Part shown: one piece after another, positions 1-64,000 of the stretch
Layout of the letters: each line of letters starts with the position of its first letter
Numbering within the stretch: the stretch's first letter is position 1
Assembly (NCBI GenBank): GCA_029558835.1
Contig: JAKQDH010000206.1
Location: forward strand, 1-64,000
DNA from: Planctomycetota bacterium
Lineage (GTDB): Bacteria > Planctomycetota > Phycisphaerae > UBA1845
Length of the DNA: 64,000 nt
Direction: 5' to 3'
The notes under the pieces: generated by a model
Seen by the model: only the letters and a program-made list of their open reading frames with translations
Database searches by the model: none
What the model was told of the DNA's origin: nothing
Position numbers and translations under genes: made by a program

Positions 1-151
1 GGTCGGCGTCGGAGCGGGCCTTGGCGAACGGTCCGTGCTGCCGTTCGTAGTCGACGGTGCCGTACGCGCCCCAATCCGGCCGCCCGTTCTCGTCGATCGT
101 TGGCCGGATGGTGCTGCGCGGCGTCTTGGCCGGGAGGGCCACGATGGGCGC
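1..151 (-). pseudogene. Decayed copy A of a three-copy gene family (partial)
   Basis: On the minus strand this stretch encodes a peptide matching the protein encoded at 22960-23339, with the shared core WGAYGTVDYE followed by HGPF. It runs off the left window edge. Similarity stops abruptly near 151, where the reading frame upstream of the core loses its counterpart. The same core occurs a third time at 45185-45480. Conservation at protein level between copies suggests a former coding gene rather than a non-coding repeat. I do not recognise the family. Because the fragment is cut at the window edge, decay is inferred only from the missing N-terminal part. Confidence 0.5.
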
Positions 152-451
152 TGCGAGTCCGACCGTAGTCTTCCACCGTGAACATCCTCCGCCTCCTGAG
201 CGGCCAGCCTTGTCTCCAAGGCCAACCAGCATCCGGAGGCCGGGCCCACGGGAGAACCACCCGCCCAACCCCGCTACCACGGTGGGTCCATTTTTCATGC
301 CGATACCACAGCGACATTCTCAGCCCCAGGTGGGCCCGAACTGCGCGCCGATTACCAGCCGGGATGGCCGGACGTAAGCAATGCCGACCTCATGAGTCGG
401 AGAGCTACTTCTGCGCTTATCCTCGCTGTCATGCTACCTCGCCGGGGCGGA
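152..451. other. Gene-free stretch
   Basis: Sequence between the decayed repeat gene and the stop of the phosphoesterase gene. I see no ORF with a family resemblance, no tRNA and no convincing hairpin with a T-run. Confidence 0.5.
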
Positions 452-1894
452 CTATTGCCCGAGCCCGTATTTGAAGACGATCTCGGCATTGCCGACACCC
501 CGACGAACCATGTCTGGCGTGGCGGCGCGAACATACTCGACCATGACGCGCTCGGGTTCGACGCGCACTTTCAAGTGGCCGGAGTTCGGCAGAAAGTCAC
601 CAGTCTTGTAGCCATACTCCTCGGCCGAGTGCTTCCGGAAGTCCCGGTGAGCTGGCTGCGGAACCAGTTGGTAGACGATGCCGCCGCGTTCCTGGCGGGC
701 GAAGAGATGATCGTGGCCGTGGAAGACGATCGACACGCCCGTCTCCCTCAACAACTGATGAATCGGCTGTTCCCAGCCGGGCCGGTGGGTCGCGAACGTG
801 TCCCGTCCGTCCAGCTCACGTCCACCCCATTCGAATAGCGATGCGGCCTCGGCACCACCGCGACCGTTTCGGTCCAGCCCACCGACCAACTGGTGGATGA
901 ACACGAACTTCCACTCGGCCTTTGAAGCACGCAGTGTGTGGGCGAGCCACTCATGTTGCGCCTTGCCGAGCGTCATGTTCCACGGCTCCTTCCCGCCGCG
1001 GGTCGACCGGGACGTCCAGTACGGGTCGAGCACGACGAAGAGCGCATCACCCCACGTCCAGGCGTAGTAGTCCTGAAGCAGGCCGACGTGCGGCTGCAGG
1101 TTCTCGTTTCCCGTGTAGAAGCCGTCGGGGACCGGGTTGGGGAACAGGCGGTGGCGTTGTTGGGCCGACCAGACTGCCAGCCCGTCCGCTCCCATGTCCG
1201 CCGGCGACCGCACCTCCTCGCCGTCGTGGTTACCGATCACGAGGAACACTGGCGCTGCGCGTCCGATGAGGCCGAAGTAGTACCGCTGGGCGTCGTACTG
1301 CCGCGCCGCCGACTCCCGGTTCGGATGCTTGCCGGTCATGAACGTGTCGCCGAGATCGATGTGGAAGTCCGGCTTGTCAGCCAGCGCATTGGCGAGGGTG
1401 ATCCGGTACAGTTCAGGCGAGCAGTTCCGGTCAAGGTGCGAGTCGGCCGTTACCGTGAAGGTGAACGGGGATCCGGGCGCCCGGTCCGTATGAAAACGCC
1501 CGTTTCCTTCCTTGGGAAGGAGCGGTTCGCCGGTTTCCGCGTTGATTACGCGGTACTCGTAGGCCGTGTCGGAATCCAATCCGTCGAGCACGATCTCCCG
1601 CGGCTGTCTTGCAGACAATTCAAAGGCTGCCGTTCGCGAGGCGAGCGCTGCGCCGGCGCGCCCATAGGTAACAGTGGCCCGCACGGCGTCACGCGACAAG
1701 ACACTGAGCGTCACGGCATGACTCGTTGGGCGGCCGAGAATGACGTTGCCTTCGTAGGCCGGGATGTCCGTCAAGAACGTCTCCGGCATGCCTGCCTGCC
1801 AACCACGGCCACCCTTCTTCTCCTGCGCGTCCCCACCCGCCACGAGTGCGAGCAGGCCAATCAGGGCAACGCAGGTCTTAGCTGTACTCGTCAC
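452..1894 (-). CDS. Exported purple-acid-phosphatase-like metallophosphoesterase
   Basis: 480 residues with a signal peptide (about 1-23, cleaved near GGDAQ). Residues 45-135 form a fibronectin-like N-terminal domain of the kind that precedes purple acid phosphatase catalytic domains. The calcineurin-like metal site is visible in order: D151-S-H153, G182-D183, G221-N-H-D224, H334 and G393-H-D-H396. It should hydrolyse phosphomonoesters or diesters outside the cytoplasm; the substrate cannot be read from sequence. The start is GTG, chosen because GAGGAG lies 7 bases upstream. The stop is TAG. It is the last gene of a co-directional run and is a paralogue of the C-terminal half of the protein at 3284-5413 (shared FEWGGR, RPGW.QPIHQL and GHDHLF blocks), so the two arose by duplication. 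No dockerin-like tail is present. Confidence 0.88.
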   Translation of the reverse strand: MTSTAKTCVALIGLLALVAGGDAQEKKGGRGWQAGMPETFLTDIPAYEGNVILGRPTSHAVTLSVLSRDAVRATVTYGRAGAALASRTAAFELSARQPREIVLDGLDSDTAYEYRVINAETGEPLLPKEGNGRFHTDRAPGSPFTFTVTADSHLDRNCSPELYRITLANALADKPDFHIDLGDTFMTGKHPNRESAARQYDAQRYYFGLIGRAAPVFLVIGNHDGEEVRSPADMGADGLAVWSAQQRHRLFPNPVPDGFYTGNENLQPHVGLLQDYYAWTWGDALFVVLDPYWTSRSTRGGKEPWNMTLGKAQHEWLAHTLRASKAEWKFVFIHQLVGGLDRNGRGGAEAASLFEWGGRELDGRDTFATHRPGWEQPIHQLLRETGVSIVFHGHDHLFARQERGGIVYQLVPQPAHRDFRKHSAEEYGYKTGDFLPNSGHLKVRVEPERVMVEYVRAATPDMVRRGVGNAEIVFKYGLGQ

Positions 1895-1910
1895 GTCGCG
1901 TCTCCTCAGG

Positions 1911-3260
1911 CTACTTCGGCGGGAAGAAGAAACGATTCGTATCCGGGAGTCTGGGCTCCTCTCGAACGGCGTCCGAGTAGATGTACGCCGGCGCGCTCGT
2001 GTAGCTGTCGAGATTCCGGAGCTTGACGAGCTCCTTGCGCTGTTCCTCGGTCAGCGTCTTGTTCGCCTTTGCGAACGCCGTCGCGTAGTAATACGACAGT
2101 TCGCCGTCCAGCTCGCCGTAGCGCCGACCGAGCGTCAGCACTTTCTCCTTGTCGGCCTGCTCGCCCGCGAGGAACCTGCGCAGCTCGGCGGAGATCGCGC
2201 GCCGAGTCTCCACGATTTCGCGCAGGGCTTTCCGCTGTTGATCCGGGATGGCAGTCACATTCCTCCGCTGTTCCTCTGTCAACGTGCGGAGGAACTCCTG
2301 GCCGCTGTCGCCGGTCACGGACGTGCTGATGTTGTAGTCGCGCTTGCCCATGGCCGGCATGTCCTTCATGTAGAACCCGCCGAAGTACGTGCCATGTCGC
2401 TCCGGGCAGAAGTAGGTGTCCGCCTCAAGCGAGCCGGCGTACCAACTGAAGAGCTCGCTCGCGTAGGTCATGTACGCCACGTTCACGAGCTTCTCGGTGC
2501 CGCGGGGCAGCTTGTACTGGTCCATCTCGACATCCGGCCAGGTGTTGAAGTCGCCGAACTTCATCTTCGCGAGGTACGCCTTCTGCTCGGGAGTAAAGGT
2601 GGCCACGATGCCACCAACCACCTGGGCGCGCCGATAGCTCAACTCGGCATCATAGGCGAACAGGTCGCCGACGTGCTTGGCAACGGTGGCCTGGTTCAAC
2701 CCGCTGCTGCCAGCCGGAATGTCACCGTTCAGCTCGCGACAGAACGCCTTGATCAGCGGCCAGCGTCTCTCGGCCAGTTCGCGGAACTGCGGTGCCTGCT
2801 CGCGCGCCAGCGCTTCGAGCTTTGCCCGTTGCTCGTCCGTCAACACCTTCAGCACGTTGCCAGCCACGCGGTCGAGGAACTTGGGATTGTGGCCTGTCTC
2901 GGCCGCGTCGATATCGCGCATGTACTGGAAGCCGAAGAAGTCGCACACCTTGCCGGGCGGCAGGAACGTAGCCGCGCCGAAGTCGCCCGTGAGGAAGGCG
3001 AGCCCGCTGAAAGCGATCGTATGCAACTGGGCGTTGTCCGAGATCGCCTGTTCCTGCGAGTACTGCTGCGGACCGCCCCTTCGGCCGCGCTCGCCGGGGC
3101 GCTCGGGCCGGTCGCCCCGTGGCGGTCGGTCTGGCCGGTCGCCACGAGGGGGCGGCGGGCGATTGTCGGGCGGGTCCTGACCGAACACGGGCGATGCCGC
3201 AATGAGTAGCCCAGCCAGAGCAGCCAGTGCCGATGTCCGCTGACGGTGTCGAGTCAACAT
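1911..3260 (-). CDS. Exported protein of unknown function with LTxEQ-type helical segments (domain X)
   Basis: 449 residues: signal peptide (about 1-27), a Pro/Arg/Gly-rich spacer (29-65), then one long domain of unrecognised family (about 66-449). The domain contains several LTxEQ-like motifs (LTDEQRAKL, LTEEQRRNV, FTPEQKAYL, LTEEQRKEL) typical of Spy/CpxP-type periplasmic helical proteins, plus conserved blocks such as LFSWYAGS and CPERHGTYFGGFYMKD. The whole domain recurs, clearly homologous, as the C-terminal part of the lipoprotein at 12907-14850, where it is fused behind a PEBP domain. ATG start with AGGAG upstream; TAG stop. It lies 16 bases before the next phosphoesterase gene and 23 bases after the PEBP-phosphoesterase gene, so co-transcription is likely. 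Function unknown; a periplasmic partner of PEBP or phosphoesterase proteins is inference from fusion and linkage. Confidence 0.8.
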   Translation of the reverse strand: MLTRHRQRTSALAALAGLLIAASPVFGQDPPDNRPPPPRGDRPDRPPRGDRPERPGERGRRGGPQQYSQEQAISDNAQLHTIAFSGLAFLTGDFGAATFLPPGKVCDFFGFQYMRDIDAAETGHNPKFLDRVAGNVLKVLTDEQRAKLEALAREQAPQFRELAERRWPLIKAFCRELNGDIPAGSSGLNQATVAKHVGDLFAYDAELSYRRAQVVGGIVATFTPEQKAYLAKMKFGDFNTWPDVEMDQYKLPRGTEKLVNVAYMTYASELFSWYAGSLEADTYFCPERHGTYFGGFYMKDMPAMGKRDYNISTSVTGDSGQEFLRTLTEEQRRNVTAIPDQQRKALREIVETRRAISAELRRFLAGEQADKEKVLTLGRRYGELDGELSYYYATAFAKANKTLTEEQRKELVKLRNLDSYTSAPAYIYSDAVREEPRLPDTNRFFFPPK

Positions 3261-3283
3261 GGGGTACTCCTAAGTGGAGGCGC

Positions 3284-5413
3284 TTATGGTCTCTTTTGCG
3301 GCGAAAGCCGCTTCTGTTCATCCGTTCTTGATGACGCTGCGCGCGGCGTAACGACGTACGAATAGGCCACCTTGCCATCCCCGCGCTCCGCGTTGACATC
3401 CTCGGGTAGATACGACCGGACGTACTCGACGGTGACTTTCTCAGGTGACACGGTGACGCGCACGCGGCCCGAGTTGGGAAGTGCGTCGCCGGTCAAGTAC
3501 GCGTCCTTGTTGTAGAGCGTGTAAGAAGGGTCGGCCGGTTCTGGCAGTGTCTGGTACACCACGCCATCAAGCTCCTGCTTGCAGAACAGGTGGTCGTGCC
3601 CCTGGAAGAAGATGGTCACGCCGGTGCTGGCCATGAGCTGATGGATCGGCTGCTTCCAGCCGGGGCGCCTCGCCTCGAATTCCCAATTGCCTCGGTTGTT
3701 CCGGCCACCCCATTCGAAGAGGCCTGCCCTTTCGACGCCGCCGCGGCCGGTGCCGAGTACATGGTGCGTGAAGACGAACTTGTACTTGGCGTCGCTTTTC
3801 TCGAGCGTTTCCTTGAGCCAGCGGTACTGCGCAGCGCCCAGGGTGACGTCCCACAGGTCGCGGTTCTTCTTGCCGCCGCCAAAGACGTTGTCCACCGGCT
3901 TCTTCGAGTGCCAGTATGGGTCAATCACGACGAAGAGTGCGTCACCCCAGGTCCACGCGTAGTAGTCGCGTAGCGGGCCGATGTGCTCGACCGGTTCGCG
4001 ATCACCGGTGTAGATGCCCTCGGGCGCGGGCTGGGAGAAGTACTTTTCGCGGCACGTTTGTGCCCAGACGGCCACGTTGTTGGCGGTCCCATCCAAGTTG
4101 CACTGTGCCGCCTGCTCGTGGTTGCCGTTGACGAGGAAGAGCGGCGCCGAATGGCCGACCAGGCCCAGGTACCGCCGCTGGCCGAGGTAGATCCGCTCGA
4201 GCGCGTCGGCTGTCACCTCGCCTAACGTATCCACGCTGAAATCGTCGCCGATGGTCACATAGAAGTCGGGGTGATCGGCGGCCGCGGAGCGGAGCACCTG
4301 GGCGTAGAGCGCGGGGTCGCACTGCTGCGGGCGCTCGGGGTGTGAATCACCCTGGACCTCGAAGGTGAACGCGCTGCCCGGCGCTCGCTGCGTGTGGAAG
4401 CCGTACTCCGGACCAGTCTTCAGATCATGCTGTCTGGCTTCGGCGTACGAGAGGTGATAGCGGTAGGCCGCATCGGGTGCGAGCTCAGACAACCGGATCA
4501 CGACGGGCTCATCACCGTTGAAATCCCGCTCCGGCGTTTGAAGGACCTTATCCGTCCCCGTCCTCCAGTACTCGACCCGCCCACGCAGGTCGTGCGCCGC
4601 GAGTACACTGACGTCGATCGTCGTCACACCGGGACGCGCAACGATGACGGACGCGACCGGCCAGGAACCGTCAGGCGTGCCAAGGAAGTCGCCGTCCGAC
4701 CCTTTGCTGCGTCCGCCACCGCGATTTCGCGCTGGCCGGTCAAAGGGGCCCGGGCCCGCGGGTGCAGGTGTGTGCCCTGCGCGGTTCGCCGACGTGTCCC
4801 GATCTTGGGGTTGGCGAGGGGGGCCGGACGTCGCTTGCTGCGGCGGGTCGGGCTCTTCCCCGGCAGAGGATCGCGTGTATGTCACTCGCAATTCGGCTGT
4901 CGCGAGGACGTGGCCCTGTACGGCCTTGAGCAGAACATCACGGCTGATTCCGGCAGGCGCTACCGACAACTGCACCGGCGTGGAAAGCGCGTACACCGTG
5001 TAAACGTAGGTCTTCGGGCCCGGTCCCTTCGAGTGCGGAGGGGCATATTCGGTTCGCCCGCTGACGCTGTTATTGCCCAATGTTCCGATGCCTTCCACAT
5101 TCTTGGGCAGGCGTTGGATGCTGGCCGGGATGTTGTACAGGATCCAGTACCACTTCGTATGTCCCTCGGGATCGATGTGGTGCATGATCAGCGCGTAGCT
5201 CTTGGTGTCCTCGGGCGCGCCACTCCATTCGAGCGGTAGCGTGGCGCTGTCACCGTCACCAGTGAACTCCCTCGGCAGCGCGCCTCCATCTTCCACCCTG
5301 GGACTACGCAAGGCGAACAGCGTCTTCTCGGCTGGGATGGTCTCCTGCGCAAGCCCGCTGGGGAGCCGCAGGGCAAGTGCCGCCAGCGTGACGATAGCAA
5401 CGGTCGTTCTCAT
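3284..5413 (-). CDS. PEBP-domain / metallophosphoesterase fusion, exported
   Basis: 709 residues. Signal peptide 1-22; PEBP/YbhB-type domain at about 25-180 (PREFTGDGDS, LEWSGAPEDTKSYALIMHH, WILYNIPAS, YVYTVYAL); a Pro-rich linker at 181-240; then a fibronectin-like segment and a purple-acid-phosphatase-like catalytic domain with D356-S-H358, G389-D390-D391, G430-N-H432, T549-H-H551 and G604-H-D607-H608 (approximate numbering). The C-terminal half is paralogous to the protein encoded at 452-1894. PEBP proteins bind phospholipid-type or phosphorylated ligands, so a plausible but unproved role is presenting a phosphate ester to the attached phosphatase. ATG start with GGAG five bases upstream. 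The same PEBP type is fused to domain X in the gene at 12907. Confidence 0.85.
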   Translation of the reverse strand: MRTTVAIVTLAALALRLPSGLAQETIPAEKTLFALRSPRVEDGGALPREFTGDGDSATLPLEWSGAPEDTKSYALIMHHIDPEGHTKWYWILYNIPASIQRLPKNVEGIGTLGNNSVSGRTEYAPPHSKGPGPKTYVYTVYALSTPVQLSVAPAGISRDVLLKAVQGHVLATAELRVTYTRSSAGEEPDPPQQATSGPPRQPQDRDTSANRAGHTPAPAGPGPFDRPARNRGGGRSKGSDGDFLGTPDGSWPVASVIVARPGVTTIDVSVLAAHDLRGRVEYWRTGTDKVLQTPERDFNGDEPVVIRLSELAPDAAYRYHLSYAEARQHDLKTGPEYGFHTQRAPGSAFTFEVQGDSHPERPQQCDPALYAQVLRSAAADHPDFYVTIGDDFSVDTLGEVTADALERIYLGQRRYLGLVGHSAPLFLVNGNHEQAAQCNLDGTANNVAVWAQTCREKYFSQPAPEGIYTGDREPVEHIGPLRDYYAWTWGDALFVVIDPYWHSKKPVDNVFGGGKKNRDLWDVTLGAAQYRWLKETLEKSDAKYKFVFTHHVLGTGRGGVERAGLFEWGGRNNRGNWEFEARRPGWKQPIHQLMASTGVTIFFQGHDHLFCKQELDGVVYQTLPEPADPSYTLYNKDAYLTGDALPNSGRVRVTVSPEKVTVEYVRSYLPEDVNAERGDGKVAYSYVVTPRAASSRTDEQKRLSPQKRP

Positions 5414-5451
5414 GGTGTCTCCGTCTTACAGCGCAGCCAGCTCAGAACCGC

Positions 5452-8400
5452 CTAGGGTGCGCATGCTGGCGGCAGATCCGAGCCGTTGAAGCACGCCTGA
5501 AACACTGCAAAGTCGACCAAGTCCACGTCACTATCTTTGTCCAGGTCTGCGTCGGAGCAGCTCGGGGCGGCGGTAGGTTGGTCCGGGCCGTTGAAGCAGG
5601 CGAGCAGGCGGCCGAAGTCGGTCAGGTCCACGTCGCCATCGCAGTCAAAATCCGCCTCGACCGCGACCGTCGAGTACAGCTCGATTGGATCGCCCGGCGT
5701 CAGATCCCGGCCGACCAGGCCGGGGTAGTCCGGCGCGTAGCGGCGAACCTTGAACACGGCATTATACTGGTGGCCGCGGTCGTCGAGCGGGATGGCCGCG
5801 CCCTGCACCAGCGGACCAGTGTTGATAACCGGGTCGACGTAGCGCCAGACTGTCTCGCCGGCCGGCGTGACCTCGAACAGATCGCCGTGCACGCCGTCGT
5901 CAATCAGCGTGTTCCCGTTGGGCAGCCGTTGGGCTCCGGAGATCGCCTCGGAGTACATGTCCGTTGGGTTGTCCGCGACATACGACCAGACGGCTGCCGC
6001 CGGACCATACGGGACTCCTGGAGGCTGTTGCGAGTAGTAGCCGTTGGCGTCCACGGGCGGGACGATCTCATCGACCGAAGAGTACTGGCCCGCGGGGCGG
6101 TTGTTTCCGTTGTTGAATACCAGGATGTTGCCCGCGCCCGGCAGACCGGCCGCGATCCACTGCGCGTCGTGCTGTTCAAAGAGCGTCTGGTCGCTCGGGC
6201 CGCCGGCCCCGTATGTACTCGGATTCCCCCACCGGTAGAGCAGGTCGCCGCCGCGGTTGTACGTGCCGCCGGTGTGACCGGCGGCCTGGGCGGTCGTCGT
6301 GCTATGGTCGATTACCCAAATCTCGCTGTTGCCGCGGACACTGAGCACGATCTGGTCGAATTGGTCGTTGTAGTCGATGGAGTTCATGTGATTCCAGAAC
6401 GGGCGGACCTCGCCACCAGAGCCGTTCACGTCGATCAGCTCGGGATGATCCGCGACCACGCCGTAGTTGGCTTTGGACGGGTCATAGTCCTGAATCAAGT
6501 GATCCCAGACGTGCCATGCCCAGACCACGTTGCCCCCCGAGCTGCCGACCGGCTGCACCTCGACGACCGAATCCGGCAGCATGCAGCCGGTCTGCTGGAT
6601 TTCCGGGTGCAGCAGGGCCGGATTGAAGCCGGCGGCGATCACCTGGGCGTACGTCTTCTTCTCCACCACCAGCAGGAGCACGTTGCCGTTCGGCAGCGGC
6701 CGGATATCGTGGTGCGACATGTACTGGCTGGTAGAGTAGTCGAACTCCCAGACCAGGTTTCCGTCCCAGTCATATTCTTCCATGCGCCCGCCCTCGCCCC
6801 CGCCCGTGAGTTCTCCCTGCGTGAAGCAGGCATGCAGAAGGTGTCCGTTTTCGAGCAGATACACCGACTGCCCCGGTTCGTACTCGCTGTCCCACGTGTG
6901 CACCAGGCGTCCCTCGTTGTTGATCAGGTACGTGCGCGTGTAGTGCTTCGGGGCAAACAGCGTGTAGCCCGTGAAAACGTTGTCCGCATCGTAGAAGAAC
7001 AGGCCGACGGTGCGCGCCGCCGCCACCGCATACGAATAGGTCTCAGTGGGCGCTGTAGACGGATCGGTCGAGGCGTTGTCGGCGTCGTCCGTGGCGGTAA
7101 CATAGTAGCTCACCGTCGTCCCCGCGGCCGCTGCGGGAATCTCGGCGCCGTAAATCCCGTCGCCGGCGTCGCCGTCCTCGTGCACGCCGTCGTCGTACAT
7201 GGTCACCTCCACCGACGCGGCCCCGCCCGAGGTCGTCATGACCGTGATCATGTCGAGATCAATTCGTTGATCGCCGCTTCCCCCGCAAAACTGGAAACGC
7301 ATCTTCAGGTTGCCGACCAGCTCGCTGCTCGGCAGGTCATAGTGGTACAGCTGCCAGCCATGGCTGCTGCCCGTGAGTTCGCTGAGCCGGGTGACGAAGC
7401 CGCTTCCCGAATCGAGCTGGAATGTCCAGCCCCCCGTTCCCGCCAGAGTCAGCGTTTGAATATAAAATTCCACGTATCCCGACGTGCCCACGGCATTAAT
7501 GCTGCCGGTGGTCGCGATCATGGCGTCCGTCAGATTCAATGTGCCGAGTTTGAACTGCATGCCGCAGGGATTCCCGGTGCCGTAGTTTGAGCCGGTCCGC
7601 TGCTCGACGTACTGAGTGCCCGTGACCGTCCACGGGTTGTTGCAGCCGTCCCCGGTCCAAGGTTTGGCGGGCGTCGTCCGCATGGTCTCGGTGAACACCG
7701 TGGTCGGCGTGCCGCTACCGCTGGCGAAGTACGTGAGCGTCACGTTGGCGACGCTGCTGTCATCGGTGACGCGGCTGGTAGCCCACACGGTATCACTCGC
7801 TGTGATACAAAATGGCCAGTGGGTTGTGCCGGCGATGGTCGGCGGGTTGTCCGTGGCTACCTGGGTCGCACCCTGGACGCGCATCAGGATCGAGTGCAGG
7901 CCGTGCTCGGTGGTAATGAAGAGCGTCCGCCGGTCCGCACCTCCGAAACACAGATTCGTCGGTCGCTCGGGCACGGCGATCGTCTCGATTTCTGTGCCTG
8001 CGGAGTTATACGCGACGACGCCGTTGGTGTCGGTTGTGAGATAGACGTTTCCTTCCTCGTCGAGTTCCATACCGTCCGAGCCTACCGCGACGAGAAGCGT
8101 CTTGTTCGACAGCGTCCCGTTGGAATTGATCGTGTACCGGTAGGTCCGGCCAGCGCCATAGTCGCTGACGTACAGGGCCGTGCCATCCGCGGTGCCAATC
8201 AGCCCGTTCGGCTTCGTCATGTCGCTGATTACGCGCGTGGCGGTGCCGCTGGGGCTCACGTAGTACACGTGCTCGCCGTCCTGCACGAGTGGGTTCCAGA
8301 ACACCGGATCGGTGAAGTAGATCCCGCCCTGCGGGTCGATCCACAAGTCGTTCGGCGCATTGAACCGTAGGCCGTTGTATTGGTTGGCGAGCACGGTGAC

Positions 8401-9738
8401 GGTGCCGCCGGGGCCAATGGAGACGACGCGGCCGTTGTCTCCTTCGCAGGCCACCAGGTTGCCGGCCGCGTCGAAGAAGAGGCCGTTGGCGCCGCCGGAG
8501 TTCGTACGAAAAACGGACAACTGCCCGGTGAGCGACCACGCGTAAATCGTATCTGCCAGCACATCCGAGAAGAAGACGTTGCCCAGCGCATCGGCGGCCG
8601 GCCCTTCGCCAAACTGGAGGCCGCTGGCCAGCAGCGTAAGGGTCGCATCAGGCTGGACAAGCCGCGTGGTGCGCAAGGCCACGCGGAAGCCGACATGGTA
8701 GTACGGGTGGTTCGGGTCCTGTGGACCACGGTAATAGCCGGGATTACGGTTTGAGATCCGGCTGTGCCCGTAATACTCGGCCCCGTTGTACCAATTCCCG
8801 CCGCGCAGCACGCGGTATGGCAGGCCGTCGGGCATCGGATCGCCCGTCGTTGGCCCGGTCGGATTGCTCACGGGGCTTATCGAATAGTAATCGCTGGCGT
8901 ACCAGTCGTTGGTCCACTGCCACACGTTGCCGGCCATGTCGTAGAGGCCGTAGCCGTTGACGCTGTCGGCGGTTTGGTAGCTGCTGGCGCTGCCCGGCCA
9001 GTCGAAATCCGCCTGCAAATGGAGTTGCCCATTGTAGAACCCGATGGGCGTGGTCCACGGGTAATCGCCTGCCTCGTAAGGATCGCCCGAGCTTTCCCAG
9101 TTGGCTAGCAGCCCGTCCGGATTGGGTTCATCCCCCCAGGGAAACATGTAGTAGTACTGGCCGCCATTGGCCGCATACTCCCATTCGGCTTCCGTTGGCA
9201 GACGATAGCCGTCGTTCGCGAAGGTGCAGGTCCATGTCGTCAGGTCGTAGCACGGCTGATAGCCCTTGAACGCGCTCAGCCAGTTGCAGTAAGCCGCGGC
9301 GCCCGCCCAGCGGACCCCGATCATGGGGTGCTTGTCGCGCCCGCTGAGCACGCCCAAGGCACTGCCGTCCCACGTAATGCCGCTGTATGGCGCGCCGTAC
9401 AACGTCGAGGCGCGCGTTTCGCAGTAGATTTCGTTGCCGCCAACCGCGTATACGAGCCCGTTGCGCACCTCGATGAGCCCCGCGGCCAGCGCGGCCGAGA
9501 GGTAGTCGCAGTACTGCCGGTTCGTCACGTCGTACGTTCCGAGATGGAACGTATCGATCTGAACGGTGTGCAGCGGCACTTCGTCACTGGGGTGGCCCGG
9601 ATCGTTGTAGTCGAAGTGATCGCCCATGACGAATTCGCCGTGGGGGATCAACTTGAGGGCGGGAACTTCCACCGCCAGTGCGGCTCGGCCCAACAACAGC
9701 GCACATACCAGGACAATCATCCAACCTGCGCGGCTCAT
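5452..9738 (-). CDS. Giant exported FGE-like / SMP-30-like / arylsulfotransferase-like protein with dockerin-like tail
   Basis: 1428 residues from the ATG at 9738, preferred over an upstream in-frame ATG because it begins a clean signal peptide and has GAGAGG upstream. Order: signal peptide (1-22); formylglycine-generating-enzyme-like domain (about 22-355: HTVQIDTFHLGTYDVTNRQY, RLPTEAEWEYAA, MAGNVWQWT, YRVLRGGNW); SMP-30/gluconolactonase-like beta-propeller (about 365-620); beta-sandwich linkers (640-900); arylsulfotransferase-like propeller (about 908-1330: MSHHDIRPLPNGN, RLPNGNTLIDDG); two dockerin-like Ca-loop repeats (about 1354-1428). The FGE-like part lacks the active-site cysteine pair expected near RGGNW, so it is probably a binding or structural module rather than a sulfatase maturase. 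Adjacent to another arylsulfotransferase-like protein with a 28-base gap. Confidence 0.85.
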   Translation of the reverse strand: MSRAGWMIVLVCALLLGRAALAVEVPALKLIPHGEFVMGDHFDYNDPGHPSDEVPLHTVQIDTFHLGTYDVTNRQYCDYLSAALAAGLIEVRNGLVYAVGGNEIYCETRASTLYGAPYSGITWDGSALGVLSGRDKHPMIGVRWAGAAAYCNWLSAFKGYQPCYDLTTWTCTFANDGYRLPTEAEWEYAANGGQYYYMFPWGDEPNPDGLLANWESSGDPYEAGDYPWTTPIGFYNGQLHLQADFDWPGSASSYQTADSVNGYGLYDMAGNVWQWTNDWYASDYYSISPVSNPTGPTTGDPMPDGLPYRVLRGGNWYNGAEYYGHSRISNRNPGYYRGPQDPNHPYYHVGFRVALRTTRLVQPDATLTLLASGLQFGEGPAADALGNVFFSDVLADTIYAWSLTGQLSVFRTNSGGANGLFFDAAGNLVACEGDNGRVVSIGPGGTVTVLANQYNGLRFNAPNDLWIDPQGGIYFTDPVFWNPLVQDGEHVYYVSPSGTATRVISDMTKPNGLIGTADGTALYVSDYGAGRTYRYTINSNGTLSNKTLLVAVGSDGMELDEEGNVYLTTDTNGVVAYNSAGTEIETIAVPERPTNLCFGGADRRTLFITTEHGLHSILMRVQGATQVATDNPPTIAGTTHWPFCITASDTVWATSRVTDDSSVANVTLTYFASGSGTPTTVFTETMRTTPAKPWTGDGCNNPWTVTGTQYVEQRTGSNYGTGNPCGMQFKLGTLNLTDAMIATTGSINAVGTSGYVEFYIQTLTLAGTGGWTFQLDSGSGFVTRLSELTGSSHGWQLYHYDLPSSELVGNLKMRFQFCGGSGDQRIDLDMITVMTTSGGAASVEVTMYDDGVHEDGDAGDGIYGAEIPAAAAGTTVSYYVTATDDADNASTDPSTAPTETYSYAVAAARTVGLFFYDADNVFTGYTLFAPKHYTRTYLINNEGRLVHTWDSEYEPGQSVYLLENGHLLHACFTQGELTGGGEGGRMEEYDWDGNLVWEFDYSTSQYMSHHDIRPLPNGNVLLLVVEKKTYAQVIAAGFNPALLHPEIQQTGCMLPDSVVEVQPVGSSGGNVVWAWHVWDHLIQDYDPSKANYGVVADHPELIDVNGSGGEVRPFWNHMNSIDYNDQFDQIVLSVRGNSEIWVIDHSTTTAQAAGHTGGTYNRGGDLLYRWGNPSTYGAGGPSDQTLFEQHDAQWIAAGLPGAGNILVFNNGNNRPAGQYSSVDEIVPPVDANGYYSQQPPGVPYGPAAAVWSYVADNPTDMYSEAISGAQRLPNGNTLIDDGVHGDLFEVTPAGETVWRYVDPVINTGPLVQGAAIPLDDRGHQYNAVFKVRRYAPDYPGLVGRDLTPGDPIELYSTVAVEADFDCDGDVDLTDFGRLLACFNGPDQPTAAPSCSDADLDKDSDVDLVDFAVFQACFNGSDLPPACAP

Positions 9739-9766
9739 GGTTCCATCCTCTCGCCTGACCGGGCGT

Positions 9767-12700
9767 TTAGCTTGGCCCGTTGAAACAACCCTGCAACACG
9801 GAAAAGTCAGAAACATCCACGTCGCTGTCACCATCGCCGTCGGCCGTTGTGCACCCTACAGCCGCGGGTTGACCGGTGCCGTTGAAACACGTCTGGAAGG
9901 TGGCAAAGTCGGCCAGGTCTACGTCGCCGTCCGCATCGAAATCCATCCGCGCGCACGTGATGGGATTGCCCGGCGTCAGGTCGTGACCGGTGAAGCCCGC
10001 AAAGTCTGGCCCGTAGCGGTACGTCCGCGGCACCGCGTTCGTCATCGGCCAGTTGTCACCGATCACGTTCATGATCCCACCGCTCGTAACGGGGTTGATG
10101 TACTCCCAGACGACCTGACCGGCGGCCGTCACCTCGACCATGTAGCCCTGGGTGGTAGCGCAGATCAGCGTGTTGCCGTTGGGCAGCCGCTGGGCGCTGG
10201 AGCCGAAATGGCTGAACAACGTGAGGTTGCCCACGGAGCCGTATTTCCACACGACCTGCTTGGAAAGTTGCTGGTTGCTCTTGTGCGTGTCGTGGTCGAA
10301 CGTCCACGTCACGTACCCCGCACTGGGCGGGTTCACGTAGTTGCCGGTATCTACGCCGCTGGCGTTAAGGAACGGGTTGATCTCGAAGACGTACGACTGC
10401 GTCGTCCGCTGGAACAGGTACTGGTTGTTGTTGAACAGGAGCAAATGGCCGGCTCCGGGCAGGCCAACGTCGATCCAGTGCACGGTGCTGCTCGCACCGA
10501 TCTGTTTGTTACCGTTTGTCGCGTCTTCCCAGTTGGCCTTGACCGATGGCGGGTTGCCCTGCGCGTATCTGGCTGGGTCGCCGAACCGGTAAGGGAAGTC
10601 GCCCGCGCTGGTTGCCGCCAGGGCGATGCTGCCGGTCGGATTCCCCGGCAGGAACGTACCGCCATGATCGATGATGTAGAACTCGCCCTGCCGGGAATTG
10701 ACCACGATCTGGTCAAGCACCGGATTGAAGGCGAGCGCATTGCAGTCGAGCCAGTTGGCCCGCACCGGCCGGCCAGGCAGGTTGAGGTTGATTCGGCCCG
10801 GGTAATTCGCGATCGTGTGCCCCGAACCAACGTAGTTCGGCTTCGTGGCATCCACGTCCTGGATGGCGTGGTCGAAGAAGCACCACTCCCAGATCACGTT
10901 GCCGCTCGAATCGACCTCCACAATCGTGTCAACCTGCGCACCGTCATACGGTCCGTCCGCCGGATCGCAGCCGGCGGCGATACACTGGGCGTGCGTCAGA
11001 TCCTTGTTGGCCAGATACAACGTCGTGTAGGCGCCGAGCTGCATGTTGTAGATCCGTGCGAAGTCACCGTGCGGGTGGTAGTCCGTGCGGGTCTCGTAGT
11101 GCTCCCACACGGTGTTGCCGTCCCAGTCCAGCTCTCGAATTCCGTCTACGCCGCTCGTGTTTGTCCCCGCGTCGAGGAGCGTGCCGCTTTCGAGCAAACG
11201 GGGATTGGTAGTGCTGGACCAGGTATGGGTTACCTGCCCCAGCATGTTGATCAGGTACGCGTTTCCCTCGGCCGCAAAGAGCGTGTAACCCTCGTGGGCA
11301 TTGGTCGCGTCCCAGTACTGCAGCTCAGTCGGCCGCTGTAAGGCCTCATAGCTGCTGCTGCCGCCGTAGGGATTCTCGACGGTGGTGCGGCCGGCAATAG
11401 TATCGCCCGGCGTCAACGTGTGTCCGACGAAGGCTGGGTGGTCCGGCGTATAGCGGTACGCCCGGAAGATGGAATTGACCATCGGCAGGTTGTCGCCGAT
11501 CCGCAACACGTTGCCGACGTTCGTGATCGGAACGATGTACTCCCAAACGGCTTCGCCGCCCGCCGTCACCTCCACAACGTAGCCCTCGCTGTCCGCGCAA
11601 ATCAGCGTGTTCCCGTTGGGCAGGCGCTGGGCGCTGCAGCCGATGTGGCTGAAGAGCGTGAGGTTGCTCTTCGAGCTGTAGCTCCACACGATCTGTCGCG
11701 ACATCTGCTTGGGTGTTTTCTCGGTGACAGCCGGCGCGGTCCAGGCGTCGTAGTCCGCAGCGGGCGGATTCACGTAGTCGCCGGTATCGACGCCGTTGGC
11801 ATCCAAAAACGGGTTGATCTCAAGCACGTAGGATTGCGGCGTATGCTCGGAGAGGTACTGGCCGTTGTCGAAGATGAGGAAGTGCCCCGCTCCGACCAGG
11901 CCTGGGCCGATCCACGACACGTGATGGGCCCCGCCAAGCTGCTTGTTGCCAGTGGTCGATTGGGTCCAGTCCTCGAGGATAAACGGCTTGTCGCCCTGAC
12001 TGTACCTGGCCGGGTCGCCGAACCGGTACAGGAAGTCGCCCGCGCTCGTAGCCGCGAGCGCAATGCTCCCGGCCGGGTTCCCCGCGATGAACGTGCCACC
12101 ATGGTCGATGACGTAGAACTCGCCTTGCACGGAGTTGACGACAACCTGGTTCAGCTCTTGGTTGAAGTCCACGGCGTTGATGTGCAACCAGTCCTGCTTC
12201 AGTGGATGGCCGGGAAGGTTGATGTTCAACCGGCTTGGGTAGTCTGCAACCGTGTGACCGGCCCCGACGTAGTTCGGTTTGTTCGGGTCGTAGTCCTGGA
12301 TGACGTGATCGAAGAAGCACCACTCCCAGATGACGTTGCCGCTCATGTCAACTTCCACGACCGCGTCCATCTGTGCCCCGGTTGAGGGCACCGTCGCCGG
12401 GTTGGCTCCGGCGGCGATGCACTGGGCGCGGGTGAAGTCCTTGTTCGCGACGTAGAGCGTCGTGTAAGCGCCGAGCTCCGGATTGAAGACCCGCACGAAG
12501 TCGTGATGTGGGTGGTAGGTTGAGCGGGTCTCCAGGTATTGCCACACCGTGGTTCCGCTCCAACTGACCTCCTTGAACCCGCTGAAACCGCTCGGGTCAT
12601 CGTTGGTGGCATCCAGAACGTCGCCGTTGTCGAGCAAGTGAGGGTTCGTTCCGACCGGCCAGGTGTGAACCACGCGTCCTTCCATGTCCAGCAAGTATGT

Positions 12701-12874
12701 CGTGCCCCTGGCGCCGAACAGGGTGTAGCCGTAGCAGGCGCGGCTGGCGTCCCAGTATTGCAGCTCCGTGGGCCGCTCCAGGGCGTCGTAGCCGTGAGCC
12801 GCGTTCAAGACCAGGGCGATCAGAAGGCAGGCGGACGGCCGGACACGGCGGGCTGGTAGCAGGGATGCATGCAT
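9767..12874 (-). CDS. Tandem arylsulfotransferase-like exported protein with dockerin-like tail
   Basis: 1035 residues from the ATG at 12874 (signal peptide follows directly and GAGGAG lies upstream; an ATG 12 codons earlier lacks this). After the signal peptide come two homologous halves of roughly 470 residues. Each begins with RPTELQYWDA followed by GYTLF and contains HPH.DF, VIWEWCFFDH, GEFYVIDHGGTF, GSIALAATSAGDF and SAQRLPNGNTLIC. This is an internal gene duplication of an arylsulfotransferase (ASST)-type propeller. The last 70 residues carry two DxDxDGDxDVxDF loops of the dockerin-like type. ASST enzymes move sulfate between phenolic compounds; the relevant His of that family probably corresponds to HPHHDF/HPHGDF but this needs alignment. 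It may act as a sulfotransferase or as a binding propeller. Confidence 0.83.
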   Translation of the reverse strand: MHASLLPARRVRPSACLLIALVLNAAHGYDALERPTELQYWDASRACYGYTLFGARGTTYLLDMEGRVVHTWPVGTNPHLLDNGDVLDATNDDPSGFSGFKEVSWSGTTVWQYLETRSTYHPHHDFVRVFNPELGAYTTLYVANKDFTRAQCIAAGANPATVPSTGAQMDAVVEVDMSGNVIWEWCFFDHVIQDYDPNKPNYVGAGHTVADYPSRLNINLPGHPLKQDWLHINAVDFNQELNQVVVNSVQGEFYVIDHGGTFIAGNPAGSIALAATSAGDFLYRFGDPARYSQGDKPFILEDWTQSTTGNKQLGGAHHVSWIGPGLVGAGHFLIFDNGQYLSEHTPQSYVLEINPFLDANGVDTGDYVNPPAADYDAWTAPAVTEKTPKQMSRQIVWSYSSKSNLTLFSHIGCSAQRLPNGNTLICADSEGYVVEVTAGGEAVWEYIVPITNVGNVLRIGDNLPMVNSIFRAYRYTPDHPAFVGHTLTPGDTIAGRTTVENPYGGSSSYEALQRPTELQYWDATNAHEGYTLFAAEGNAYLINMLGQVTHTWSSTTNPRLLESGTLLDAGTNTSGVDGIRELDWDGNTVWEHYETRTDYHPHGDFARIYNMQLGAYTTLYLANKDLTHAQCIAAGCDPADGPYDGAQVDTIVEVDSSGNVIWEWCFFDHAIQDVDATKPNYVGSGHTIANYPGRINLNLPGRPVRANWLDCNALAFNPVLDQIVVNSRQGEFYIIDHGGTFLPGNPTGSIALAATSAGDFPYRFGDPARYAQGNPPSVKANWEDATNGNKQIGASSTVHWIDVGLPGAGHLLLFNNNQYLFQRTTQSYVFEINPFLNASGVDTGNYVNPPSAGYVTWTFDHDTHKSNQQLSKQVVWKYGSVGNLTLFSHFGSSAQRLPNGNTLICATTQGYMVEVTAAGQVVWEYINPVTSGGIMNVIGDNWPMTNAVPRTYRYGPDFAGFTGHDLTPGNPITCARMDFDADGDVDLADFATFQTCFNGTGQPAAVGCTTADGDGDSDVDVSDFSVLQGCFNGPS

Positions 12875-12906
12875 GGGACGCTCCTCGCAACGAAACAGGC
12901 CAAGCC

Positions 12907-14850
12907 TCACGGTTCAAAGAACAGGTAATCCGTGTTGGCGAGGTAGGGGTCGAGCGAACTCGTGTTCGTGATGGCACCTGAGTACAGGAAATACGTGCTG
13001 CAGCCGGAATAGTCGAAGGGCGTCCCACCGGCGTAAGTGCCCGACATGATGTCCTGCCGCAGCTCCATGAGCTGGGCCAGTTGGTCGTCCGTCAGCGTGG
13101 CGTAGACGTCGGCGAAGACGGTCGCGTAGTAGTAGTTGTTCTCGCCATCCAGCTCGCCGTAAATACCCGACAGCTCCAACACCTGAGCCTCAGTCGCGTC
13201 GCTCGAAGCGGTGGAAGTCAAGAGGTTGCGCAGCAGCGTGGCAATCTGCGTGCGCGTGTCGACGATGTTCGCGACGTCGGACGCATACAGGTGTTCGCGC
13301 TGCACATCGACCAGGCTCGAAATGGCGGCCGCCTGCTCGTCGCTGACATAGCCCTGCGCGCTGTCACATAGGGCCGCCCCCGCGGTCGCCGTGAGCTCCT
13401 CACTGATCCCGTAGCCTTCATGCCCCATCGCGGGCGCATCCTTCATGTAGAAGGAGCCGTAATAGGTGCCATGACGCTCCGGGCAGAAGTACACGTCCGC
13501 GTCGACGGAGCCCGCGTACCAACTGAACAAGTCACCGGCGTACGTCATCACGGCCACCGCCGTGCCTTGCGGCAGACCGCGCATTCGGCTGGCGATCTGC
13601 TCATCGGTGATGTCGGGCCACGAACTCCAGCCCTTGCCCTTCATGGCTTCCAGGTACGCTGTTTGCATGGAGTCCAGCGCGTTCAGGATGTTGGCGTACA
13701 AGAGGGCGCGGTCGAAGCTGATCTGCCCGTCGATGAGATACAGCTCGCGCGAGGCTTGCTTGACGGCGTTGAGATTCAAACCCGTTGAGCCGGCCGGGAT
13801 ATCGCCCTCAAGCTGCCGGCGGAACGCCTTCATCAGCGGGAAACGCTTGTAGCCGTAGAGATTGATCTGATCGATCTGGGCAGTGGCCAGCGTTTTCAAC
13901 TGGTTGAACTGACCGTCGTTCAGGATGTAGATGACGTTGTTTGCGACCCGCGTCAGGAAGCTCGTGTTGTGCCCCATGTTGTCGGGGTCATTGTCGCGCA
14001 GGTACTGGAAGCCGGTGTAATCGGCCACCTTGCCCGGCGGGAAGAACGACTGGGCCTCCAGATTCCCGGTCATCATCGCCAGACCGGAGAACGCCAGCGT
14101 GGTGCGCTGCGCCTGGTCGGAAATGGACTGCGCAGTGGTCATCGCACCTCGTCCGCCGCCGTTGGGCGGCGGCTGGTTCGGGTCACCGCCGCCGGGCGGG
14201 GGCTGGTTGCTGGAATCGCCGGTGCGCGTACAGCTCACGCTCAATTGGCTCGTGGCCAGCGTCAACTGACTGATGGCAGCCGTAAGCGCCGCCCCGTCGA
14301 CCTGCTCGGCGGGCACGCTGAACGTCGGAGATCCCGACAGTGCATAGATGGTGAACGTGTACGTCTTGGCGCCCGGTCCCTGGGAGCATGGGCCGTAGTA
14401 TGCCAGCTCCGGCCCGTCGCTGCTCAGCCCCGCGGTGCCGACATCCGTAGTGCTCTCCGCCAGCGACGTGACGCTGGCCGGAATGCCGTACAGGACCCAA
14501 TTCCACTTCAGGCCGTCGTTCGCGAGCGTGGTCATCAGGATGGCGAATTCGACCGTGCCGGCCGGTGCGTTCGACCAGGCCAGCGGCGGGCTTTTCCCGA
14601 CCCCGTCACACGTGTACACTACCGGCAGCGTGCCTCCGTCCTCGAAGGCCGTGCTCGTGAGGGCGAAGTTCGTCGTGGAGGACGCGCCGCTGTTGGAGTC
14701 CGCGCCGGAGTTCGAAGCCAGTGGGTCGGCCAACGGGCATCCGGCCAGCAGGAGCGGCACGGCGACAAGGCAGCCGATCAAGCAGCACCTGCGTACGGTG
14801 CCCTGCCAACGGACGTGACTTCGCCGAGTGTTTGCTGCAGTCGAGTTCAT
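12907..14850 (-). CDS. Lipoprotein with PEBP domain fused to unknown domain X
   Basis: 647 residues from the ATG at 14850, which has AAAGGAG upstream. A lipobox LLLAG-C places the lipidated Cys at 38, so the protein is anchored to a membrane. PEBP/YbhB-type domain at about 62-215 (VVYTCDGVGKSPPLAWSNAP, WVLYGIPASV, YTFTIYAL), a Pro/Gly linker (216-245), then the same unrecognised domain X as the protein at 1911-3260, with matching LFSWYAGS and CPERHGTYYGSFYMKD blocks. The three proteins at 1911, 3284 and 12907 therefore share two modules in different combinations, implying the modules work together. It heads the run that continues into the arylsulfotransferase-like genes (32-base gap). Confidence 0.83.
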   Translation of the reverse strand: MNSTAANTRRSHVRWQGTVRRCCLIGCLVAVPLLLAGCPLADPLASNSGADSNSGASSTTNFALTSTAFEDGGTLPVVYTCDGVGKSPPLAWSNAPAGTVEFAILMTTLANDGLKWNWVLYGIPASVTSLAESTTDVGTAGLSSDGPELAYYGPCSQGPGAKTYTFTIYALSGSPTFSVPAEQVDGAALTAAISQLTLATSQLSVSCTRTGDSSNQPPPGGGDPNQPPPNGGGRGAMTTAQSISDQAQRTTLAFSGLAMMTGNLEAQSFFPPGKVADYTGFQYLRDNDPDNMGHNTSFLTRVANNVIYILNDGQFNQLKTLATAQIDQINLYGYKRFPLMKAFRRQLEGDIPAGSTGLNLNAVKQASRELYLIDGQISFDRALLYANILNALDSMQTAYLEAMKGKGWSSWPDITDEQIASRMRGLPQGTAVAVMTYAGDLFSWYAGSVDADVYFCPERHGTYYGSFYMKDAPAMGHEGYGISEELTATAGAALCDSAQGYVSDEQAAAISSLVDVQREHLYASDVANIVDTRTQIATLLRNLLTSTASSDATEAQVLELSGIYGELDGENNYYYATVFADVYATLTDDQLAQLMELRQDIMSGTYAGGTPFDYSGCSTYFLYSGAITNTSSLDPYLANTDYLFFEP

Positions 14851-15207
14851 GATCGTCTCCTTTCTGGGCTTGTCAGCGCACATCCGCTAACTGTGCGAAC
14901 GCGCCCTGACCGGCGATGCCACCAAGACGGGAAACGGGAACTGGGGCGAGTGATCCACAGCCGGGCTGGCTGTCTTCTTGCAGCCTGCCCCTCTTCTTAA
15001 TCGACAAGACTGTGGCACAGGTCGTCCGCATGTGCGTAACAGCTTGCGGCGCCGAGAGTAATACGCCGTGGCCGAACTAAGCCCCCATCACCCTGTATGA
15101 GGAAGACTCACGCTGCTGGCCAAGCAACGGCGGCTGGCGCCATGCGGCCCGCCGGAGTGGGTGCCAGGATCATCCTCTGGCGCTGGCCGCCCCCCTCCCC
15201 TCGTTCG
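14851..15207. other. Intergenic region upstream of the PEBP lipoprotein gene
   Basis: 357 bases between two minus-strand genes. It should hold the promoter for the lipoprotein and downstream genes, but I do not see a convincing -35/-10 pair on the minus strand. No RNA gene or terminator hairpin with a T-run is evident. Confidence 0.4.
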
Positions 15208-17295
15208 TCAGTCTAAGCACGCAGGATAGCTCGCGACCCCATCGCCCATGAAACGCGCCTGGAAGTCGGCGAAGTCGTCCAGGTCAGCGTCGCCATCGCC
15301 AGAAAAGTCAGACGCGCTGCAATCGCTCGAAACGGCTACGTCGGGACCGCCCATGCAACAAAAGAAAAGTGCGAAGTCCGCGGCATCGATGTCTCCATCC
15401 TGATCGAGGTCTTGCGGACAGAAGGGACCGCGCACCAGACGCACGTAGTTGAAAATCCGGATGGCATCACCCTGCGGTGCCAAGGAGTTGTAGTATCCGT
15501 ACGGCGCATAGCTGTAGCTGCTCAGGCTACCGCTCTTGGGGTCACTGCGCTGGCAGCCGGCGCCGTGCACGTCGACCCAGGTGCTGTTCATGTAGCCCCA
15601 GCCGCGGCCGAAGCAGACGTACGCCGCCCCCGAAGCCGAGCCGTTGTACTGCACATGGGTCGTTCCGGACCAGTACCAGGGGTAGTCAGGCTGGCCGTTC
15701 TCGCCGGGGATCTGCGTGCATGTGAACAGCGGATCGATCGCCGCCGAGCCGGTCGTGTCCGGTGAGCGCGTGTAGTCGACGATGCTCTGCAGTTCCTTGG
15801 TGTTCGGCAGTCGCCAATCACTGTGGCCCAGGTAGCTCGCTGCGTTCCTGGTCTGGACCCACGCCAGGGCGTCTTGCCAGTTCAAGCCCGAGCCGCTGTC
15901 GGCTTGTGTCCACATCAACGCCGTGGCCCGATCGGTGATCGTGCCGTCGCCGTTGTCGACCAGGTTGTTGACGCCGTAGTTGGGGTTGCCGCGCACGCAC
16001 TGCACGAAGAACGTCTTGTCGCCGCCGCCCGGCATCGTGAGGCCATAGCCCTTGATCCGGCCGTCGGCAAAGTTCACGCCGAACAGGTCCTGTCCGTAGA
16101 GCGTGCTGACGTACAGCGTGCTGGAGGCGTACTGCGAGTCAATAACGCGCTCGCCGGCACTGGTGTCCCCGTAAGCAAAGTCAAAGTACTCCGTGTCGAT
16201 GAAGGGCACGATGTCCGGACAATCGCCTATGCTCTCGCAGCCGCTGGGGTCCGTGCCGCGGAAATCGATCAGGGAGTACAGCTCCTTGATGGTCGGCAGC
16301 CGCCAATCGCTGAACCCGCCGAAGTGTGCCGCGTTCAGCACGGCCGGCCGCGCCTGGGCCTGTGCCCACGTGAGCTTGTCGGCGGCGTTGAGGGAGCCGT
16401 CGCCGTTGGTGTCCGGGGAGTGCTGCCAGTCCAGGCCGGTGACGTTGTCGTAGACGGTGAGCTCGTCGCTGCTGAGGGTAAAGCTGGGCTGATGGCCGGC
16501 GCACTGAGAGTCCTGGCCATAGAAGGGCTGGCCCGGCGACGGGCAAGTGATGACCGTGGACGCGCTGTAACAGGTGCTCTGGCCGGTATCCACGACTGGG
16601 TAGGCTCCGATCGGCAACTCGGCCACGGTCAGCACCGCCTCATTCGACGTGGCAGTACCGTAGTCGTTGGTGACCACGCACCGGTAGTTTCCCGCGTCGC
16701 TTTCGGCCACTGGGTCGATCGAGTAGGAACTGTCGGTTGCCCCACTGATGTCGCTGTCGTTCTTCTGCCATTGGCAAGTCAGCGGCAGGGTTCCGGAGGC
16801 GGCGACCGTGAAGGTCACCGAGCCGCCGGGCGGAACCGTCTGAGACTGCGGCTGTTGCGTGATGGTCGGCGGCATGTTTGTGCCCGCCGTCACCGTGAAC
16901 CCGCTGGCGCTCGAGAAGATGAGCGTCCCGTTGGGGGTCGTGAATGTGATCGCCACGTCCTTGGCGCCGGTCGGTTCCGCGGAAGGGATATTGAAGCGCG
17001 CCGTGACAATGTACTGACTCGAGTGGGTCACCGAGGTTCCCGTCATCGTGCCGATCAGCACACTGTTCGGTATAACGCCGGCCGGCGGGGCCGGCGGGAC
17101 GTCGGTATCGAGCGTGAAAGTGACGAGCAGATTGGTGGCGCCCTGCGCGGCGGAGTCCGGGTTGATGTTCGTGATCTGGTTCGTGGCCTGGCCAAGCGCG
17201 GAGCCTGAGGTGAGGCTCAGCAGTGCCAACACGTGAAGACCGATCTCCCAACGAACGTGACGGTGCCACCGAGAATCTGGCGTTCTGCTACTCAT
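15208..17295 (-). CDS. Exported Ig-like / tandem DUF1566 protein with dockerin-like tail
   Basis: 695 residues from the ATG at 17295 (GGAG nine bases upstream). Signal peptide (about 1-36), a beta-rich segment (37-135), an immunoglobulin-like domain (about 142-225: PPTITQQPQSQTVPPGGSV, AGNYRCVVTN), two DUF1566 (Lcl C-terminal-like) domains (about 265-435 and 445-624) each with a DWRLP.-KEL motif and NYVRLVRG closing the second, and two dockerin-like Ca-loop repeats (626-690). DUF1566 domains are C-type-lectin-like folds associated with surface binding; adhesion is the most likely role. Divergent from the sigma factor gene to its right. Confidence 0.82.
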   Translation of the reverse strand: MSSRTPDSRWHRHVRWEIGLHVLALLSLTSGSALGQATNQITNINPDSAAQGATNLLVTFTLDTDVPPAPPAGVIPNSVLIGTMTGTSVTHSSQYIVTARFNIPSAEPTGAKDVAITFTTPNGTLIFSSASGFTVTAGTNMPPTITQQPQSQTVPPGGSVTFTVAASGTLPLTCQWQKNDSDISGATDSSYSIDPVAESDAGNYRCVVTNDYGTATSNEAVLTVAELPIGAYPVVDTGQSTCYSASTVITCPSPGQPFYGQDSQCAGHQPSFTLSSDELTVYDNVTGLDWQHSPDTNGDGSLNAADKLTWAQAQARPAVLNAAHFGGFSDWRLPTIKELYSLIDFRGTDPSGCESIGDCPDIVPFIDTEYFDFAYGDTSAGERVIDSQYASSTLYVSTLYGQDLFGVNFADGRIKGYGLTMPGGGDKTFFVQCVRGNPNYGVNNLVDNGDGTITDRATALMWTQADSGSGLNWQDALAWVQTRNAASYLGHSDWRLPNTKELQSIVDYTRSPDTTGSAAIDPLFTCTQIPGENGQPDYPWYWSGTTHVQYNGSASGAAYVCFGRGWGYMNSTWVDVHGAGCQRSDPKSGSLSSYSYAPYGYYNSLAPQGDAIRIFNYVRLVRGPFCPQDLDQDGDIDAADFALFFCCMGGPDVAVSSDCSASDFSGDGDADLDDFADFQARFMGDGVASYPACLD

Positions 17296-17600
17296 CACCG
17301 GTCTCCAGCGGCGTCCGTGGGCGTCCGCCAATCCAGGGGGAAGCTATCGCAATCTGCCATGCCACCAATACTACAAACGCTGAGGGAGGGGGAATATTCT
17401 ACGGCCGGAGGGAGAATTTCTTGCCGGCGGGTTCGTTCTTCTGGGTGGCAGGCGCATTGCTCGAGGTCCCCCGTCGGTATGCAACCCCCGGCGGGTACTG
17501 GACTTACGCGCTTCAGCCGTGAGTTGGCCATGAGCGTCCAGGCGTGGATAATGCGAGCTACAGCGCGGTAGACGTTCGGCTTTGAAGGCCGTTTCTTGCA
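17296..17600. other. Divergent intergenic region
   Basis: 305 bases between the minus-strand DUF1566 gene and the plus-strand sigma gene. A plus-strand promoter candidate is annotated separately at 17524-17552. Nothing else is recognisable. Confidence 0.4.
17524..17552 (+). promoter_or_regulatory. Candidate sigma70-type promoter for the sigma/kinase operon
   Basis: TTGGCC at 17524-17529 and GATAAT at 17547-17552, separated by exactly 17 bases. The -10 box matches 5 of 6 consensus positions and the -35 box 4 of 6. Transcription would start about 40 bases before the sigma factor start codon. It is a housekeeping-type rather than ECF-type promoter, so autoregulation is not evident. Confidence 0.5.
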
Positions 17601-18263
17601 GTGGAGTCCATGGTGGTTGACAGCGCCGACGAATCCGCTGGGCTGCTGGACCGGCTGAAAGGCGGCGATGCGCAGGCGCTGGCCACGCTCTTTGCGCAGC
17701 AGCGGCCGCGGTTGCTGCGCATGGTTGAATTCCGGCTGGACGCGCGGCTCCAGGGCCGCGTGGAGGCCGAGGACGTGCTGCAGGAGGCCTATCTGGACGC
17801 CGCGAAGCGCGTGCAGCACTTCGCGGATGACACCTCGCGGTCGTTCTTCATCTGGCTGCGGATGGTCGTGATGCAGACGCTGATCGACACTCATCGCCGG
17901 CACCTCGGTGCTCAAATGCGCGACGCCGGCCGCGAAATGGGCGTGCCCGGCCCCCCGTGCTCGCAGGCGACGTCGTTCTCGCTGGCGGCTAGTTTACTGG
18001 GGCGTTTTACGTCGCCCACGCTCGCCGCCCGCCGTGCGGAAATGGCTGAGCAGCTACGTGCTGCGGTGGAAGAGATGGATCCGCTCGACCGCGAGGTGCT
18101 GGCGCTGCGGCACTTCGAGGAGCTAACCAACAGCGAAGTAGCTGAGGAATTAGGTATCGAGCAGAAGGCCGCGAGCATCCGCTATGTGCGCGCCCTACGC
18201 CGGCTGAAGGACTTGCTCGGCGGTATACCTGGGTTTGCTGAGGCATTTGCAAGAGGGATTTAG
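17601..18263 (+). CDS. ECF-type RNA polymerase sigma factor (planctomycete group)
   Basis: 220 residues. Region 2 is visible at about 27-95 (HFADDTSRSFFIWLRMV, with EDVLQEAYLDAAKRV before it) and region 4 at about 150-205 (LDREVLALRHFEELTNSEVA, ALRRLKDLL), joined by a short linker. The protein redirects RNA polymerase to a specific promoter set. The start is either GTG at 17601 or ATG at 17610; neither has a strong ribosome binding site, so the first three residues are uncertain. It lies 26 bases upstream of a Ser/Thr kinase gene, the usual planctomycete arrangement in which the kinase probably controls the sigma factor by phosphorylation. No anti-sigma factor is seen. Confidence 0.9.
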   Translation: MESMVVDSADESAGLLDRLKGGDAQALATLFAQQRPRLLRMVEFRLDARLQGRVEAEDVLQEAYLDAAKRVQHFADDTSRSFFIWLRMVVMQTLIDTHRRHLGAQMRDAGREMGVPGPPCSQATSFSLAASLLGRFTSPTLAARRAEMAEQLRAAVEEMDPLDREVLALRHFEELTNSEVAEELGIEQKAASIRYVRALRRLKDLLGGIPGFAEAFARGI

Positions 18264-18289
18264 CCACCACGGACAGCAGAATCACGAGC

Positions 18290-21200
18290 ATGGTCGAGTC
18301 AAACCCGGATCGCGACCCTTTCGAACTCCTGGCGGCGGAATTCACCGACCGTTGTCGCCGCGGTGAGCGACCGTCCATCGATGACTACGCGCAAAGGCAT
18401 CCGGAACTGGCGGAGGAAATCCGCGAGCTGTTTCCGACCATCGCCGTGCTAGAACAGGCCAAGAGCGTAAGCCCGGGGCAGACGGGCGGTGGCCCGGTCC
18501 GTGGCGGCGTGAAGCTCGAACGGCTAGGTGATTTCCGGATCATCCGCGAGCTGGGCCGCGGCGGTATGGGGATCGTCTACGAAGCCGAGCAGGAGTCGCT
18601 TGGGCGGCGCGTGGCGCTCAAGGTGCTTCCGCAGCAATTGCTTCTAGACCCTGAGCAGTTACAGCGATTCGAGCACGAAGCCCGCACAGCCGCTGGGCTG
18701 CACCACACGAATATCGTGCCGATCTTCGGCGTTGGAGCATACGAAGGCTATCACTACATCGTGATGCAGTACATCCGCGGCGTTGGGCTCGATGTCGTCC
18801 TGCGCGAGCTGCGCCGGATGTCGAAATCGGGTGGCACAGAGGCGGCAAGCACACTCGCCATGGCAGAGTCGCCTTCCGGCCACACGGCCATCGACGCGCT
18901 CAGTGTGGCCCGCTCGCTCGCATTGGATTTCTCGCGACGTTCTGCAAGGGTAAACATCGCTGCGCAGCCCCCAACGGCGGATTCAACGGCAGCGCAAGAC
19001 AGCGAGCACGCGGGATCGAATCACGACCAACAAGAAGACCAACCCGCCAGCACCGTGAAGGCGTCTCGGGACACGACCGGCAACCCGCGTCTGGGGCCCA
19101 CGTATTGGCAGAGTGTCGCGCGCTTGGCGCTACAGATCGCCGAAGCGCTGGATCATGCCCACACACAGGGGACGCTGCACCGCGACATCAAACCGGGGAA
19201 CCTGCTCGTTGACGCCGACGGGACGGTTTGGGTGGCGGACTTCGGCCTGGCTAAGGCGCTGGACCGAGATGGAACCTCGCAGACGGGCGGCGTCGTAGGC
19301 ACTTTGCGGTACATGGCCCCGGAGCAGTTCGCCGGTACCGCCGATGCGCGGAGCGACATTTACAGTCTTGGGCTGACGCTCTACGAGCTGGCGACACTGC
19401 GTCCCGCGTTTGCCGAGACCAGCCGCACGATGCTGGTCAGCGCGATGACGCGCGAGACCCCCAGGGCCCCCCGGCAACTCTGCCCCACGATGCCCCGCGA
19501 CCTTGAGACGATCATCCTCAAGAGCATCGCCCGTGAACCAAACGGGCGCTATGCCTCAGCCGCCGCCCTGGCCGCCGATCTTCGCCGCTTTCTTGAGGAT
19601 CGCCCGATCCTGGCTCGGCGCGCGTCCCTGCCTGAACAGCTCTGGCGCTGGTCGCGACGCAATCCCGCGCTCGCTACGCTGAGCGGCACTGCCGCGGTGC
19701 TCCTGATCGCCGTGGCGGCCATTGCGACGGGCGCGTACGAACATACCCGCCGTGCAAATGTGCAGGTTCGCAACGCCCTGGCCGGCGAACAGACGCAGCG
19801 CGCGAAGGCGGAAGCGACTTCCAAGCTCGCCATCGAAGCGCTCGACACAATCTTCGACCAGTTCGCGCCCGCCCGGACCGGCGTGGCGACAACGATTATA
19901 GTGGACGGCTCGGCGGGGACGCAGTTCGAGGTTCCCATTGAGCCGGTCCTATCGCCCGAAACGGCGACACTGCTCGAACACATGCTTGGTTTCTACGGCC
20001 GGCTCGCCACGCAGGAAGGTGCGGACCCGACCATCCGGCTGAAGATCGCCGAAGCGAACCGACGGGTCGGGGACATTCACTGCCGCTTGGGCCATGCGGA
20101 AGAAGCCAAGGCGGCCTACACCCAGGCTGCTGAGCTCTTTGAACAGATTGAAGCGAACACCGGGGCAACGCCGACCACGCGCGTAGAGCTGGCTCGGGTG
20201 CACAATGAGCTGGGGTCAATCCTGCTCACCCAGGAACGCGATCAGCAAGGTCGTGCGTCCCTCCAGAAGGCGCGGGCGATTCTGGAGGCGCTACAGCCAA
20301 CGCCGTCAGATTCGCCGGCTGCCTGCTTCGAGCTGGCACGCGCCTGTTTTCTGCTGGCCAAACCGTCACGTCCGCCCATCCCTACGCCACCGCGGCGCGA
20401 GCCTAGCGTGAATCCGCCGCCCGATCGGCCGCCGCGTCCTGAGATACCCGGCCCAGCGGGGCCAGCGCGCGAACCGCCCGACGCGACGCCACAACCCGCA
20501 GAAGATGACGGTGAGCGATCTGTGGCCCGTCAGAAGGCCATCGATCTCCTGACTGAGCTGGGAGCGTCGTATCCCGAAGTCCCGGAGTACCGCCGCCTTT
20601 TGGCTCTGTGCTATCGCGATCTGCCAGCGCCGCGGCTACGGGGTCCCGACGATCAGCGAGGAGCGCGCGACGCGATGACTCACGCAATCGCGATCCTGAA
20701 GCAGTTGGTGGACGATTATCCCACAGGTGCCGAGTACCGGTACGACCTGAGTGAGACCTATGCCATGGCAGCCGTGCCGGCACTGTGCGTGGGAACGAAT
20801 CCACTCGCGATGGAGGAGCAGCGCCTCCGCGACGCGCTGAAGATCTCAGAGCAACTTGTCGCCGAACGTCCCAACATCCCGACCTACGCCATCTCTCAAG
20901 TGCACATTCGGCTGCGGTTCGCTGATTTTCTGCGCCGCCGGAACCAGACCGATGCTGCCGAAGATCAGCTGAAACACGCCGAGTCGCTGCAGGTCGGCCT
21001 CGCCCAGCGATTCCCCAAAATCCCGAGTAATCAGGTATTTGTCGCCGTAGTTGAAGGCGCCCTCGGCCGGCTGCTGCGTGATCGTGGGCAACTGAATGAG
21101 GCGCGGTCGCATCTCGAGGTGGCGGCGGCGGTGCTGGACAAGCTGCCTGGCGACTGGCCGCGCCCGCCGTACGTCCGTGACGTTTTCGTCGCCACCTTCA

Positions 21201-21292
21201 CGGACCTAGCGGATGTTGATCGACGCTTGGGCGATCACGCCGCCGCGTCCGAAGCCGCGCGCCGCGTTGACGAGAATCGGACCGATCGCTGA
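18290..21292 (+). CDS. Membrane Ser/Thr protein kinase with TPR-like extracytoplasmic region
   Basis: 1000 residues. An N-terminal helical segment (1-60), then a Hanks-type kinase domain (about 80-440) with glycine loop GRGGMGIVY 89-97, catalytic Lys111, Glu130, HRD 297-299 and DFG 317-319, so it should be active. Between the hinge and the catalytic loop sits an unusual 90-residue low-complexity insert (about 176-268). One transmembrane helix follows (about 463-485), then a region of TPR-like helical pairs (560-680), a Pro-rich stretch (about 695-740) and further TPRs to the C terminus. The topology places the kinase in the cytoplasm and the TPR sensor outside or in the periplasm. Second gene of the operon with the ECF sigma factor. 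Confidence 0.88.
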   Translation: MVESNPDRDPFELLAAEFTDRCRRGERPSIDDYAQRHPELAEEIRELFPTIAVLEQAKSVSPGQTGGGPVRGGVKLERLGDFRIIRELGRGGMGIVYEAEQESLGRRVALKVLPQQLLLDPEQLQRFEHEARTAAGLHHTNIVPIFGVGAYEGYHYIVMQYIRGVGLDVVLRELRRMSKSGGTEAASTLAMAESPSGHTAIDALSVARSLALDFSRRSARVNIAAQPPTADSTAAQDSEHAGSNHDQQEDQPASTVKASRDTTGNPRLGPTYWQSVARLALQIAEALDHAHTQGTLHRDIKPGNLLVDADGTVWVADFGLAKALDRDGTSQTGGVVGTLRYMAPEQFAGTADARSDIYSLGLTLYELATLRPAFAETSRTMLVSAMTRETPRAPRQLCPTMPRDLETIILKSIAREPNGRYASAAALAADLRRFLEDRPILARRASLPEQLWRWSRRNPALATLSGTAAVLLIAVAAIATGAYEHTRRANVQVRNALAGEQTQRAKAEATSKLAIEALDTIFDQFAPARTGVATTIIVDGSAGTQFEVPIEPVLSPETATLLEHMLGFYGRLATQEGADPTIRLKIAEANRRVGDIHCRLGHAEEAKAAYTQAAELFEQIEANTGATPTTRVELARVHNELGSILLTQERDQQGRASLQKARAILEALQPTPSDSPAACFELARACFLLAKPSRPPIPTPPRREPSVNPPPDRPPRPEIPGPAGPAREPPDATPQPAEDDGERSVARQKAIDLLTELGASYPEVPEYRRLLALCYRDLPAPRLRGPDDQRGARDAMTHAIAILKQLVDDYPTGAEYRYDLSETYAMAAVPALCVGTNPLAMEEQRLRDALKISEQLVAERPNIPTYAISQVHIRLRFADFLRRRNQTDAAEDQLKHAESLQVGLAQRFPKIPSNQVFVAVVEGALGRLLRDRGQLNEARSHLEVAAAVLDKLPGDWPRPPYVRDVFVATFTDLADVDRRLGDHAAASEAARRVDENRTDR

Positions 21293-21363
21293 GCGTGTGC
21301 CGGCCAGTGATCGGCGCCGTGTACACCTGAGCTCGCCGGGGTTTGACCCTGAAGGCTGACACC

Positions 21364-21381
21364 GAGCGGTGGTAACCGCTC
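21364..21381. terminator. Short hairpin between convergent genes
   Basis: GAGCGGT-GGTA-ACCGCTC, a perfect 7-base-pair stem with a 4-base loop, placed between the converging kinase and LVIVD genes. There is no T-run, so it is at best a weak or bidirectional terminator. Confidence 0.25.
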
Positions 21382-21443
21382 CACGTGCCGCGCCGCCCAC
21401 AGGTGCTTTGGAGACCCGCTCCACTCCGCGGTGCCGGGCCGCG

Positions 21444-23339
21444 TCAACCGGTGAAGTTCGTCTGGAACACGGCGAAGTCCGCTAGGTCTACATCGCCGTC
21501 GTGCTCGGCGTCAAAGGCGGCAAGGCAGGTATCGGCGCAGTCGCCACTGGCCGGGGGAACAGCCGGGCCGCCCTGACACTCCACGAAGGCTTGGTAGTCG
21601 TTGAGGTCAACCTGCCCGTCCGCAGTGTAATCCCCGCCGGCCAGCAGTTCGCACTCGTCCGGAAGTCCCGTGCCGTTGCAGTCCATGCTCTGGCCGCATC
21701 CGGGGACCGCGCAGCGCCCGCCGGGTGCGCCGCAGTCGAGGTCGCAGTCGTCGGGAAGGCGGTTGCGGTTGCAGTCCAGCGACGTGCGCAGAACGACCAG
21801 CCCCGCGAGGCCGTCGGCGACGTACAGGTACTCGGCGCCGTCGCCCGCGACGCCCTCGGCATTCCCGGGCGTGTCATACCACCCGATGGACACCGGATGC
21901 GTGGGATCGGAAACGTCCAGCAGGCGTACGCCGGCGAACCAGTCCGCCACGGCCACGTTGGTCCCGACGACCGCCACACTCTCGGCAGCGCCGGGCGTGT
22001 TGTACGTTCCCGTCCGGAAGGGATGGTACGGATCCGACGTGTCCACGACGTGCACTCCTGCGGAGCCTGCGGCTACATACGCATACGCTCCCTGCAGAGG
22101 TGTGCTGACCGCAACGCGTCCCGCCGTGCCGGGAACCGAGCACCGGCCAAGTTCCGCAGGCGCGGCAGGATCGGAGACATCGACCAGCAGCAGCCCGATG
22201 TTCCAATCGCCCACGTAGGCACGCGTGCCGGCCAGTGCTACGTCGAACGAGAAGGTGGGGTAGATGTCCGTCCCGCCCACCCAGTCGCACGGCGGTGGCG
22301 ACACGTCGAACACCTGCACGCCCGCGAACGCGTCGGCGACATAGGCGTACCCCCCGGCCGCGGCGACCCCAAACGCGTATCCCCCTGTCTCGCAAGCACC
22401 CTCCGCGAATGGGGCTGTGGGTTCAGCGACGTTGATGACGTGCAGCACGCCGAGCGCGTCATACGGGTAACTGACGGCATCGACGAGGTACACGTACCCG
22501 TCGGCCACGTCCAGGTCGAACACATAGCCTGGGGTGTCGCACGCACCCACGCGGATCGGGTCCGTCGGATCGGCCACGCTGATGACCTGCAAGCCCGTGT
22601 CATACCCGGCCGCGTACACGTAGTCTCCCACCCGCATCACCCCCATGACGGCGGCACCGCCGGTCTCGTACAGCCCCACGGGTTGCGGATCCGCTGGGGT
22701 GGACACGTCGAACGCGATCAGCCCGGTGGAGTAATCCGTCAGGAAGGCATGCGTCCCGGGGCAGGGCCGACCATCCGCGGCACGTGCCCGAAGTCCCGCC
22801 GCGGTCGGCGCCTGGAGGCTCGGAGGCCGCGGGTCTCGTCGCGGAGCCGTCCTGCCTGCCGCGTCAGCCGGAGGAGGGCGCGTAGGTCGTGGTTCGTGAG
22901 GTGCTCGTCCTGGAGGATGCCGGGCCGGGTGGTACGTGGGGGCGAGGGAGAGTGGTGCTGGTGGGAGGCGGGCACGCACGATGTCGATCGTGATGAGTAC
23001 GCCGCGGAGTTCGTCCCCGAGCCGGTCGGCTTTGTAGCGCGCCCTGTCGAATGGTCCGTGCTGCAGTTCGTAGTCGACGGTGCCGTACGCGCCCCAGTCC
23101 GGCCGGCCGTTCTCGTCGATCGTTGGCCGGATGGTGCTGCGCGGTTTTTGGAACGGCAGGGCCAGGATGGGGCCCCACTCCTGCCACTCAACCCATCGCT
23201 CGAGTTCGCGCTCGTTGAAAAGTCCCTCGTTGTCCAGGCCGGGCACGTTGCCGAAACCCGTGGCGCGCTCGATTCTGATCTGTGGCGAGACAGGCAGGTC
23301 CGCGATGTCTCGGATGTCTTCGTCGTGTGTTCGATTCAT
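21444..23339 (-). CDS. Chimeric ORF: decayed repeat-gene product joined to 5'-truncated LVIVD-repeat dockerin-type protein
   Basis: The open frame encodes 631 residues but looks like two genes joined. Residues 1-125 belong to the three-copy family also seen at 1-151 and 45185-45480. Residues about 126-195 are Pro/Arg-rich and appear to be that gene's tail read in the wrong frame. From about 196 (HAFLTDYSTGLIAFDVS) begins a beta-propeller of LVIVD-type repeats (GLxVIxVxDPxxP), followed by DCNRNRLPDDC and DCNGTGLPDEC motifs and two dockerin-like Ca loops ending DGDVDLADFAVFQ. LVIVD proteins are normally secreted, yet no signal peptide precedes the propeller here, so the original 5' end is missing. 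The fused ORF may be translated but probably not exported. Confidence 0.65.
   Translation of the reverse strand: MNRTHDEDIRDIADLPVSPQIRIERATGFGNVPGLDNEGLFNERELERWVEWQEWGPILALPFQKPRSTIRPTIDENGRPDWGAYGTVDYELQHGPFDRARYKADRLGDELRGVLITIDIVRARLPPAPLSLAPTYHPARHPPGRAPHEPRPTRPPPADAAGRTAPRRDPRPPSLQAPTAAGLRARAADGRPCPGTHAFLTDYSTGLIAFDVSTPADPQPVGLYETGGAAVMGVMRVGDYVYAAGYDTGLQVISVADPTDPIRVGACDTPGYVFDLDVADGYVYLVDAVSYPYDALGVLHVINVAEPTAPFAEGACETGGYAFGVAAAGGYAYVADAFAGVQVFDVSPPPCDWVGGTDIYPTFSFDVALAGTRAYVGDWNIGLLLVDVSDPAAPAELGRCSVPGTAGRVAVSTPLQGAYAYVAAGSAGVHVVDTSDPYHPFRTGTYNTPGAAESVAVVGTNVAVADWFAGVRLLDVSDPTHPVSIGWYDTPGNAEGVAGDGAEYLYVADGLAGLVVLRTSLDCNRNRLPDDCDLDCGAPGGRCAVPGCGQSMDCNGTGLPDECELLAGGDYTADGQVDLNDYQAFVECQGGPAVPPASGDCADTCLAAFDAEHDGDVDLADFAVFQTNFTG
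22760..23339 (-). pseudogene. Decayed copy B of the three-copy gene family (frameshifted)
   Basis: The fullest copy of the family. The first 125 residues read in one frame (ELERWVEWQEWGPILALP, WGAYGTVDYE, GVLITIDIVRARLP). The continuation lies in another frame, where LQDEHLTNHDLRALLRLTRQ followed by AGRLRDETRGLRA forms a convincing amphipathic, coiled-coil-like tail. A frameshift near 22930-22960 would join them into a protein of about 190 residues. No known family is recognised. It sits at the left edge of the accessory island. Confidence 0.55.
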
Positions 23340-23750
23340 GCTTTCACCGCCGAGCTGCCCCGCTCGAGGCGGGACGCTCGCTATGACGCGACCCGACCAC
23401 GAGCGGGCCTCGGGGTGAGAAGCATGGAATCATGGCGAAGACTCCAGGGGGCCTGCCGGCGGCGGAGCGGGGGCTGGGCGTGGCGGTGCTGAAGGCACCG
23501 GGATCAATCGCCCGTACCGACCCGCCCCGCGGGGCGGGGAAAGCTCTATGATGGGCTACGGGCCCCCCAATAGAGCTTGAGGGTGTAGCGGGCCGTTCGT
23601 GCGTCTGCGCGCACCCGCGCGCGACGGGGCTCCCGCTGGCCCCCGCCCGATGGTCTCGCCACGGGGCCGCGTTGAGGGGGCCGCGGGCGTGCAGTCTGGT
23701 CTTGGCCGCGGCGGCACCTTCACATGTCGACCGCCGCGACGAGCCGCTGC
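23340..23750. other. Gene-free stretch with GC palindrome and inverted repeat
   Basis: 411 bases upstream of the chimeric ORF and downstream of the STAND-like gene. Apart from the inverted repeats at 23521-23578 I see no gene. Confidence 0.45.
23521..23578. repeat. Palindrome plus nested inverted repeat
   Basis: CCGCCCCGCGGGGCGG (within 23521-23539) is a perfect palindrome. Immediately after it AAGCTCTAT (23541-23549) is repeated inverted as ATAGAGCTT (23570-23578), a 9-base-pair stem with a 20-base loop. It lies 3' of the minus-strand STAND-like gene and could serve as a transcription stop or as the remnant end of a mobile element; no T-run is present. Confidence 0.45.
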
Positions 23751-26700
23751 TCAGGAACCCGGAAGAGGTTTGGTGGGATCCGGGGGGGTGCCGGGCTGAT
23801 CTTCATTGGCCACGTGAGACCGCTCATTCATTCTGTGATCCGCCTTGCTGCTGAGTAGGTAGGCAAGCTCGGTCGCGTCGTGCTTACTCCACCGACGGAC
23901 CACGTCCACCAAGAGGTCCGCCTCCCACCGCGCCGCTCTTTCTGCCAGTTCGGACAGCCTCTTGCCCTCCTTGATATGGCTCCACAGCTTCTGCGCCATA
24001 TCTTGACTCCAAGAGAAATCACCAAAGACCAGAGCGAGGTCACATGCCGTATCGACCTGGCTGATGCGAGCCGCGAGTGCGGGTTTGTCGATCGCGTTCC
24101 AGATTATCGCGGCTTCGTCCTCGCCCACGGCGTTCGCCTCGCGCAAGGCGAACGCCACTACAACCGGATCATCGATGTGGTTGCGCCGCTCGGCCAGGCG
24201 GGCCCAGTCAATGCGTTGGATTACTTGCGGTGAGAATCCGTAGCAGGGCATCAGCGTCTCGCATAAGAGCTGCATCGCCTCCGCGAAGTCGTCCGCATCC
24301 AGAACATGCCGCGTCAGGCACTCTCCGTCCCACAACGGTTCGGTGACTTTGAGCAACCGCTCGCCACCTTGAGCCAAGGCGTCCGCGCGAATGTGAAAGG
24401 CGTACAGGTCGGGGAGCTCGTTGAGTCGCTCCGCGAATCTCTCCCGGTTCATCAGAGACCACACGTGTTCGCCAGTATCCTCCGCGGCCCGGAAGAGGCT
24501 GCCCAGGCAACGACAAACGCGGGTGATGTCGTCATCAGTGTCAAGGGACGCAGCAATCCTGGTGGGGTCCGCAAGGTCGCGCAGGTCTCCGCCGCACGCC
24601 CGATGTACGCTGTAAAGGGTGCATACACACTCAATGGCTTCCTCAACATGCTCGAAGCGGTCGATGTGTGCCTTTGCCTTGCCTTGCGGACATGCAGACC
24701 AAAAAGCCGCTGCTGCTGCCGGGTTGGCTTGCTGCAGTATGGTGATGCATCGGCAGATTTGTTTCGCATCGCCTAGAGTATCTGCCCGCCGTGTGAGGTC
24801 AGTGTACAGCGATTCCCACACGGCAGTTCCGAGGCTGGGGCTGGCGTTGAACAGGTCTGCAGCCCAACGCGCCATGCGTTCGATAGGGCCAGGTCCCGCG
24901 ATGAGGCTGGCAAGCTTCCTGGTGTCGAACAGGGCGGCAATGGGTTTCTGGATCTGTTCGGCAAGGCCGGCCAGTGTGGCGGCGCAAAACACGACATTCT
25001 CCGTATTGGCCAGTGCCTCGATGGACGCGATGAGTTGCTTAAAGGCGAGCGTGCGGGCCAGTGCCACCGCCGCCGGTTCGTGCGCCGTACGGAGTTCCCG
25101 GAGCACGGTGCAGACGTGCCAGACGTGCGGGTCAGCGCTCAGGGCCTCGCCCAGCGAGGAGGCGTCGATTGCTTCCCAAAGCTGCTCGCCGGTGTGAACG
25201 TCAACTGCGTAGAGAGCGGCAACGCAGCCGCAGACGCGGCTGGCGTCGGACGTTGTGTGGGCGTTGAGTTTCGCGGCGAGGCTGGTCACGTCCACACTGC
25301 GCCAAACCTTCTTATTGCACGTAAGAAAGGCCGGATGAACCGAACAGAGGAACAGCCATACGTCGTCGACAGTCGCAGACTCGTTCAGTTTGCGTGTCAA
25401 CTCCGGTCCCGCAAACGCACTCAGCAGCGCATCACCAGCTCGTCGCTCGAGGCCATATACGCCACTCAGGCACTCGCTTGCAGTGCCTAGTTGCTCGAAG
25501 GCGTGGAGCCGGTCGGCAATACACGTCAAGACCGGGCCGCGGAGCCGGGATTCCGCCGCCCTCCGCCGCAACCACCGCAGGATCGCCGTGACGGAGCGCT
25601 CTCGCCCGAGTACGGACTTTACAAGGCCTTCCTCTTCTAGCCGTTCGTCAACGCGCCGAAAGACACTCTGGGGGGCGCTAGCGACAGCTTCCAGGCCGTT
25701 CGGCGTGTCGGCTGCGGCGTATCGGTAGATGAAGTCCTCGAGGCTCCACGGCTTGCGCCGGAACTCCTGCCCGTGTTCCCAGTAGGCGGCGGCGAGGCTG
25801 GCGTGGGGCAACCCATAGAAGAGCTGGCCGTAGCGCTTGGACTCCGTGATCTCACGCCGCCGCACCAGCTTATGTAGCTCAGTGTCGGTGAAGCCGAGCT
25901 CGTCTGTGAGAAACGCTTCGGCGGTGGATACCTCCCCGAGATAAAGTGGGGCCAGGGAGAGTAGGATGCGGGGGAAGCGTGGACCATCAGACCTCAAATC
26001 TCCGAGGTCTTCGCACACGCCTTCTCTGACCCAGGTCTTGGGATCGCCACTGCCCGCTGCCGCATCGCAGCCGCGGAGGGCGTAGGTAAGCAGCCAGTAG
26101 TCGTCCTTGCCGACGGTACGGAGCTGACTTCGAATCGCCTGCGATGCGAAAACGTGGGGATTCTTGGCGCGAGCCGCAAATGCGCAGATGATGTCATCGG
26201 CGTACGCGAACGGTGTCAGTACAACGGTCGGCAGTTTGTCAAGCGGTTCAAGTCGGGAGTCTTCGTGAGGGATCAGCCGCGCGGTGATGACGACGTATCC
26301 GTCGAGGTCGGTCTCCTTGAGTTCGCCCCAGAGACACTGGAGCTTGTACGGCTCGAGGTGCATGTTCTCGAGGAGGAACAGCTGATCCGCCTGTTTGATG
26401 AAAGTCGCCAGTTTATACACATCGAAGTCGCGGTGCAACCGGCAATCGAGATAGTAGGAGTCCTCAAACTTCTCACCGCGCCAGTCGTACGCGAGCCAGC
26501 GTGCGAGCACCGTCTTGCCCGTTGCCCGCTCGCCGGTGAGGCGGACGACGTGGCTTTTGCGAAGCTCATCTCGCATCTCGTTGATCTTTTCGTCGGGCCG
26601 GTAGACGCGCCCGTCCCGAAAATCAGCGGCTGTTGGGCCGGACTTCCGGAACCAGTGCAGCTGCTCGTTGCTGCGCGTCTTCATTTCGTCCCTGAGCGGC

Positions 26701-28076
26701 CGCACTCCTCTGGGCCGGGAGAGTCCTGGTTGTTGCTGCCTCAGACCTCCCGGGAGCTGCTTGCGTGCCCCCTCGGGTGACACTTGCGGCCGGGACCTGC
26801 GAAACTGCCGCAGGATCTTCATGACCGACCGTGCTGCTTCGGCCTGATTCGACACGCGGTCCAGCGTGGCGCTGATTTGGGCGGTGAAGCGTGCATCCTC
26901 ACCCGGAGTGGCGTAGAGCCGCAGCAGTTCTCCGGCTTCATGTCGTTCTCGCCATAGGTACTGACGTACGTAAGCACACACCTGCGGAAGGAGCGAGCGG
27001 TTGGGCAGAAGCTTGTATGGGTATTGCATGATGAATGAAGCCAGCGCGGGGCGGAAGTGCGCGGCGACGTCTTCTTCGCGTACCCCTTGGTGGAATTGCT
27101 CCTCGAAATGGAGTTCCACTTTGCGCCGAACATCTGCAGCAAACTCGATCGTGCAGGCGACCTCTAATCGTTGCTCTGCTTCATGATCCAGCACCACCCT
27201 TTCGGGAGCGCCAGCAGGAATCTGTTGCAGGTCCCTGCACGCTTCGCGGTACTCATTGGCCGCGGTGACAAAGGCATCGACGACTGGCCCGGCTGCGGAT
27301 GGAGCGCCGCCCCGCGCCCGTTTCAGAAGGTCAAGGCACTCACGCGCTTGACCGATCTGCTTGAGCCAATCCTCCAGGAAGCAGGCCGCTAGTCTTGGAT
27401 TGACCCCGAGGAGCTCCTCGTGCGCAAGGCACGTGACCTTGGTAATAGCGCGCGCCAGGTCAGTATTGTACGTGCTAACGACATGCTCGATGCGGTCACG
27501 CTGCTCCTTGGTCGCCTCGCCGGTCGCGCGTGGGTCGCCGACGAACTGCAACGCGTCGAGCAACTTGGCCGGGTCAATCACCGTCGGGTCGTCATTGACG
27601 GCATTGAATGCGTCGTCCACGAGCTGCCAGGCGCTCACCGCGTCGGCGCTTTTGCAGAAGGCCTCCTTCGCTGCGTCGAGGAACGTGTTCGCTTCGACCA
27701 AGTTCGATGTGAGCGGGACCGTGGTGTGGAGCGACCATGTCGTTTGATGGACACTCGGGACGTCGATGGAGTGCGGGGGGGCATCCTCCAAGTCCAGGCA
27801 CGTTCGCAGCAGGGCGGCAGCCTTTGACGCGAATACCCCGAACTGCTCGGGATAGGTCTTCTTCTTCTGCCGCTTGGCGCGCCATGTCGGGAAAAGAAGG
27901 AAGCCCTCCATCCAGTGGACGTGAGCGTGGACATGAGCGCGAACCAGCAGTGCGCGGAGCAGCCGTGCTTCATTGCTGCGTCCGAGCGCATTGCCGCTGA
28001 CCTCGTTGGTTTGCGACTTTCTGCCGCCGAACACGATTCTGACTGGCGCATCGTAGTTTTCTGATTTTGCACTCAT
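23751..28076 (-). CDS. Large STAND-like P-loop ATPase with C-terminal helical repeats, candidate defence protein
   Basis: 1441 residues without signal peptide or membrane helix. The N-terminal 1-470 is mainly helical and matches no family I recognise. An ATPase core follows: P-loop GERATGKT at 515-522, a Walker-B-like FLLENMH (567-573, Glu in place of the usual Asp), and a VVITAR sensor-like strand at 595-600. From about 880 to 1395 the protein is built of roughly 38-residue helical units with a loose pattern LW..ID...LA..L (for example QLWEAIDASSLGEAL and HVWSLMNRERFAERL). An N-terminal module, central STAND-like NTPase and C-terminal solenoid is the layout of bacterial conflict proteins such as Avs, whose solenoid senses phage protein. 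Defence is inference. The start codon has only a weak ribosome binding site. Divergent from the neighbouring operon. Confidence 0.75.
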   Translation of the reverse strand: MSAKSENYDAPVRIVFGGRKSQTNEVSGNALGRSNEARLLRALLVRAHVHAHVHWMEGFLLFPTWRAKRQKKKTYPEQFGVFASKAAALLRTCLDLEDAPPHSIDVPSVHQTTWSLHTTVPLTSNLVEANTFLDAAKEAFCKSADAVSAWQLVDDAFNAVNDDPTVIDPAKLLDALQFVGDPRATGEATKEQRDRIEHVVSTYNTDLARAITKVTCLAHEELLGVNPRLAACFLEDWLKQIGQARECLDLLKRARGGAPSAAGPVVDAFVTAANEYREACRDLQQIPAGAPERVVLDHEAEQRLEVACTIEFAADVRRKVELHFEEQFHQGVREEDVAAHFRPALASFIMQYPYKLLPNRSLLPQVCAYVRQYLWRERHEAGELLRLYATPGEDARFTAQISATLDRVSNQAEAARSVMKILRQFRRSRPQVSPEGARKQLPGGLRQQQPGLSRPRGVRPLRDEMKTRSNEQLHWFRKSGPTAADFRDGRVYRPDEKINEMRDELRKSHVVRLTGERATGKTVLARWLAYDWRGEKFEDSYYLDCRLHRDFDVYKLATFIKQADQLFLLENMHLEPYKLQCLWGELKETDLDGYVVITARLIPHEDSRLEPLDKLPTVVLTPFAYADDIICAFAARAKNPHVFASQAIRSQLRTVGKDDYWLLTYALRGCDAAAGSGDPKTWVREGVCEDLGDLRSDGPRFPRILLSLAPLYLGEVSTAEAFLTDELGFTDTELHKLVRRREITESKRYGQLFYGLPHASLAAAYWEHGQEFRRKPWSLEDFIYRYAAADTPNGLEAVASAPQSVFRRVDERLEEEGLVKSVLGRERSVTAILRWLRRRAAESRLRGPVLTCIADRLHAFEQLGTASECLSGVYGLERRAGDALLSAFAGPELTRKLNESATVDDVWLFLCSVHPAFLTCNKKVWRSVDVTSLAAKLNAHTTSDASRVCGCVAALYAVDVHTGEQLWEAIDASSLGEALSADPHVWHVCTVLRELRTAHEPAAVALARTLAFKQLIASIEALANTENVVFCAATLAGLAEQIQKPIAALFDTRKLASLIAGPGPIERMARWAADLFNASPSLGTAVWESLYTDLTRRADTLGDAKQICRCITILQQANPAAAAAFWSACPQGKAKAHIDRFEHVEEAIECVCTLYSVHRACGGDLRDLADPTRIAASLDTDDDITRVCRCLGSLFRAAEDTGEHVWSLMNRERFAERLNELPDLYAFHIRADALAQGGERLLKVTEPLWDGECLTRHVLDADDFAEAMQLLCETLMPCYGFSPQVIQRIDWARLAERRNHIDDPVVVAFALREANAVGEDEAAIIWNAIDKPALAARISQVDTACDLALVFGDFSWSQDMAQKLWSHIKEGKRLSELAERAARWEADLLVDVVRRWSKHDATELAYLLSSKADHRMNERSHVANEDQPGTPPDPTKPLPGS

Positions 28077-28397
28077 GCCTGTCCGCGAGCAGCATAAGTC
28101 CTTTGGGGACAGATCATTACATCACCTTCCGCGGTCATCACAGACCCGCGTTTCGGAAAGTCTCTGGCCGGGGATTGTCGGCGGACCGTCAGGGCCGCAG
28201 CCGCCACGGCGACGCCGGGTGGCATGCGTGCATCAGCCGAGGCCTGGCCGGACATTGCGATGCGGCTGAGGCGCGTGCACCGGCTTGATGTGGGCGGCTC
28301 GGATGCGGCCCGGAAGCGATCCGCGACCGCCTCGGGGACCTTATCTGCGCGGCCCCGCAACGGCGACGGAACTGCGCGGAGCTTGGAGCTTGTTTTC
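28077..28397. other. Divergent intergenic region in the island
   Basis: 321 bases between the STAND-like gene and the next plus-strand gene, presumably carrying both promoters. An AT-richer patch lies at about 28090-28135, but no convincing promoter hexamers can be assigned. A plus-strand reading frame runs through from 28224, yet it is low-complexity and without family resemblance. Confidence 0.4.
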
Positions 28398-29366
28398 ATG
28401 CGTAACAGTCTACCAAAATCACGGGAAGCCTACCGCGCGAGCGGGAGGCAAGAAAACGCCGCCGGCCGGCCCGGACGGGCCAAGAAGGCCGTAGCGCGCC
28501 AGGCTGGCGGAGCGGTCGATTGCAACGCCGCGGGCCGGGGCGGCGAGGATTTCGGGGTTGAGATCCTGCCGGAGGGTGGCCATGCAGTGGTCCCGGCTGG
28601 CCCGGCCGGCACGACGCCCGGGGCGCCGGGCGGCACGTCCGGACACGGTGCGGGCTCAAACGAGCCGCGCACAGGTGTGGCGAACGGTGACACTTGCGGT
28701 AATCCCAATGTCGGGAACAGTCCGCCACCGGTTGTCGCTTCGGTTCCGGGCGGCGGGATCCCGCCCGCGAGGGGCGGCCCCGTGCCCCCGTGCGTCGTGA
28801 GTGGGCTCGGGGCGGGGGGCGCTCCTGTGGGTCAAGTGCTGCTGGAGTGCTACCTCAATGGCTTATTCGCGCTTCTCTCGCGTGAAGAGGCGCACCAGGA
28901 GCTGCACAAGCGCGACTTCGGCTGGGTCTCCCCTTTCGGTTGGGTGCGGTACGGGTGGGAGGGCCAGGCGTGGAGCGGGCCGATCTCCTCGCGCGTCCCC
29001 GGCGCTGGCCAGGCATTTGGCTTCTGGCTGCTGACGGGCGAAGGGGCCCGCACTCTTGACCGGTACCGCAAGCATGTTGCCGGGATGAGCCTCGCGAGCG
29101 TTGCGCTCTTCCAGGCCCACGCGTCCAGATTTCACCGAGTGCTGCCCGAGATGCTGCGCCGCAGATCGCGGCTGTTTCGGTGGGCGCCGGTACTGGACCG
29201 CAATGGGTGCAAAATCCCGGCGTATGCCGTAGTGCCGGAGCGGTCCACGATCCTGATTGCCGGCGTGGATCCGGATTCCTGCGCGCCGGACACCGTTTTC
29301 GACTGGGGCATTCTCATGTCGCCGCCGGACCTGCCGCCGGATGCGGGCGCCGTGGTGACCGCGTGA
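28398..29366 (+). CDS. Hypothetical protein with Gly/Pro-rich N-terminal half
   Basis: 322 residues from the ATG at 28398, chosen because GGAG lies nine bases upstream; the frame is open further 5' to 28224. The first 140 residues are Gly/Pro/Ala-rich and probably disordered. The second half is more ordered (LLECYLNGLFALLSREEAHQ, FGWVRYGWEGQAWSGPI, FDWGILMSPPDLPPDAG) with mixed helix and strand, and no motif I can name. No signal peptide or membrane helix. A terminator-like hairpin follows at 29429-29459, so it may be a separate unit from the operon that starts at 29669, although it is co-directional. Function unknown. Confidence 0.6.
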   Translation: MRNSLPKSREAYRASGRQENAAGRPGRAKKAVARQAGGAVDCNAAGRGGEDFGVEILPEGGHAVVPAGPAGTTPGAPGGTSGHGAGSNEPRTGVANGDTCGNPNVGNSPPPVVASVPGGGIPPARGGPVPPCVVSGLGAGGAPVGQVLLECYLNGLFALLSREEAHQELHKRDFGWVSPFGWVRYGWEGQAWSGPISSRVPGAGQAFGFWLLTGEGARTLDRYRKHVAGMSLASVALFQAHASRFHRVLPEMLRRRSRLFRWAPVLDRNGCKIPAYAVVPERSTILIAGVDPDSCAPDTVFDWGILMSPPDLPPDAGAVVTA

Positions 29367-29428
29367 TGTGCAGCCACAAAGGGTGAACCGGGCTGGCTGA
29401 GCCTCACGCGCGAGGCGAACAACAACCG

Positions 29429-29459
29429 ACGGGCGGGTGGCGGACTGCTACCCGCCCGT
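29429..29459 (+). terminator. Rho-independent terminator-like hairpin
   Basis: ACGGGCGGGT (29429-29438) pairs perfectly with ACCCGCCCGT (29450-29459) around an 11-base loop, and TTCTTCGTTTCC follows. The 10-base-pair GC-rich stem with a T-rich tail lies 62 bases after the hypothetical gene's stop and would separate it from the next operon. Confidence 0.55.
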
Positions 29460-29668
29460 TCTTCGTTTCCTGCATCTCCAGCATCGTGGGCGACAGCGGT
29501 GGTCGCGTTGGCCGTGCGCGGATCTGCGTTCGTTGGCGCCGGCGGCTCGTCGGGTCGGTCGGTCGCGCGTGTGTCTGCGGTCAGCAGTTCGGCACCCGCG
29601 TCTGGCTGCGCGCGGGTCTAATAAGGGGTGCAGAGTGGCTGCAGAGCAGCGCTCGGGAGGTGATGCCT

Positions 29669-30055
29669 ATGTCGCGGCCATGGCGTGAACGCGTCCATGA
29701 TTGGGACGCAGTGCATGAGAACGTGTGGTACCTGCTCCGCGTGGCGGCGATTGACAGAACGGGCGCGCCGCCGGCAATCCGCGTGCACCTTGCGTTTCTG
29801 GAAGACGTGCAGGTTGGGAGGACGCACGTCGCGTCATTGCCCGTCCCGGTGAGGCCTGCAGGGCTCGCGGCGGACTTCTTCCTCTCGTGCGGGGTCGAGG
29901 TGGTCGCCGGCGGCACCGTCACTCCGAAGGCGGTTGTCGGCAAGGTCGTGCGGGCGCAGTTCGCCCCCGGCGCACCGGCGGGCGCGTGGCAGATCGTCCG
30001 CTTCGCCCTCCCGGAGGGCAACGACGCGCCCCACGAAGCGGACCGCCGTGCGTGA
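29669..30055 (+). CDS. Hypothetical protein, first gene of the ubiquitin-like operon
   Basis: 128 residues. The second of two nearby ATGs is chosen because GGGAGG sits 8 bases upstream of it and only 2 bases from the first. The sequence is strand-rich (VWYLLRVAAIDRTG, IRVHLAFLEDVQVGRTHVA, VVGKVVRAQFAPGAPAGAWQ), with no signal peptide, Cys cluster or catalytic motif. I do not recognise a family. It is 50 bases upstream of the zinc-finger gene and co-directional with the whole operon. A TCTAAT box (29617-29622) lies upstream but lacks a good -35 partner. Confidence 0.6.
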   Translation: MSRPWRERVHDWDAVHENVWYLLRVAAIDRTGAPPAIRVHLAFLEDVQVGRTHVASLPVPVRPAGLAADFFLSCGVEVVAGGTVTPKAVVGKVVRAQFAPGAPAGAWQIVRFALPEGNDAPHEADRRA

Positions 30056-30105
30056 TCATGGGGACCGACGTGTCGGCGTGAGTCACTCCAGGAGGTGAAG
30101 GACGA

Positions 30106-30570
30106 ATGGCCCAGAGTTTCCAAATCCCGCCGGGCGACGTCGAGTACCGCAATACGCTGCGCGATGCGCGCGGTACTGAAGTGCTCAAGTTCGGGTACCG
30201 CGAGGTGGTCACGATCGACCCTGAAGGGCAGTCAAGGGTCTTCAAGGAGTCCGAACACGTTGCGTTGGCCGACGGTCGGCTGTTCACGGCAGCAACACTC
30301 GCGACCGGGAAGATCGAGCTCGCGATCTGCGACTTGTGCCGCTACCCGCTCCCGCCGCGGTGGTGGTGGAGCCAGCCCGAATCTCCGTCATTGGGCTGCA
30401 TGGCGCGTGAGTCCGGCGCATTCTGTGCCGGTTGCTCGCTCTTTGTCTGCAAGAAGCACTCGGCGGTTGTCGCCGACGGCTCGGTGCGCTGCATCCTCTG
30501 CGCCCGTCGCTTTCGGTGGCGTGCGCTCTTTCGCGCCTTGTTCTTTACTCCGATCCGGGAGGATGCATGA
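30106..30570 (+). CDS. Binuclear zinc-finger (RING/FYVE-like treble-clef) protein
   Basis: 154 residues with strong GGAGGTG eight bases before the ATG. The N-terminal 70 residues look like a small beta domain (FKESEHVALADGRLFTAATL). The rest carries four ligand pairs: C75-x2-C78, C107-x2-C110, C115-x2-H118 and C129-x2-C132. The spacing C-x2-C-x28-C-x2-C-x4-C-x2-H-x10-C-x2-C is that of cross-brace binuclear treble clefs (RING/FYVE/B-box class). The C-terminal tail is basic and hydrophobic. In an operon with Ub-like, E2 and JAMM genes, a role as E3-like adaptor or target recogniser is an attractive inference, not shown. The stop overlaps the next start (ATGA), indicating translational coupling to the ATPase. 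Confidence 0.72.
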   Translation: MAQSFQIPPGDVEYRNTLRDARGTEVLKFGYREVVTIDPEGQSRVFKESEHVALADGRLFTAATLATGKIELAICDLCRYPLPPRWWWSQPESPSLGCMARESGAFCAGCSLFVCKKHSAVVADGSVRCILCARRFRWRALFRALFFTPIREDA

Positions 30571-31469
30571 TGTCGCAATCGTGGCGTGACCAGTTGATTG
30601 CCCAGATTGATTTGTGTCGCCCGGGCCCGCGGGACAAGGGCCTGCTGGCGCTGCGCGCGCTTGCAGCAAACGGCCGCCTCTCGGAGGCGATGTGCCGTTT
30701 CCACTACCTGCGCCTGTTGCTTCATCCGCCGCGGTGCGCGGACAGCCTGGCAGGTTTCACCGAACCCCCCTCGCTCGAGGAGTGGCGTTCGGCGGTCGTC
30801 ACGGAGGCGCCGATTGGCGTCCTGACTGAGGTCGAGGGCGCTGAATTCGGCCCGCATCTTTCGGATCGTGTCGAGCACTGGGCTGTGGCTGGGACCACGG
30901 GTTTTGGAAAGACCGTCACGCTGCGCGGGCTCGCCTTGGCGCTCGACGCGCTCGGCCGCGCGCTGCTCGTGTTCGAGCTGAAGCGTGACTGCGCCGACTT
31001 CGTGCAGCGGCTGGCCCGGTGCGTGCGCGTCCGTGCCGGCCAGGGAGCGTGGTTCGGCTTGCAGGCGCCTGCCGGTGTCGCCGATCGCGACTGGGCCATG
31101 GTGCTCGCGGCCATTCTGGCCGCGCGCTGTGGCCTGAAGCACGCCACGACGTCTCTTGCCCGCATGCTCACCTGGCTGGTCGAACAGCTCAACCGCGCAG
31201 CAGTCCGCGGGCGCCTTTGGCCGGATGTCCAACTCCTTTGTGACGTCGCCGTCGCCGCACCGTCGGCGAAATTCGCTGCGAAGGAGGACTACGAGCGCAG
31301 CTCGATCCAGGTGCTGGACGGGGTGGCCCACGCGCTGGGCCCGTTCGCCCGTACGTTTCGGGGAATCGACCTCGAGCAGTTCCTCGCCCAGGGGACCAGT
31401 GTTGTGGTGGATCTCAGCACGCTGGAGCCGCCGGCGCAGTGGGTGGTCATCGACGTGCTGCTCAGCTAG
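30567..31469 (+). CDS. FtsK/HerA-type ATPase, N-terminal part ending at an amber codon
   Basis: 300 residues. The ATG at 30567 overlaps the previous stop as ATGA, with GGGAGG upstream. A helical N-terminal segment (1-80) leads into a P-loop domain with Walker A GTTGFGKT at 109-116 and the FtsK/HerA-like strand LLVFELKRDCADF. The frame stops with TAG at 31467-31469, directly after WVVIDVLLS. The next codons, in the same frame, continue the same domain (Walker B ICILLDES). The TAG therefore interrupts the ATPase and most simply represents a CAG-to-TAG nonsense change. Genes at 452 and 1911 end in TAG, so TAG is a normal stop here. Confidence 0.75.
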   Translation: MMSQSWRDQLIAQIDLCRPGPRDKGLLALRALAANGRLSEAMCRFHYLRLLLHPPRCADSLAGFTEPPSLEEWRSAVVTEAPIGVLTEVEGAEFGPHLSDRVEHWAVAGTTGFGKTVTLRGLALALDALGRALLVFELKRDCADFVQRLARCVRVRAGQGAWFGLQAPAGVADRDWAMVLAAILAARCGLKHATTSLARMLTWLVEQLNRAAVRGRLWPDVQLLCDVAVAAPSAKFAAKEDYERSSIQVLDGVAHALGPFARTFRGIDLEQFLAQGTSVVVDLSTLEPPAQWVVIDVLLS

Positions 31470-31664
31470 GTGCTCATCGGGCGGATGGCGCGCGACCAGA
31501 AGGTCGACCGCACCGAGATCTGCATACTCCTGGACGAGAGCGACCTGCTGGTTACGGATGAGGCCCATGCTGGGTTTCCGGGCCGGCAGTCGCCGCTCAT
31601 GCGCGTCCTCCGCCAGGGCAGAGAGTTCGGCATCATGGTGGCTTTGGGGATCAACGTGCTATGA
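31470..31664 (+). pseudogene. ATPase middle fragment with Walker B, between amber stop and frameshift
   Basis: 64 codons in the same frame as the preceding part, starting with GTG immediately after the TAG. It carries ICILLDESDLL (Walker B) and RQGREFGIMVALG, the strand that in HerA/FtsK proteins precedes the sensor segment. It ends at TGA 31662-31664, within ATGA shared with the next ORF. There is no ribosome binding site, so it is unlikely to be made alone. Confidence 0.6.
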
Positions 31665-32629
31665 GCGCGTCTGAGTCTATTCTTAACAATGTCCAGAACC
31701 TCGTCATCCTCCGACAGGAAGCCCCTGGCTCGGTTGTCCGGGCGCTGCGCGCCCTGCCGCTCCCGCCCGAGGCCGCGGGCCTCCTGATGTCCCTTGACCG
31801 GGGGGACGCGGTTCTGCACCTGGCGGGCTGGCCGGAGCCGGTCCTGGGGCACGTGACGTTTGTTCCGCCGCATCGGGGTTCTACGGCCACGCCGGACCCG
31901 CAGCTTGACGTGGTTCCGGCAAGGCGACTCGCCGAATTGCCCGAGGTGCTTGACGAGCTAACACACGCCAAAGGCGAGCTGGGGCGGGTGCGCAAGAGCG
32001 CGGACGACACCCCGGACAAGATCATGGCGAACGTTCACGATGTCCTGGCAGACTGGATCCGTCAACCGGGCAAGCCGATGGCGCGGATCTGGGCTGCGCT
32101 TGGGATTGATGCCCCGTCCAAGCAGAAGGCGATCCGCAAGGTGCTGGCACCCAAGTTCGCGCAGATCCGCGACGAGCGGTTCGGTTCGGCGAAGGTGGCG
32201 ATTCTCCTGCCCAACGCGGCCGGCTATGCGCTCGTCGGTCGGGGTTCCCTGACCGGGCTGGGACGTGGTGAGGTTGTTCATCTGCACGGGGCCTGGTGGG
32301 CGCGCGACTGGGCCGTCAAGCAGGGCTACGAGGCCCACTTGGAGTGGCGGGTGGGAGTGGGTGTGAACCACCCTGCGGACGTGGGCTATTGCGCCGATGG
32401 TGTCTGGCACGTGATCGAGGTGGTGGACACGTCCTTCCTGAACCTTGCCGACGCGGTCCGGGCGAGCCTGGTGCTCTCGACCATCGTGCAGACCGTCACG
32501 ATCGTCACGAAGCTGAAGAGTGAGCACGCCCGCGTCCGTCGCCTGCTCGCCGTGGAGGACCTGGCTGGGGTGATGGACCGCGTGCAGCTGTCCACGTTCG
32601 ACTTCTACCTGCGGGAGGTGTACCCGTGA
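31661..32629 (+). CDS. ATPase C-terminal part with PD-(D/E)xK-like domain
   Basis: 322 residues in the -1 frame relative to the previous fragment. Its first residues (SASESILNNVQNLVILRQ) align in register as the continuation of the ATPase, so the gap is a one-base slip at CTATGAGC. Residues 1-80 complete the ATPase fold. A coiled-coil-like linker and small helical domain follow (about 85-165). The last 150 residues resemble a restriction-endonuclease-like fold: an Asp in PADVGY, the strand WHVIEVVDT with Glu, then two helices, as in nuclease tails attached to such ATPases. The usual Lys of ExK is replaced by Val, so catalysis is doubtful. The ATG overlaps the previous stop and could allow separate translation by coupling. 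Confidence 0.65.
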   Translation: MSASESILNNVQNLVILRQEAPGSVVRALRALPLPPEAAGLLMSLDRGDAVLHLAGWPEPVLGHVTFVPPHRGSTATPDPQLDVVPARRLAELPEVLDELTHAKGELGRVRKSADDTPDKIMANVHDVLADWIRQPGKPMARIWAALGIDAPSKQKAIRKVLAPKFAQIRDERFGSAKVAILLPNAAGYALVGRGSLTGLGRGEVVHLHGAWWARDWAVKQGYEAHLEWRVGVGVNHPADVGYCADGVWHVIEVVDTSFLNLADAVRASLVLSTIVQTVTIVTKLKSEHARVRRLLAVEDLAGVMDRVQLSTFDFYLREVYP

Positions 32630-32817
32630 CGCGGGCCGTGCGCATCGCGCTGATCGTCGTTCTCATGCTCGGTGCCCTGTCGTTCCTGGTCGCGGGGCAT
32701 GAGTGGGAGCTGGCACACCCGCGGTCCTCGCCGACCCGGGGCGCCGGGTACGAGCTGGCCATGCTGGCCATGGTCGTGATCACAATCGCGGCGCTGCTAC
32801 GGCGGCGTGGTCGGTAA
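32626..32817 (+). CDS. Small two-helix membrane protein 1
   Basis: 63 residues starting with GTG that overlaps the ATPase stop (GTGA). Two hydrophobic helices (about 5-24 and 43-58) flank a short polar loop, with a basic C terminus (RRRGR). No family recognised. Its strict overlap with the upstream gene argues that it is a true operon member rather than a chance ORF. Confidence 0.6.
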   Translation: MTRAVRIALIVVLMLGALSFLVAGHEWELAHPRSSPTRGAGYELAMLAMVVITIAALLRRRGR

Positions 32818-32918
32818 GGACGCGCGTCATGCGGCAGCAACGGTGACGTCAGCGGTGCGTCCGCCAGGCTCCCGGGCGAGCTGGCATACTGTACGCAGGT
32901 ACGGGAGAGCCGTGACGT

Positions 32919-33164
32919 ATGAACACGCAGCCCACGCAACAGCAACCGCGCCCCGTGCGACCTCGGTGGGAGCTGCTGTTCCTGCCGCTGGCGGCGCTCG
33001 TCCTGCTGGTGCTTTGGACGCGGTCGGTGGCCGTGCAGCCGGCATGGTCCGCGCTCCTGGACCGCTGGCAGATCCATGATCGGCTGCGTTTCACCGAACT
33101 GGCGATGTTCGCGCTGTGCCTGATCGCGGTGGTCGCGATCGCGCGCGCGTCCCGGAGCCCGTGA
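32919..33164 (+). CDS. Small two-helix membrane protein 2
   Basis: 81 residues with a Gln/Pro-rich start (NTQPTQQQPRPVRP) and two hydrophobic helices (about 18-33 and 58-76). It lies between membrane protein 1 and the ubiquitin-like gene. A weak GGAGAG lies about 14 bases before the ATG. No family recognised; possibly a membrane anchor for the operon's complex, which is inference. Confidence 0.55.
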   Translation: MNTQPTQQQPRPVRPRWELLFLPLAALVLLVLWTRSVAVQPAWSALLDRWQIHDRLRFTELAMFALCLIAVVAIARASRSP

Positions 33165-33195
33165 GGCTAAGAATCGTGCACCGAGGAGAACACCG

Positions 33196-33429
33196 ATGCA
33201 GCACTATGCGATCCAACATGTCAATGGGCAACCTCTCAAGGTCCCGGTCGCGCCGGATGGGAGTATCGACGTGGACGTGTTGTGTCAGCTGGCCAACGTC
33301 GCGCCGGATCGGGCGCTGGTCCTCCAGCGGCCGGATGGCAGCAATCAGCTGGTCCCGCGCGGCCAGAAGCTGACGGTGCGGCCGGGCGCGCAGTTCGTGG
33401 ACGCCCCGACGCACCGGCGGGGGGCGTGA
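33196..33429 (+). CDS. Ubiquitin-like (beta-grasp, multiubiquitin-type) protein
   Basis: 77 residues, ATG preceded by GAGGAG. The pattern VNGQPLKVP, DVLCQLANVAPDRALVLQRP and VRPGAQFVDAP follows the single beta-grasp unit of bacterial multiubiquitin/E2-associated Ub-like proteins (two strands, helix, two strands ending in GxxF). The C terminus is RRGA rather than a di-glycine, so either the terminal Ala is removed by the operon's JAMM peptidase to expose Gly or conjugation uses another residue; both are inference. The stop overlaps the E2 start (GTGA), which ties the two together. Confidence 0.68.
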   Translation: MQHYAIQHVNGQPLKVPVAPDGSIDVDVLCQLANVAPDRALVLQRPDGSNQLVPRGQKLTVRPGAQFVDAPTHRRGA

Positions 33430-33812
33430 CCGTGTCGCCCGTGCTGCGGGAGCACATCCGGATGGCGTCGTGCTTTTACCGCTTGGCGGTGGCGCGGGAC
33501 GGGGCCTGGGTGCGCGTGGACGACTTCGCGCTGCCGGCGGGCTTCAACGTGCCGGTCACGCAGGTGCTCGCAAGCCTCCCTCCGGACTACCCGCTGCGCG
33601 CGCCGGGGGTGCTGCCCTGGGGCCTCTTCCTCCGGCCGGGGCTGCGGTACCACGGCCGCTGCCACCCGAACATCGTCGAGGGCCAGGGGCCCGGCTGGGG
33701 CGCGTGGTCGTGGCTGTGCATCTTGCGCGTGGCGTGGGACCCGCGCCGGGATGACTTGCTGCGGTGCCTTGAGATGGTCCGGGCGGTTTTGTCGGCCCCG
33801 TCGGGGTGGTGA
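33426..33812 (+). CDS. E2-like ubiquitin-conjugating enzyme fold protein
   Basis: 128 residues starting with GTG at 33426, four bases overlapping the Ub-like gene. It shows the E2 core order: a strand ending LPAGFN, the LPPDYPLRAPG turn equivalent to the YPxxPP motif, then R-C-HPN-I (HPN at 80-82), Cys98 in SWLCIL, AWDP and a final helix (LLRCLEMVRAVL). HPN followed about 16 residues later by Cys and then WxP is the classical E2 active-site layout, so Cys98 is the likely thioester-forming residue. It resembles the bacterial E2 family associated with multiubiquitin and JAB-ThiF proteins. It would transfer the Ub-like protein to a target. Eleven bases separate it from the JAMM gene. Confidence 0.75.
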   Translation: MTVSPVLREHIRMASCFYRLAVARDGAWVRVDDFALPAGFNVPVTQVLASLPPDYPLRAPGVLPWGLFLRPGLRYHGRCHPNIVEGQGPGWGAWSWLCILRVAWDPRRDDLLRCLEMVRAVLSAPSGW

Positions 33813-33822
33813 GGTGTGCTGT

Positions 33823-35100
33823 ATGTTCGAGCCGTGCAACCAACTGAGTGTGCCGCCGGGGCCGCGGACTGTTCTCCGGTTCGTCGGGAACGGGTTTGGC
33901 GTCCTGCGCGACCACCTGACGGCGGATCCCAGTCGTGAGCAGTTCGCGTTCCTGCTGGCCCGGCCGGTTGCGACCGCGGACGGCGTGCTGCTGCTCGTGC
34001 TGGATGTGCTGCTGCCCGAGCCGCAGGACCTGGTCGCGCAGTCTGGGTTCGGTGTCGAGCCGCGACCGGAGTTTCAGGCGCTGGTGTATCTGCTTGCCGA
34101 GCAGCAGGGCCTCGTCGTGCTCGATGCGCACACGCACGTCTGCGATGGGCCACCCTCGTTCAGCCCGGTGGACTGGGCCGCCGCGCGGGCCAATGCGCGC
34201 TACATCGTGGAACGGTTCCCGCCGCCCACGACGCTCGGCCTGGTTGTGTTCAACCGCGGGCTGACCGCCTGTGACGGCATGCTGTTCGAGCGCGACCGCG
34301 CCGCGTTCGCCGCGATCACCGAACTGCAAGCCGTGGGGGCCGGCCTCACCATCCAGAGGACTGCAGAGGCGAGGGATGGTGCGCCAGTTGATGAGCGCTA
34401 CGCCCGCCAGCGGCTCGTGCCGGGCTGGAACCAGACCGGGCTGGAACATCGACGATGTGGAAATCTGGGCCGGTGTGAATACGACGGACTTGGTCGCCGA
34501 CCTCAATGGCGACGGCGTCGTGGACATCCAAGACTTTGCCGTGCTGGCGGACTGCCTGACGGGGCCGGAAGTGCCGCCGGCAACCGGCTGCGAGAACGCG
34601 GACCTCGATCAGGACGTGGACGTGGACCTGGCGGACTTCAGCGTGTTCCAGTTGCACTTCGGGGCGGGCCGGTGGCCTGCAACGCTGCCGTGCGGGAGAT
34701 TGAGAAACAAGGCGAGCGGGACTGTCATTCGCCGCCGCGGGAATCCCGCTCGGACCTGCGCCATTTGGCTGGGATGTTGCCCGCGTTCCATTTCTTGTAT
34801 GCCGCCTGTAGCTCCCTGAGTCGCTCCGGTTCCTGCGCGGCGAGGTCAGTCTCCTCGCCCACGTCCCGGCTCAGGTTGAAGAGCTGCGGCGCGCTCCGAC
34901 GCCGGGCAACGACCTTCCAGTCGCCTGCGCGCACCGCGGATTGCCGTCCGAAGCGCCAGAACAAGGCATCGTGGGGCGTGTCCTTCTTGCCGTGGAGGAA
35001 GGGCACGAGGTCGATACCATCGAGCTGCATCGCGGGTCGTACCGGGATACCGGCGGCCGCCAGTGCCGTCGCGTGGATGTCGAGCGACACCACCGGGTAA
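33823..35100 (+). CDS. JAMM/JAB peptidase with truncated E1 (ThiF) start; C-terminal half is out-of-frame run-on
   Basis: The ATG at 33823 follows GAGG at about 8 bases. Residues 1-175 form a JAMM (MPN/Prok-JAB) domain: Glu39 in SREQFAFLL, H103-T-H105, Ser114 and Asp117 (HxH-x8-S-x2-D), the zinc and catalytic ligands, all present. Residues 189-206 (DERYARQRLVPGWNQTGL) match the opening of E1/ThiF domains, which normally continue into a VVGAGGLG nucleotide loop. Here that loop is missing: at 34436-34447 the sequence joins the 3' end of a dockerin-type gene in another frame, and the remaining 220 codons to 35100 are run-on without homology. The ancestral gene was therefore a JAB-E1 fusion. The peptidase may still be active; the E1 is lost. 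Confidence 0.7.
   Translation: MFEPCNQLSVPPGPRTVLRFVGNGFGVLRDHLTADPSREQFAFLLARPVATADGVLLLVLDVLLPEPQDLVAQSGFGVEPRPEFQALVYLLAEQQGLVVLDAHTHVCDGPPSFSPVDWAAARANARYIVERFPPPTTLGLVVFNRGLTACDGMLFERDRAAFAAITELQAVGAGLTIQRTAEARDGAPVDERYARQRLVPGWNQTGLEHRRCGNLGRCEYDGLGRRPQWRRRRGHPRLCRAGGLPDGAGSAAGNRLRERGPRSGRGRGPGGLQRVPVALRGGPVACNAAVREIEKQGERDCHSPPRESRSDLRHLAGMLPAFHFLYAACSSLSRSGSCAARSVSSPTSRLRLKSCGALRRRATTFQSPARTADCRPKRQNKASWGVSFLPWRKGTRSIPSSCIAGRTGIPAAASAVAWMSSDTTG
34420..34447. repeat. 12-base direct repeat at the E1 truncation junction
   Basis: CCGGGCTGGAAC occurs at 34420-34431 and again at 34436-34447. The first copy encodes PGWN of the E1 start; the second encodes PGWN of the dockerin-type fragment in a different frame. 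The layout suggests microhomology-mediated joining. Confidence 0.7.
34436..34700 (+). pseudogene. 3' fragment of a dockerin-type exported protein gene
   Basis: In the frame starting at 34436 the sequence encodes PGWNIDDVEIWAG, DLNGDGVVDIQDFAVLADC and DQDVDVDLADFSVFQLHFG, the closing module of the many exported proteins in this genome. No start codon, signal peptide or upstream domain belongs to it; its 5' part was replaced by the JAB-E1 gene. The frame continues past the usual end of such modules, so its 3' end may also be altered. Confidence 0.7.
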
Positions 35101-36143
35101 TCATACGTACGGTCCGCCGGCACGTGGCCGTGCCACTGCATGAGGAACGGGATTCGAATGCCGCCCTCGTAGACCTGCCCCTTGTAGCCCCGTAATGGGT
35201 CATTGCGCGACGTGGTTTGCCAGGTCGGGCCACCATTGTCGCTCAGGAAGAAGATGAGCGTGCGGTCGTCGAGCCGGTACTCGCGGAGCTTGCCGAGCAC
35301 GCCGCCGACCGCGTCGTCCATGGCGGTGAGCATGGTGGCGTACGTCCGCCGTGTCTCGTCCTTGATGTCCTTCACGCGGTCACGCACCTTGGCGCTGGCC
35401 TGCAAGGGGGAGTGCACCGCGTTGAACGGCAAGTAGAGGAAGAAGGGCTGGTCGTTGTGGCGGTCGATAAACGCCATCGCCTCGCGGGCGAATGCGTCGG
35501 TCAGGTACTCCTTCTCGGTGACGGGTATCGTGCCGCGCAGTAGAGGATTGGTCCGTCGGGATATCGTCGGATCATAGTCGTGAGCGCCAGTCAAGAACCC
35601 GAAGAACTCGTCGAAGCCCCGCTCAGTCGGCCGCAGCCCCTCACGATAGCCGACGTGCCATTTGCCGAACATGCCCGTGGCGTAGCCGGCCCGTTTGAGC
35701 CGCTCCGCGAGCGTTAGCTCTTCCCGTGGCAACCCAAAATCCTCGGAGGCCTCATGCTCCGGGCCGGGGTTGTGCTCGAAGCCGAACCGCTGCTGATAAC
35801 GACCGGTGAGCAGGCCGGCCCGTGTCGGCGCGCAGATCGGGCAGGTCACGTAGCCGCTGGTGAAGCGCACGCCGCGTTTCGCGATCGAGTCGATGCGCGG
35901 CGTGGCGATGTCGCGGCAGCCCTGCACGCCGAGGTCGGCGTAGCCTAGATCGTCGGCGAGCAACAGCACGATGTTGGGCCGGGATGGCTGCGTTGACGCC
36001 GCTTGCGCTGCGAATGCGCGCGGCAGCAGACTGCCTGCCGCCAGCAGCCCGGCAGACGTTGCGCCCGCCCGCGTGAGAAACTCCCGCCGCGTCAACTGGA
36101 TAACGTCTGTGATGATGGTCGGGTCGGATGCCGCGCTCGCCAT
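34725..36143 (-). CDS. Cys-type sulfatase with Tat signal
   Basis: 472 residues from the ATG at 36143, which has GAGGAG upstream; the frame is open much further 5' but without homology. Tat signal TRREFLTRAG (18-27) followed by a hydrophobic stretch, so export is in folded form. Sulfatase fold with metal ligands at ADD 63-65, catalytic Cys104 in C-A-P-T-R-x4-TG, GKWHVG and DNGG. The core fits C-x-P-x-R, so Cys104 must be converted to formylglycine. It hydrolyses sulfate esters, probably of a polysaccharide. It lies 13 bases downstream of a radical-SAM maturase gene, which supplies that modification. Confidence 0.93.
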   Translation of the reverse strand: MASAASDPTIITDVIQLTRREFLTRAGATSAGLLAAGSLLPRAFAAQAASTQPSRPNIVLLLADDLGYADLGVQGCRDIATPRIDSIAKRGVRFTSGYVTCPICAPTRAGLLTGRYQQRFGFEHNPGPEHEASEDFGLPREELTLAERLKRAGYATGMFGKWHVGYREGLRPTERGFDEFFGFLTGAHDYDPTISRRTNPLLRGTIPVTEKEYLTDAFAREAMAFIDRHNDQPFFLYLPFNAVHSPLQASAKVRDRVKDIKDETRRTYATMLTAMDDAVGGVLGKLREYRLDDRTLIFFLSDNGGPTWQTTSRNDPLRGYKGQVYEGGIRIPFLMQWHGHVPADRTYDYPVVSLDIHATALAAAGIPVRPAMQLDGIDLVPFLHGKKDTPHDALFWRFGRQSAVRAGDWKVVARRRSAPQLFNLSRDVGEETDLAAQEPERLRELQAAYKKWNAGNIPAKWRRSERDSRGGE

Positions 36144-36156
36144 GAGCAACTCCTCA

Positions 36157-37320
36157 TCAGTGTGAATGAACCGCACCACGCGTGCCGCGCGCTCCAGGCG
36201 GTAGCTCGGTGCGAACCTCCGCAGCCAGCCGCTCAAGGTGCGGGGCTGCGTGCTGGAAGAACCGCTTCCAGCCGGCGCACAGGACGTTCTGCACTTCGGT
36301 CGCCCCTTGCATGCCGATTCGGTGCCGCGGACACCCGCCGTGGCACAGGTCCAGGTACTGGCAGCCGGCACAGGCGTCCGGCCATTCCAGCTTCTTTCGT
36401 CCGAATGCGGCGTAGGCCGGGGACTGCCGGAGCCGCTCCCAGGTGTCGGCGTGGATGCTGCCAAGCTTAAGTTCGCGCTGCACGAAGAAATCGCACGGGA
36501 ACACGTCGCCGTTGTACTCCACGACCAGGCACTGACAGCAGTCGTTGTCCATCATGCAGTCGGTTGGCCGGCCGAGGACCAGCTTGTGGATGATCGAGTC
36601 GAAGAGCCGGACGGACACCCGGCGCGCGTCCCGGGGGTGCCATTCATCGAACAGCTCGCATAGGAATTGCCCCCAGGCCTCTCCGGTAACCGCGCAGGGC
36701 TGTAGCTGTCCGCGCGCGTCGAACTCGACACAGGGGATGTACTGGTGGAAGAGCAATCCCTGGTCGCAGAGATAGCGATAGACCTCACGTGCGCGGCCGA
36801 CGTTGGCCGCGGTTACCAGCGTAAGGACATTGAACTCGACACCGGCGCGGCGTAGGCAGCCGATGCCGCGTATGACCGCAGCGTGTGTGCCGGCTCCGGC
36901 GCCGGTGTGTCGGTAAGCGTCGTGCACCTGGCCCGGACCATCCAGGCTCACGCCGACCAGGAAGCGGTACTCGGCCAAGTGGTGGGCCAGCGCTTTGGTG
37001 ATCAACGTCGCGTTGGTTTGCAGGCCGTTCGCGATGATTGAGCCGGGACGGCCATGCTGCTGCTGAAGGTCCGTGACGCGGCGGAAGAACTCGAGGCCCA
37101 GCAGCGTCGGCTCGCCGCCCTGCCAGATGAAGCTGTAGGTCGGTTGGTCGGTAGCCAGGTAGCTGGCGACAAGCTGCTCGAGCGTCGCATCCGACATGCG
37201 ATGCACGGCTTCGTCGGGATAGAGCTGCAGGTGGTCGAGGTAGAAGCAGTACTCGCAGCACAGGTTGCAGTCGGCCGAGACCGGCTTGACGAGGAGCGAG
37301 AATGGCCGCGACAGATCCAT
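36157..37320 (-). CDS. Anaerobic sulfatase-maturating radical SAM enzyme
   Basis: 387 residues. Radical SAM cluster C18-x3-C22-x2-C25, followed by YSFIWQGGEPTLLG and VGVSLDGP, and a SPASM-type C-terminal region with additional cysteines (CCQCLVV, CDFF, CAGCQYLDLCHGGCPRHR). This is the oxygen-independent maturase family (anSME/AtsB) that oxidises the active-site Cys or Ser of sulfatases to formylglycine in the cytoplasm before export. Position directly upstream of a Cys-type sulfatase (13-base gap) fits exactly. It starts 9 bases after the preceding gene with a weak ribosome binding site, suggesting translational coupling. Confidence 0.93.
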   Translation of the reverse strand: MDLSRPFSLLVKPVSADCNLCCEYCFYLDHLQLYPDEAVHRMSDATLEQLVASYLATDQPTYSFIWQGGEPTLLGLEFFRRVTDLQQQHGRPGSIIANGLQTNATLITKALAHHLAEYRFLVGVSLDGPGQVHDAYRHTGAGAGTHAAVIRGIGCLRRAGVEFNVLTLVTAANVGRAREVYRYLCDQGLLFHQYIPCVEFDARGQLQPCAVTGEAWGQFLCELFDEWHPRDARRVSVRLFDSIIHKLVLGRPTDCMMDNDCCQCLVVEYNGDVFPCDFFVQRELKLGSIHADTWERLRQSPAYAAFGRKKLEWPDACAGCQYLDLCHGGCPRHRIGMQGATEVQNVLCAGWKRFFQHAAPHLERLAAEVRTELPPGARGTRGAVHSH

Positions 37321-37329
37321 GTCGGTGTG

Positions 37330-40300
37330 CTACCCCGGGTGGACTTCGCTGACGGCCCGTGTGGTTAGATTCACATCGAAGAACCTGTCGGCACGACCGC
37401 CATCGATCGTGATCTTCCGACCGCTGAGCGTGGTGATCGTCAGGTCCACCTCCTTGACGCCGCCCAAGCCGAAATGCGCCTCCAGCGCGCCGCCGCTCTT
37501 GTAGCTGTGGTTGGCGGCGATGACCCGCGTGCCGAGCAGCTTGTTCGTCTTCGGCTCGCGGGCCTCCACGCGGGCCCCGATCAGTTCCGCGTCCGTCAGG
37601 CCGCTGAATCGCAGCCGCAGCCAGTGATTCTGCCGCCCGCCGTGCAGCCCCGTGTTCCAATAGACCTTGCTCTCGTACCGCGCCATGCTCAGCGCTGGGC
37701 CTGAGTTATCGGGATCGGCGGCAAAGACCAGGTCCAGCAGGCCGTCATTGTTGAGGTCGGCGGCCTCTCCGCAGATGCCGGAGCCATCCAGGCCGCTGAA
37801 GGCGGTCGGTTTGGGCTCGAAAGAGCCGTCACCGCGATTCATGAACAGAAGCGCGCGGGCTTCGAGGTTCGGCGATTCATGGCGATCCAGAACTACGAGG
37901 TCCTCCCAGCCGTCGTTGTCAAAGTCGCCAAACACCGCGTCGGCGAAATACGGCCGGCGGTCGCCGGGTTGCAGGGCGGCGCCGAGGCGGCCTTGCGGCT
38001 CTGGCGCGTCGAAGAGCTTGCACCAGTCACGATAGACCCAGTTCAGCGCATCCAGCCCGGCGGCATGGGTCGCTTCCTCGAACTGGAAACCGCCTCTGTT
38101 CCGCCAGAACCGACCGCTGACGTATTCCGCCCGCGGCGCCCAGCCCGGACTGGCCGGCCCGACCGCCAACACATCCAGCAGGCCGTCGCTGTCCACGTCG
38201 GCCAGCGAGATATAGGGCAATCCCGGGGCCTTGCCGACCGCCGTGAGGGTCTTCTTGTCATCACTGAGCTTAAGGTGGGCCTCACAGGCCAGGCCGTTGC
38301 CCGCAACCGTCTCAAACCGCAGCTCGCCCGTTTCGACGAGCAGGTTCTTCCAGCAAAACACGCCCTGGCGGTATTCGACCGGGGTGTAAGGCGCATCATA
38401 ATCGCGCACGTCTACATGGAACGACTGCACGAGGTCGAGATCACCGTCGTTGTCCAGGTCGCGCAGGTTGATATCGGGACCAGCCTTGTCCTTCTCGCTG
38501 TCGTGGTAGAAACCACCGAAGTCGGGAACAAGGTCGGTGCCGCCAATGTCCTCAAAGCGGCCATCCTCGAACTTGGCGCCTTTCGGCTTGAAGACGTAGA
38601 GCCGGGTGTGCGGAAACCCGCCCATCGCGTCCTTGATGTTGTCGCAGCCGACCGCGATGTCGAGCCAGCCGTCCCTGTTTAGGTCGCCGATGCTGGGCTG
38701 GCGGTTGTAGGCCTGTTCATTCTGGATGCCCATCTTTGTTGAGACGTCTCGGAAGACATCCCACGCGCCATCGCTGATATACAGGCCGTTTCCGGTTTTC
38801 TGGTCGCGCGGATTGGACTCACCGCCGGACATCTGGGCGTGCCGGGTCACGAGCAGGTCAAGAAAACCGTCGCCGTTGAAGTCGGCCAGATTGGGCACCT
38901 GGCCACGCCCGAAACGCTCCGGGGTTACCTGCGAGTCCAGGATCCTGATCGTGTGCGGCCGGAAGCGGAAGTCGCCCTCGTTGATGAACACGCGCAGCTT
39001 CTCGCCGGCACGCCAACGTCCGCCCGTGCCGCGCGGCGCGGAGTAGGTGGCCACGATATCGACGAGGCCGTCCTGGTTCAGGTCTGCGATGGCGACGCCG
39101 TTCATGCCCTCCTGAAGATCGGTGAGGCCGGGAACGCAGATACTCTCGAAGAGCTGGCCGCGCCCGGCCGCGTCGCGCGTGGCGTCATTGTCAGGCATCT
39201 TCTTCAGCGGCGGCTCGCCCGGGCGCTGCTCGGTGACTTCCTCCGTGTGCGGGGTCGGCTCGATGTCACCATAGCGGTCCCGCAACCGTTCCCAGGCTGA
39301 TTGGCGACGCCGAGGAGCTCGCCCCTCGCGCTCGTCGGCCGCAGGTTCTTTGCTCTCCTCTCGGGAGAGGGCCGCGGGCCGGGTTCTTGCAGTCTTGGCG
39401 GCGTCTGCAGGCGCCTGTTCGATGTAGATGCGGTTCCCGTCGGGATCGGTAACCAGCAACCGCTTCTCGCCGTCGACCTTCGCGCCGCGTTTCATCAACC
39501 CGGTGCGCGCGGCGGCAAGGTCGGCCACGCGTAACGTCACGCTGCGCAGTCCCGGCGCATCCTGCCCGGCATCGGCGTCCTTGGGGCGCTGCCCCTCTGG
39601 CGAGGAGAACTTGATCCGCCCAGCGCCGGTGGCGAACAGGTACATCTTCATGCTTAACGGCGGCGGCAGGTTCCACGGATCGAATTCTGCCAGGCCCAGC
39701 GTCTCACCATAGAACTCCCGCGCCGCCGCGTCGTCGCTGACGCCCATGCCCCAGGTGAACGTCTCGCCCGACGCGCTGCGCGGCACGCCCATGATCTCGA
39801 CGATGTTGCCGTCGGGGTCGCGCGTCATGCTGACGTTAGCGCCCTTGACCGGCGCCAGATAGCCGGCCTGGACGAGCCGCTCGCTGACGGTGGCGGGATC
39901 ATCGAACCAGAGCGAGAACCAGCGAAAGCCGTTGGACGCAAGCATCTGCCTCATCGGATTGCCTGTGGCCGGTTCGGGCTTGTCGCCGGGGACCTTCCGC
40001 AGGCGCAGGTAGCAGCCGGCCCACTCCAGCAGGGCGCCTTTCTGGGCGTCGGCCGGCTCGACCTCCCGCATGCCGATGCCGTCGCGGTAGAACTTCGCGC
40101 ACGCCTCGACATCGCGCACGCAGAGTTCAAACACTGCGTCCACAACCTGGAGCTCACCCTCGCTGAGTGAAGAGGCTTCTGATGCCGGCTGAGTCGTGCC
40201 CCGCCGCGCCGCGCGGCGGTCGAGGTAGTAAGCGCGGGCTTCCTCCAGCGTGACGAAACCGTCACCGTTCCGGTCGATCTGCCGGAACAACGGCTCGGGA

Positions 40301-40458
40301 TACTCCTCGGCGCTGACCTTGCCATCGCCATTGCGGTCAAGTTGCTCGAAACGCTCCACCAGCGAACCGGGCCGCGTCGTCTGCTGCGCCCGTGCTGCGT
40401 GTACTGATGCGGCCGCGATGACGAGTATTGCGAGAACGCATCGTGAGTTGTTAGTCAT
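37330..40458 (-). CDS. Exported EF-hand / double VOC / FG-GAP / UnbV multidomain protein
   Basis: 1042 residues. Signal peptide (1-24), two EF-hands (about 38-72: DRNGDGKVSAEE, DRNGDGFVTLEE), two glyoxalase/VOC domains (about 105-216 and 222-355), an Arg-rich linker, seven or so FG-GAP/VCBS-type propeller blades (about 435-930, with DLNQDGLVDI, DFNGDGFLDLL, DLDNDGDLDL), and an ASPIC/UnbV-type C-terminal domain (945-1035). FG-GAP/UnbV proteins are surface or periplasmic binding proteins; attachment of two VOC modules is unusual. Its metal-binding VOC residues were not checked. Second gene of a four-gene minus-strand operon with a triple hydrolase upstream and the sulfatase system downstream. 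Confidence 0.85.
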   Translation of the reverse strand: MTNNSRCVLAILVIAAASVHAARAQQTTRPGSLVERFEQLDRNGDGKVSAEEYPEPLFRQIDRNGDGFVTLEEARAYYLDRRAARRGTTQPASEASSLSEGELQVVDAVFELCVRDVEACAKFYRDGIGMREVEPADAQKGALLEWAGCYLRLRKVPGDKPEPATGNPMRQMLASNGFRWFSLWFDDPATVSERLVQAGYLAPVKGANVSMTRDPDGNIVEIMGVPRSASGETFTWGMGVSDDAAAREFYGETLGLAEFDPWNLPPPLSMKMYLFATGAGRIKFSSPEGQRPKDADAGQDAPGLRSVTLRVADLAAARTGLMKRGAKVDGEKRLLVTDPDGNRIYIEQAPADAAKTARTRPAALSREESKEPAADEREGRAPRRRQSAWERLRDRYGDIEPTPHTEEVTEQRPGEPPLKKMPDNDATRDAAGRGQLFESICVPGLTDLQEGMNGVAIADLNQDGLVDIVATYSAPRGTGGRWRAGEKLRVFINEGDFRFRPHTIRILDSQVTPERFGRGQVPNLADFNGDGFLDLLVTRHAQMSGGESNPRDQKTGNGLYISDGAWDVFRDVSTKMGIQNEQAYNRQPSIGDLNRDGWLDIAVGCDNIKDAMGGFPHTRLYVFKPKGAKFEDGRFEDIGGTDLVPDFGGFYHDSEKDKAGPDINLRDLDNDGDLDLVQSFHVDVRDYDAPYTPVEYRQGVFCWKNLLVETGELRFETVAGNGLACEAHLKLSDDKKTLTAVGKAPGLPYISLADVDSDGLLDVLAVGPASPGWAPRAEYVSGRFWRNRGGFQFEEATHAAGLDALNWVYRDWCKLFDAPEPQGRLGAALQPGDRRPYFADAVFGDFDNDGWEDLVVLDRHESPNLEARALLFMNRGDGSFEPKPTAFSGLDGSGICGEAADLNNDGLLDLVFAADPDNSGPALSMARYESKVYWNTGLHGGRQNHWLRLRFSGLTDAELIGARVEAREPKTNKLLGTRVIAANHSYKSGGALEAHFGLGGVKEVDLTITTLSGRKITIDGGRADRFFDVNLTTRAVSEVHPG

Positions 40459-40519
40459 GGCTCACCTTTCTCCGAAACGAGCGCGGCCTGCCGGTGGGTG
40501 ATCATCGGCAACCCTTTGC

Positions 40520-43500
40520 TCACCGTCGTCGCAGGACAATCATCGCTTCCTGAAAGCTGACCGAACCGTCGCCGTCCGAGTCCGCCGCGGTGAAATCGGT
40601 GCGCTCGGCCATTGGCGATCTCGCGTACTCCTCCTTCGAGAGCCATCCGTTCCCATCGGCGTCGAGGCGATCGAATGCCTGTCGCAGGGGCCTGCCGCCG
40701 GGAGCATTCGGCGTGGCGGGTCGCTCCCCCTCGAGCTGATCGCCAAGCGGCCCGTCGAACCCGCGGCCGGACACCCCCGCGGCCTCGTTCACGAGCCGCC
40801 GGAAGCTTTTGTACGTCGGTGCGCGGTACCCCTGCGTCTGCACCATGAACACGCCGAACATCTTGTTCGTGCGGTCGATCCAGAACTGGGTGCCGTTGGC
40901 CCCACCCCAGGAGTAGCCGCCGCGCTCGTCCACCGCGCCGCCGAGGCCGTAGCGCTGGCCGGCGGCCTTGACGTGGTTCTGGAACATGAGGTCGACCGTC
41001 TCGGGTTTGAGGATGCGCAAGCCGTCGAGCTCGCCGCCGTTGAGGATCATTCGACAGAAGCGCGCGTAGTCCTCGGCGGTGCTCACCAGGCCGTGGCCGC
41101 CCATGAACAGCGACGGCTTCTCGGTGAGCGGGCGGTCACGCTCGGGCGCGGCGATGAGCGTGCCGGGCTGCGGCTGGCGGTAGCGCTGCGCGATCCGCGA
41201 CGCCTTCTCCCGCGGCACCCAGAAGTCCGTGTCGTGCATCTCGAGCGGCGTGAACAGCCGCTCGCGCAGAAGCTCGTCGAGCGGCTTTCCCGCGACGGCT
41301 TCGATGTAGCGACCGAGGATGTCGATGGAGACGCCGTAGTTGTACCCCGTGCCGGGATGGAACTTGAGCGGCTCCTTGGCGACCGCCTCGGAATACTCCT
41401 TGAGCGTGACGTTCTCGCCCCGGCTTGCGCGGAACGCGAGTTCGGCGGACGCGGTAGAACGCCGGCCCTGACCCGTCCCCGCCCCCCCTCGACCACCCGG
41501 CCCAGCATCGATCTGTCCGTAGTACAACCCGCTGCTGTGGCTCATGAGCATCCGCGGCGTGATCGGCGACTTCGCGGGCACGAGCTCGCCGTCCTCCAGC
41601 ACCATGGGCTCGGCCCACTCGGGCAAATGCTTGGAGATCGGCTCATCGAGTGTGAACTTCCCCTCGTCGAGCAGGGTGAGCGCGGCAACAGTGATCACCG
41701 GCTTGGTCATGCTCATGAGCCGGAATATCGCGTCCTTGGGCATGGGCGTGCCCGCTTCGATGTCCTGCTTGCCGAAGGCCTCGAAGTAGCCGCGGTGGCC
41801 GTCCTTGAAGACCAGATCGACGACGCCCGCGACTTCCTTGTTCGCCACCGCCTGTTGCATGGCGAGGTCGAGGCGATTGAGCACGTCCGGGTTCAGCCCG
41901 GAGGCTTTGGCGGCTTCGCCGTGAGGTCGGGGAGGGAGCTCGCGTTCGGCACCGTTGGCGCCCGGTGTGTTCGTGGGCGTTCGCGCGTGTCGCTGGAAGA
42001 ACTCCCACATCAGATCATTCGCCGAGATGTCCCTTGTCGAGTTGCCGAGCTGCTTGAGCGGCGGTTCGCGACCGGGCCATGTGTGGCCTCCGCCATTGAT
42101 CTGCACGAGGACGACCTCGGTGCCTGACCTTCCGCCGTTCCAGGTGGTGCGGGTGACGGTCATGCCGTCAGCAGCAGTGTCGGGGAGTTGCTCGATCATC
42201 GGAGGTTCGGCACAGCCATTGGCCTTGATCCACTGATCGAGCGAGTGGCGCACGGACAGGAAGACGGGTCGATCCCGCGCAAGTGGATGCCCGACGCCCT
42301 GGCCCCCTTCCATCGGAGCGCTCGCATCGGCGGTGCCATGAAAGTGCATCACGGCGACCGGGCGCGAAGGTGCGCACGTCTCAGTGCCCATCGGTCCGCC
42401 GACGGGCGCGATCGCGGCGATGCGGTCGGCGATCTCCGAAGCGACGCGGTACGCCATGATCGCGCCGTTGGACATGCCGGTGGCGTAGACGCGATTCGCA
42501 TCGACGTTGGCGACGCTCGCGAGGTCGTCGAGCAGAGCGCGAACGAAGCCGACATCGTCGATGTTGTTGTCCATCGCGTAGCCGCAGCAGTTGCCGCCGT
42601 TGAACGTAAGCAGGCGATTGGGCAGAAGACCCATGCCGTACGGATAGGTGACGATGAAGCCGGCCTCGTCGGCCTTGTCGTTGAGGCCACTGAGTGTGAC
42701 CATGCTCTCGGGGTTGCCGCCGCCGCCGTGAAACGCGACGACGACGGGCGTGGGGCGGGCGGGGTCGTAGCTGCGAGGGATGTAGATCAGCGAGCGACGG
42801 TCGAGGGCGCCGACCTTGATCGCGCGTGTGACGGCTTTGCCAGGCGCGAGCGATGGGTGTGACGGCGAGCCGGGCGCGGGAGTCAGCGGTGCGTTAAACG
42901 CCTCGCGATAGAACGCCCAGTTGTCATCGCCCATCGCTCGCAGCGCGCCCACGGGGTCGTGGGCCACGCCGGGGAGCACGGTCCACGTGTGCGGGATCTT
43001 GAGGGCGTTCAGGTGCTCATGAAAGAGACAACTGTCTTCGAAGGCCTCGTCTTTGTCGCCGATGACGACGCGGACCAGCGAGCCCTCGGCGATCGCCGCG
43101 GCGTTCTGCTCAGCCAGCGTGCGCGGGCTGACGCTGCGGAAGTACGCCTGATCGCCGCCGTAGACCTTGCTCAGCACTTCCGCCGCACGCTGTCGCCCCG
43201 CCCGCGGCGTCTGCACCAGTTCAGCCTGCATTGGCCCCGCGCCGACGATCGAGACGGCCCGAAACATCTCGGGGAACTTGAACCCCAGGCGGGCCGCGCC
43301 GTAGCCGCCCATGCTGAAGCCGTCGAGCAGGCGATCCTCGCGCGTGGCGATGGTGCGGTACGCCCCGTCGATGTGCGGCACCAGGTCCTTGACGATCACC
43401 GTCTCCAGCGGCGCGGTGCCGTCCTTCCAGTCCACATACATGCCTTCGACCAGTCCGTCGACGAACACCACCAGGCACGGCGGCGTCTTGCCGGCCTCGA

Positions 43501-43807
43501 TGGCCGCGTCGAAGTGCCGGGCGACCTGCGGGATGCCCGCGAGCCCGCCGCCCGAACCGTGTAGCCAATAGACCACGGGGAAGCGCCGCTGCGGATCGCG
43601 CTCATACGCCGCGGGCCTGTAGAGGTGGTAACTGACCTTGGCCTTGGCCGCCGCGCTGTCGAAGGTGTGGAAGGTCACGCGCGGGGCCTTGACCTGACGC
43701 GTCACCCACTCGGCGGCGGGCTGACGCGGCACGGTGGGGGATTCGTCCGGCTGCGCGGTCGCTACACCTGCTACTGACAACAGCACCGTGACAAAGTAGC
43801 AAAGCAC
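40520..43807 (-). CDS. Triple-hydrolase fusion: two alpha/beta esterases plus beta-lactamase-like domain and EF-hands
   Basis: 1095 residues. GTG start at 43807, chosen because AAGGAG lies eight bases upstream and a signal peptide (LCYFVTVLLSVAGVATAQ) follows at once; the longer open frame to 44065 lacks both. Domain 1 (about 40-310) is an esterase D-like alpha/beta hydrolase with nucleophile GFS165MGGY. Domain 2 (about 330-600) is a polyhydroxybutyrate-depolymerase/feruloyl-esterase-like hydrolase with GMS446NGA. Domain 3 (about 640-1020) is a serine beta-lactamase/esterase-like domain with S699-x-T-K702 and a YNYG motif. Two EF-hands close the protein (DADGNGWLSKEE, DSDGDGSVSFQEA). Acting on plant or microbial ester polymers in the periplasm is likely; specificity unknown. 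Confidence 0.88.
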   Translation of the reverse strand: MLCYFVTVLLSVAGVATAQPDESPTVPRQPAAEWVTRQVKAPRVTFHTFDSAAAKAKVSYHLYRPAAYERDPQRRFPVVYWLHGSGGGLAGIPQVARHFDAAIEAGKTPPCLVVFVDGLVEGMYVDWKDGTAPLETVIVKDLVPHIDGAYRTIATREDRLLDGFSMGGYGAARLGFKFPEMFRAVSIVGAGPMQAELVQTPRAGRQRAAEVLSKVYGGDQAYFRSVSPRTLAEQNAAAIAEGSLVRVVIGDKDEAFEDSCLFHEHLNALKIPHTWTVLPGVAHDPVGALRAMGDDNWAFYREAFNAPLTPAPGSPSHPSLAPGKAVTRAIKVGALDRRSLIYIPRSYDPARPTPVVVAFHGGGGNPESMVTLSGLNDKADEAGFIVTYPYGMGLLPNRLLTFNGGNCCGYAMDNNIDDVGFVRALLDDLASVANVDANRVYATGMSNGAIMAYRVASEIADRIAAIAPVGGPMGTETCAPSRPVAVMHFHGTADASAPMEGGQGVGHPLARDRPVFLSVRHSLDQWIKANGCAEPPMIEQLPDTAADGMTVTRTTWNGGRSGTEVVLVQINGGGHTWPGREPPLKQLGNSTRDISANDLMWEFFQRHARTPTNTPGANGAERELPPRPHGEAAKASGLNPDVLNRLDLAMQQAVANKEVAGVVDLVFKDGHRGYFEAFGKQDIEAGTPMPKDAIFRLMSMTKPVITVAALTLLDEGKFTLDEPISKHLPEWAEPMVLEDGELVPAKSPITPRMLMSHSSGLYYGQIDAGPGGRGGAGTGQGRRSTASAELAFRASRGENVTLKEYSEAVAKEPLKFHPGTGYNYGVSIDILGRYIEAVAGKPLDELLRERLFTPLEMHDTDFWVPREKASRIAQRYRQPQPGTLIAAPERDRPLTEKPSLFMGGHGLVSTAEDYARFCRMILNGGELDGLRILKPETVDLMFQNHVKAAGQRYGLGGAVDERGGYSWGGANGTQFWIDRTNKMFGVFMVQTQGYRAPTYKSFRRLVNEAAGVSGRGFDGPLGDQLEGERPATPNAPGGRPLRQAFDRLDADGNGWLSKEEYARSPMAERTDFTAADSDGDGSVSFQEAMIVLRRR

Positions 43808-44157
43808 TGCGTTCTCTCCTTGTGGACTCGCAAGCCTCGCACGATAGATCCACGCTGTGTCGTGCAAGAGCGTGCGTTCAACGCACGCCACGAGCAAGAC
43901 GGTGCCAAGGCTGTTTATGACGTGCACCAGCAACGTGGCCGCCTCCCAACAAGGACCGTTGAGCACCCGGAGCCATTCCAATGCCGGAAGGACCCGACCG
44001 GGGGCACCTCGCCGGCTGACCGACGACCCCTCCCAGGACCGCCCCCCACGCGCTGGGGCCCTCATGCCGGGTTGTGGCTGCAGCGAGCCCCGTGGCCGCC
44101 GTACAGGCGGCGCGCGGCGTACTCGCAGGGTGCCGCTGTCCGGTCGGGTCAGACATC

Positions 44158-44186
44158 TGGCAAAACGAACTACAAGTCCCTATATT
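44158..44186 (+). promoter_or_regulatory. Weak promoter candidate for the Spy/CpxP-like gene
   Basis: TATATT at 44181-44186 matches the -10 consensus at 5 of 6 bases and lies 17 bases after TGGCAA (44158-44163, only 3 of 6 for -35). The local AT-rich patch stands out in GC-rich surroundings. The leader to the ATG would be about 160 bases. Confidence 0.3.
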
Positions 44187-44245
44187 GCCAAGCGCTGAGG
44201 GGAGGGCGCCAACCCGGCGCATGGGGCCCCGAAACAAGCAGAATC

Positions 44246-44259
44246 TGCCGGCGCCGGCA
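44246..44259. promoter_or_regulatory. Perfect 14-base palindrome, possible operator
   Basis: TGCCGGCGCCGGCA is a perfect palindrome located between the promoter candidate and the start of the Spy/CpxP-like gene. In GC-rich DNA such palindromes also occur by chance. Confidence 0.25.
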
Positions 44260-44350
44260 ATGAACCTCGCTCTCCGGCGTTGACCTTGGCGGGCGGCAAG
44301 TACGCGGCCGCACTCCTGCTGTCACTCAACGAGCATCAGGGAGAACCACG

Positions 44351-45160
44351 ATGTGTCGGAACCGACTGCACAGCTTCATCACTTTCATGTTCGCCACAGC
44401 CGTACTTTCGGGCGCATCCGGGTGGGCCATCGCACCTCCGCCAGCCGTCGCGGACGACGGGGCAATGGGTGCCAGTACGCTCCGGCCCAAGGTCACAGAC
44501 GAGGAGCGCGGACAGCTGAAGCAGCTGCGCGAGCAACTGGACCAGGGGGAACTGACGCCGCAGGCGTTCGCCACCCAGGTGGACGAGCTTCTGGGGGATC
44601 GGTTCGCAGGACAGCGCCGCTGGGGCCGTGGGGTGTGGCGCGCCGCCGTGACGCGCGGGCTGTTTGCCCGCGTCGCTGACAGACTGCAGCTCACTGACGA
44701 ACAGCGCGTTGCGGCTCGCGACGCTTGGCAGGCGGCACGCCATCGGGCACGGGTGCTGGCGCTGGAGGGAATGGCCAGCATCCGATTGACGCTGACGACC
44801 GAACAGCGCGCTGAGTTCGACCGGCTTCGCGCGGAGCGGTTCGCCTCCCTGCGTCAGGAAGGCGATAGTGCCGGGACAGGGCTCGAGCGCCGCTGGGCAC
44901 CAGGGGCATGGCGACAGCGCGCACGGCAGTTCTTCGTCCGGGTGGCGGAGCACCTCCAGCTTACGGCGGAGCAGAAGGCGCAGATCCGGGAAGTACGCCA
45001 GGGGACCCAAGCGGGCTTCCGCGACTTGTGGCAGGATACCCGCACCCAATTCAAATCCCTGCTCACACTGGAACAAGCGCAAACTCTGGAGCAGCTTCGC
45101 GAGCAGTTCCGTGGCCGGGCCGCGGGTCGCGTCCGGCCGGATGGCGATCCGGCAGAATGA
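44351..45160 (+). CDS. Spy/CpxP-like periplasmic LTxxQ protein
   Basis: 269 residues, ATG preceded by GGGAG. Signal peptide (about 1-30, ending ASGWAIA). The mature protein is almost all helix and contains repeated LTxEQ motifs (LQLTDEQRVAARDAW, LTTEQRAEFDRL, LQLTAEQKAQIREV, LTLEQAQTLEQL), the hallmark of the Spy/CpxP family of periplasmic chaperones and envelope-stress proteins. It appears to be a tandem duplication of a roughly 110-residue unit. It stands alone, preceded by a possible promoter and followed by a decayed gene on the other strand. A chaperone or metal/stress-sensing role is inferred from the family. Confidence 0.8.
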   Translation: MCRNRLHSFITFMFATAVLSGASGWAIAPPPAVADDGAMGASTLRPKVTDEERGQLKQLREQLDQGELTPQAFATQVDELLGDRFAGQRRWGRGVWRAAVTRGLFARVADRLQLTDEQRVAARDAWQAARHRARVLALEGMASIRLTLTTEQRAEFDRLRAERFASLRQEGDSAGTGLERRWAPGAWRQRARQFFVRVAEHLQLTAEQKAQIREVRQGTQAGFRDLWQDTRTQFKSLLTLEQAQTLEQLREQFRGRAAGRVRPDGDPAE

Positions 45161-45184
45161 CGAAGAAGCCCAGGGAACATCTAA

Positions 45185-45480
45185 GCGGGCGGCGGGCGCG
45201 CACGAGGTCGATCGTGAGCAGCAGGCGCCGCAGGTCGTCCCCGTGCCGGTTGGCATTGGAGCAGGCCTTGGCGAACGGTCCGTAGATGCGTTCGTGGTCG
45301 ACCGTGCCGAACGCGCCCCAGTGGGGCCTCTCGTGCTCGCCGGTCGTTGACCGGATCGTGCGACGCGGCTGCTGGACCGGCAGCGCAATGAGGGGGCTCC
45401 ACTCCCGCCACGCGATCCAATGCTCGAGCTCCTGCTCGTCCAGGAGCTCGTCGCCGTCCCGTGAGCGCTCGAGAAAGGAC
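45185..45480 (-). pseudogene. Decayed copy C of the three-copy gene family
   Basis: On the minus strand the region encodes LLDEQELEHWIAWREWSPLI, WGAFGTVDHER, YGPFAKA and LLLTIDLVRARRP, clearly homologous to copies at 1-151 and 22960-23339. The C-terminal coiled-coil part present in copy B is missing; similarity ends about 25 bases from the stop of the Spy/CpxP-like gene. No start codon with a ribosome binding site is evident. I treat it as a truncated relic. Confidence 0.55.
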
Positions 45481-45574
45481 AGAGTGACTGCGGGTGGCCG
45501 CCAACTGCGGGCAACGTCCCGGCTTGACGGGCGGCCCGTTCGAGAGCAACAGCACGTCATTCATGCCGCTCGGC

Positions 45575-45994
45575 CTATGCGCCGGTAAACGCCGTCTGAA
45601 ACTCGGCGAAGTCGCGCAGGTCAACGTCGCCGTCATCGTCGAGGTCGTAGCAGTCGCAATCCGCTCCGAGGCCCTGACCTGGGCCCCCCAGGCAGTCGCT
45701 GAAGTCGGCGAAGTCGGCGAGGTCCACGTCCTGATCCCCGTCACAGTCACCCGGGAGCGTGGCCGCACGCATCACCGCCCAAAACCCACCCGTCAAGTCG
45801 AATTCCCCGCCGGTCATCACGACGACGTTCGCATCGGCTTGGCCGATGGTGCCGGACAGCTCATAGCTGCCGCCGGTCGTCCCCATGGCTCCGCCGCCGT
45901 CGACGGTGAACCAGTCAACTGTGAATTGTGCATTAGCTACTGTGGCCAAGGTCAGCAGCAGGCCAAACAAGGCCGCGCTTCTGTATCGAGTCAC
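45575..45994 (-). CDS. Small exported dockerin-type protein
   Basis: 139 residues from a GTG at 45994, preferred over an ATG 24 bases earlier because GGAGG lies 7 bases before it and the earlier start would overlap the upstream gene. Signal peptide ends TVANAQ. A short beta segment (GGSYELSGTIGQADA, GGEFDLTGGFW) typical of small planctomycete exported proteins is followed by two Ca-binding dockerin-like loops (DCDGDQDVDLADF, DLDDDGDVDLRDF). It is 13 bases downstream of the serine protease gene, so co-transcribed. Confidence 0.75.
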   Translation of the reverse strand: MTRYRSAALFGLLLTLATVANAQFTVDWFTVDGGGAMGTTGGSYELSGTIGQADANVVVMTGGEFDLTGGFWAVMRAATLPGDCDGDQDVDLADFADFSDCLGGPGQGLGADCDCYDLDDDGDVDLRDFAEFQTAFTGA

Positions 45995-46007
45995 GATTGC
46001 ACCTCCA

Positions 46008-47558
46008 TTACTCGCCAATCACGACCGTCCCACTGTGGGCTTGCACCGTCATGCCGCGCACGCCATCAAACGTCATGGGCGGATACGTGCCCCCGAAGAT
46101 GACGATGGTGCCGCCGCCCAGGACGCCGTAGTAGCCCTCCAGCAGGCTGTTCCACGGACAGGTGAGCGAGCCGTCCTCGTCCGCGGGGTCGCAGGGCGTA
46201 TTCCGCCAGACGTAAACCACGCTGCGCGCGGCCAGGTACTCCGACAGCCGGTCGAAGGCGTAGCACAAGGCGCCCTCGCCGGTGTCCTCGTCCGGGATGC
46301 ACTCGTCACTCTCGGAGCACGTGGCCACAGCGCGGATGAGGTGATCGCTCTGGGTGAACACCGGCGCGCCGGATGAGCCGCCGTCCTGCCCACCGTCGAG
46401 AAGCTCGAAGTCGTACGTGTCGTAGGCCGTACCGAAGCACTGCGAGATGTCCTCGATGCCCAGCAGCGTGCCCCACGAGTACGATTTGCGCATGCCGAGC
46501 GGGTGGTGAATCATGCTGGCCAGCGACGGATTTGGCGCCTCGCCAGAGCTCCACCCCGCCCAGGCGATATCGCCGGGGATCTCGGCAGCGTTGAGGCCCA
46601 GCAGGGTGCAGTCAGCGTCGCTGTCTGTGGTCAGGTGTGTCGACCAGTTCGTTCGCGGGACTGACCCGAGCGGCGGGACGGAGCCGTCGCACGTTTCGCT
46701 CTGGAACAACCAATAGACTTCGACCGTAGCGGCCACCTCATCGGAACTGACGCAATGGCCGGCCGTGAGGAAGAGCGGGTCGAAATCCGCAACTGTGCGC
46801 GTCACCATCGCTCCACTACAGACGTAACTTTCGCCGCCCTCGACGAAACGGATATGTGCCACCGCGGCCATTTCGGTCTCCCAGCCGGGATAGCAACTGG
46901 CGTCGAGCCGACAGCCGGAGCGCTCCAGCAGTTCACGCGGCATCGGGAAGTTCTGCAGGATCCCGGTGATCGTCAGGGCGGCGCGGGGTGATGCCGGATC
47001 AACGGCGGAGGGCAGGTAGTACTCGACGCGTACGCGCCGGCCGAATACGGTTGGCGCCCAGAACGGGAAGCCCGCGTGCGCATCGGCCGCCGTGAAGGGA
47101 CCGTAAGCCTCGCGCGCATCATCGGCGTTGTAGAGGATGAGCTCGGCGCCGAGCGGCGGGCGAAATGGTTCGAATCGTACGCGGAGCGACTCGGCGTTGG
47201 GCGAGGCGAGCTCGAGCGTCCAGAGCCTGCCGCCGTCCTTCAGTTGGGTCCACACGCCGTCGCACGCCGTGGCGAGCTGCTGGGGGAAAACACGGCCAAT
47301 GACCGGCGGGTTTTCCGTGTGGCGCACCGTATCGTCGGGCCCGAGCGCCGGCAGGACGGCCTGCCGCTCCAGCGGGAACGCCTCCGCCAAGTCGAGGCTC
47401 CGGGGAACGGGCACGGCGATATCGGCCCGCGGATACGGCGAGAGCACGCTGGCCGTGGCGACCTCTTCCGCCGAGGCCGAGACCGGCAGCATGGGTAGAA
47501 GCAATACCACGAGGAAGATCAGGTAGTCGTGATTTCGTTTTTGTAATGTGTTTAGCAT
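46008..47558 (-). CDS. Exported trypsin-like serine protease (lysyl-endopeptidase-like)
   Basis: 516 residues. Signal peptide (about 1-30). An N-terminal beta domain (60-205: LWTLELASPNAESLRVRF) like that of lysyl-endopeptidase-type secreted proteases precedes a chymotrypsin-fold domain with His268 in LTAGHC, Asp316 in DCTLLGL and Ser396 in GGSSGAP, giving a complete triad. Cys pairs around the active site suggest disulfides. The C terminus ends in a repeat-like beta segment. ATG start with GGAGGTG upstream. Middle gene of a three-gene operon of exported proteins. Confidence 0.9.
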   Translation of the reverse strand: MLNTLQKRNHDYLIFLVVLLLPMLPVSASAEEVATASVLSPYPRADIAVPVPRSLDLAEAFPLERQAVLPALGPDDTVRHTENPPVIGRVFPQQLATACDGVWTQLKDGGRLWTLELASPNAESLRVRFEPFRPPLGAELILYNADDAREAYGPFTAADAHAGFPFWAPTVFGRRVRVEYYLPSAVDPASPRAALTITGILQNFPMPRELLERSGCRLDASCYPGWETEMAAVAHIRFVEGGESYVCSGAMVTRTVADFDPLFLTAGHCVSSDEVAATVEVYWLFQSETCDGSVPPLGSVPRTNWSTHLTTDSDADCTLLGLNAAEIPGDIAWAGWSSGEAPNPSLASMIHHPLGMRKSYSWGTLLGIEDISQCFGTAYDTYDFELLDGGQDGGSSGAPVFTQSDHLIRAVATCSESDECIPDEDTGEGALCYAFDRLSEYLAARSVVYVWRNTPCDPADEDGSLTCPWNSLLEGYYGVLGGGTIVIFGGTYPPMTFDGVRGMTVQAHSGTVVIGE

Positions 47559-47586
47559 GGTCGCACCTCCGGTGGGTCTGAAGCCC

Positions 47587-49719
47587 TTATTGCAGACTCA
47601 CCAGGACGAGCACGAGGCCATCGCCCTCGGCGAGGCCCGTCATGGCTTTGCCGATTGTCGCACCGTGCGCCCGGTCGTGGTCGGTCACCTTCATCGCGCA
47701 GCCCGGAACATCGGACGTCGTGAGCAGATCGCCCGGCTGAATCGGGCCGTTCGAGCTTACGCAGCGGCACCAAACCCGGCCCGTCAACGCGACCGGGTGC
47801 TCGCCGTCGGCGACGGAATTCTCCTGTCCCATGACCATGCCTGGGTTGATGCCACCCGCGCCGCTGATTACGCCGGCGACCGTGCGGTCGTAGGCGCGGC
47901 TGCTGACGACGAGTCCGCCGGGGTTGGCAGAGTCAATGCAAACGACCGAGCCCGGCGCGGGCTTCCGCTCCGGTGCGGCCACGCGGAACTGCTCGGACAG
48001 GTCCGCGCCGCCGGTGATCTGGAGGATGGTGCAGATGGTCCGGCCGTCGGCGTTCACCTGGAACGGCCGGCTGGCGGTCTGCTCGTCGTAAGCGACGATG
48101 AACGGACCGGTGGTCTCTTCCCGCTGGAGCCAGAGAACTTCACCCGAGCCGTCGTTCTGAACGTGCATCGTGGCGGTGTTGCTGTTGTTCGTAATGTGCG
48201 CGGCGATACCCGCATTGGCCTGGTAGTTGTGGGCCTGAAGCGGGGCGTTCGCGGCGTTTTGCCCCACCCCGATGACATTGAGCGCGTGAGTGGTCGTCCC
48301 CAGTCCTCCGACGGTCACCGAGCCGCCACCGTTGTTGATGAAGAGCGTCGCCGGCACCCCATTGTTACGGGCCATGAGCTCATTGTCGTCCATGGCCAGA
48401 TTGAGGCTGGTCACCGGACCCACCACGACGTAGCCCCCAGAGCCGGGCCCCGCATCGGTCCCATTGTCCACGTGCAGGCGCACGTCCGGATCCGTCGTGC
48501 CCACGCCCACGTTGCCGCCGCCATTGACGAGCAGCACATCGTGATCGGAAGTGCCATTAATATCCATGCTTCCAACGATGAAACTCGACGATGAATCGAT
48601 GCTTGTGCCGTCGAAGGTCAGTCGGTCGAATTGCGTACCGAAAGAGTTGTAGCGCCTGGTCAGCTCCAGCACGTACGGCGACGCCGAGTCGTACGGCTTC
48701 GACACCTCCAGGTGCGAGGTAGGCGCGGAGGTCCCCACGCCCACGTAGCCGTCGCTGTAATAGACGCTGGAACCGTTGGCATCCCATAAGCACGCGCCCG
48801 CCCCTGCCGGCTGCCAGGACGCGAGGCCGGCGGCGTCCGACGTCAGCACGTAGCCGTTCTGCGCGCCCGTGGTAAGTTGGAACCCCGTCGTCTTGACCGT
48901 GCCGGCGACGTCCAGGCGTGTCGCGGGCGAGGTGGTGCCGATGCCGACGGAACCGTCCGTGCTCAGACACAGGTGGACGGGGTTGTCGCTGTAGTTTGCA
49001 TTCGCGCCGAATGAGAAACGCAGCTGCGAACCCGGAGTCGCGCCACTGGTCGTGCGATAGAGCGACCACTTGTCGACCAGGTCGCCGCCGCTGAGCTCGG
49101 CCAGGTGAAACGCTGACCCGTAATTTCCGCCGGGGCTGCTGAACAGGCCGAGCACGGCGTCGCCGTCCTCGAGAATCAAATCGTCGTTGTACAAGGCGAG
49201 CTCGTTCAACAACTGGTCAACGCCCACCAGGTGAAGGGGCGCGGCGGGATCGGCCTTGCCGATCCCCACGTTCCCGGCGTTCGTGGCGTAGATGTCGTCG
49301 CCGTTGGCGGCCCAGTAGCCCGCGCCGCTACCGGGGCTGTTCAGCGCGTACAGCGCATACGGCGTCGCACTCACCGGCTGCCGGGGCGTCAACGTCGTAT
49401 AGGACCCGCCGCCGGCCGGGTAGCGCGCCTGGATCTCGATCCAGCGGGCATTGCCGAAGAACGCGCCGCCGAAATCGAGCTCGACAGTGAACAGGCCGTT
49501 GACCACGTCCGTGCCGGCCAGGGTGTTCTGGCCCAGGAGAATTCCGCCCGTTGCCGCGCCATAAAGTCCGAAAATGAAGTCGACGTCACCGGTAACCGGG
49601 ACGCCGGCCTGCTTGAACTGCCCCTGGTACGTAAACGCCGTGCCCAGCGGCTCCAGGCCCCAGGCCGGCGTCGCGATCAGGCCGGCCACGATCATCAGAC
49701 CCGCAAATCGCCCGCTCAT
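47587..49719 (-). CDS. Exported tail-fibre-like surface protein of unknown function
   Basis: 710 residues from the ATG at 49719 (GGAGG six bases upstream; the frame stays open earlier without homology). Signal peptide 1-21. The N terminus (FTYQGQFKQAGVPVTGDVDF, RQPVSATPYAL) is the module common to planctomycete and Bacteroidetes exported proteins. Then repeated blocks of the form GNVGIGKADPAAPLHL, GSVGIGTTSPATRLDV and GNVGVGTTDPDVRLHV typical of tail-fibre-like beta-helices. The C terminus (GGADLSEQF, VAGVISGAGG, GPIQPGDLLTTS, GATIGKAM) is a recurrent domain of unknown role. Likely a cell-surface fibre. First gene of the operon with the serine protease. Confidence 0.75.
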   Translation of the reverse strand: MSGRFAGLMIVAGLIATPAWGLEPLGTAFTYQGQFKQAGVPVTGDVDFIFGLYGAATGGILLGQNTLAGTDVVNGLFTVELDFGGAFFGNARWIEIQARYPAGGGSYTTLTPRQPVSATPYALYALNSPGSGAGYWAANGDDIYATNAGNVGIGKADPAAPLHLVGVDQLLNELALYNDDLILEDGDAVLGLFSSPGGNYGSAFHLAELSGGDLVDKWSLYRTTSGATPGSQLRFSFGANANYSDNPVHLCLSTDGSVGIGTTSPATRLDVAGTVKTTGFQLTTGAQNGYVLTSDAAGLASWQPAGAGACLWDANGSSVYYSDGYVGVGTSAPTSHLEVSKPYDSASPYVLELTRRYNSFGTQFDRLTFDGTSIDSSSSFIVGSMDINGTSDHDVLLVNGGGNVGVGTTDPDVRLHVDNGTDAGPGSGGYVVVGPVTSLNLAMDDNELMARNNGVPATLFINNGGGSVTVGGLGTTTHALNVIGVGQNAANAPLQAHNYQANAGIAAHITNNSNTATMHVQNDGSGEVLWLQREETTGPFIVAYDEQTASRPFQVNADGRTICTILQITGGADLSEQFRVAAPERKPAPGSVVCIDSANPGGLVVSSRAYDRTVAGVISGAGGINPGMVMGQENSVADGEHPVALTGRVWCRCVSSNGPIQPGDLLTTSDVPGCAMKVTDHDRAHGATIGKAMTGLAEGDGLVLVLVSLQ

Positions 49720-50024
49720 GACAATCCTCCAAGTTGCTGCAATAGTCTTCTGCCCGCCCAACGCGCGGGCTGTCGTGTCAGCGCCCTGCCCGGGCTCCCC
49801 TCTCGGGGTTGCGCGCGGGCCCGCCGGGGACGGCTGCCAGGTTCCCGGCGGCCGCACCCGGTGTGGACGGGACCCTAAGCGTTGCAAACCACCGTCGAAC
49901 CGGTTATGATGGCGTTCACTCGGTCGGACCGGGTGAGCGCCGCCCAGGGTTCGCCTCGATCCCAGCCCACCATGACTCAGTTCGCAGGCGGATCGTGGTA
50001 CCCATCAGAAAAAGGGGGGATTTC
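49720..50024. other. Divergent intergenic region
   Basis: 305 bases between the surface-fibre gene and the second sigma gene. A near-consensus plus-strand promoter at 49882-49910 is annotated separately. I see no minus-strand promoter with confidence. Confidence 0.4.
49882..49910 (+). promoter_or_regulatory. Candidate sigma70-type promoter for the second sigma/kinase operon
   Basis: TTGCAA (49882-49887, 4 of 6) and TATGAT (49905-49910, 5 of 6) are exactly 17 bases apart, the optimal spacing. Transcription would start near 49917, about 110 bases before the sigma factor start codon. Confidence 0.58.
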
Positions 50025-50618
50025 TTGGCGGACCAAGCCGCGGGCAGCGTGACGTGCATGCTCCAGGCCGCGTGCAACGGCGATCCGCAGGCCGCCGCGG
50101 CACTGCTGCCGCTGATCTACACGGAGCTGCGTGCGCTGGCGACAGCGCGCCTGGCTCAAACTCCTCCGGGCAACACGTTTCAGCCGACCGCTCTCGTCCA
50201 CGAGGCCTATCTGCGGCTGGTGGGCCACGGGGATCCCGGCTGGAACAGCCGGGGGCATTTCTTCGGGGCGGCGGCACAGGCCATGCGGCAGATTCTCGTC
50301 GAGCAGGCGCGTCGAAAGGCGAGCAAGAAGCACGGCGGCGGGTGTCAGCGCGTCCCGTTGGACCAGGTAGAACCTTCAACCGACCCGCCCGCGGAGGAGC
50401 TCTTGGCACTGGACGAGGCGCTGACGCGACTGGAGTCTGCCGAACCCATGAAGGGCAAGATCGTTTCGCTGCGTTACTTCGCCGGCCTGACCGCTGAGCA
50501 AGCCGCGGCCGCGCTGGGAATGTCCGTACCGACGCTGGAACGCGAATGGCGCTCCGCGCGGGCATTCCTCTACACGTTGTTGACGGACAGCGACGCGACG
50601 CCGGGAGGGCGCCGGTGA
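50025..50618 (+). CDS. ECF-family sigma factor (sigma-70 X6-like)
   Basis: 197 residues. The start is TTG at 50025, inferred because the A/G-rich run AGGGGGGA lies five bases upstream and the first residues (SVTCMLQAACNGDPQAAAAL) align with the usual N terminus of this subfamily. No good ATG is available except one inside that helix. Region 2 contains LLPLIYTELRALA, TALVHEAYLRLV and FFGAAAQAMRQILVEQARR; region 4 contains VSLRYFAGLTAEQAAAALGM followed by VPTLEREWRSARAFL. This is the subfamily that in planctomycetes and acidobacteria is paired with Ser/Thr kinases; the stop overlaps the kinase start. Confidence 0.88.
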   Translation: MADQAAGSVTCMLQAACNGDPQAAAALLPLIYTELRALATARLAQTPPGNTFQPTALVHEAYLRLVGHGDPGWNSRGHFFGAAAQAMRQILVEQARRKASKKHGGGCQRVPLDQVEPSTDPPAEELLALDEALTRLESAEPMKGKIVSLRYFAGLTAEQAAAALGMSVPTLEREWRSARAFLYTLLTDSDATPGGRR

Positions 50619-53023
50619 TGGATGCCGCCAAGATCCAGCGGGCACACGAGATCTTCCAGCGCGGGATCTCCGGCCCGCCCAGCGCCTGGGACCGCATTCT
50701 CGAGGCCGAGTGCCAGGGCGATGGGGAACTCCGTGACTTCGTCGAGCGGATGCTCAAGCACGACGCCGCCGGCATGGGCGAATTCCTCGGCGCGCCCGCC
50801 CAGGGTCCGGGCGACGACGAGATTCCCCGCAGGATCGGTCACTACGAGATCGTGCGTCCCATCGGCGTGGGGGGCATGGGGGTGGTGTATGAGGCACGCC
50901 AGGAGCATCCTCGTCGCACCGTGGCGCTGAAGGTCCTGCAACTGGCGTTTCCCGCCCCGGAGGCGGTGCGTCGATTCCAACTCGAATCGGAAGTGCTCGG
51001 TCGGCTTCAGCACCCCGGCATCGCGCAGATCTACGAAGCCGGCACGGTAGAGATCGCCGCGAGTGACGGTACGGTTCTCCGGCGGCCGTTCTTTGCGCTG
51101 GAGTTGATTCAGGGCGAGCCGCTGACCCTCTACGCGGAGCACCGGCAACTCGACACGCGCGCGCGCCTGGAGTTGGCGGCCCGCGTCTGTGACGCGGTCC
51201 AGCATGCCCACGAGAAGGGCGTGATCCACCGGGACCTGAAGCCCGCCAACATTCTCGTTGATGCCTGCGGGCAGCCCAAAATACTCGATTTTGGCGTCGC
51301 CCGCGCGTCCGGTCCGGAGATGCAAACGCTCACCATGCACACCGAGCCGGGCCAACTGCTGGGCACTTTGGCGTACATGAGCCCGGAGCAGATATCGGGC
51401 GGCCCCCACGGCGTGGACGCCCGCGCGGATGTGTACGCGCTGGGGGTCATCCTCTACGAATTGCTCAGCGGCCGCCTGCCTTTTGACCTGGCAAACCGTT
51501 CACTCGCCGAGTGCGCGCGCCTCATCTGCGAGGAGGAGCCGCCGCCGCTGCGATCAGTGAACAGTCGGCTGGGGGTCGAAGTCGCGACGATTGTCGAGAA
51601 GGCCTGCGCCAAGGACCGCGAGCGGCGCTATCCTTCTGCGTCCGAGCTCGCCGCCGACCTGCGCTCCTATTTGCGTCACGAGCCGATTCGCGCCCGCCCG
51701 ACGAGCCGGATGTACCACCTGCGCAAATTCGCCCGGCGCAACCGTGGCCTGGTGGGGGGCGTAGCGGCGAGCTTGCTCGCCCTGATCATCGGCTTGGCCG
51801 GCACGACCGCAGGAATGCTCCAGGCTGCCGCGCAGCGCGACGAGGCGCGGGCGGCTTCCGCCGAGGCCGCGGCCGTCAGCCGGTTTCTTCAGGAGATCCT
51901 GTCTTCCGTCGATCCGGGCCAGGCGCGCGGGCGCGTCGTGACGATCCGCGAGGTTCTGGATGAGGCAGCGGCGCGGCTGGCCGGCTCATTCGGTGACCGC
52001 CCGACGGTTCGCGCCGCGCTGCAGCGCACCATCGGGGTAACCTATGGGGCCTTGGGAGAGTACGACCTGGCGCAGCGCCACCTCCTCGAGGCACACGCGA
52101 CGTACGCCCGGGAGCTGGGCGCGGAACACGTGGAGACCCTGGACGCCCTGGTCGCACTGTGCAACGTGTTGCGGGAACAGGGGGAGTTACCCCGGGCCGA
52201 GGCGCTCCTGCGGGAAGGATTGGCGGCCGCTCGGCGCGGTGGCAGCCCCAGTAACGACACTCTGATGCGCTTGCTGGCGCAACTGGGGGCGGTCACGGTT
52301 GACCTGGGAAAGTCCGCAGAGGCGGAGTCCATACTCCGCGAAGTGCTCGCGTATTATATCGACGCCTACGGCGCCGAGCATCGCCACACCCTGATCGCGA
52401 TGAACAACCTTGGGCTGCTGCTGCGCAACGCTTACCGACTGAACGAAGCAGAGGTTCTGCTCAAGGGCGTTTGGGAAGTCCGGCAGCGCACGCTGGGCAC
52501 CGACCACCCGGATACGATCCTGGCCATGCACAATATGGCGGCCTTGTGGCAGGACCAGGGCAAAGTCAGGGAGTGTGAGTCACTCCAGCGCGAGATCGTT
52601 GCCTCCCGCGTCCGCGTCCTTGGCGAACACCACCCCCATACGCTCCTGTCCATGAGCAACCTGGCAGTGATGCAGGCCCAGTGCGGACAACTCGCGGAAG
52701 CCGAGGCGCTGTTGCGCCGGACGCTCGAATCCAGCCGGACGAAGCTGGGCGACCAGCACCCCGACACGATTCGCTGCCGGGGGATTCTCGCCACCGTTCT
52801 CATCGGCGAGCAGAAGTACGCGGAGGCCGAGCCGATCGCGGCCGCATGCTATGACCATTCCGTCGCCGCCTACGGGGCTGACCACGAGGCGGTGGTCGAG
52901 GCCGTTGGACTGCTCGCCGAATTGTATGACGCGTGGGGACGGCAGGCCGAGGCCGACCAGTGGCGGGCGAAAATGCCGGCGCCGCAGCCAACAGTAACCG
53001 CGGCCGAAGGTAGCGCTCCCTGA
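50618..53023 (+). CDS. Membrane Ser/Thr protein kinase with TPR (kinesin-light-chain-like) region
   Basis: 801 residues from the ATG at 50618, sharing one base with the sigma factor stop; a GTG three bases earlier is possible. Kinase domain (about 76-355) with GVGGMGVVY 83-91, Lys105, HRD 204-206 and DFG 224-226, all intact. A transmembrane helix follows (about 378-400), then at least six TPRs of the kinesin-light-chain type (480-790; repeated ALLREGL, HRHTLIAMNNLGLLLR, HPDTILAMHNMAALWQ, HPHTLLSMSNLAVMQ). Kinase inside, TPR sensor outside. Forms a two-gene operon with the ECF sigma factor and parallels the pair at 17601-21292, but without the kinase insert. Confidence 0.9.
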   Translation: MDAAKIQRAHEIFQRGISGPPSAWDRILEAECQGDGELRDFVERMLKHDAAGMGEFLGAPAQGPGDDEIPRRIGHYEIVRPIGVGGMGVVYEARQEHPRRTVALKVLQLAFPAPEAVRRFQLESEVLGRLQHPGIAQIYEAGTVEIAASDGTVLRRPFFALELIQGEPLTLYAEHRQLDTRARLELAARVCDAVQHAHEKGVIHRDLKPANILVDACGQPKILDFGVARASGPEMQTLTMHTEPGQLLGTLAYMSPEQISGGPHGVDARADVYALGVILYELLSGRLPFDLANRSLAECARLICEEEPPPLRSVNSRLGVEVATIVEKACAKDRERRYPSASELAADLRSYLRHEPIRARPTSRMYHLRKFARRNRGLVGGVAASLLALIIGLAGTTAGMLQAAAQRDEARAASAEAAAVSRFLQEILSSVDPGQARGRVVTIREVLDEAAARLAGSFGDRPTVRAALQRTIGVTYGALGEYDLAQRHLLEAHATYARELGAEHVETLDALVALCNVLREQGELPRAEALLREGLAAARRGGSPSNDTLMRLLAQLGAVTVDLGKSAEAESILREVLAYYIDAYGAEHRHTLIAMNNLGLLLRNAYRLNEAEVLLKGVWEVRQRTLGTDHPDTILAMHNMAALWQDQGKVRECESLQREIVASRVRVLGEHHPHTLLSMSNLAVMQAQCGQLAEAEALLRRTLESSRTKLGDQHPDTIRCRGILATVLIGEQKYAEAEPIAAACYDHSVAAYGADHEAVVEAVGLLAELYDAWGRQAEADQWRAKMPAPQPTVTAAEGSAP

Positions 53024-53483
53024 TCGCCCAGGAGCCCCTGGTGAGCGGGACTTCGACTCGGACTGCCTTGCGACGGTGCAGGTCGAGGATACCACATCGC
53101 CGACCATAGCTGCCGAAGCTCTGGATGAGACCGCCGGGTGTGACGGCCCAAGCAATGACACAGAGCCGCGCGGCTGGCTCCCCACCCACAGCGGCGCGAA
53201 ACGGAAACCGGATCAGACATCGACAGTCTGCTGAAACGATATGGAGATAACAGATACAATGAGCGGTTGCCGGAGTACTTCATCCGACAGCTTGAAAGAC
53301 CGGAACGGGTTGCGGGGACAGCCGTTTACACCCGCGCGGCTCCGCGGGTCTCAAGGGCTTGAGCGTGTCCGGGGCCGCTCGTCTGTCTGCGCGGCACTGC
53401 TGCCGGCCCGGTGCGGGAGTGTTTCGTAAGCAGCCGCCCGGTTGTGATTATTCAAGAAGACGTTCCGAAGCTGCATGGCCCGT
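53024..53483. other. Gene-free stretch between convergent genes
   Basis: 460 bases between the plus-strand kinase and the minus-strand PEP-CTERM gene. Small reading frames occur on both strands but none has a family resemblance or a supported start. No terminator with a T-run seen. Confidence 0.45.
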
Positions 53484-54092
53484 TCAGCGGCGACGCCACA
53501 GTGCGATCGCCGCGATGAGCGCCAGCAGCAAGGTGGCCGGTTCGGGAACGACGACAAGCGTGGCTCCCGCGAACGTCTGGGGGGAGACCGGGTCGAAGTT
53601 GGGACTGACCGTCAGGTTCCGCAGGAACCCCTCGCTGGGGGTGATGATGATCGTAGTACCTATAGCTGCGCCAGGGGGCGCCAGCAAGTCGAAGGTAAAG
53701 AGGGGGGTCACGTCGCCGACGTTGCGTCCGAAGTTGGGCGCGAAGACGTCGGTGGTAGCCGCGGCGACATCCAGATATTGATTACCCTGGGCATTCCCCA
53801 GGTGGTGGCTGCCAAGGTCGTCGAAGTCCGCCTGGTTGATGAGCACGTTCGAGATGTTGCTGCCGGTAGCCCCCGCGGTGCCGCCCAACAGCAGGTCGAT
53901 GGCAAACGAGAAGTGTCCGACGCCCGCGAGGTTGTCGCCCGCCAGCGTGGCGGCCTCTACCTGGAGACTGGTCGAGGCACCGGCGAGGACGTCCGCCGAC
54001 GAGGGTACGATCCGATACAAGGCACCATACACGCCGGTACTCATGAAGAATCCGACGGCCGCAGCGACACTGCAAGTACCGATCTGCCTCAT
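53484..54092 (-). CDS. PEP-CTERM sorted exported protein
   Basis: 202 residues with GGAGGAG before the ATG. Signal peptide (about 1-23). The body is beta-rich and resembles the cohesin-like or generic PEP-CTERM passenger type, with no catalytic motif. The C terminus VPEPATLLLALIAAIALWRRR has all parts of a PEP-CTERM signal: VPEP, a hydrophobic helix and a basic tail, so it should be processed by an exosortase at the cell surface. No exosortase gene is in the window. It is the only PEP-CTERM protein here, whereas its neighbours use the dockerin-like module. Confidence 0.85.
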   Translation of the reverse strand: MRQIGTCSVAAAVGFFMSTGVYGALYRIVPSSADVLAGASTSLQVEAATLAGDNLAGVGHFSFAIDLLLGGTAGATGSNISNVLINQADFDDLGSHHLGNAQGNQYLDVAAATTDVFAPNFGRNVGDVTPLFTFDLLAPPGAAIGTTIIITPSEGFLRNLTVSPNFDPVSPQTFAGATLVVVPEPATLLLALIAAIALWRRR

Positions 54093-54173
54093 GGTCTCCT
54101 CCCTCCCTCAGCCACCTGGGCGCCCGCCATCGCCCGTGGCCATGCTGCCTCTCGACCGACGGGACGTGGGTCG

Positions 54174-55868
54174 CTACGGGGCTATCACAAACACCGCCTG
54201 GAAGACGGCGAAGTCGGCCAAGTCTATGTCTCCGTTTCGATCGAAGTCCACCGGACCACACTCCGGTCCGACCAACCCGCCCACCGGACCCGTGAGGCAC
54301 GCCTGGAAGGCCGCGTAATCGGCCAGGTCCACGTCCCCGTCGTAGTCGAGGTCACCATTGGTCACCATGTTCAAGCGCACCAGGCCGAGGTCCACGAACG
54401 TCACCCGGTCGTCGCCGTCGATGTCGGCCCGGATATTGAATCCTGGGTCGCCATTCTGCGTTCCCAGGGCCTGCTGTACGAGCGCCACGTCGGCCTCGCT
54501 TACAGCGCCGTCTCCGTCCACATCGCCAACGACGACCCGGTACTGGACCTCGAAGTTGTTCGCCGATGCCCAGGCGCCAAGGCTGCGGACGCTGTACCAC
54601 CGTTGCGGGGACAGGACCGTCCCGTTCTCCTGAATCCTGAGCACCCGCGGGTGGCCACCCTCGTCGTTGGCCACGGTGAACGTGAACGCCGCGGAAAGAT
54701 CACTTCCGTAGGTGCCGCCGTCGAGCAGTTCCTGAATCAGGACCTGTCCCGATGCCGGTGCGGCGATGTCCTTGTCGAACGTCACACGGACGAGGTTACG
54801 GGCGGTTCGCCACAGCGTACCCTGCGTCGGCGGCTCGGCCGCCACGAGGTTGGCCGCACATTCATCCGGGATGCCGTTGTTGTTGACGTCAGGTGAGGTT
54901 CCCGCGGCGATGTCGCATTCGTCGGGGACACTGTTGCCGTTGCAGTCCGCGCTGCTGCCGACCGCGATGTCGCAGGCGTCATGAACGGTGTTGCTGTTGC
55001 AGTCCACAACGGACTCACAGGGGTCGGGCACGAGCGACACCGTGGTACGGGCCGTGCTGACGCAGTTGCTCGCGTCGGTCACGGTAAGAACGTAGGTGCC
55101 GCGAACGGCCGGCGCGACGACCGGATTCAGTTGACTGGACGTGAACCCTTCGGGGCCGGTCCACGAGTAGCTCGCCATGCCGCTGGGTCCGCCGAGCAGG
55201 GCGACCGCCTGCCCCGCGCAGACCGGTCCGTCGTTGGCGGCGGTGGCCTCGGGGGCCGATGGGACGATGATGGTAAGAGCGGTGATCGCGCCGGCGCTTG
55301 TCGGCTCCGTCGCCCAGACGATGCCCGCGCCGTCCTCGCCCTGCCGGATCACGATGGCTTTGACATTGGACGCGCTTAGGGTGTAGGTGCCGGGCTGTGC
55401 GGGAGTGGTCAGGGAGCCGGTGACGAGAACCGTCTGGGTATGCGCGACGCCGGTAACCACGGAACCGATGGGGAACGGGGCATGGTCGATCGTGTTCTTG
55501 ATGGTGTTTTGGCCGCCGCCGACGCGCACCAGCCGCCCGTCGACCACTTCGCCGCCGAAGCCCGCCGGACCGGTGAGGCCGGCCGGGCGATCGAAGTTGA
55601 GCATCGGGGCGCTCGTGGGAACGTTCGCCGCTGCCAAGGGACCGCCCGTGAACGCCAAGTCCAGCGCGAACCCGGCGAGCCCTTCGTTCTGGGTATCACT
55701 GAGGACGCCGCTGATCTCGTAGGCGATGGTGCCCCCGCACGCGGTCACCACTATGTTGCTGCTGCCGTTACTGGTGATACCTATATCGAGCCCGGCGGCT
55801 GTCACGGCCGCACAAGGTAGCATCAGTACCACCAACACACTGATGCACCGCATCCCAAACGTGGTCAT
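54174..55868 (-). CDS. Large exported dockerin-type protein with DCNxN repeats
   Basis: 564 residues; ATG at 55868 preferred over the GTG one codon earlier because GGGAG lies eight bases upstream. Signal peptide (about 1-25). A beta-sandwich of cohesin-like appearance (27-210), an Ig/PKD-like domain (215-305), DCNSNTVHDACDI and DCNGNSVPDECDI repeats (about 312-358), a second beta domain (365-465), and four Ca-loop dockerin-like repeats (DVDGDGAVSEADV, DIDGDDRVTFVDL, DYDGDVDLADYAAFQAC, DFDRNGDIDLADFAVFQ). Surface attachment or complex assembly is likely. Confidence 0.8.
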   Translation of the reverse strand: MTTFGMRCISVLVVLMLPCAAVTAAGLDIGITSNGSSNIVVTACGGTIAYEISGVLSDTQNEGLAGFALDLAFTGGPLAAANVPTSAPMLNFDRPAGLTGPAGFGGEVVDGRLVRVGGGQNTIKNTIDHAPFPIGSVVTGVAHTQTVLVTGSLTTPAQPGTYTLSASNVKAIVIRQGEDGAGIVWATEPTSAGAITALTIIVPSAPEATAANDGPVCAGQAVALLGGPSGMASYSWTGPEGFTSSQLNPVVAPAVRGTYVLTVTDASNCVSTARTTVSLVPDPCESVVDCNSNTVHDACDIAVGSSADCNGNSVPDECDIAAGTSPDVNNNGIPDECAANLVAAEPPTQGTLWRTARNLVRVTFDKDIAAPASGQVLIQELLDGGTYGSDLSAAFTFTVANDEGGHPRVLRIQENGTVLSPQRWYSVRSLGAWASANNFEVQYRVVVGDVDGDGAVSEADVALVQQALGTQNGDPGFNIRADIDGDDRVTFVDLGLVRLNMVTNGDLDYDGDVDLADYAAFQACLTGPVGGLVGPECGPVDFDRNGDIDLADFAVFQAVFVIAP

Positions 55869-56019
55869 CACAATCGCTCCCGTTCTCTAGCAAGCCCCGC
55901 CGCCAGAACGTTCCTGCGCGCGTCACGCCTGCTCCCTCATTCACCTATTCCGGGAGACCGGCTCCGCTCCCCGCCCTCCCACCTGGTCCCCCAGCGACCC
56001 GCAAAGTTCCACCTTCGTG

Positions 56020-56961
56020 CTACTTCTCCCGCTCGGCCGCGGGACCGGCGCTCCTTGCTTCTTGTTTCTCCTTCTCCAGATCTCGCCCCCAGTTCATTAT
56101 GATGGCCGCAGCCTCCTCCCATCCGATCGGCTCTCGGAAGCACGCCCTTACTGCCTCGATCCCAGTCGCGCAGTCACCCAACTTCGTTTCCGGCTTGCAT
56201 CCGGCGCCCATCGCCTGCTCGATCTTCGCGGCAAGTTCTCCGTCTTCGAATCCGATGCTCCCCCTGGCGGGCACGAATACGCATCCACCCGAACTCAACC
56301 ACTCACCGATCCGCGCGTAAAGAGTGCGCAGCCCCTCACCCTCTTCCGGCGGCCTGCCTGGCCGCGTTTCTCTGCACAGATAGCCTACCTCAATCGGCTC
56401 GCCACCAGCGCTCTCCGACACGAACACCACCTTCACCTTGGTGTCCTCGACCTGCACGCTCTGCACAAGCTCAAACTCACGTGCATAGGCGGCGAGCTCC
56501 GGAATCACCAAGCTGTAGTCACCGAACTCCTCGTAGAGACTAGCCTTCTTCTCGGCGATCAACCGAGCAACGTCGCTTCTTGCCTGCAATCCGGCGCCGA
56601 CTCGACACCGCTCGATCTCCCCCGCATACCTGCACCGCGGCTCCACCGCAATGCCGTTGACGGTCAGCCCTTCCCGCCCGTACACGACCTCGTACGGTTG
56701 TCTCAGCAGCGCGCCGCCAACGATAACGGCACCGGAATCGATTACCCGACGCTCAACCGGTGCGATTGTCGGCGTGAAGACCTGAACTACGTAATACTCC
56801 AAACGGCGGCCGCGAATCTCCTCGCTGTGTCGGGCCTTGACCGCGGCAATGGCGTCCTGCTTCTCCTGTGGCCCGGCCCCGCCATCGGCCAACAGCGGCG
56901 GGGTTTCAACCGCCAGTGCCAGCAACGCCAACATCATGCCGACCAGATGTCCTGTCTTCAT
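56020..56961 (-). CDS. Exported hypothetical protein
   Basis: 313 residues from the ATG at 56961 (GAGGAA about seven bases upstream), signal peptide 1-25 (LALLALAVETPPLLADGG). The mature protein is alpha/beta (VKARHSEEIRGRRLEYYVVQ, VYGREGLTVNGIAVEPRC, EFGDYSLVIPELAAYAREF) with four to six Cys that could form disulfides. No motif known to me. It follows the 2177-residue gene by 27 bases in the same direction, so it is probably its operon partner. Confidence 0.7.
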   Translation of the reverse strand: MKTGHLVGMMLALLALAVETPPLLADGGAGPQEKQDAIAAVKARHSEEIRGRRLEYYVVQVFTPTIAPVERRVIDSGAVIVGGALLRQPYEVVYGREGLTVNGIAVEPRCRYAGEIERCRVGAGLQARSDVARLIAEKKASLYEEFGDYSLVIPELAAYAREFELVQSVQVEDTKVKVVFVSESAGGEPIEVGYLCRETRPGRPPEEGEGLRTLYARIGEWLSSGGCVFVPARGSIGFEDGELAAKIEQAMGAGCKPETKLGDCATGIEAVRACFREPIGWEEAAAIIMNWGRDLEKEKQEARSAGPAAEREK

Positions 56962-56988
56962 GTTCGCTTCCTCACGCACCGCACTCGT

Positions 56989-59900
56989 TCAGCGCGGAAC
57001 GTACATGCGCACGCTGTCGACCGTATGATCACCTCGCACGAGGTGCGCCGGCCACTCGGCCTGGTTCTCGTCGATTCCACCGCCGTCGTACGCTTCTCTG
57101 ATCGTGTAGTTCTTGGATACACCGCCTATCGGCTTGGTCCCGCCGATGGTCTCGAAAATCGCCCTCGTGTCGCTGATGAGTTCCGGCGTATAGGAGATGT
57201 CATCGTAGCCGAAGCTGTTATCCGCCTCGAGCAGACCGGCAAAGGCGTCCGCCAGTGACGGTTCACCCCCTCCTGCCACCGCGCCGTAGCAGACAGCCAG
57301 AAAGACGGCACTATGGTCCCGCATGACGCAGTACCTCTGGACGAACTTCACGGTAATGCAGACGGCCCATTTCCCTGACCACCCTTCAGAAACCGTAAGC
57401 GTGTCGGCCGGCCACCCCAGGGTATTGATATAGTAATTGCGGGCGAGCACCGCCTCGCCCATGTCATCGTACGTTTCAATGGGGATTTCACCAGGGGTAG
57501 TGGCGCCCGCATTCCCATGCCCGTCTATCCATAGGATCCCCCTCGTGCGCGAACTCACATCGTCGAAGAACTGGAGGAGTGTATGCACCGGCCAGTTCCC
57601 CGGATCGACATAAGTTATGTGCGGAGTCACCACGAAACCACGGGTCGCGCACACGTTCCAGAGCTCGGTCTCGCCGCAGTTCCCGAAATCCCACCAGAAC
57701 GGGTTCCAGATGCTCGCCGCCGGCAGCATGATCCAGGTCATGCGCAGGTGGACGTCGTCGCGGGCCAGTTCGGTCCCATCGCGCGTATAGGTGAGTCGTA
57801 TGGTCACATCTTCGACAGGGTCACCGACCGGGACATCCTTGCCCTCTACAAAGATGTCCACGTCCGAGGAGACTATGCCTGCCAAGTCGCCCGCCGGTGA
57901 AGCAAGGTCGACGGACAGGTCGTTCAGGAGGGACAGGCCGTCGGCCTTGAAGAGGCGGAGGGAGTCCGGCGGATTCACGGAAAGTTGTACCACGCCCTCC
58001 GTCAAGCCCGACGGCAGCAGGCGGAGCGTGATCTTAACAACGTCGTCGTCGGTTGCGCCGATCACGTTGTCTCGGTTGTCCCTTTGCTCGAGCGGGCCGT
58101 TGTCATCATTGTCATCATTGACGGCGGCGAACAGACTGTCAGGAGCATCTTCGTCGGCCTCGGCGACGGCGGGACCGGGGGCGTTCAGGGTCCCCGGCCG
58201 GTGACCCACGAGGTCCACCCGGGGACACGGATTGGGTGTGCAACTTACATCGTCGCCCTCGTACTCACCGCCCGTGCGATCGCACGTGAACGCCAGTACC
58301 TTGTCACAGGCTCCGTCCTCGTAACAGCACGCGCCCGTCGGCGGGCAGGGGTCGGGGCTGCAACTGTTCGCGCCGGTGTACTGGCCGTCGCACAGGGGCC
58401 ACGTGCTCAACACGCAGCCGCCATGCTCGCCGCAGCAGGAACCCTGGCAGATGGACTGGCGCTCCACACACGCGAGGTAGGTGTACGCTTGGGTGGCAAA
58501 GCCACCGCCGGGGCAGGGCTTTATCTTGAAGGCGCTGCCGGGGCAGCCGCCCCCACCCGCGCAAGTGGTTCCCAGCTTGTGTGCCGGGAACCAGGGCACG
58601 TTCGTGCAGCTCGCCAACGGCGTCACTAGGCCGGTCTTCACGTAACGGCACACGTCGTCGCCCTTGCACTCCGGCGGGCAGAAGTAGTGCGCTTCACCCT
58701 CCGTGACGTGGCTCTCGCAGGTCAACTCCCCCGCGCGGCTGCCGCCGGGGCCGCGGACCTCCCGGACGCCCGGCACGAAGTTGCCCTGCGCGCAGTCCGG
58801 CACGGCCATCTGTTCCAGGATCTCCGGGCCGGCCGTCCGCACGAACGGCTGATCGGTGAAACTCAACGTGATCGGCGGCAGCGCCTCCCGCCCCTCCCGC
58901 GACTCCCCCGTATCGAGCACCCGCATCGTCACGCATTCCGGCAGGACTCCATCGAGCAGGTCCTGCACCTTGACGAACAGAAACAGCGGCTGCACGTACA
59001 CGGTCGCGTCATACGTGCCGGAGTTGGCCTCCGGCCCATCGAGCTGGGCCGTCAGTACGCCTGCTCCGGGGTGGTACGATGACAGGCCTACCACCATGAG
59101 CCACTCCTCGGTCGTCCGACCGCGGTCGTAGCTCACCACGATCGGTTCGCTGGCCTGCAAGCCCAGGGCGGTGATCTCGAGGACGACCTCGGCCGCGCCG
59201 TTCTCGTCGAAGATCACCGGCCCGTGCTGGATTTGCGTGTCCGTTTCGCCATGTACGTCGTTCGGGTCAACGGGGGCGCCGACCAATACGACCCGGTCGC
59301 CGAAGGGATCGGAGCCTTCGCCGAAGAACCCGGCCGGGATCGGCCCATGCACACCGAAGTCGTAGAAGGTCTCTTCCCGGCCCCCCAGGCTGGTAGCCCA
59401 CGAATCCGGGCAAGCGTCCGGCAGCGGGATCCGACATGCCTCATCCACCGTATCCGCGCCGGTCGCGAACGCCAAGTAATCCGCGATCTCGACCGCCCCA
59501 TTCAGGTCCAGGTCCGCGCAGACACAGCCATCGAGCAGCTCGGGCCCGGTCGCCCCCAGGCAATCCGCGAACCCCGCGTAGTCATCGAGGTCCACATCGC
59601 AGTCCCCGTCCAGGTCGCCGGGACGGGTCGGGCAGTCGGCCTCGTCGGGTACGCCGTTGAAGTTCTTGTCGCGGCTGAAGCCGCCGATGATGTCGCAATC
59701 GTCGGGGACACCGTTGACGTTGCGGTCCGCTTCGCACTCGTCGGGAATGCCATTGGGCTGGCAATCCGCGCTGCTCCCGCCGGAGATGTCCTCGGCGTCG
59801 TCTATGCCGTTCGCGTTGCAGTCCTCGTCGGCGGCCAGGCCGGCCACGCAGAACGCCAGGTCATACGGTCCGGCATCCCCGGCCGCGTAGCCGTCTCCCG

Positions 59901-62900
59901 TGGCGTCGTAGAGGGCCAGGCCATTGCCGGCGCCGGTTGGCGGCGCCGTCTCCCACCACCACACGCAGGGAAAGGCCACCGGGTTGCGGATTTCAACCCA
60001 GTACACCTTGCCGGGCTCGACGATGAGCGACGGGTTCAACGTGGCAGAGTAATGGTACTCCGGGAAACCTGTCTCGAACCCGATGATCGCGCCGGTTGCG
60101 GTTCTCTGCACCGTTCCGCCAAGGGGGTACATGGCCACCAGCTTACGCGCCAGTCCGTCCTCGTTGACGTAGAAGTTGACCGTGAAGTCGTCACTCGGGG
60201 TGCACGCTTCGCCGCAGGCGTCGCGATACGTGCCCCACCAGGAGAGGTCGGTGATCGTGGCCGCGTCTGCCAAAGTGAAACCGTCAGCCGCCCGCGCTCC
60301 GGAGTCCGCGTCTAACGCCAACAGGTAGGCTCCACCATGAGCCTGCTGGTCGGGTGACTGGCACAGCGAGACGGCTCGGGCCGCCGCAGTTTCCACCCGG
60401 CCATCCACCGCCCCCCGGAAGGCTCGCCCACGGAGGCGCTCGCCGCCGTGTCGTTCGCATTCGTCCGGTATGCCGTTGAGCTGGCAGTCGTCGCTGGCGC
60501 CACTGGCCACGTCGCACGCGTCGGGTATACCGTTGGCATTGCAGTCCGGGCTACTGCCCAGGCTCACGTCGCAACTGTCGGCCACGCCGTTCTGGTTACA
60601 GTCGCTCTCACACTCGTCGGGGATACCGTTTTGCGTGCAATCCTGGCTGGTGCCCTCGGCAATGTCGCAACTGTCGGCGATGCCGTTGCTGTTGCAGTCG
60701 GGTTCGCACTCGTCGGGTATACCGTTGCCGGTGCAATCCTGGCTGGTGCCCTGGGCGATGTCGCAACTGTCGGCCACGCCGTTCTGGTTGCAGTCGGGTT
60801 CGCACTCGTCGGGGATGCCGTTGCCCGTGCAGTCCTGGCTGGTGCCCTGATCGATGTCGCAGGAATCGGGCACGCCGTTGGCGTTGCAGTCCGTGGCCCC
60901 GGGCTGACAGGCGTCCCCGATGCCGTCGTCGTCGCAATCCGCCTGGCTGGGATTGTAGTGACTGGGGCAGTTGTCGGAATCGTTGGGAATCCCGTCTCCA
61001 TCGGAATCCGTCGCGCTGGTCTGACAACCCCAGCGAGCGATGTAGCTCGATGCTACGCCGCCCGCCGTGTTGAAACTTCCCCCTGCGTACAGCGCCGGCC
61101 CGGTCCCCTCGTCGAAGACGGTGAGGGCCCAGACTTCCTTGTTCGCTCCACTGCCCAGCGTGGACCACTGGGTGTCGTCCCACTTGGCGATCCGGTTGGC
61201 CTCCCCTCCGCCCGCCGTCGTGAACCAGCCTCCCGCGTACAACGCCGGCCCGCTCCCGTCGTCGAAGACCGTCAAGGCCCAGACGGCCTCGTTCGTCCCG
61301 CTGCCCAGAGCCGACCATTGGGTGCCGTCCCACTTGGCGATGCCGTTGGCCGGCACACCGCCCGCCGTTGAGAAATAGCCCCCCGCGTACAACGCCGGCC
61401 CGCTCCCGTCGTCGAAAACGGTGAGAGCGTAGACGTAGCTGCTCATTCCCCCCAGGCCCCACCAATGCGTGCCGTCCCACTTGGCAATCCGACTGATGAC
61501 CAGCCCGCCCGCCGTGGTGAAATCTCCCCCCACGTACAACGCCGGCCCGGTCCCGTCGTCGAAGACGGTGAGGGCCCGGACACAGTTGTTCACCCCACTG
61601 CCCAGCGCGGACCACTGGGTGCCATCCCATTTGGCGATCCGATCAGCCGGCACACCCCCGGCCGTGGTGAAGTTGCCACCGGCATACAATGCCGGCAGGT
61701 GGGGACCGTCTCCATCGTCGTCGAAAACGGTCAGTGCGAAGACACCGGGAATGGCCATCCCGCTGCCCAGGGCCGACCACTGCGTGCCATTCCATTTGGC
61801 GATCCCGTTGGCCGGCACGCCGCCCGCGGTCGCGAACCCGCCCGCCGCGTACAACGCCGGCCCGGTACCGTCGTCGAAAACGGTGAGGGCGTAGACATAA
61901 GGATACCCACCACCCAGCACGCCACTGCCCAGCGCTGACCACTGCGTGCCATTCCATTTGGCGATCGCGTTGGCTGGCACGCCGCCCGCCATGGTGAACT
62001 CGCCCCCTGCGTACAACGCCGCCGGCTGGGGGCCCTCCCCATCGTCGTCGAAGACGGTAACGGCCCTAACGCGGGCGTTCACCCCGTTCCGGTCGCCTAG
62101 GGCCGACCATTGCGTACCGTCCCATTTGGCAATTGAATCGGCCGGCGCACCCCCCGCAGTCGCGAACCTGCCCCCCGCATACAACGCCGGCCCGGCCCCG
62201 CCATCGAAGACGGTGAGCGCGAAGACACAAGGGGAGTTCCCCGCCATACCGAGGCCCAGAGCCGACCATTGGGTGCCGTTCCACTTGGCGATGCGCTTGG
62301 CCTCCCCGCCGCCCGCCGTCGTGAACCAGCCTCCCGCGTACAACGCTGGCCCAGTCCCGTCGTCGAAGACCGTGAGGGCACCGACGCCGGAGTTCATCCC
62401 GCTGCCCAGAGCGGTCCACTGGGTGCCGTCCCACTTTGCGACATAGTTCGCCTGCACACCCCCGGCTGCGATGAAGTTGCCCCCCGCGTACAACGCCGGC
62501 CCGCTCCCGTCGTCGAAGACCGTGAGCGCTTGGACACTAGGGGAGGGGCCCCCCATACCGAGGCCCAGGGCCGACCATTGGGTGCCGTCCCACTTGGCGA
62601 TGCAGTTGGCCGGCACGCCGCCCGCAGTCGTGAATGCGCCCCCCGCGTACAACGCCGGCCCGCTCCCGTCGTCGAAGACGGTCAGCTGCCTAACAGTGGA
62701 GTTCATTCCGCTGCCCAGGGCCGACCACTGCGTACCATCCCACTTGGCGATGTAGTTCGCCGGCACCCCCCCGGCTGCGGTGAAGTTGCCCCCCGCGTAC
62801 AACGCCGGCCCGGTCCCGTCGTCGAAAACGGTGAGGGCGTAGACCCAGTTGTCCATCCCGCCGCCCAGGGCCGACCATTGGGTGCCGTCCCACTTGGCGA

Positions 62901-63522
62901 TGCGGTTGGCCGGCATGCCGCCCGCAGTCGTGAATGCGCCCCCCGCGTACAACGTCGGCCCGGTGCCGTCGTCAAAGACGGTGAGCGCGTGGACATAAGG
63001 GGAGGGGCCCCCCATACCGAGGCCCAGGGCCGACCATTGGGTGCCGTCCCACTTGGCGATCCGGTTGGCCTCCCCGCCGCCCGCTGTCGTGAACCAGCCT
63101 CCCGCGTACAACGCCTGCCCGGTTCCATCGTCAAACACGGCCAGGGCATAGAGCGTATCATTCACGCCCGGCAACCCAAACCCCGGCGTCCAGGCCGGTG
63201 GGCAGGACTCGGCCAAGGCGCGCGGCACCGGCCAGGCCGTGATGCCAAGCATCACCGCGAGTCCGAGCAGGCACCGACGGAGGCCGCGGCTCAGACGTCC
63301 AGCTTGTTTCCCCACGGGCGAGGTATTCGTGCCACACTGGGGTTGGCCGGGCGCATTGCCAACCGGCGGCCCAGGCCACACCCAGCGCCGGGAGCCCGAA
63401 ACCGTCCGCCCGTCTGCTGCCGTACCGGGTCTACACCAGGCCTGCGGGCGGTGCTGTTCACCCAGAGCTGAAAGCCAAGCCCCGCTACCTGCTGGCTGAC
63501 TTGCCATCGTCGTCCGCCTCAT
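56989..63522 (-). CDS. Giant exported repeat protein with possible clan-CD peptidase-like C-terminal domain
   Basis: 2177 residues. ATG at 63522 with AGGGAG eight bases upstream; the signal peptide hydrophobic core lies unusually late (about 83-104), so a later start is possible. Residues about 122-835 are 14 repeats of about 50 residues of the form LTVFDDGTGPALYAGG then FTTAGGVPAN and IAKWDGTQWSALG. Next come DCNxNGxPDEC-type Ca-loop repeats (about 840-1030), a beta domain, dockerin-like loops (about 1290-1350), Cys-rich segments (CCYEDGACD, CPPTGACC) and a C-terminal domain (about 1980-2160). There a strand ending ILWIDGHGN and a second AVFLAVCYGA resemble the His and Cys blocks of caspase/gingipain-type (clan CD) peptidases. 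That assignment is tentative. Confidence 0.75.
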   Translation of the reverse strand: MRRTTMASQPAGSGAWLSALGEQHRPQAWCRPGTAADGRTVSGSRRWVWPGPPVGNAPGQPQCGTNTSPVGKQAGRLSRGLRRCLLGLAVMLGITAWPVPRALAESCPPAWTPGFGLPGVNDTLYALAVFDDGTGQALYAGGWFTTAGGGEANRIAKWDGTQWSALGLGMGGPSPYVHALTVFDDGTGPTLYAGGAFTTAGGMPANRIAKWDGTQWSALGGGMDNWVYALTVFDDGTGPALYAGGNFTAAGGVPANYIAKWDGTQWSALGSGMNSTVRQLTVFDDGSGPALYAGGAFTTAGGVPANCIAKWDGTQWSALGLGMGGPSPSVQALTVFDDGSGPALYAGGNFIAAGGVQANYVAKWDGTQWTALGSGMNSGVGALTVFDDGTGPALYAGGWFTTAGGGEAKRIAKWNGTQWSALGLGMAGNSPCVFALTVFDGGAGPALYAGGRFATAGGAPADSIAKWDGTQWSALGDRNGVNARVRAVTVFDDDGEGPQPAALYAGGEFTMAGGVPANAIAKWNGTQWSALGSGVLGGGYPYVYALTVFDDGTGPALYAAGGFATAGGVPANGIAKWNGTQWSALGSGMAIPGVFALTVFDDDGDGPHLPALYAGGNFTTAGGVPADRIAKWDGTQWSALGSGVNNCVRALTVFDDGTGPALYVGGDFTTAGGLVISRIAKWDGTHWWGLGGMSSYVYALTVFDDGSGPALYAGGYFSTAGGVPANGIAKWDGTQWSALGSGTNEAVWALTVFDDGSGPALYAGGWFTTAGGGEANRIAKWDDTQWSTLGSGANKEVWALTVFDEGTGPALYAGGSFNTAGGVASSYIARWGCQTSATDSDGDGIPNDSDNCPSHYNPSQADCDDDGIGDACQPGATDCNANGVPDSCDIDQGTSQDCTGNGIPDECEPDCNQNGVADSCDIAQGTSQDCTGNGIPDECEPDCNSNGIADSCDIAEGTSQDCTQNGIPDECESDCNQNGVADSCDVSLGSSPDCNANGIPDACDVASGASDDCQLNGIPDECERHGGERLRGRAFRGAVDGRVETAAARAVSLCQSPDQQAHGGAYLLALDADSGARAADGFTLADAATITDLSWWGTYRDACGEACTPSDDFTVNFYVNEDGLARKLVAMYPLGGTVQRTATGAIIGFETGFPEYHYSATLNPSLIVEPGKVYWVEIRNPVAFPCVWWWETAPPTGAGNGLALYDATGDGYAAGDAGPYDLAFCVAGLAADEDCNANGIDDAEDISGGSSADCQPNGIPDECEADRNVNGVPDDCDIIGGFSRDKNFNGVPDEADCPTRPGDLDGDCDVDLDDYAGFADCLGATGPELLDGCVCADLDLNGAVEIADYLAFATGADTVDEACRIPLPDACPDSWATSLGGREETFYDFGVHGPIPAGFFGEGSDPFGDRVVLVGAPVDPNDVHGETDTQIQHGPVIFDENGAAEVVLEITALGLQASEPIVVSYDRGRTTEEWLMVVGLSSYHPGAGVLTAQLDGPEANSGTYDATVYVQPLFLFVKVQDLLDGVLPECVTMRVLDTGESREGREALPPITLSFTDQPFVRTAGPEILEQMAVPDCAQGNFVPGVREVRGPGGSRAGELTCESHVTEGEAHYFCPPECKGDDVCRYVKTGLVTPLASCTNVPWFPAHKLGTTCAGGGGCPGSAFKIKPCPGGGFATQAYTYLACVERQSICQGSCCGEHGGCVLSTWPLCDGQYTGANSCSPDPCPPTGACCYEDGACDKVLAFTCDRTGGEYEGDDVSCTPNPCPRVDLVGHRPGTLNAPGPAVAEADEDAPDSLFAAVNDDNDDNGPLEQRDNRDNVIGATDDDVVKITLRLLPSGLTEGVVQLSVNPPDSLRLFKADGLSLLNDLSVDLASPAGDLAGIVSSDVDIFVEGKDVPVGDPVEDVTIRLTYTRDGTELARDDVHLRMTWIMLPAASIWNPFWWDFGNCGETELWNVCATRGFVVTPHITYVDPGNWPVHTLLQFFDDVSSRTRGILWIDGHGNAGATTPGEIPIETYDDMGEAVLARNYYINTLGWPADTLTVSEGWSGKWAVCITVKFVQRYCVMRDHSAVFLAVCYGAVAGGGEPSLADAFAGLLEADNSFGYDDISYTPELISDTRAIFETIGGTKPIGGVSKNYTIREAYDGGGIDENQAEWPAHLVRGDHTVDSVRMYVPR
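60440..61000 (-). repeat. Coding repeat array: DCNxNGxPDEC Ca-loop units
   Basis: About nine units, in translation DCNQNGVADSCDIAQGTSQ then DCTGNGIPDECEP and variants, each about 19 residues (57 bases). Adjacent units are nearly identical at DNA level, which indicates recent expansion by slippage or unequal crossing-over. Such loops bind calcium in thrombospondin-type-3-like repeats. Confidence 0.8.
61020..63160 (-). repeat. Coding repeat array: 14 about 150-base propeller-like units
   Basis: Fourteen in-frame units of about 150 bases encode VFDDGTGPALYAGG, TAGG and IAKWDGTQW blocks. DNA identity between units is high, with small length changes (for example extra DGEGPQPAA in one unit). The periodicity suggests one or two beta-propellers or a beta-superhelix, and makes the locus prone to copy-number change. 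Confidence 0.85.
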
Positions 63523-64000
63523 GGTCGGCTCCCTGCACTGAACTCCGGAAGGACGCCGGTCATCCGCGCGTACTCCTCAACATGACATAGCAGCAAATCT
63601 GCCCCGCTCTGACGAATTCGAAAGAACCGCGCGCGACCCGCCGCCCACGGCTCCCATGCCCGGCGGCACCCCCGGTGGGAGATTCGCGACCTGGCACCGG
63701 AACTCGCCGGGGCGAGATACGCCGGCCATACCTCGGCAGCCCCTCTGCATGCTCGGAATTCCCTGCAAGTCCGGGTGTGGCGACGAGCTGGGAACCGGTC
63801 GACAAAGCGCTGCGTGCCGACCTCACTCCTCGCTTTCCCAGTCGCTGAGACCACGAGGTAGGGGCCAGGATTGCCGGGAGCCGTCGCTGGCAAGTCCGAA
63901 CTCCGAACGTGTTGTTGCTCGCTGATAGAATTGCGGGGATGACGCGACCACTCACACGCTCGCGGGCCGCCGGCCGAAGCGAACGCTGCCCGTCACCCAC
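63523..64000. other. Upstream region of the giant repeat gene
   Basis: 478 bases to the window edge. Minus-strand frames overlap it but have no family resemblance, ribosome binding site or codon pattern to support them. It should contain the promoter of the giant gene; none is obvious. Confidence 0.4.

What the first reader, a model, noticed from the sequence alone, without database searches (positions are those of the whole stretch)
29669..34447. Ubiquitin-like conjugation operon with E2, Ub-like protein, JAMM peptidase, E1 start, zinc finger and FtsK-type ATPase
Seen: a co-directional run with overlapping starts and stops encodes a beta-grasp protein (33196), an E2-like protein with HPN 80-82 and Cys98 before WDP (33426), a JAMM protein with Glu39, HTH and S-x2-D (33823) fused to an E1-type opening, a four-ligand-pair zinc finger (30106), a P-loop ATPase and two tiny membrane proteins. 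Known: bacterial operons joining Ub-like, E1, E2 and JAB proteins exist and some (for example Bil) act against phage. Inference: this is a larger variant in which an ATPase/nuclease-like protein, membrane proteins and a RING-like finger may be added parts. I do not recall this exact gene set as described.
Basis: partly seen in the sequence, partly recalled or inferred. Interest (0 to 1): 0.92.

Follow-up and report, generated by a model that had tools for sequence, protein, structure and literature searches.

The report
Broken ubiquitin-like operon with DNA motor
This is a damaged copy of a bacterial ubiquitin-like protein-tagging operon, related to the recently described Bub pathways, that in other planctomycetes is intact, always sits with a DNA-pumping ATPase, a zinc-finger protein and small membrane proteins, and rides on islands inserted in tRNA genes.

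Summary
The gene run is real. Ubl (33196), E2 (33426) and JAB-E1 (33823) are homologues of the BubA, BubB and BubCD proteins of bacterial Bub pathways, shown by Pfam, PDB profile hits and a predicted beta-grasp fold. In this window the operon is decayed: the ATPase has an in-frame TAG and a frameshift, and the E1 stops after its first residues at a junction with a dockerin-like tail. The same order (zinc finger, HerA-type ATPase with winged helix and nuclease-like tail, membrane protein(s), Ubl, E2, JAB-E1) is complete at 5 loci in 4 other planctomycete genomes; further loci are cut by contig ends. None of 20 other Bub-type JAB-E1 loci has the zinc finger. All ten flanking stretches end in a tyrosine integrase touching a tRNA gene; in one complete genome the island is 58.8 kb between 47-bp tRNA repeats. 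Differences from Bub: E2 Cys where most Bub-type E2s have Ser; Ubl ends in an invariant Gly plus 0-3 residues; no DUF6527. The finger resembles FYVE, not RING; the HPN motif is chance. Most likely a Bub-like conjugation system coupled to a DNA-translocating ATPase; its function, probably defence or island competition, is inferred.

The parts
29669..30055 (+). P1, 128 aa, unknown; homologue directly upstream of the finger gene in one relative
   Evidence: 27% identity to L067:3685-4056, E 2e-9 pairwise; no Pfam hit
30106..30570 (+). Double-zinc finger protein, C-x2-C..C-x2-C-x4-C-x2-H..C-x2-C, FYVE-like zinc domain at residues ~72-142 plus an N-terminal beta-rich part
   Evidence: 8/8 ligands invariant in 8 homologues; AF2 model, residues 101-140 pLDDT >90; best structural neighbours FYVE/Slp/Rim fingers, Z 4-5
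30567..32629 (+). HerA/FtsK-type P-loop ATPase with winged helix and nuclease-like C-terminus; pseudogene here (TAG at 31467-31469, frameshift ~31640-31672)
   Evidence: tblastn with the intact L067 ATPase, two frames, E 2e-57; HerA_C 2e-4; DUF87/HerA_C over the cut-off in intact relatives
32626..32817 (+). Small membrane protein (63 aa)
   Evidence: same slot holds small membrane proteins in L022, L027, L065, L067, L097
32919..33164 (+). Second small membrane protein (81 aa, RWEL motif)
   Evidence: counterparts in L067:7164-7478 and L097:1297-1539
33196..33429 (+). Single-domain ubiquitin-like protein; invariant Gly76 followed by one residue (Ala)
   Evidence: alignment of 11; AF2 pLDDT 91; Z 10.0 to Citrobacter multi-ubiquitin 9d59
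33426..33812 (+). E2 (Prok-E2_E / BubB-like) with Cys98
   Evidence: PF14462 1.4e-5; profile hit to Citrobacter BubB 2.3e-8; Cys98 conserved in ten own-type E2s
33823..34460 (+). JAB/JAMM peptidase joined to an E1 stub (truncated BubCD-like protein)
   Evidence: 41% identity to L066 JAB-E1 over 202 aa, E 1e-38; JAMM residues invariant; intact relatives hit ThiF 1e-27 to 1e-32 and Citrobacter BubCD 3.1e-22
34460..34700 (+). Dockerin-like tail (DLNGDGVVDIQDFAVLADCLTG) in another frame that replaces the rest of the E1
   Evidence: sequence; tblastx similarity to other such tails in the window at 9.9, 15.3, 45.7, 54.3 and 59.5 kb
23751..28076 (-). Divergent STAND NTPase, possible regulator or neighbour; unrelated STAND/NACHT or HTH genes lie in the same place and orientation in L022, L068, L098, L027
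   Evidence: nSTAND3 1.1e-5, just below cut-off; NACHT 1.6e-10 in L022; no shared sequence family

Best explanation
The window holds the decayed remnant of a Bub-type ubiquitin-like conjugation operon coupled to a HerA-type DNA-translocating ATPase and carried by a tRNA-integrating island. In intact relatives the JAB half of the fused enzyme probably trims the Ubl to its invariant C-terminal Gly, the E1 half adenylates it, and it passes to the E2 Cys as a thioester. From there it is conjugated to a target, most likely the ATPase assembly of the same operon or a foreign protein that the assembly engages. The double-zinc finger protein, translationally coupled to the ATPase, probably acts as an adaptor, and the small membrane proteins as a tether. 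The nuclease-like tail of the ATPase would attack foreign DNA, and the JAB half would reverse conjugation. Shown by computation: homologies, conserved residues, gene order, islands, decay in this copy. Inferred: trimming, thioester chemistry, target, adaptor role, defence.
For: Full-length profile hit of JAB-E1 to Citrobacter BubCD (3.1e-22) and of E2 to BubB (7.4e-20; 2.3e-8 with own-type and Ser-branch rows only). Ubl fold match to multi-ubiquitin proteins and BubA (Z 10.0 and 8.4). Zinc finger and ATPase present upstream at 5 of 5 own-type loci with full upstream sequence, or 7 of 7 with the Ser branch, and at 0 of 20 other JAB-E1 loci; Fisher p 1.9e-5 and 1.1e-6, loci not fully independent. 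Nine own-type JAB-E1s form a 100/100 clade that mixes taxonomic families, as expected for mobile genes. ATPase-ZnF overlap by 4 bp in L022, L027, L067 and the window. DUF87/HerA_C over cut-offs; winged-helix hit 1.7e-4 and REase_MTES_1575 0.0068 in single members; invariant H, D, E, N in nine tails. Integrase within 150 bp of a tRNA gene at 10 of 10 loci; 47-bp att repeats and a 58.8-kb island in a complete genome. Precedent for HerA plus nuclease in defence: DUF4297-HerA and Sir2-HerA (PMC12948488).
Against: No experiment. The nuclease assignment is weak: no PDB match and the usual Lys of PD-(D/E)XK is replaced. The target of conjugation is unknown. Bub operons themselves have not been shown to protect against phage (PMC13373217). 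E1 relatives show no conserved Cys apart from the presumed zinc ligands, so the transfer step is uncertain. This copy lacks an E1 and cannot run the cascade by itself.
Confidence: 0.6

Rival explanations
1. The conjugation module works like Bil: the Ubl is attached to a phage structural protein, and the ATPase and finger are a separate defence module sharing the operon.
For: Bil conjugates a Ubl to phage tail fibre (PMC12948488). HerA-type ATPases act in defence without Ubls.
Against: Finger, ATPase and Ubl genes are never separated at the 5 complete loci, and finger/ATPase/membrane genes mostly overlap, which favours one machine. The E1 matches BubCD better than BilD (PADLOC BilD only 0.002; BubCD 3e-22).
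Confidence: 0.2
2. The operon is an element-maintenance or transfer function of the island (DNA segregation, excision or silencing of rivals) and not defence.
For: It sits at the integrase end of tRNA islands, next to an excisionase-like gene in L022, L064, L065, L067, L097, L098; HerA/FtsK ATPases move DNA; the islands carry a second HerA-like ATPase in G186 and G445.
Against: Related Bub-type operons lie on plasmids next to CBASS or CRISPR genes. No relaxase, pilus or replication genes were evident among the island ORFs read (not searched by profile).
Confidence: 0.2
3. The lesions in the window are assembly or sequencing errors and the copy is intact in the organism.
For: The genome is a 224-contig draft; a single-base error could make the frameshift or the TAG.
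Against: Three separate lesions, one of them a junction with a dockerin-like tail of a kind common in this window; a relic of the same operon occurs in a genome of the same family (L028).
Confidence: 0.1

Closest known systems
Bub (bacterial ubiquitination-like) pathways: BubA Ubl, BubB E2, BubCD JAB-E1 (Gong 2025, Ye 2026, cited in PMC13373217; PDB 9ea4, 9eae, 9d59)
   Same: Ubl fold, Prok-E2_E family E2, JAB fused to the N-terminus of the E1, gene order Ubl-E2-JAB-E1
   Different: Single Ubl with 0-3 residue tail after Gly; Cys instead of Ser at the E2 active-site column; no DUF6527 gene; added zinc finger, HerA-type ATPase and membrane proteins
Operon type 6e of Iyer, Burroughs and Aravind 2006 (PMC1779556): multi-Ub, RWD-like E2, JAB-E1, zinc protein C-x3-C..H-x2-C
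   Same: Same core of Ubl, E2-fold protein and JAB-E1 fusion; a zinc-binding partner
   Different: The 2006 E2-like protein lacks the Cys and the zinc protein has another signature; no ATPase described in the passage read
HerA-nuclease defence systems (DUF4297-HerA, Sir2-HerA/Nezha)
   Same: HerA-family ATPase in a putative defence locus
   Different: Here the ATPase carries its own winged helix and nuclease-like tail and is tied to a Ubl cascade
Bil (BilABCD) and type II CBASS (Cap2/Cap3)
   Same: E1, E2 and JAB enzymes acting on a Ubl or CD-NTase
   Different: No CD-NTase seen in the mapped operons; JAB fused to the E1; weak similarity only in the E1 domain
FYVE/Rim/Slp-type double-zinc fingers
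   Same: Ligand order and spacing C-x2-C..C-x2-C-x4-C-x2-[CH]..C-x2-C; best structural neighbours
   Different: Bacterial, sixth ligand His, low Z (4-5), no known lipid or Rab partner

Membership tests
Bub pathways | JAB domain fused to the N-terminus of an E1, homologous to BubCD over full length | tested here: met
   Profile of intact relatives plus the window JAB hits 9ea4 BubCD, 3.1e-22, residues 6-408; in the window only JAB and an E1 stub remain
Bub pathways | E2 homologous to BubB / Prok-E2_E | tested here: met
   PF14462 over cut-off; BubB 2.3e-8
Bub pathways | Beta-grasp Ubl modifier like BubA | tested here: met
   AF2 fold pLDDT 91; Z 10.0 to multi-ubiquitin 9d59, 8.4 to BubA 9ea8
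Bub pathways | Ser at the E2 active-site column, as in most Bub-type E2s aligned here | tested here: not met
   All ten own-type E2s covering the column have Cys; most other-type rows have Ser, a few Cys. Whether Ser defines Bub could not be read, as the papers are not held
Bub pathways | DUF6527 partner gene (a common partner; whether it is defining could not be read) | tested here: not met
   Present beside JAB-E1 in plasmid Bub-type loci and a like gene in L029, L030; none seen among the ORFs listed for the own-type operons
RING finger E3 | RING ligand order C-x2-C..C-x-H-x2-C-x2-C..C-x2-C | tested here: not met
   Centre is C-x(1-2)-C-x4-C-x2-H in all homologues
FYVE-type finger | Double-zinc fold with FYVE spacing | tested here: inconclusive
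   Spacing fits; nearest structures FYVE/Slp/Rim but Z only 4-5, no Pfam hit above cut-off
HerA/FtsK ATPases | DUF87/HerA_C domain with P-loop | tested here: met
   L067 DUF87 39.5 bits (cut-off 23.2); L027 HerA_C 24.0 (cut-off 22); window copy broken
PD-(D/E)XK nucleases | Asp..Glu-x-Lys catalytic core | tested here: inconclusive
   Invariant H, D, E, N but no Lys; REase_MTES_1575 0.0068 in one member; no PDB match
Bil defence | BilD-type E1 and separate JAB | tested here: not met
   JAB is fused to the E1; PADLOC BilD only 0.002 for L022
Any Ubl antiviral defence system | Protection against phage | not testable with these tools
   Needs a phage challenge of an intact operon

The most novel reading that the evidence does not exclude
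A previously undescribed branch of bacterial ubiquitination in which a Ubl cascade with a Cys E2 controls a membrane-linked HerA-type DNA translocase/nuclease. In its Ser-E2 branch (L068, L098) the ubiquitin fold itself has been replaced by an unrelated 55-66-residue peptide ending YDKG plus a short tail, which would be a first case of an E1/E2/JAB apparatus running on a non-ubiquitin modifier.
Probability: 0.2. Interest if true: 0.85.

Novelty: new variant of a known kind. Interest (0 to 1): 0.6.

Why it matters
It ties a ubiquitin-like cascade to a DNA motor in bacteria, which makes the open question of what Bub-type pathways modify directly testable: the operon itself offers a candidate target. 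The Cys/Ser split of the E2 active site between two sister operon types, and a branch that seems to have swapped its modifier, are natural experiments on how ubiquitin chemistry evolved. The tRNA islands give a reason for the patchy spread.

Tried and rejected
RING finger: rejected by ligand spacing and fold neighbours. HPN motif: rejected, not conserved. PDB sequence search with the Ubl profile gave no significant match, so the fold rests on the model. PDB search with the ATPase tail profile gave nothing usable. Phage and viral-contig searches found no relative. The genome-contig scan found three loci, two of them from one genome. A direct repeat of the tRNA 3' end was found only where the genome is complete (G186); other islands run into contig ends or had none in the stretch held. 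More members of the Ser branch were sought and not found. The Bub papers and Burroughs 2011 are not in the library, so the absence of this gene set from the literature is not proven. A first E2 alignment placed other residues at the Cys98 column of Bub-type E2s; the larger alignment puts Ser there.
Full report
What is there. On the + strand between 29669 and 34460 the window encodes, in order, a 128-aa protein (P1), a 154-aa double-zinc protein, a HerA-type ATPase, two small membrane proteins, a 77-aa ubiquitin-like protein, an E2 and a JAB peptidase joined to the first residues of an E1. Starts and stops overlap by 4 bases at ZnF/ATPase, ATPase/TM1 and Ubl/E2. Pfam calls the E2 Prok-E2_E above its cut-off (1.4e-5) and gives weak hits for the JAB (0.011) and ATPase (HerA_C 2e-4).

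This copy is broken. Against the intact ATPase of L067 the window reads in one frame to an in-frame TAG (31467-31469), continues in the same frame through the conserved LLDESD region, then shifts frame near 31655. The E1 is homologous to relatives up to about 34460 and then gives way, in another frame, to a dockerin-like tail (DLNGDGVVDIQDFAVLADCLTG), a type of tail found at several other places in the window. The held assembly of this genome (91% complete) has no second E2, and no second JAB-E1 at E<=1e-8. A genome of the same family (G022, L028) holds another relic: intact Ubl, an E2 fragment, the C-terminal end of the E1 and a fused radical-SAM end.

Intact relatives. Searching planctomycete genomes with the JAB-E1 gave own-type loci in G186, G445 (two copies), G705, G540, G740, G651, G787 and G814, and a divergent branch in G734 and G781. 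Profiles of the five core families applied to all loci held show zinc finger, ATPase, Ubl, E2 and JAB-E1 together at L022, L027, L101/L033, L065 and L067, with membrane proteins between ATPase and Ubl. L064, L066, L096 and L097 are cut by contig ends. L068 and L098 keep the order but not the Ubl. None of 20 other JAB-E1 loci has the zinc finger, nor an ATPase of this family in the operon (one, L100, has a remote ATPase match on the other strand). Fisher p is 1.9e-5 for 5 v 20 and 1.1e-6 for 7 v 20; the loci are not fully independent. The intact JAB-E1 proteins score ThiF at 1e-27 to 1e-32.

Relation to Bub. The JAB-E1 profile hits Citrobacter BubCD over full length (3.1e-22). The E2 profile hits BubB (7.4e-20, with two Bub-type rows in the alignment; 2.3e-8, own type plus Ser branch only). 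The Ubl model (pLDDT 91, beta-grasp order of strands and helix) matches Citrobacter multi-ubiquitin protein at Z 10.0 over 72 residues and BubA at 8.4. Bub is defined in papers that are not held; they are cited in PMC13373217, which also says that Bub has not been shown to protect against phage. Operon type 6e of 2006 (PMC1779556) has the same core, with a Cys-less E2-like protein and a zinc protein of signature C-x3-C..H-x2-C. In plasmids and planctomycetes those loci carry multi-ubiquitin or Ubl genes, DUF6527 and sometimes ImmA/IrrE proteases. Nine own-type JAB-E1s form a 100/100 clade, next to a weakly supported group that holds L068 and L098.

What differs. First, at the active-site column all ten own-type E2s that cover it have Cys (W-x-[WF]-x-C-[YFI] or alike), while most Bub-type E2s have Ser in an S-x-H context. 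A few others (L078, L024, L080, L100) have Cys. From memory, not checked here, Bub was reported to use an oxyester intermediate, which would fit Ser. Second, the Ubl has an invariant Gly followed by 0 (L096, L097), 1 (window, L022, L027, L028, L033, L065, L066, L067) or 3 residues (L064). A fixed Gly with a short variable tail is what a JAB-trimmed precursor would look like; this is inference. Third, DUF6527 is absent from the gene lists of these operons, and finger, ATPase and membrane proteins are added.

The added parts. The zinc finger has eight invariant ligands, C-x2-C..C-x(1-2)-C-x4-C-x2-H..C-x2-C. The model is confident over residues 101-140 (pLDDT above 90), and its nearest structures are melanophilin/Slp, Vps27 FYVE, Rim2 and Slp4 fingers at Z 4-5: FYVE-like at best, not RING. 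The ATPase is HerA-type (DUF87 39.5 bits in L067, HerA_C above cut-off in L027). Its tail has winged-helix hits and invariant H, D, E and N residues compatible with a degenerate restriction-endonuclease fold, which is not proven. In L068 and L098 the tail is a separate gene.

Mobility. In all ten own-type or Ser-branch stretches that hold the 3' flank, a tyrosine integrase lies within 150 bp of a tRNA gene (Phe, Ser, Met, Arg or Val), against 5 of 18 other loci with any tRNA in the stretch. An excisionase-like gene lies next to the integrase in L022, L064, L065, L067, L097 and L098. In G186, a single-contig genome, the island is 58.8 kb between 47-bp repeats of the tRNA-Phe 3' end, with the operon at the integrase end. 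No tRNA is found in the window. The tree groups loci from different families, as expected for transfer.

How it probably works. Shown by computation: the protein families, conserved catalytic residues, gene linkage, islands, and the decay here. Inferred: the Ubl is trimmed by JAB, adenylated by the E1, carried on the E2 Cys and attached to a target. Because finger and ATPase are locked to the cascade and translationally coupled, I take the ATPase assembly, or what it grips, as the likeliest target, with defence against foreign DNA or rival elements as the likeliest use. HerA-nuclease defence is a precedent (PMC12948488). A Bil-like action on phage proteins and an island-maintenance role remain open.

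Unexpected branch. In L068 and L098 the Ubl slot holds a 55/66-residue peptide (45% identical) that looks too short for a beta-grasp and ends YDKG plus Q or VQL, while the E2 has Ser at the Cys column. Only these two loci were found. If the peptide is the modifier, this would be new; nothing here proves it.

Noticed in passing
L068:7270-7437 (-) and L098:9960-10160 (-): In a branch with Ser-type E2 the Ubl slot holds a 55/66-aa non-Ubl peptide ending YDKG plus Q or VQL, a possible replacement modifier; the ATPase is split into two genes there.
   Followed up: partly
L102-L104 (G186:C1:2285623-2344482): 58.8-kb integrative island between 47-bp tRNA-Phe repeats; carries the intact operon, a NACHT NTPase, a second HerA-like ATPase and a 2131-aa protein of possible defence type.
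   Followed up: partly
L066:146-1042 and L096:906-1646: vWA-domain proteins (one with a zinc ribbon) next to own-type Ubl/JAB-E1 genes.
   Followed up: no
L066:3911-5365, L067:12754-13752, L068:2722-3663, L028:5750-6835: A radical-SAM protein family (weak SPL/DUF5131 similarity) recurs downstream of the operon near the integrase.
   Followed up: no
window:23751-28076 (-): 1441-aa STAND NTPase divergent from the operon; other own-type loci have unrelated NACHT, STAND or HTH-regulator genes in the same divergent place.
   Followed up: partly
L065:18000-19337: 445-aa protein that by eye looks like a STAS-GHKL protein (CapK-like?); no Pfam hit.
   Followed up: no
window 34460-34700 and about 9.9, 15.3, 45.7, 54.3, 59.5 kb: Recurrent dockerin-like C-terminal tails (DxNxDGxVDxxDFAxxxxCLTG) across the window.
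   Followed up: no
E2s of L019, L021, L029, L030, L069, L071, L072, L074, L076, L077, L079, L081, L099: Ser at the Cys column, mostly followed by x-His (S-x-H), is the rule in other planctomycete and plasmid Bub-type E2s.
   Followed up: partly

Follow-up and report, generated by a model that had tools for sequence, protein, structure and literature searches.

The segment at positions 34381–34700 of the window, the whole 64-kb stretch of DNA analysed here, is very probably a deletion scar in a decaying mobile island. At this point, the first residues of an E1 domain, fused to a JAB domain, run into the 3′ end of a gene for a dockerin-type secreted protein. The arrangement is put down to erosion of the genome in an ordinary way rather than to a new fusion gene.

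Island layout and the probable loss of its right end

The host genome is a MAG-like assembly in 224 contigs with a completeness of 91%. Nine loci from planctomycete MAGs served as intact relatives, namely G083 (OFTM5), G240, G144, both G499 copies, L071 (UBA7708), L072 (RS_9_45), L073 (PL23b_bin.92) and L076 (RS_11_12). Of these, G083 comes from the same family as the host and is the nearest relative. Five JAB-E1 relatives were included in the full-protein alignment, and the Ubl and E2 alignments comprised five proteins each. Wherever the contig was long enough, the genes of the relatives followed the order zinc-ribbon protein, HerA-like ATPase, small membrane protein(s), Ubl, E2 and JAB-E1. 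G083 differs upstream, where a VWA protein is found, and carries Ubl, E2 and the JAB-E1 fusion in the same order as the window. No relative of the island was present among the viral contigs searched, and a scan of genome contigs with the JAB alone gave no match. The features of the window cluster are summarized in Table 1.

Table 1. Features of the island and of the joint in the window.
Feature	Position	Strand	Remarks
STAND-type NTPase	23751–28076	−	Large (1441 aa); oriented divergently to the operon; may form the left part of the island
Small Cys-rich (zinc-ribbon-like) protein	30106–30570	+	Opens the conserved operon; L071 homologue in the same place (E 1.7e-13)
HerA-like ATPase gene	30569–32629	+	Broken; sub-threshold HerA_C match in its first part
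Ubl	33196–33429	+	77 aa; C-terminus ...RRG-A; aligned with four relatives
E2-like protein (Prok-E2_E)	33429–33812	+	Invariant cysteine; Pfam PF14462, E 1.4e-5
JAB domain and first residues of the fused E1	33823–34455	+	E1 adenylation domain gone
First copy of CCGGGCTGGAAC	34420–34431	+	E1 sequence; codes for P-G-W-N within the E1 motif
Joint	34436–34455	+	Compatible with both readings, E1 (GLEHRR) and dockerin (PGWNIDD); contains the second 12-mer copy
Dockerin-type secreted-protein gene, 3′ end	34439–34819	+	5′ part gone

The conjugation genes of the window retain their characteristic residues. In the Ubl, whose fold is assigned from sequence and context, the Arg-Gly pair preceding the last residue is invariant in the five aligned proteins, and the residue that follows it in the window and in L005, L026, L028 and L029 is variable (A, V, C, E or R), as if the JAB trimmed one residue to expose the glycine. 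The E2 passes the curated cut-off of its family (25.3 versus 25 bits), and its cysteine is shared by all five aligned proteins. The JAB is 42% identical to the G083 JAB-E1 over 190 aa, and its JAMM motif (HTH...S..D) is present as HTHVCDGPPSFSPVD at 34129. The divergent STAND-type protein gave a weak nSTAND3 match below cut-off (E 1.1e-5), and a large NTPase occupies the same divergent position in G240 (NACHT) and in G499a (P-loop protein). A large STAND/NACHT-type NTPase gene is divergently oriented next to the HerA-Ubl-E2-JAB/E1 operon in each of three genomes, represented by the window, L026 (13003–16251) and L028 (12928–16665).

The ATPase gene carries two lesions, a TAG stop at 31467–31469 and a switch to another frame near 31661. 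Its three pieces align along the full length of a single uninterrupted ORF (701 aa) in L071, and GC content by codon position switches frame at the same point, near 31661. The two lesions could in principle be assembly errors. Most of the other long genes appeared open when the ORFs of the window were inspected.

In eight of the nine relatives, the E1 is followed by a tyrosine integrase and a tRNA gene, located 2.8–6.7 kb from the point equivalent to the break. In the ninth, L076 (8821–11649), whose JAB-E1 carries an insertion after the JAB domain, a serine recombinase and then a fragment of a ComM-like ATPase gene (identified by eye) take the place of the tRNA. The window contains no tRNA gene, and no island genes were found to the right of the joint. 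A search of the window for tRNA remnants that might mark an attachment site returned chance-level matches only, and a search for right-flank synteny through the neighbouring sulfatase yielded distant family members with no usable shared order. Because the integrase/tRNA side of the relatives is missing here, the right end was most likely lost from the island in one deletion; the window copy would formerly have possessed an integrase and an adjacent tRNA gene.

The joint between the E1 and dockerin sequences

JAB and E1 are encoded by a single ORF in all nine intact relatives, and the G083 protein matches ThiF with an E-value of 2.1e-30, together with a weak Prok-JAB match. In the window, the JAB frame starts at 33823, passes through DERYARQRLVPGWNQTGLEHRR and never reaches an E1 glycine loop. 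Only the first E1 motif, ARxxxxxGWxQ, is retained, up to 34434; the GxGG loop and everything beyond it are lost. Alignment of the five relatives with the window shows that the invariant residues A195, R196, G202, W203 and Q205 are kept, and the next invariant ones, G217, G219 and G220, are gone. A ThiF/E1 adenylation domain with a GxGG loop is therefore absent, and the E1 reading stops after QTGLEHRR. Judged from its sequence, the window copy is best described as a truncated relic and not a working member of the JAB-E1 fusion family.

A natural end of the JAB gene at this point in the lineage had been raised as a point to be settled among related genomes, and is exceedingly improbable. No support for such an end was found among the relatives examined, all nine of which encode a full E1 in the same ORF, and the window sequence breaks off within an E1 motif instead of at the edge of a domain.

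Downstream of the joint, in another frame, PGWNIDDVEI is followed by two dockerin loops that give a Pfam Dockerin_1 match with an E-value of 1.6e-6 (28.6 bits against a cut-off of 22.9). Eight other sites in the same genome carry GGCTGGAACAT[CT]GACGA, read in frame as GWNIDD[VI]. Each of them has an open frame of at least 500 aa upstream, a figure set by the limit of the locus, and a dockerin-like tail follows most of them. The residue preceding GWN at these sister sites is mostly C, once S and once P. At the scar, neither dockerin-family sequence nor a large N-terminal secreted part was found upstream of 34436 in the dockerin frame. At the other end, the dockerin frame stays open for about 45 residues (34681–34819) past the ends of the sister genes and overlaps a convergent sulfatase gene; the tail may have lost its own stop. 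On the minus strand, similar short protein stretches, ..ELERWVEWQEWGPILALPFQKPR.. and ..ELEHWIAWREWSPLIALPVQQPR.., were noticed by eye in the ORF list at 22800–23300 and 45060–45560, the former joined in frame to a dockerin protein.

A functional JAB-dockerin fusion created by domain shuffling has almost no likelihood. The two pieces are contiguous, as such a fusion would have them, but their frames differ, and the JAB ORF continues as a non-homologous stretch to 35100. Moreover, JAB is a cytoplasmic-type enzyme, whereas dockerin tails sit on secreted proteins. The frame rules such a fusion out, barring programmed frameshifting at the joint.

Exact copies of the 12-mer CCGGGCTGGAAC lie at 34420 and 34436; a search of both strands gave no third copy in the window, and among 12-mers repeated exactly at a period of 12–20 bases it stands alone in the 64 kb. 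Copy 1 encodes the (P)GWxQ motif of the E1 family, whose G, W and Q do not vary among the intact relatives. The dockerin reading GWNIDDV begins in copy 2, at 34439, or at 34436 if the proline seen in one sister is counted. The repeat was rejected as the joint, as copy 1 is wholly E1 and a repeat-mediated deletion leaves one copy, whereas two are present.

After the Q of the motif, the window reads TGLEHRR, and the relatives mostly follow x-x-L-[EA]-x-x-[KR], with DLLERLK in G144 and TTIGHQR in G083. When compared with the E1 family, QTGLEHRR is equalled by only 0.3% of the 7-residue readings of the window. Since TGLEHRR fits the relatives and so few readings score as well, E1 homology probably runs to 34455. 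The E1 and dockerin readings thus overlap within 34436–34455, which places the joint there, with an estimated parental overlap of about 9–17 nt. The GLEHRR match is short and could be due to chance, in which case the joint could have zero overlap.

These results bear out part of the preliminary description of this segment. The ThiF/E1 start DERYARQRLVPGWNQTGL is present and the glycine loop never follows it, the 12-base repeat is exact and has no further copy in the window, and PGWNIDDVEI and the dockerin lie in a different frame. Its proposed comparison with related genomes yielded the intact JAB-E1 gene in nine relatives, and the dockerin sisters with their long upstream frames were found in the host genome itself. 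Of its proposal of microhomology-mediated joining, the truncated E1, the loss of the dockerin 5′ end and the overlapping deletion ends were retained; the 12-base repeat as the microhomology was not, its first copy belonging to the E1.

An assembly chimera, in which two unlinked metagenome contigs were joined at a short shared word, is unlikely. The MAG-like genome is fragmented and the short overlap at the joint could mislead an assembler, but that overlap is estimated at 17 nt at most, and the k-mers usual in assembly are longer. The exact 19-mer at the joint is unique in the genome, and no orphan remainder of the E1 was found. Further points against a chimera are the independent ATPase lesions in the same island copy and the comparable joints, with gene order kept, in a second relic (G051, see below).

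The deletion scar most likely arose as follows. A mobile island composed of the zinc-ribbon protein, the HerA-like ATPase, small membrane proteins, Ubl, E2 and JAB-E1, with an integrase beside a tRNA gene, would have integrated and subsequently decayed through the ATPase lesions and the right-end deletion, in either order. The deletion, presumably a single event, would have started just past the first conserved E1 motif, taken the remaining E1 and the integrase/tRNA side together with the 5′ portion of an adjacent gene for a dockerin-type secreted protein, and ended within the GWNIDDV motif of the latter. Illegitimate recombination at a short sequence fitting both parents (about 9, at most 17 nt) would have joined the ends. 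The JAB now reads out of frame into dockerin DNA, and the dockerin tail lacks a start of its own.

No other E1 above cut-off, and a second relic

A ThiF-family search of the host genome returned partial matches only, all below cut-off, and a search of the same genome with the full JAB-E1 protein did not reveal the E1 remainder. The earlier statement that the window encodes no other E1 thus holds, and extends, for matches above cut-off, to the whole genome searched. At 91% completeness, this absence is strong but not final. In G083, the ThiF match of the island itself is the only one in the genome.

A truncated system kept active by an E1 encoded elsewhere is highly unlikely. The Ubl, the E2 cysteine and the JAB active site are intact in sequence and the genome is incomplete, which would leave room for such a supplier; against it, neither the host nor G051 contains a ThiF match above cut-off, G083 possesses only that of its island, and the ATPase is broken. 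The Ubl could probably not be activated in a genome that lacks an E1, and the absent E1 and the broken ATPase gene together suggest that the island is a recent, non-functional relic. On this genomic evidence the system is most likely inactive, as the preliminary description had considered; its other suggestion, a supplier E1 elsewhere, found no match above cut-off. Equally remote is the prospect that E1 loss was selected and not neutral, with the activating enzyme repeatedly removed from the island in this family and the Ubl (here also E2 and JAB) kept for an E1-independent role, for example as an antidote or decoy against an intact copy.

A second relic was identified in G051 (C468), from the same family, by alignment with G083. 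It keeps the Ubl, whose C-terminus is NGG, and two internal deletions have removed parts of E2, JAB and E1. The E2 breaks off after some 45 residues, where it leads into the C-terminal part of the E1, which in turn leads into the tail of a downstream radical-SAM gene; about 8 and 5 nt at the two joints fit both parents (by eye). It shares with the window copy the deleted E1 adenylation domain, the retained Ubl and the short overlaps at the joints; unlike in the window, the deletions are internal to the island and tRNA-Met is still present. Taken together, G051 and the window suggest that short-overlap deletions have eroded the island at least twice in this family.

Relation to known conjugation operons and deletion scars

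What looks like a fusion is most probably a scar, and annotating the Ubl cluster of the window as a functional conjugation system would be inappropriate. G083, G240, L071, L073 and G499 provide intact relatives for studying the HerA-Ubl-E2-JAB/E1 island. PADLOC recognised none of the window Ubl, E2 and JAB, and the exact island arrangement was not found in the literature searched, itself only part of the whole.

The island fits among the Ubl-conjugation operons of prokaryotes set out by Iyer et al. 2006, nearest to type 6e, in which JAB is fused N-terminally to E1 and accompanied by a Ubl or polyUbl, an E2/RWD-fold protein and a metal-binding protein (PMC1779556). Shared with type 6e are the JAB-E1 fusion of the relatives, neighbouring Ubl and E2-fold genes and a Cys-rich protein in the operon; the attachment of JAB to the E1 N-terminus, seen in the relatives, is lost in the window. 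The type 6e metal-binding protein has the pattern C-x3-C-x35-38-H-x2-C; its possible counterpart in the island is the Cys-rich protein. Unlike type 6e, the island has a single, non-tandem Ubl of 73–77 aa ending in RG-X in the window and relatives, its E2 keeps the cysteine that the type 6e E2/RWD protein lacks, and a HerA-like ATPase belongs to its operon. Ubl systems have also been linked with NTPase-based conflict systems (PMC7159879).

The scar itself resembles ordinary microhomology deletion scars in its contiguous gene loss, frame-breaking joint, short overlap and nearby lesions. Such scars occur in decaying genomic islands, and the one in the window is likewise ordinary and needs no new mechanism.
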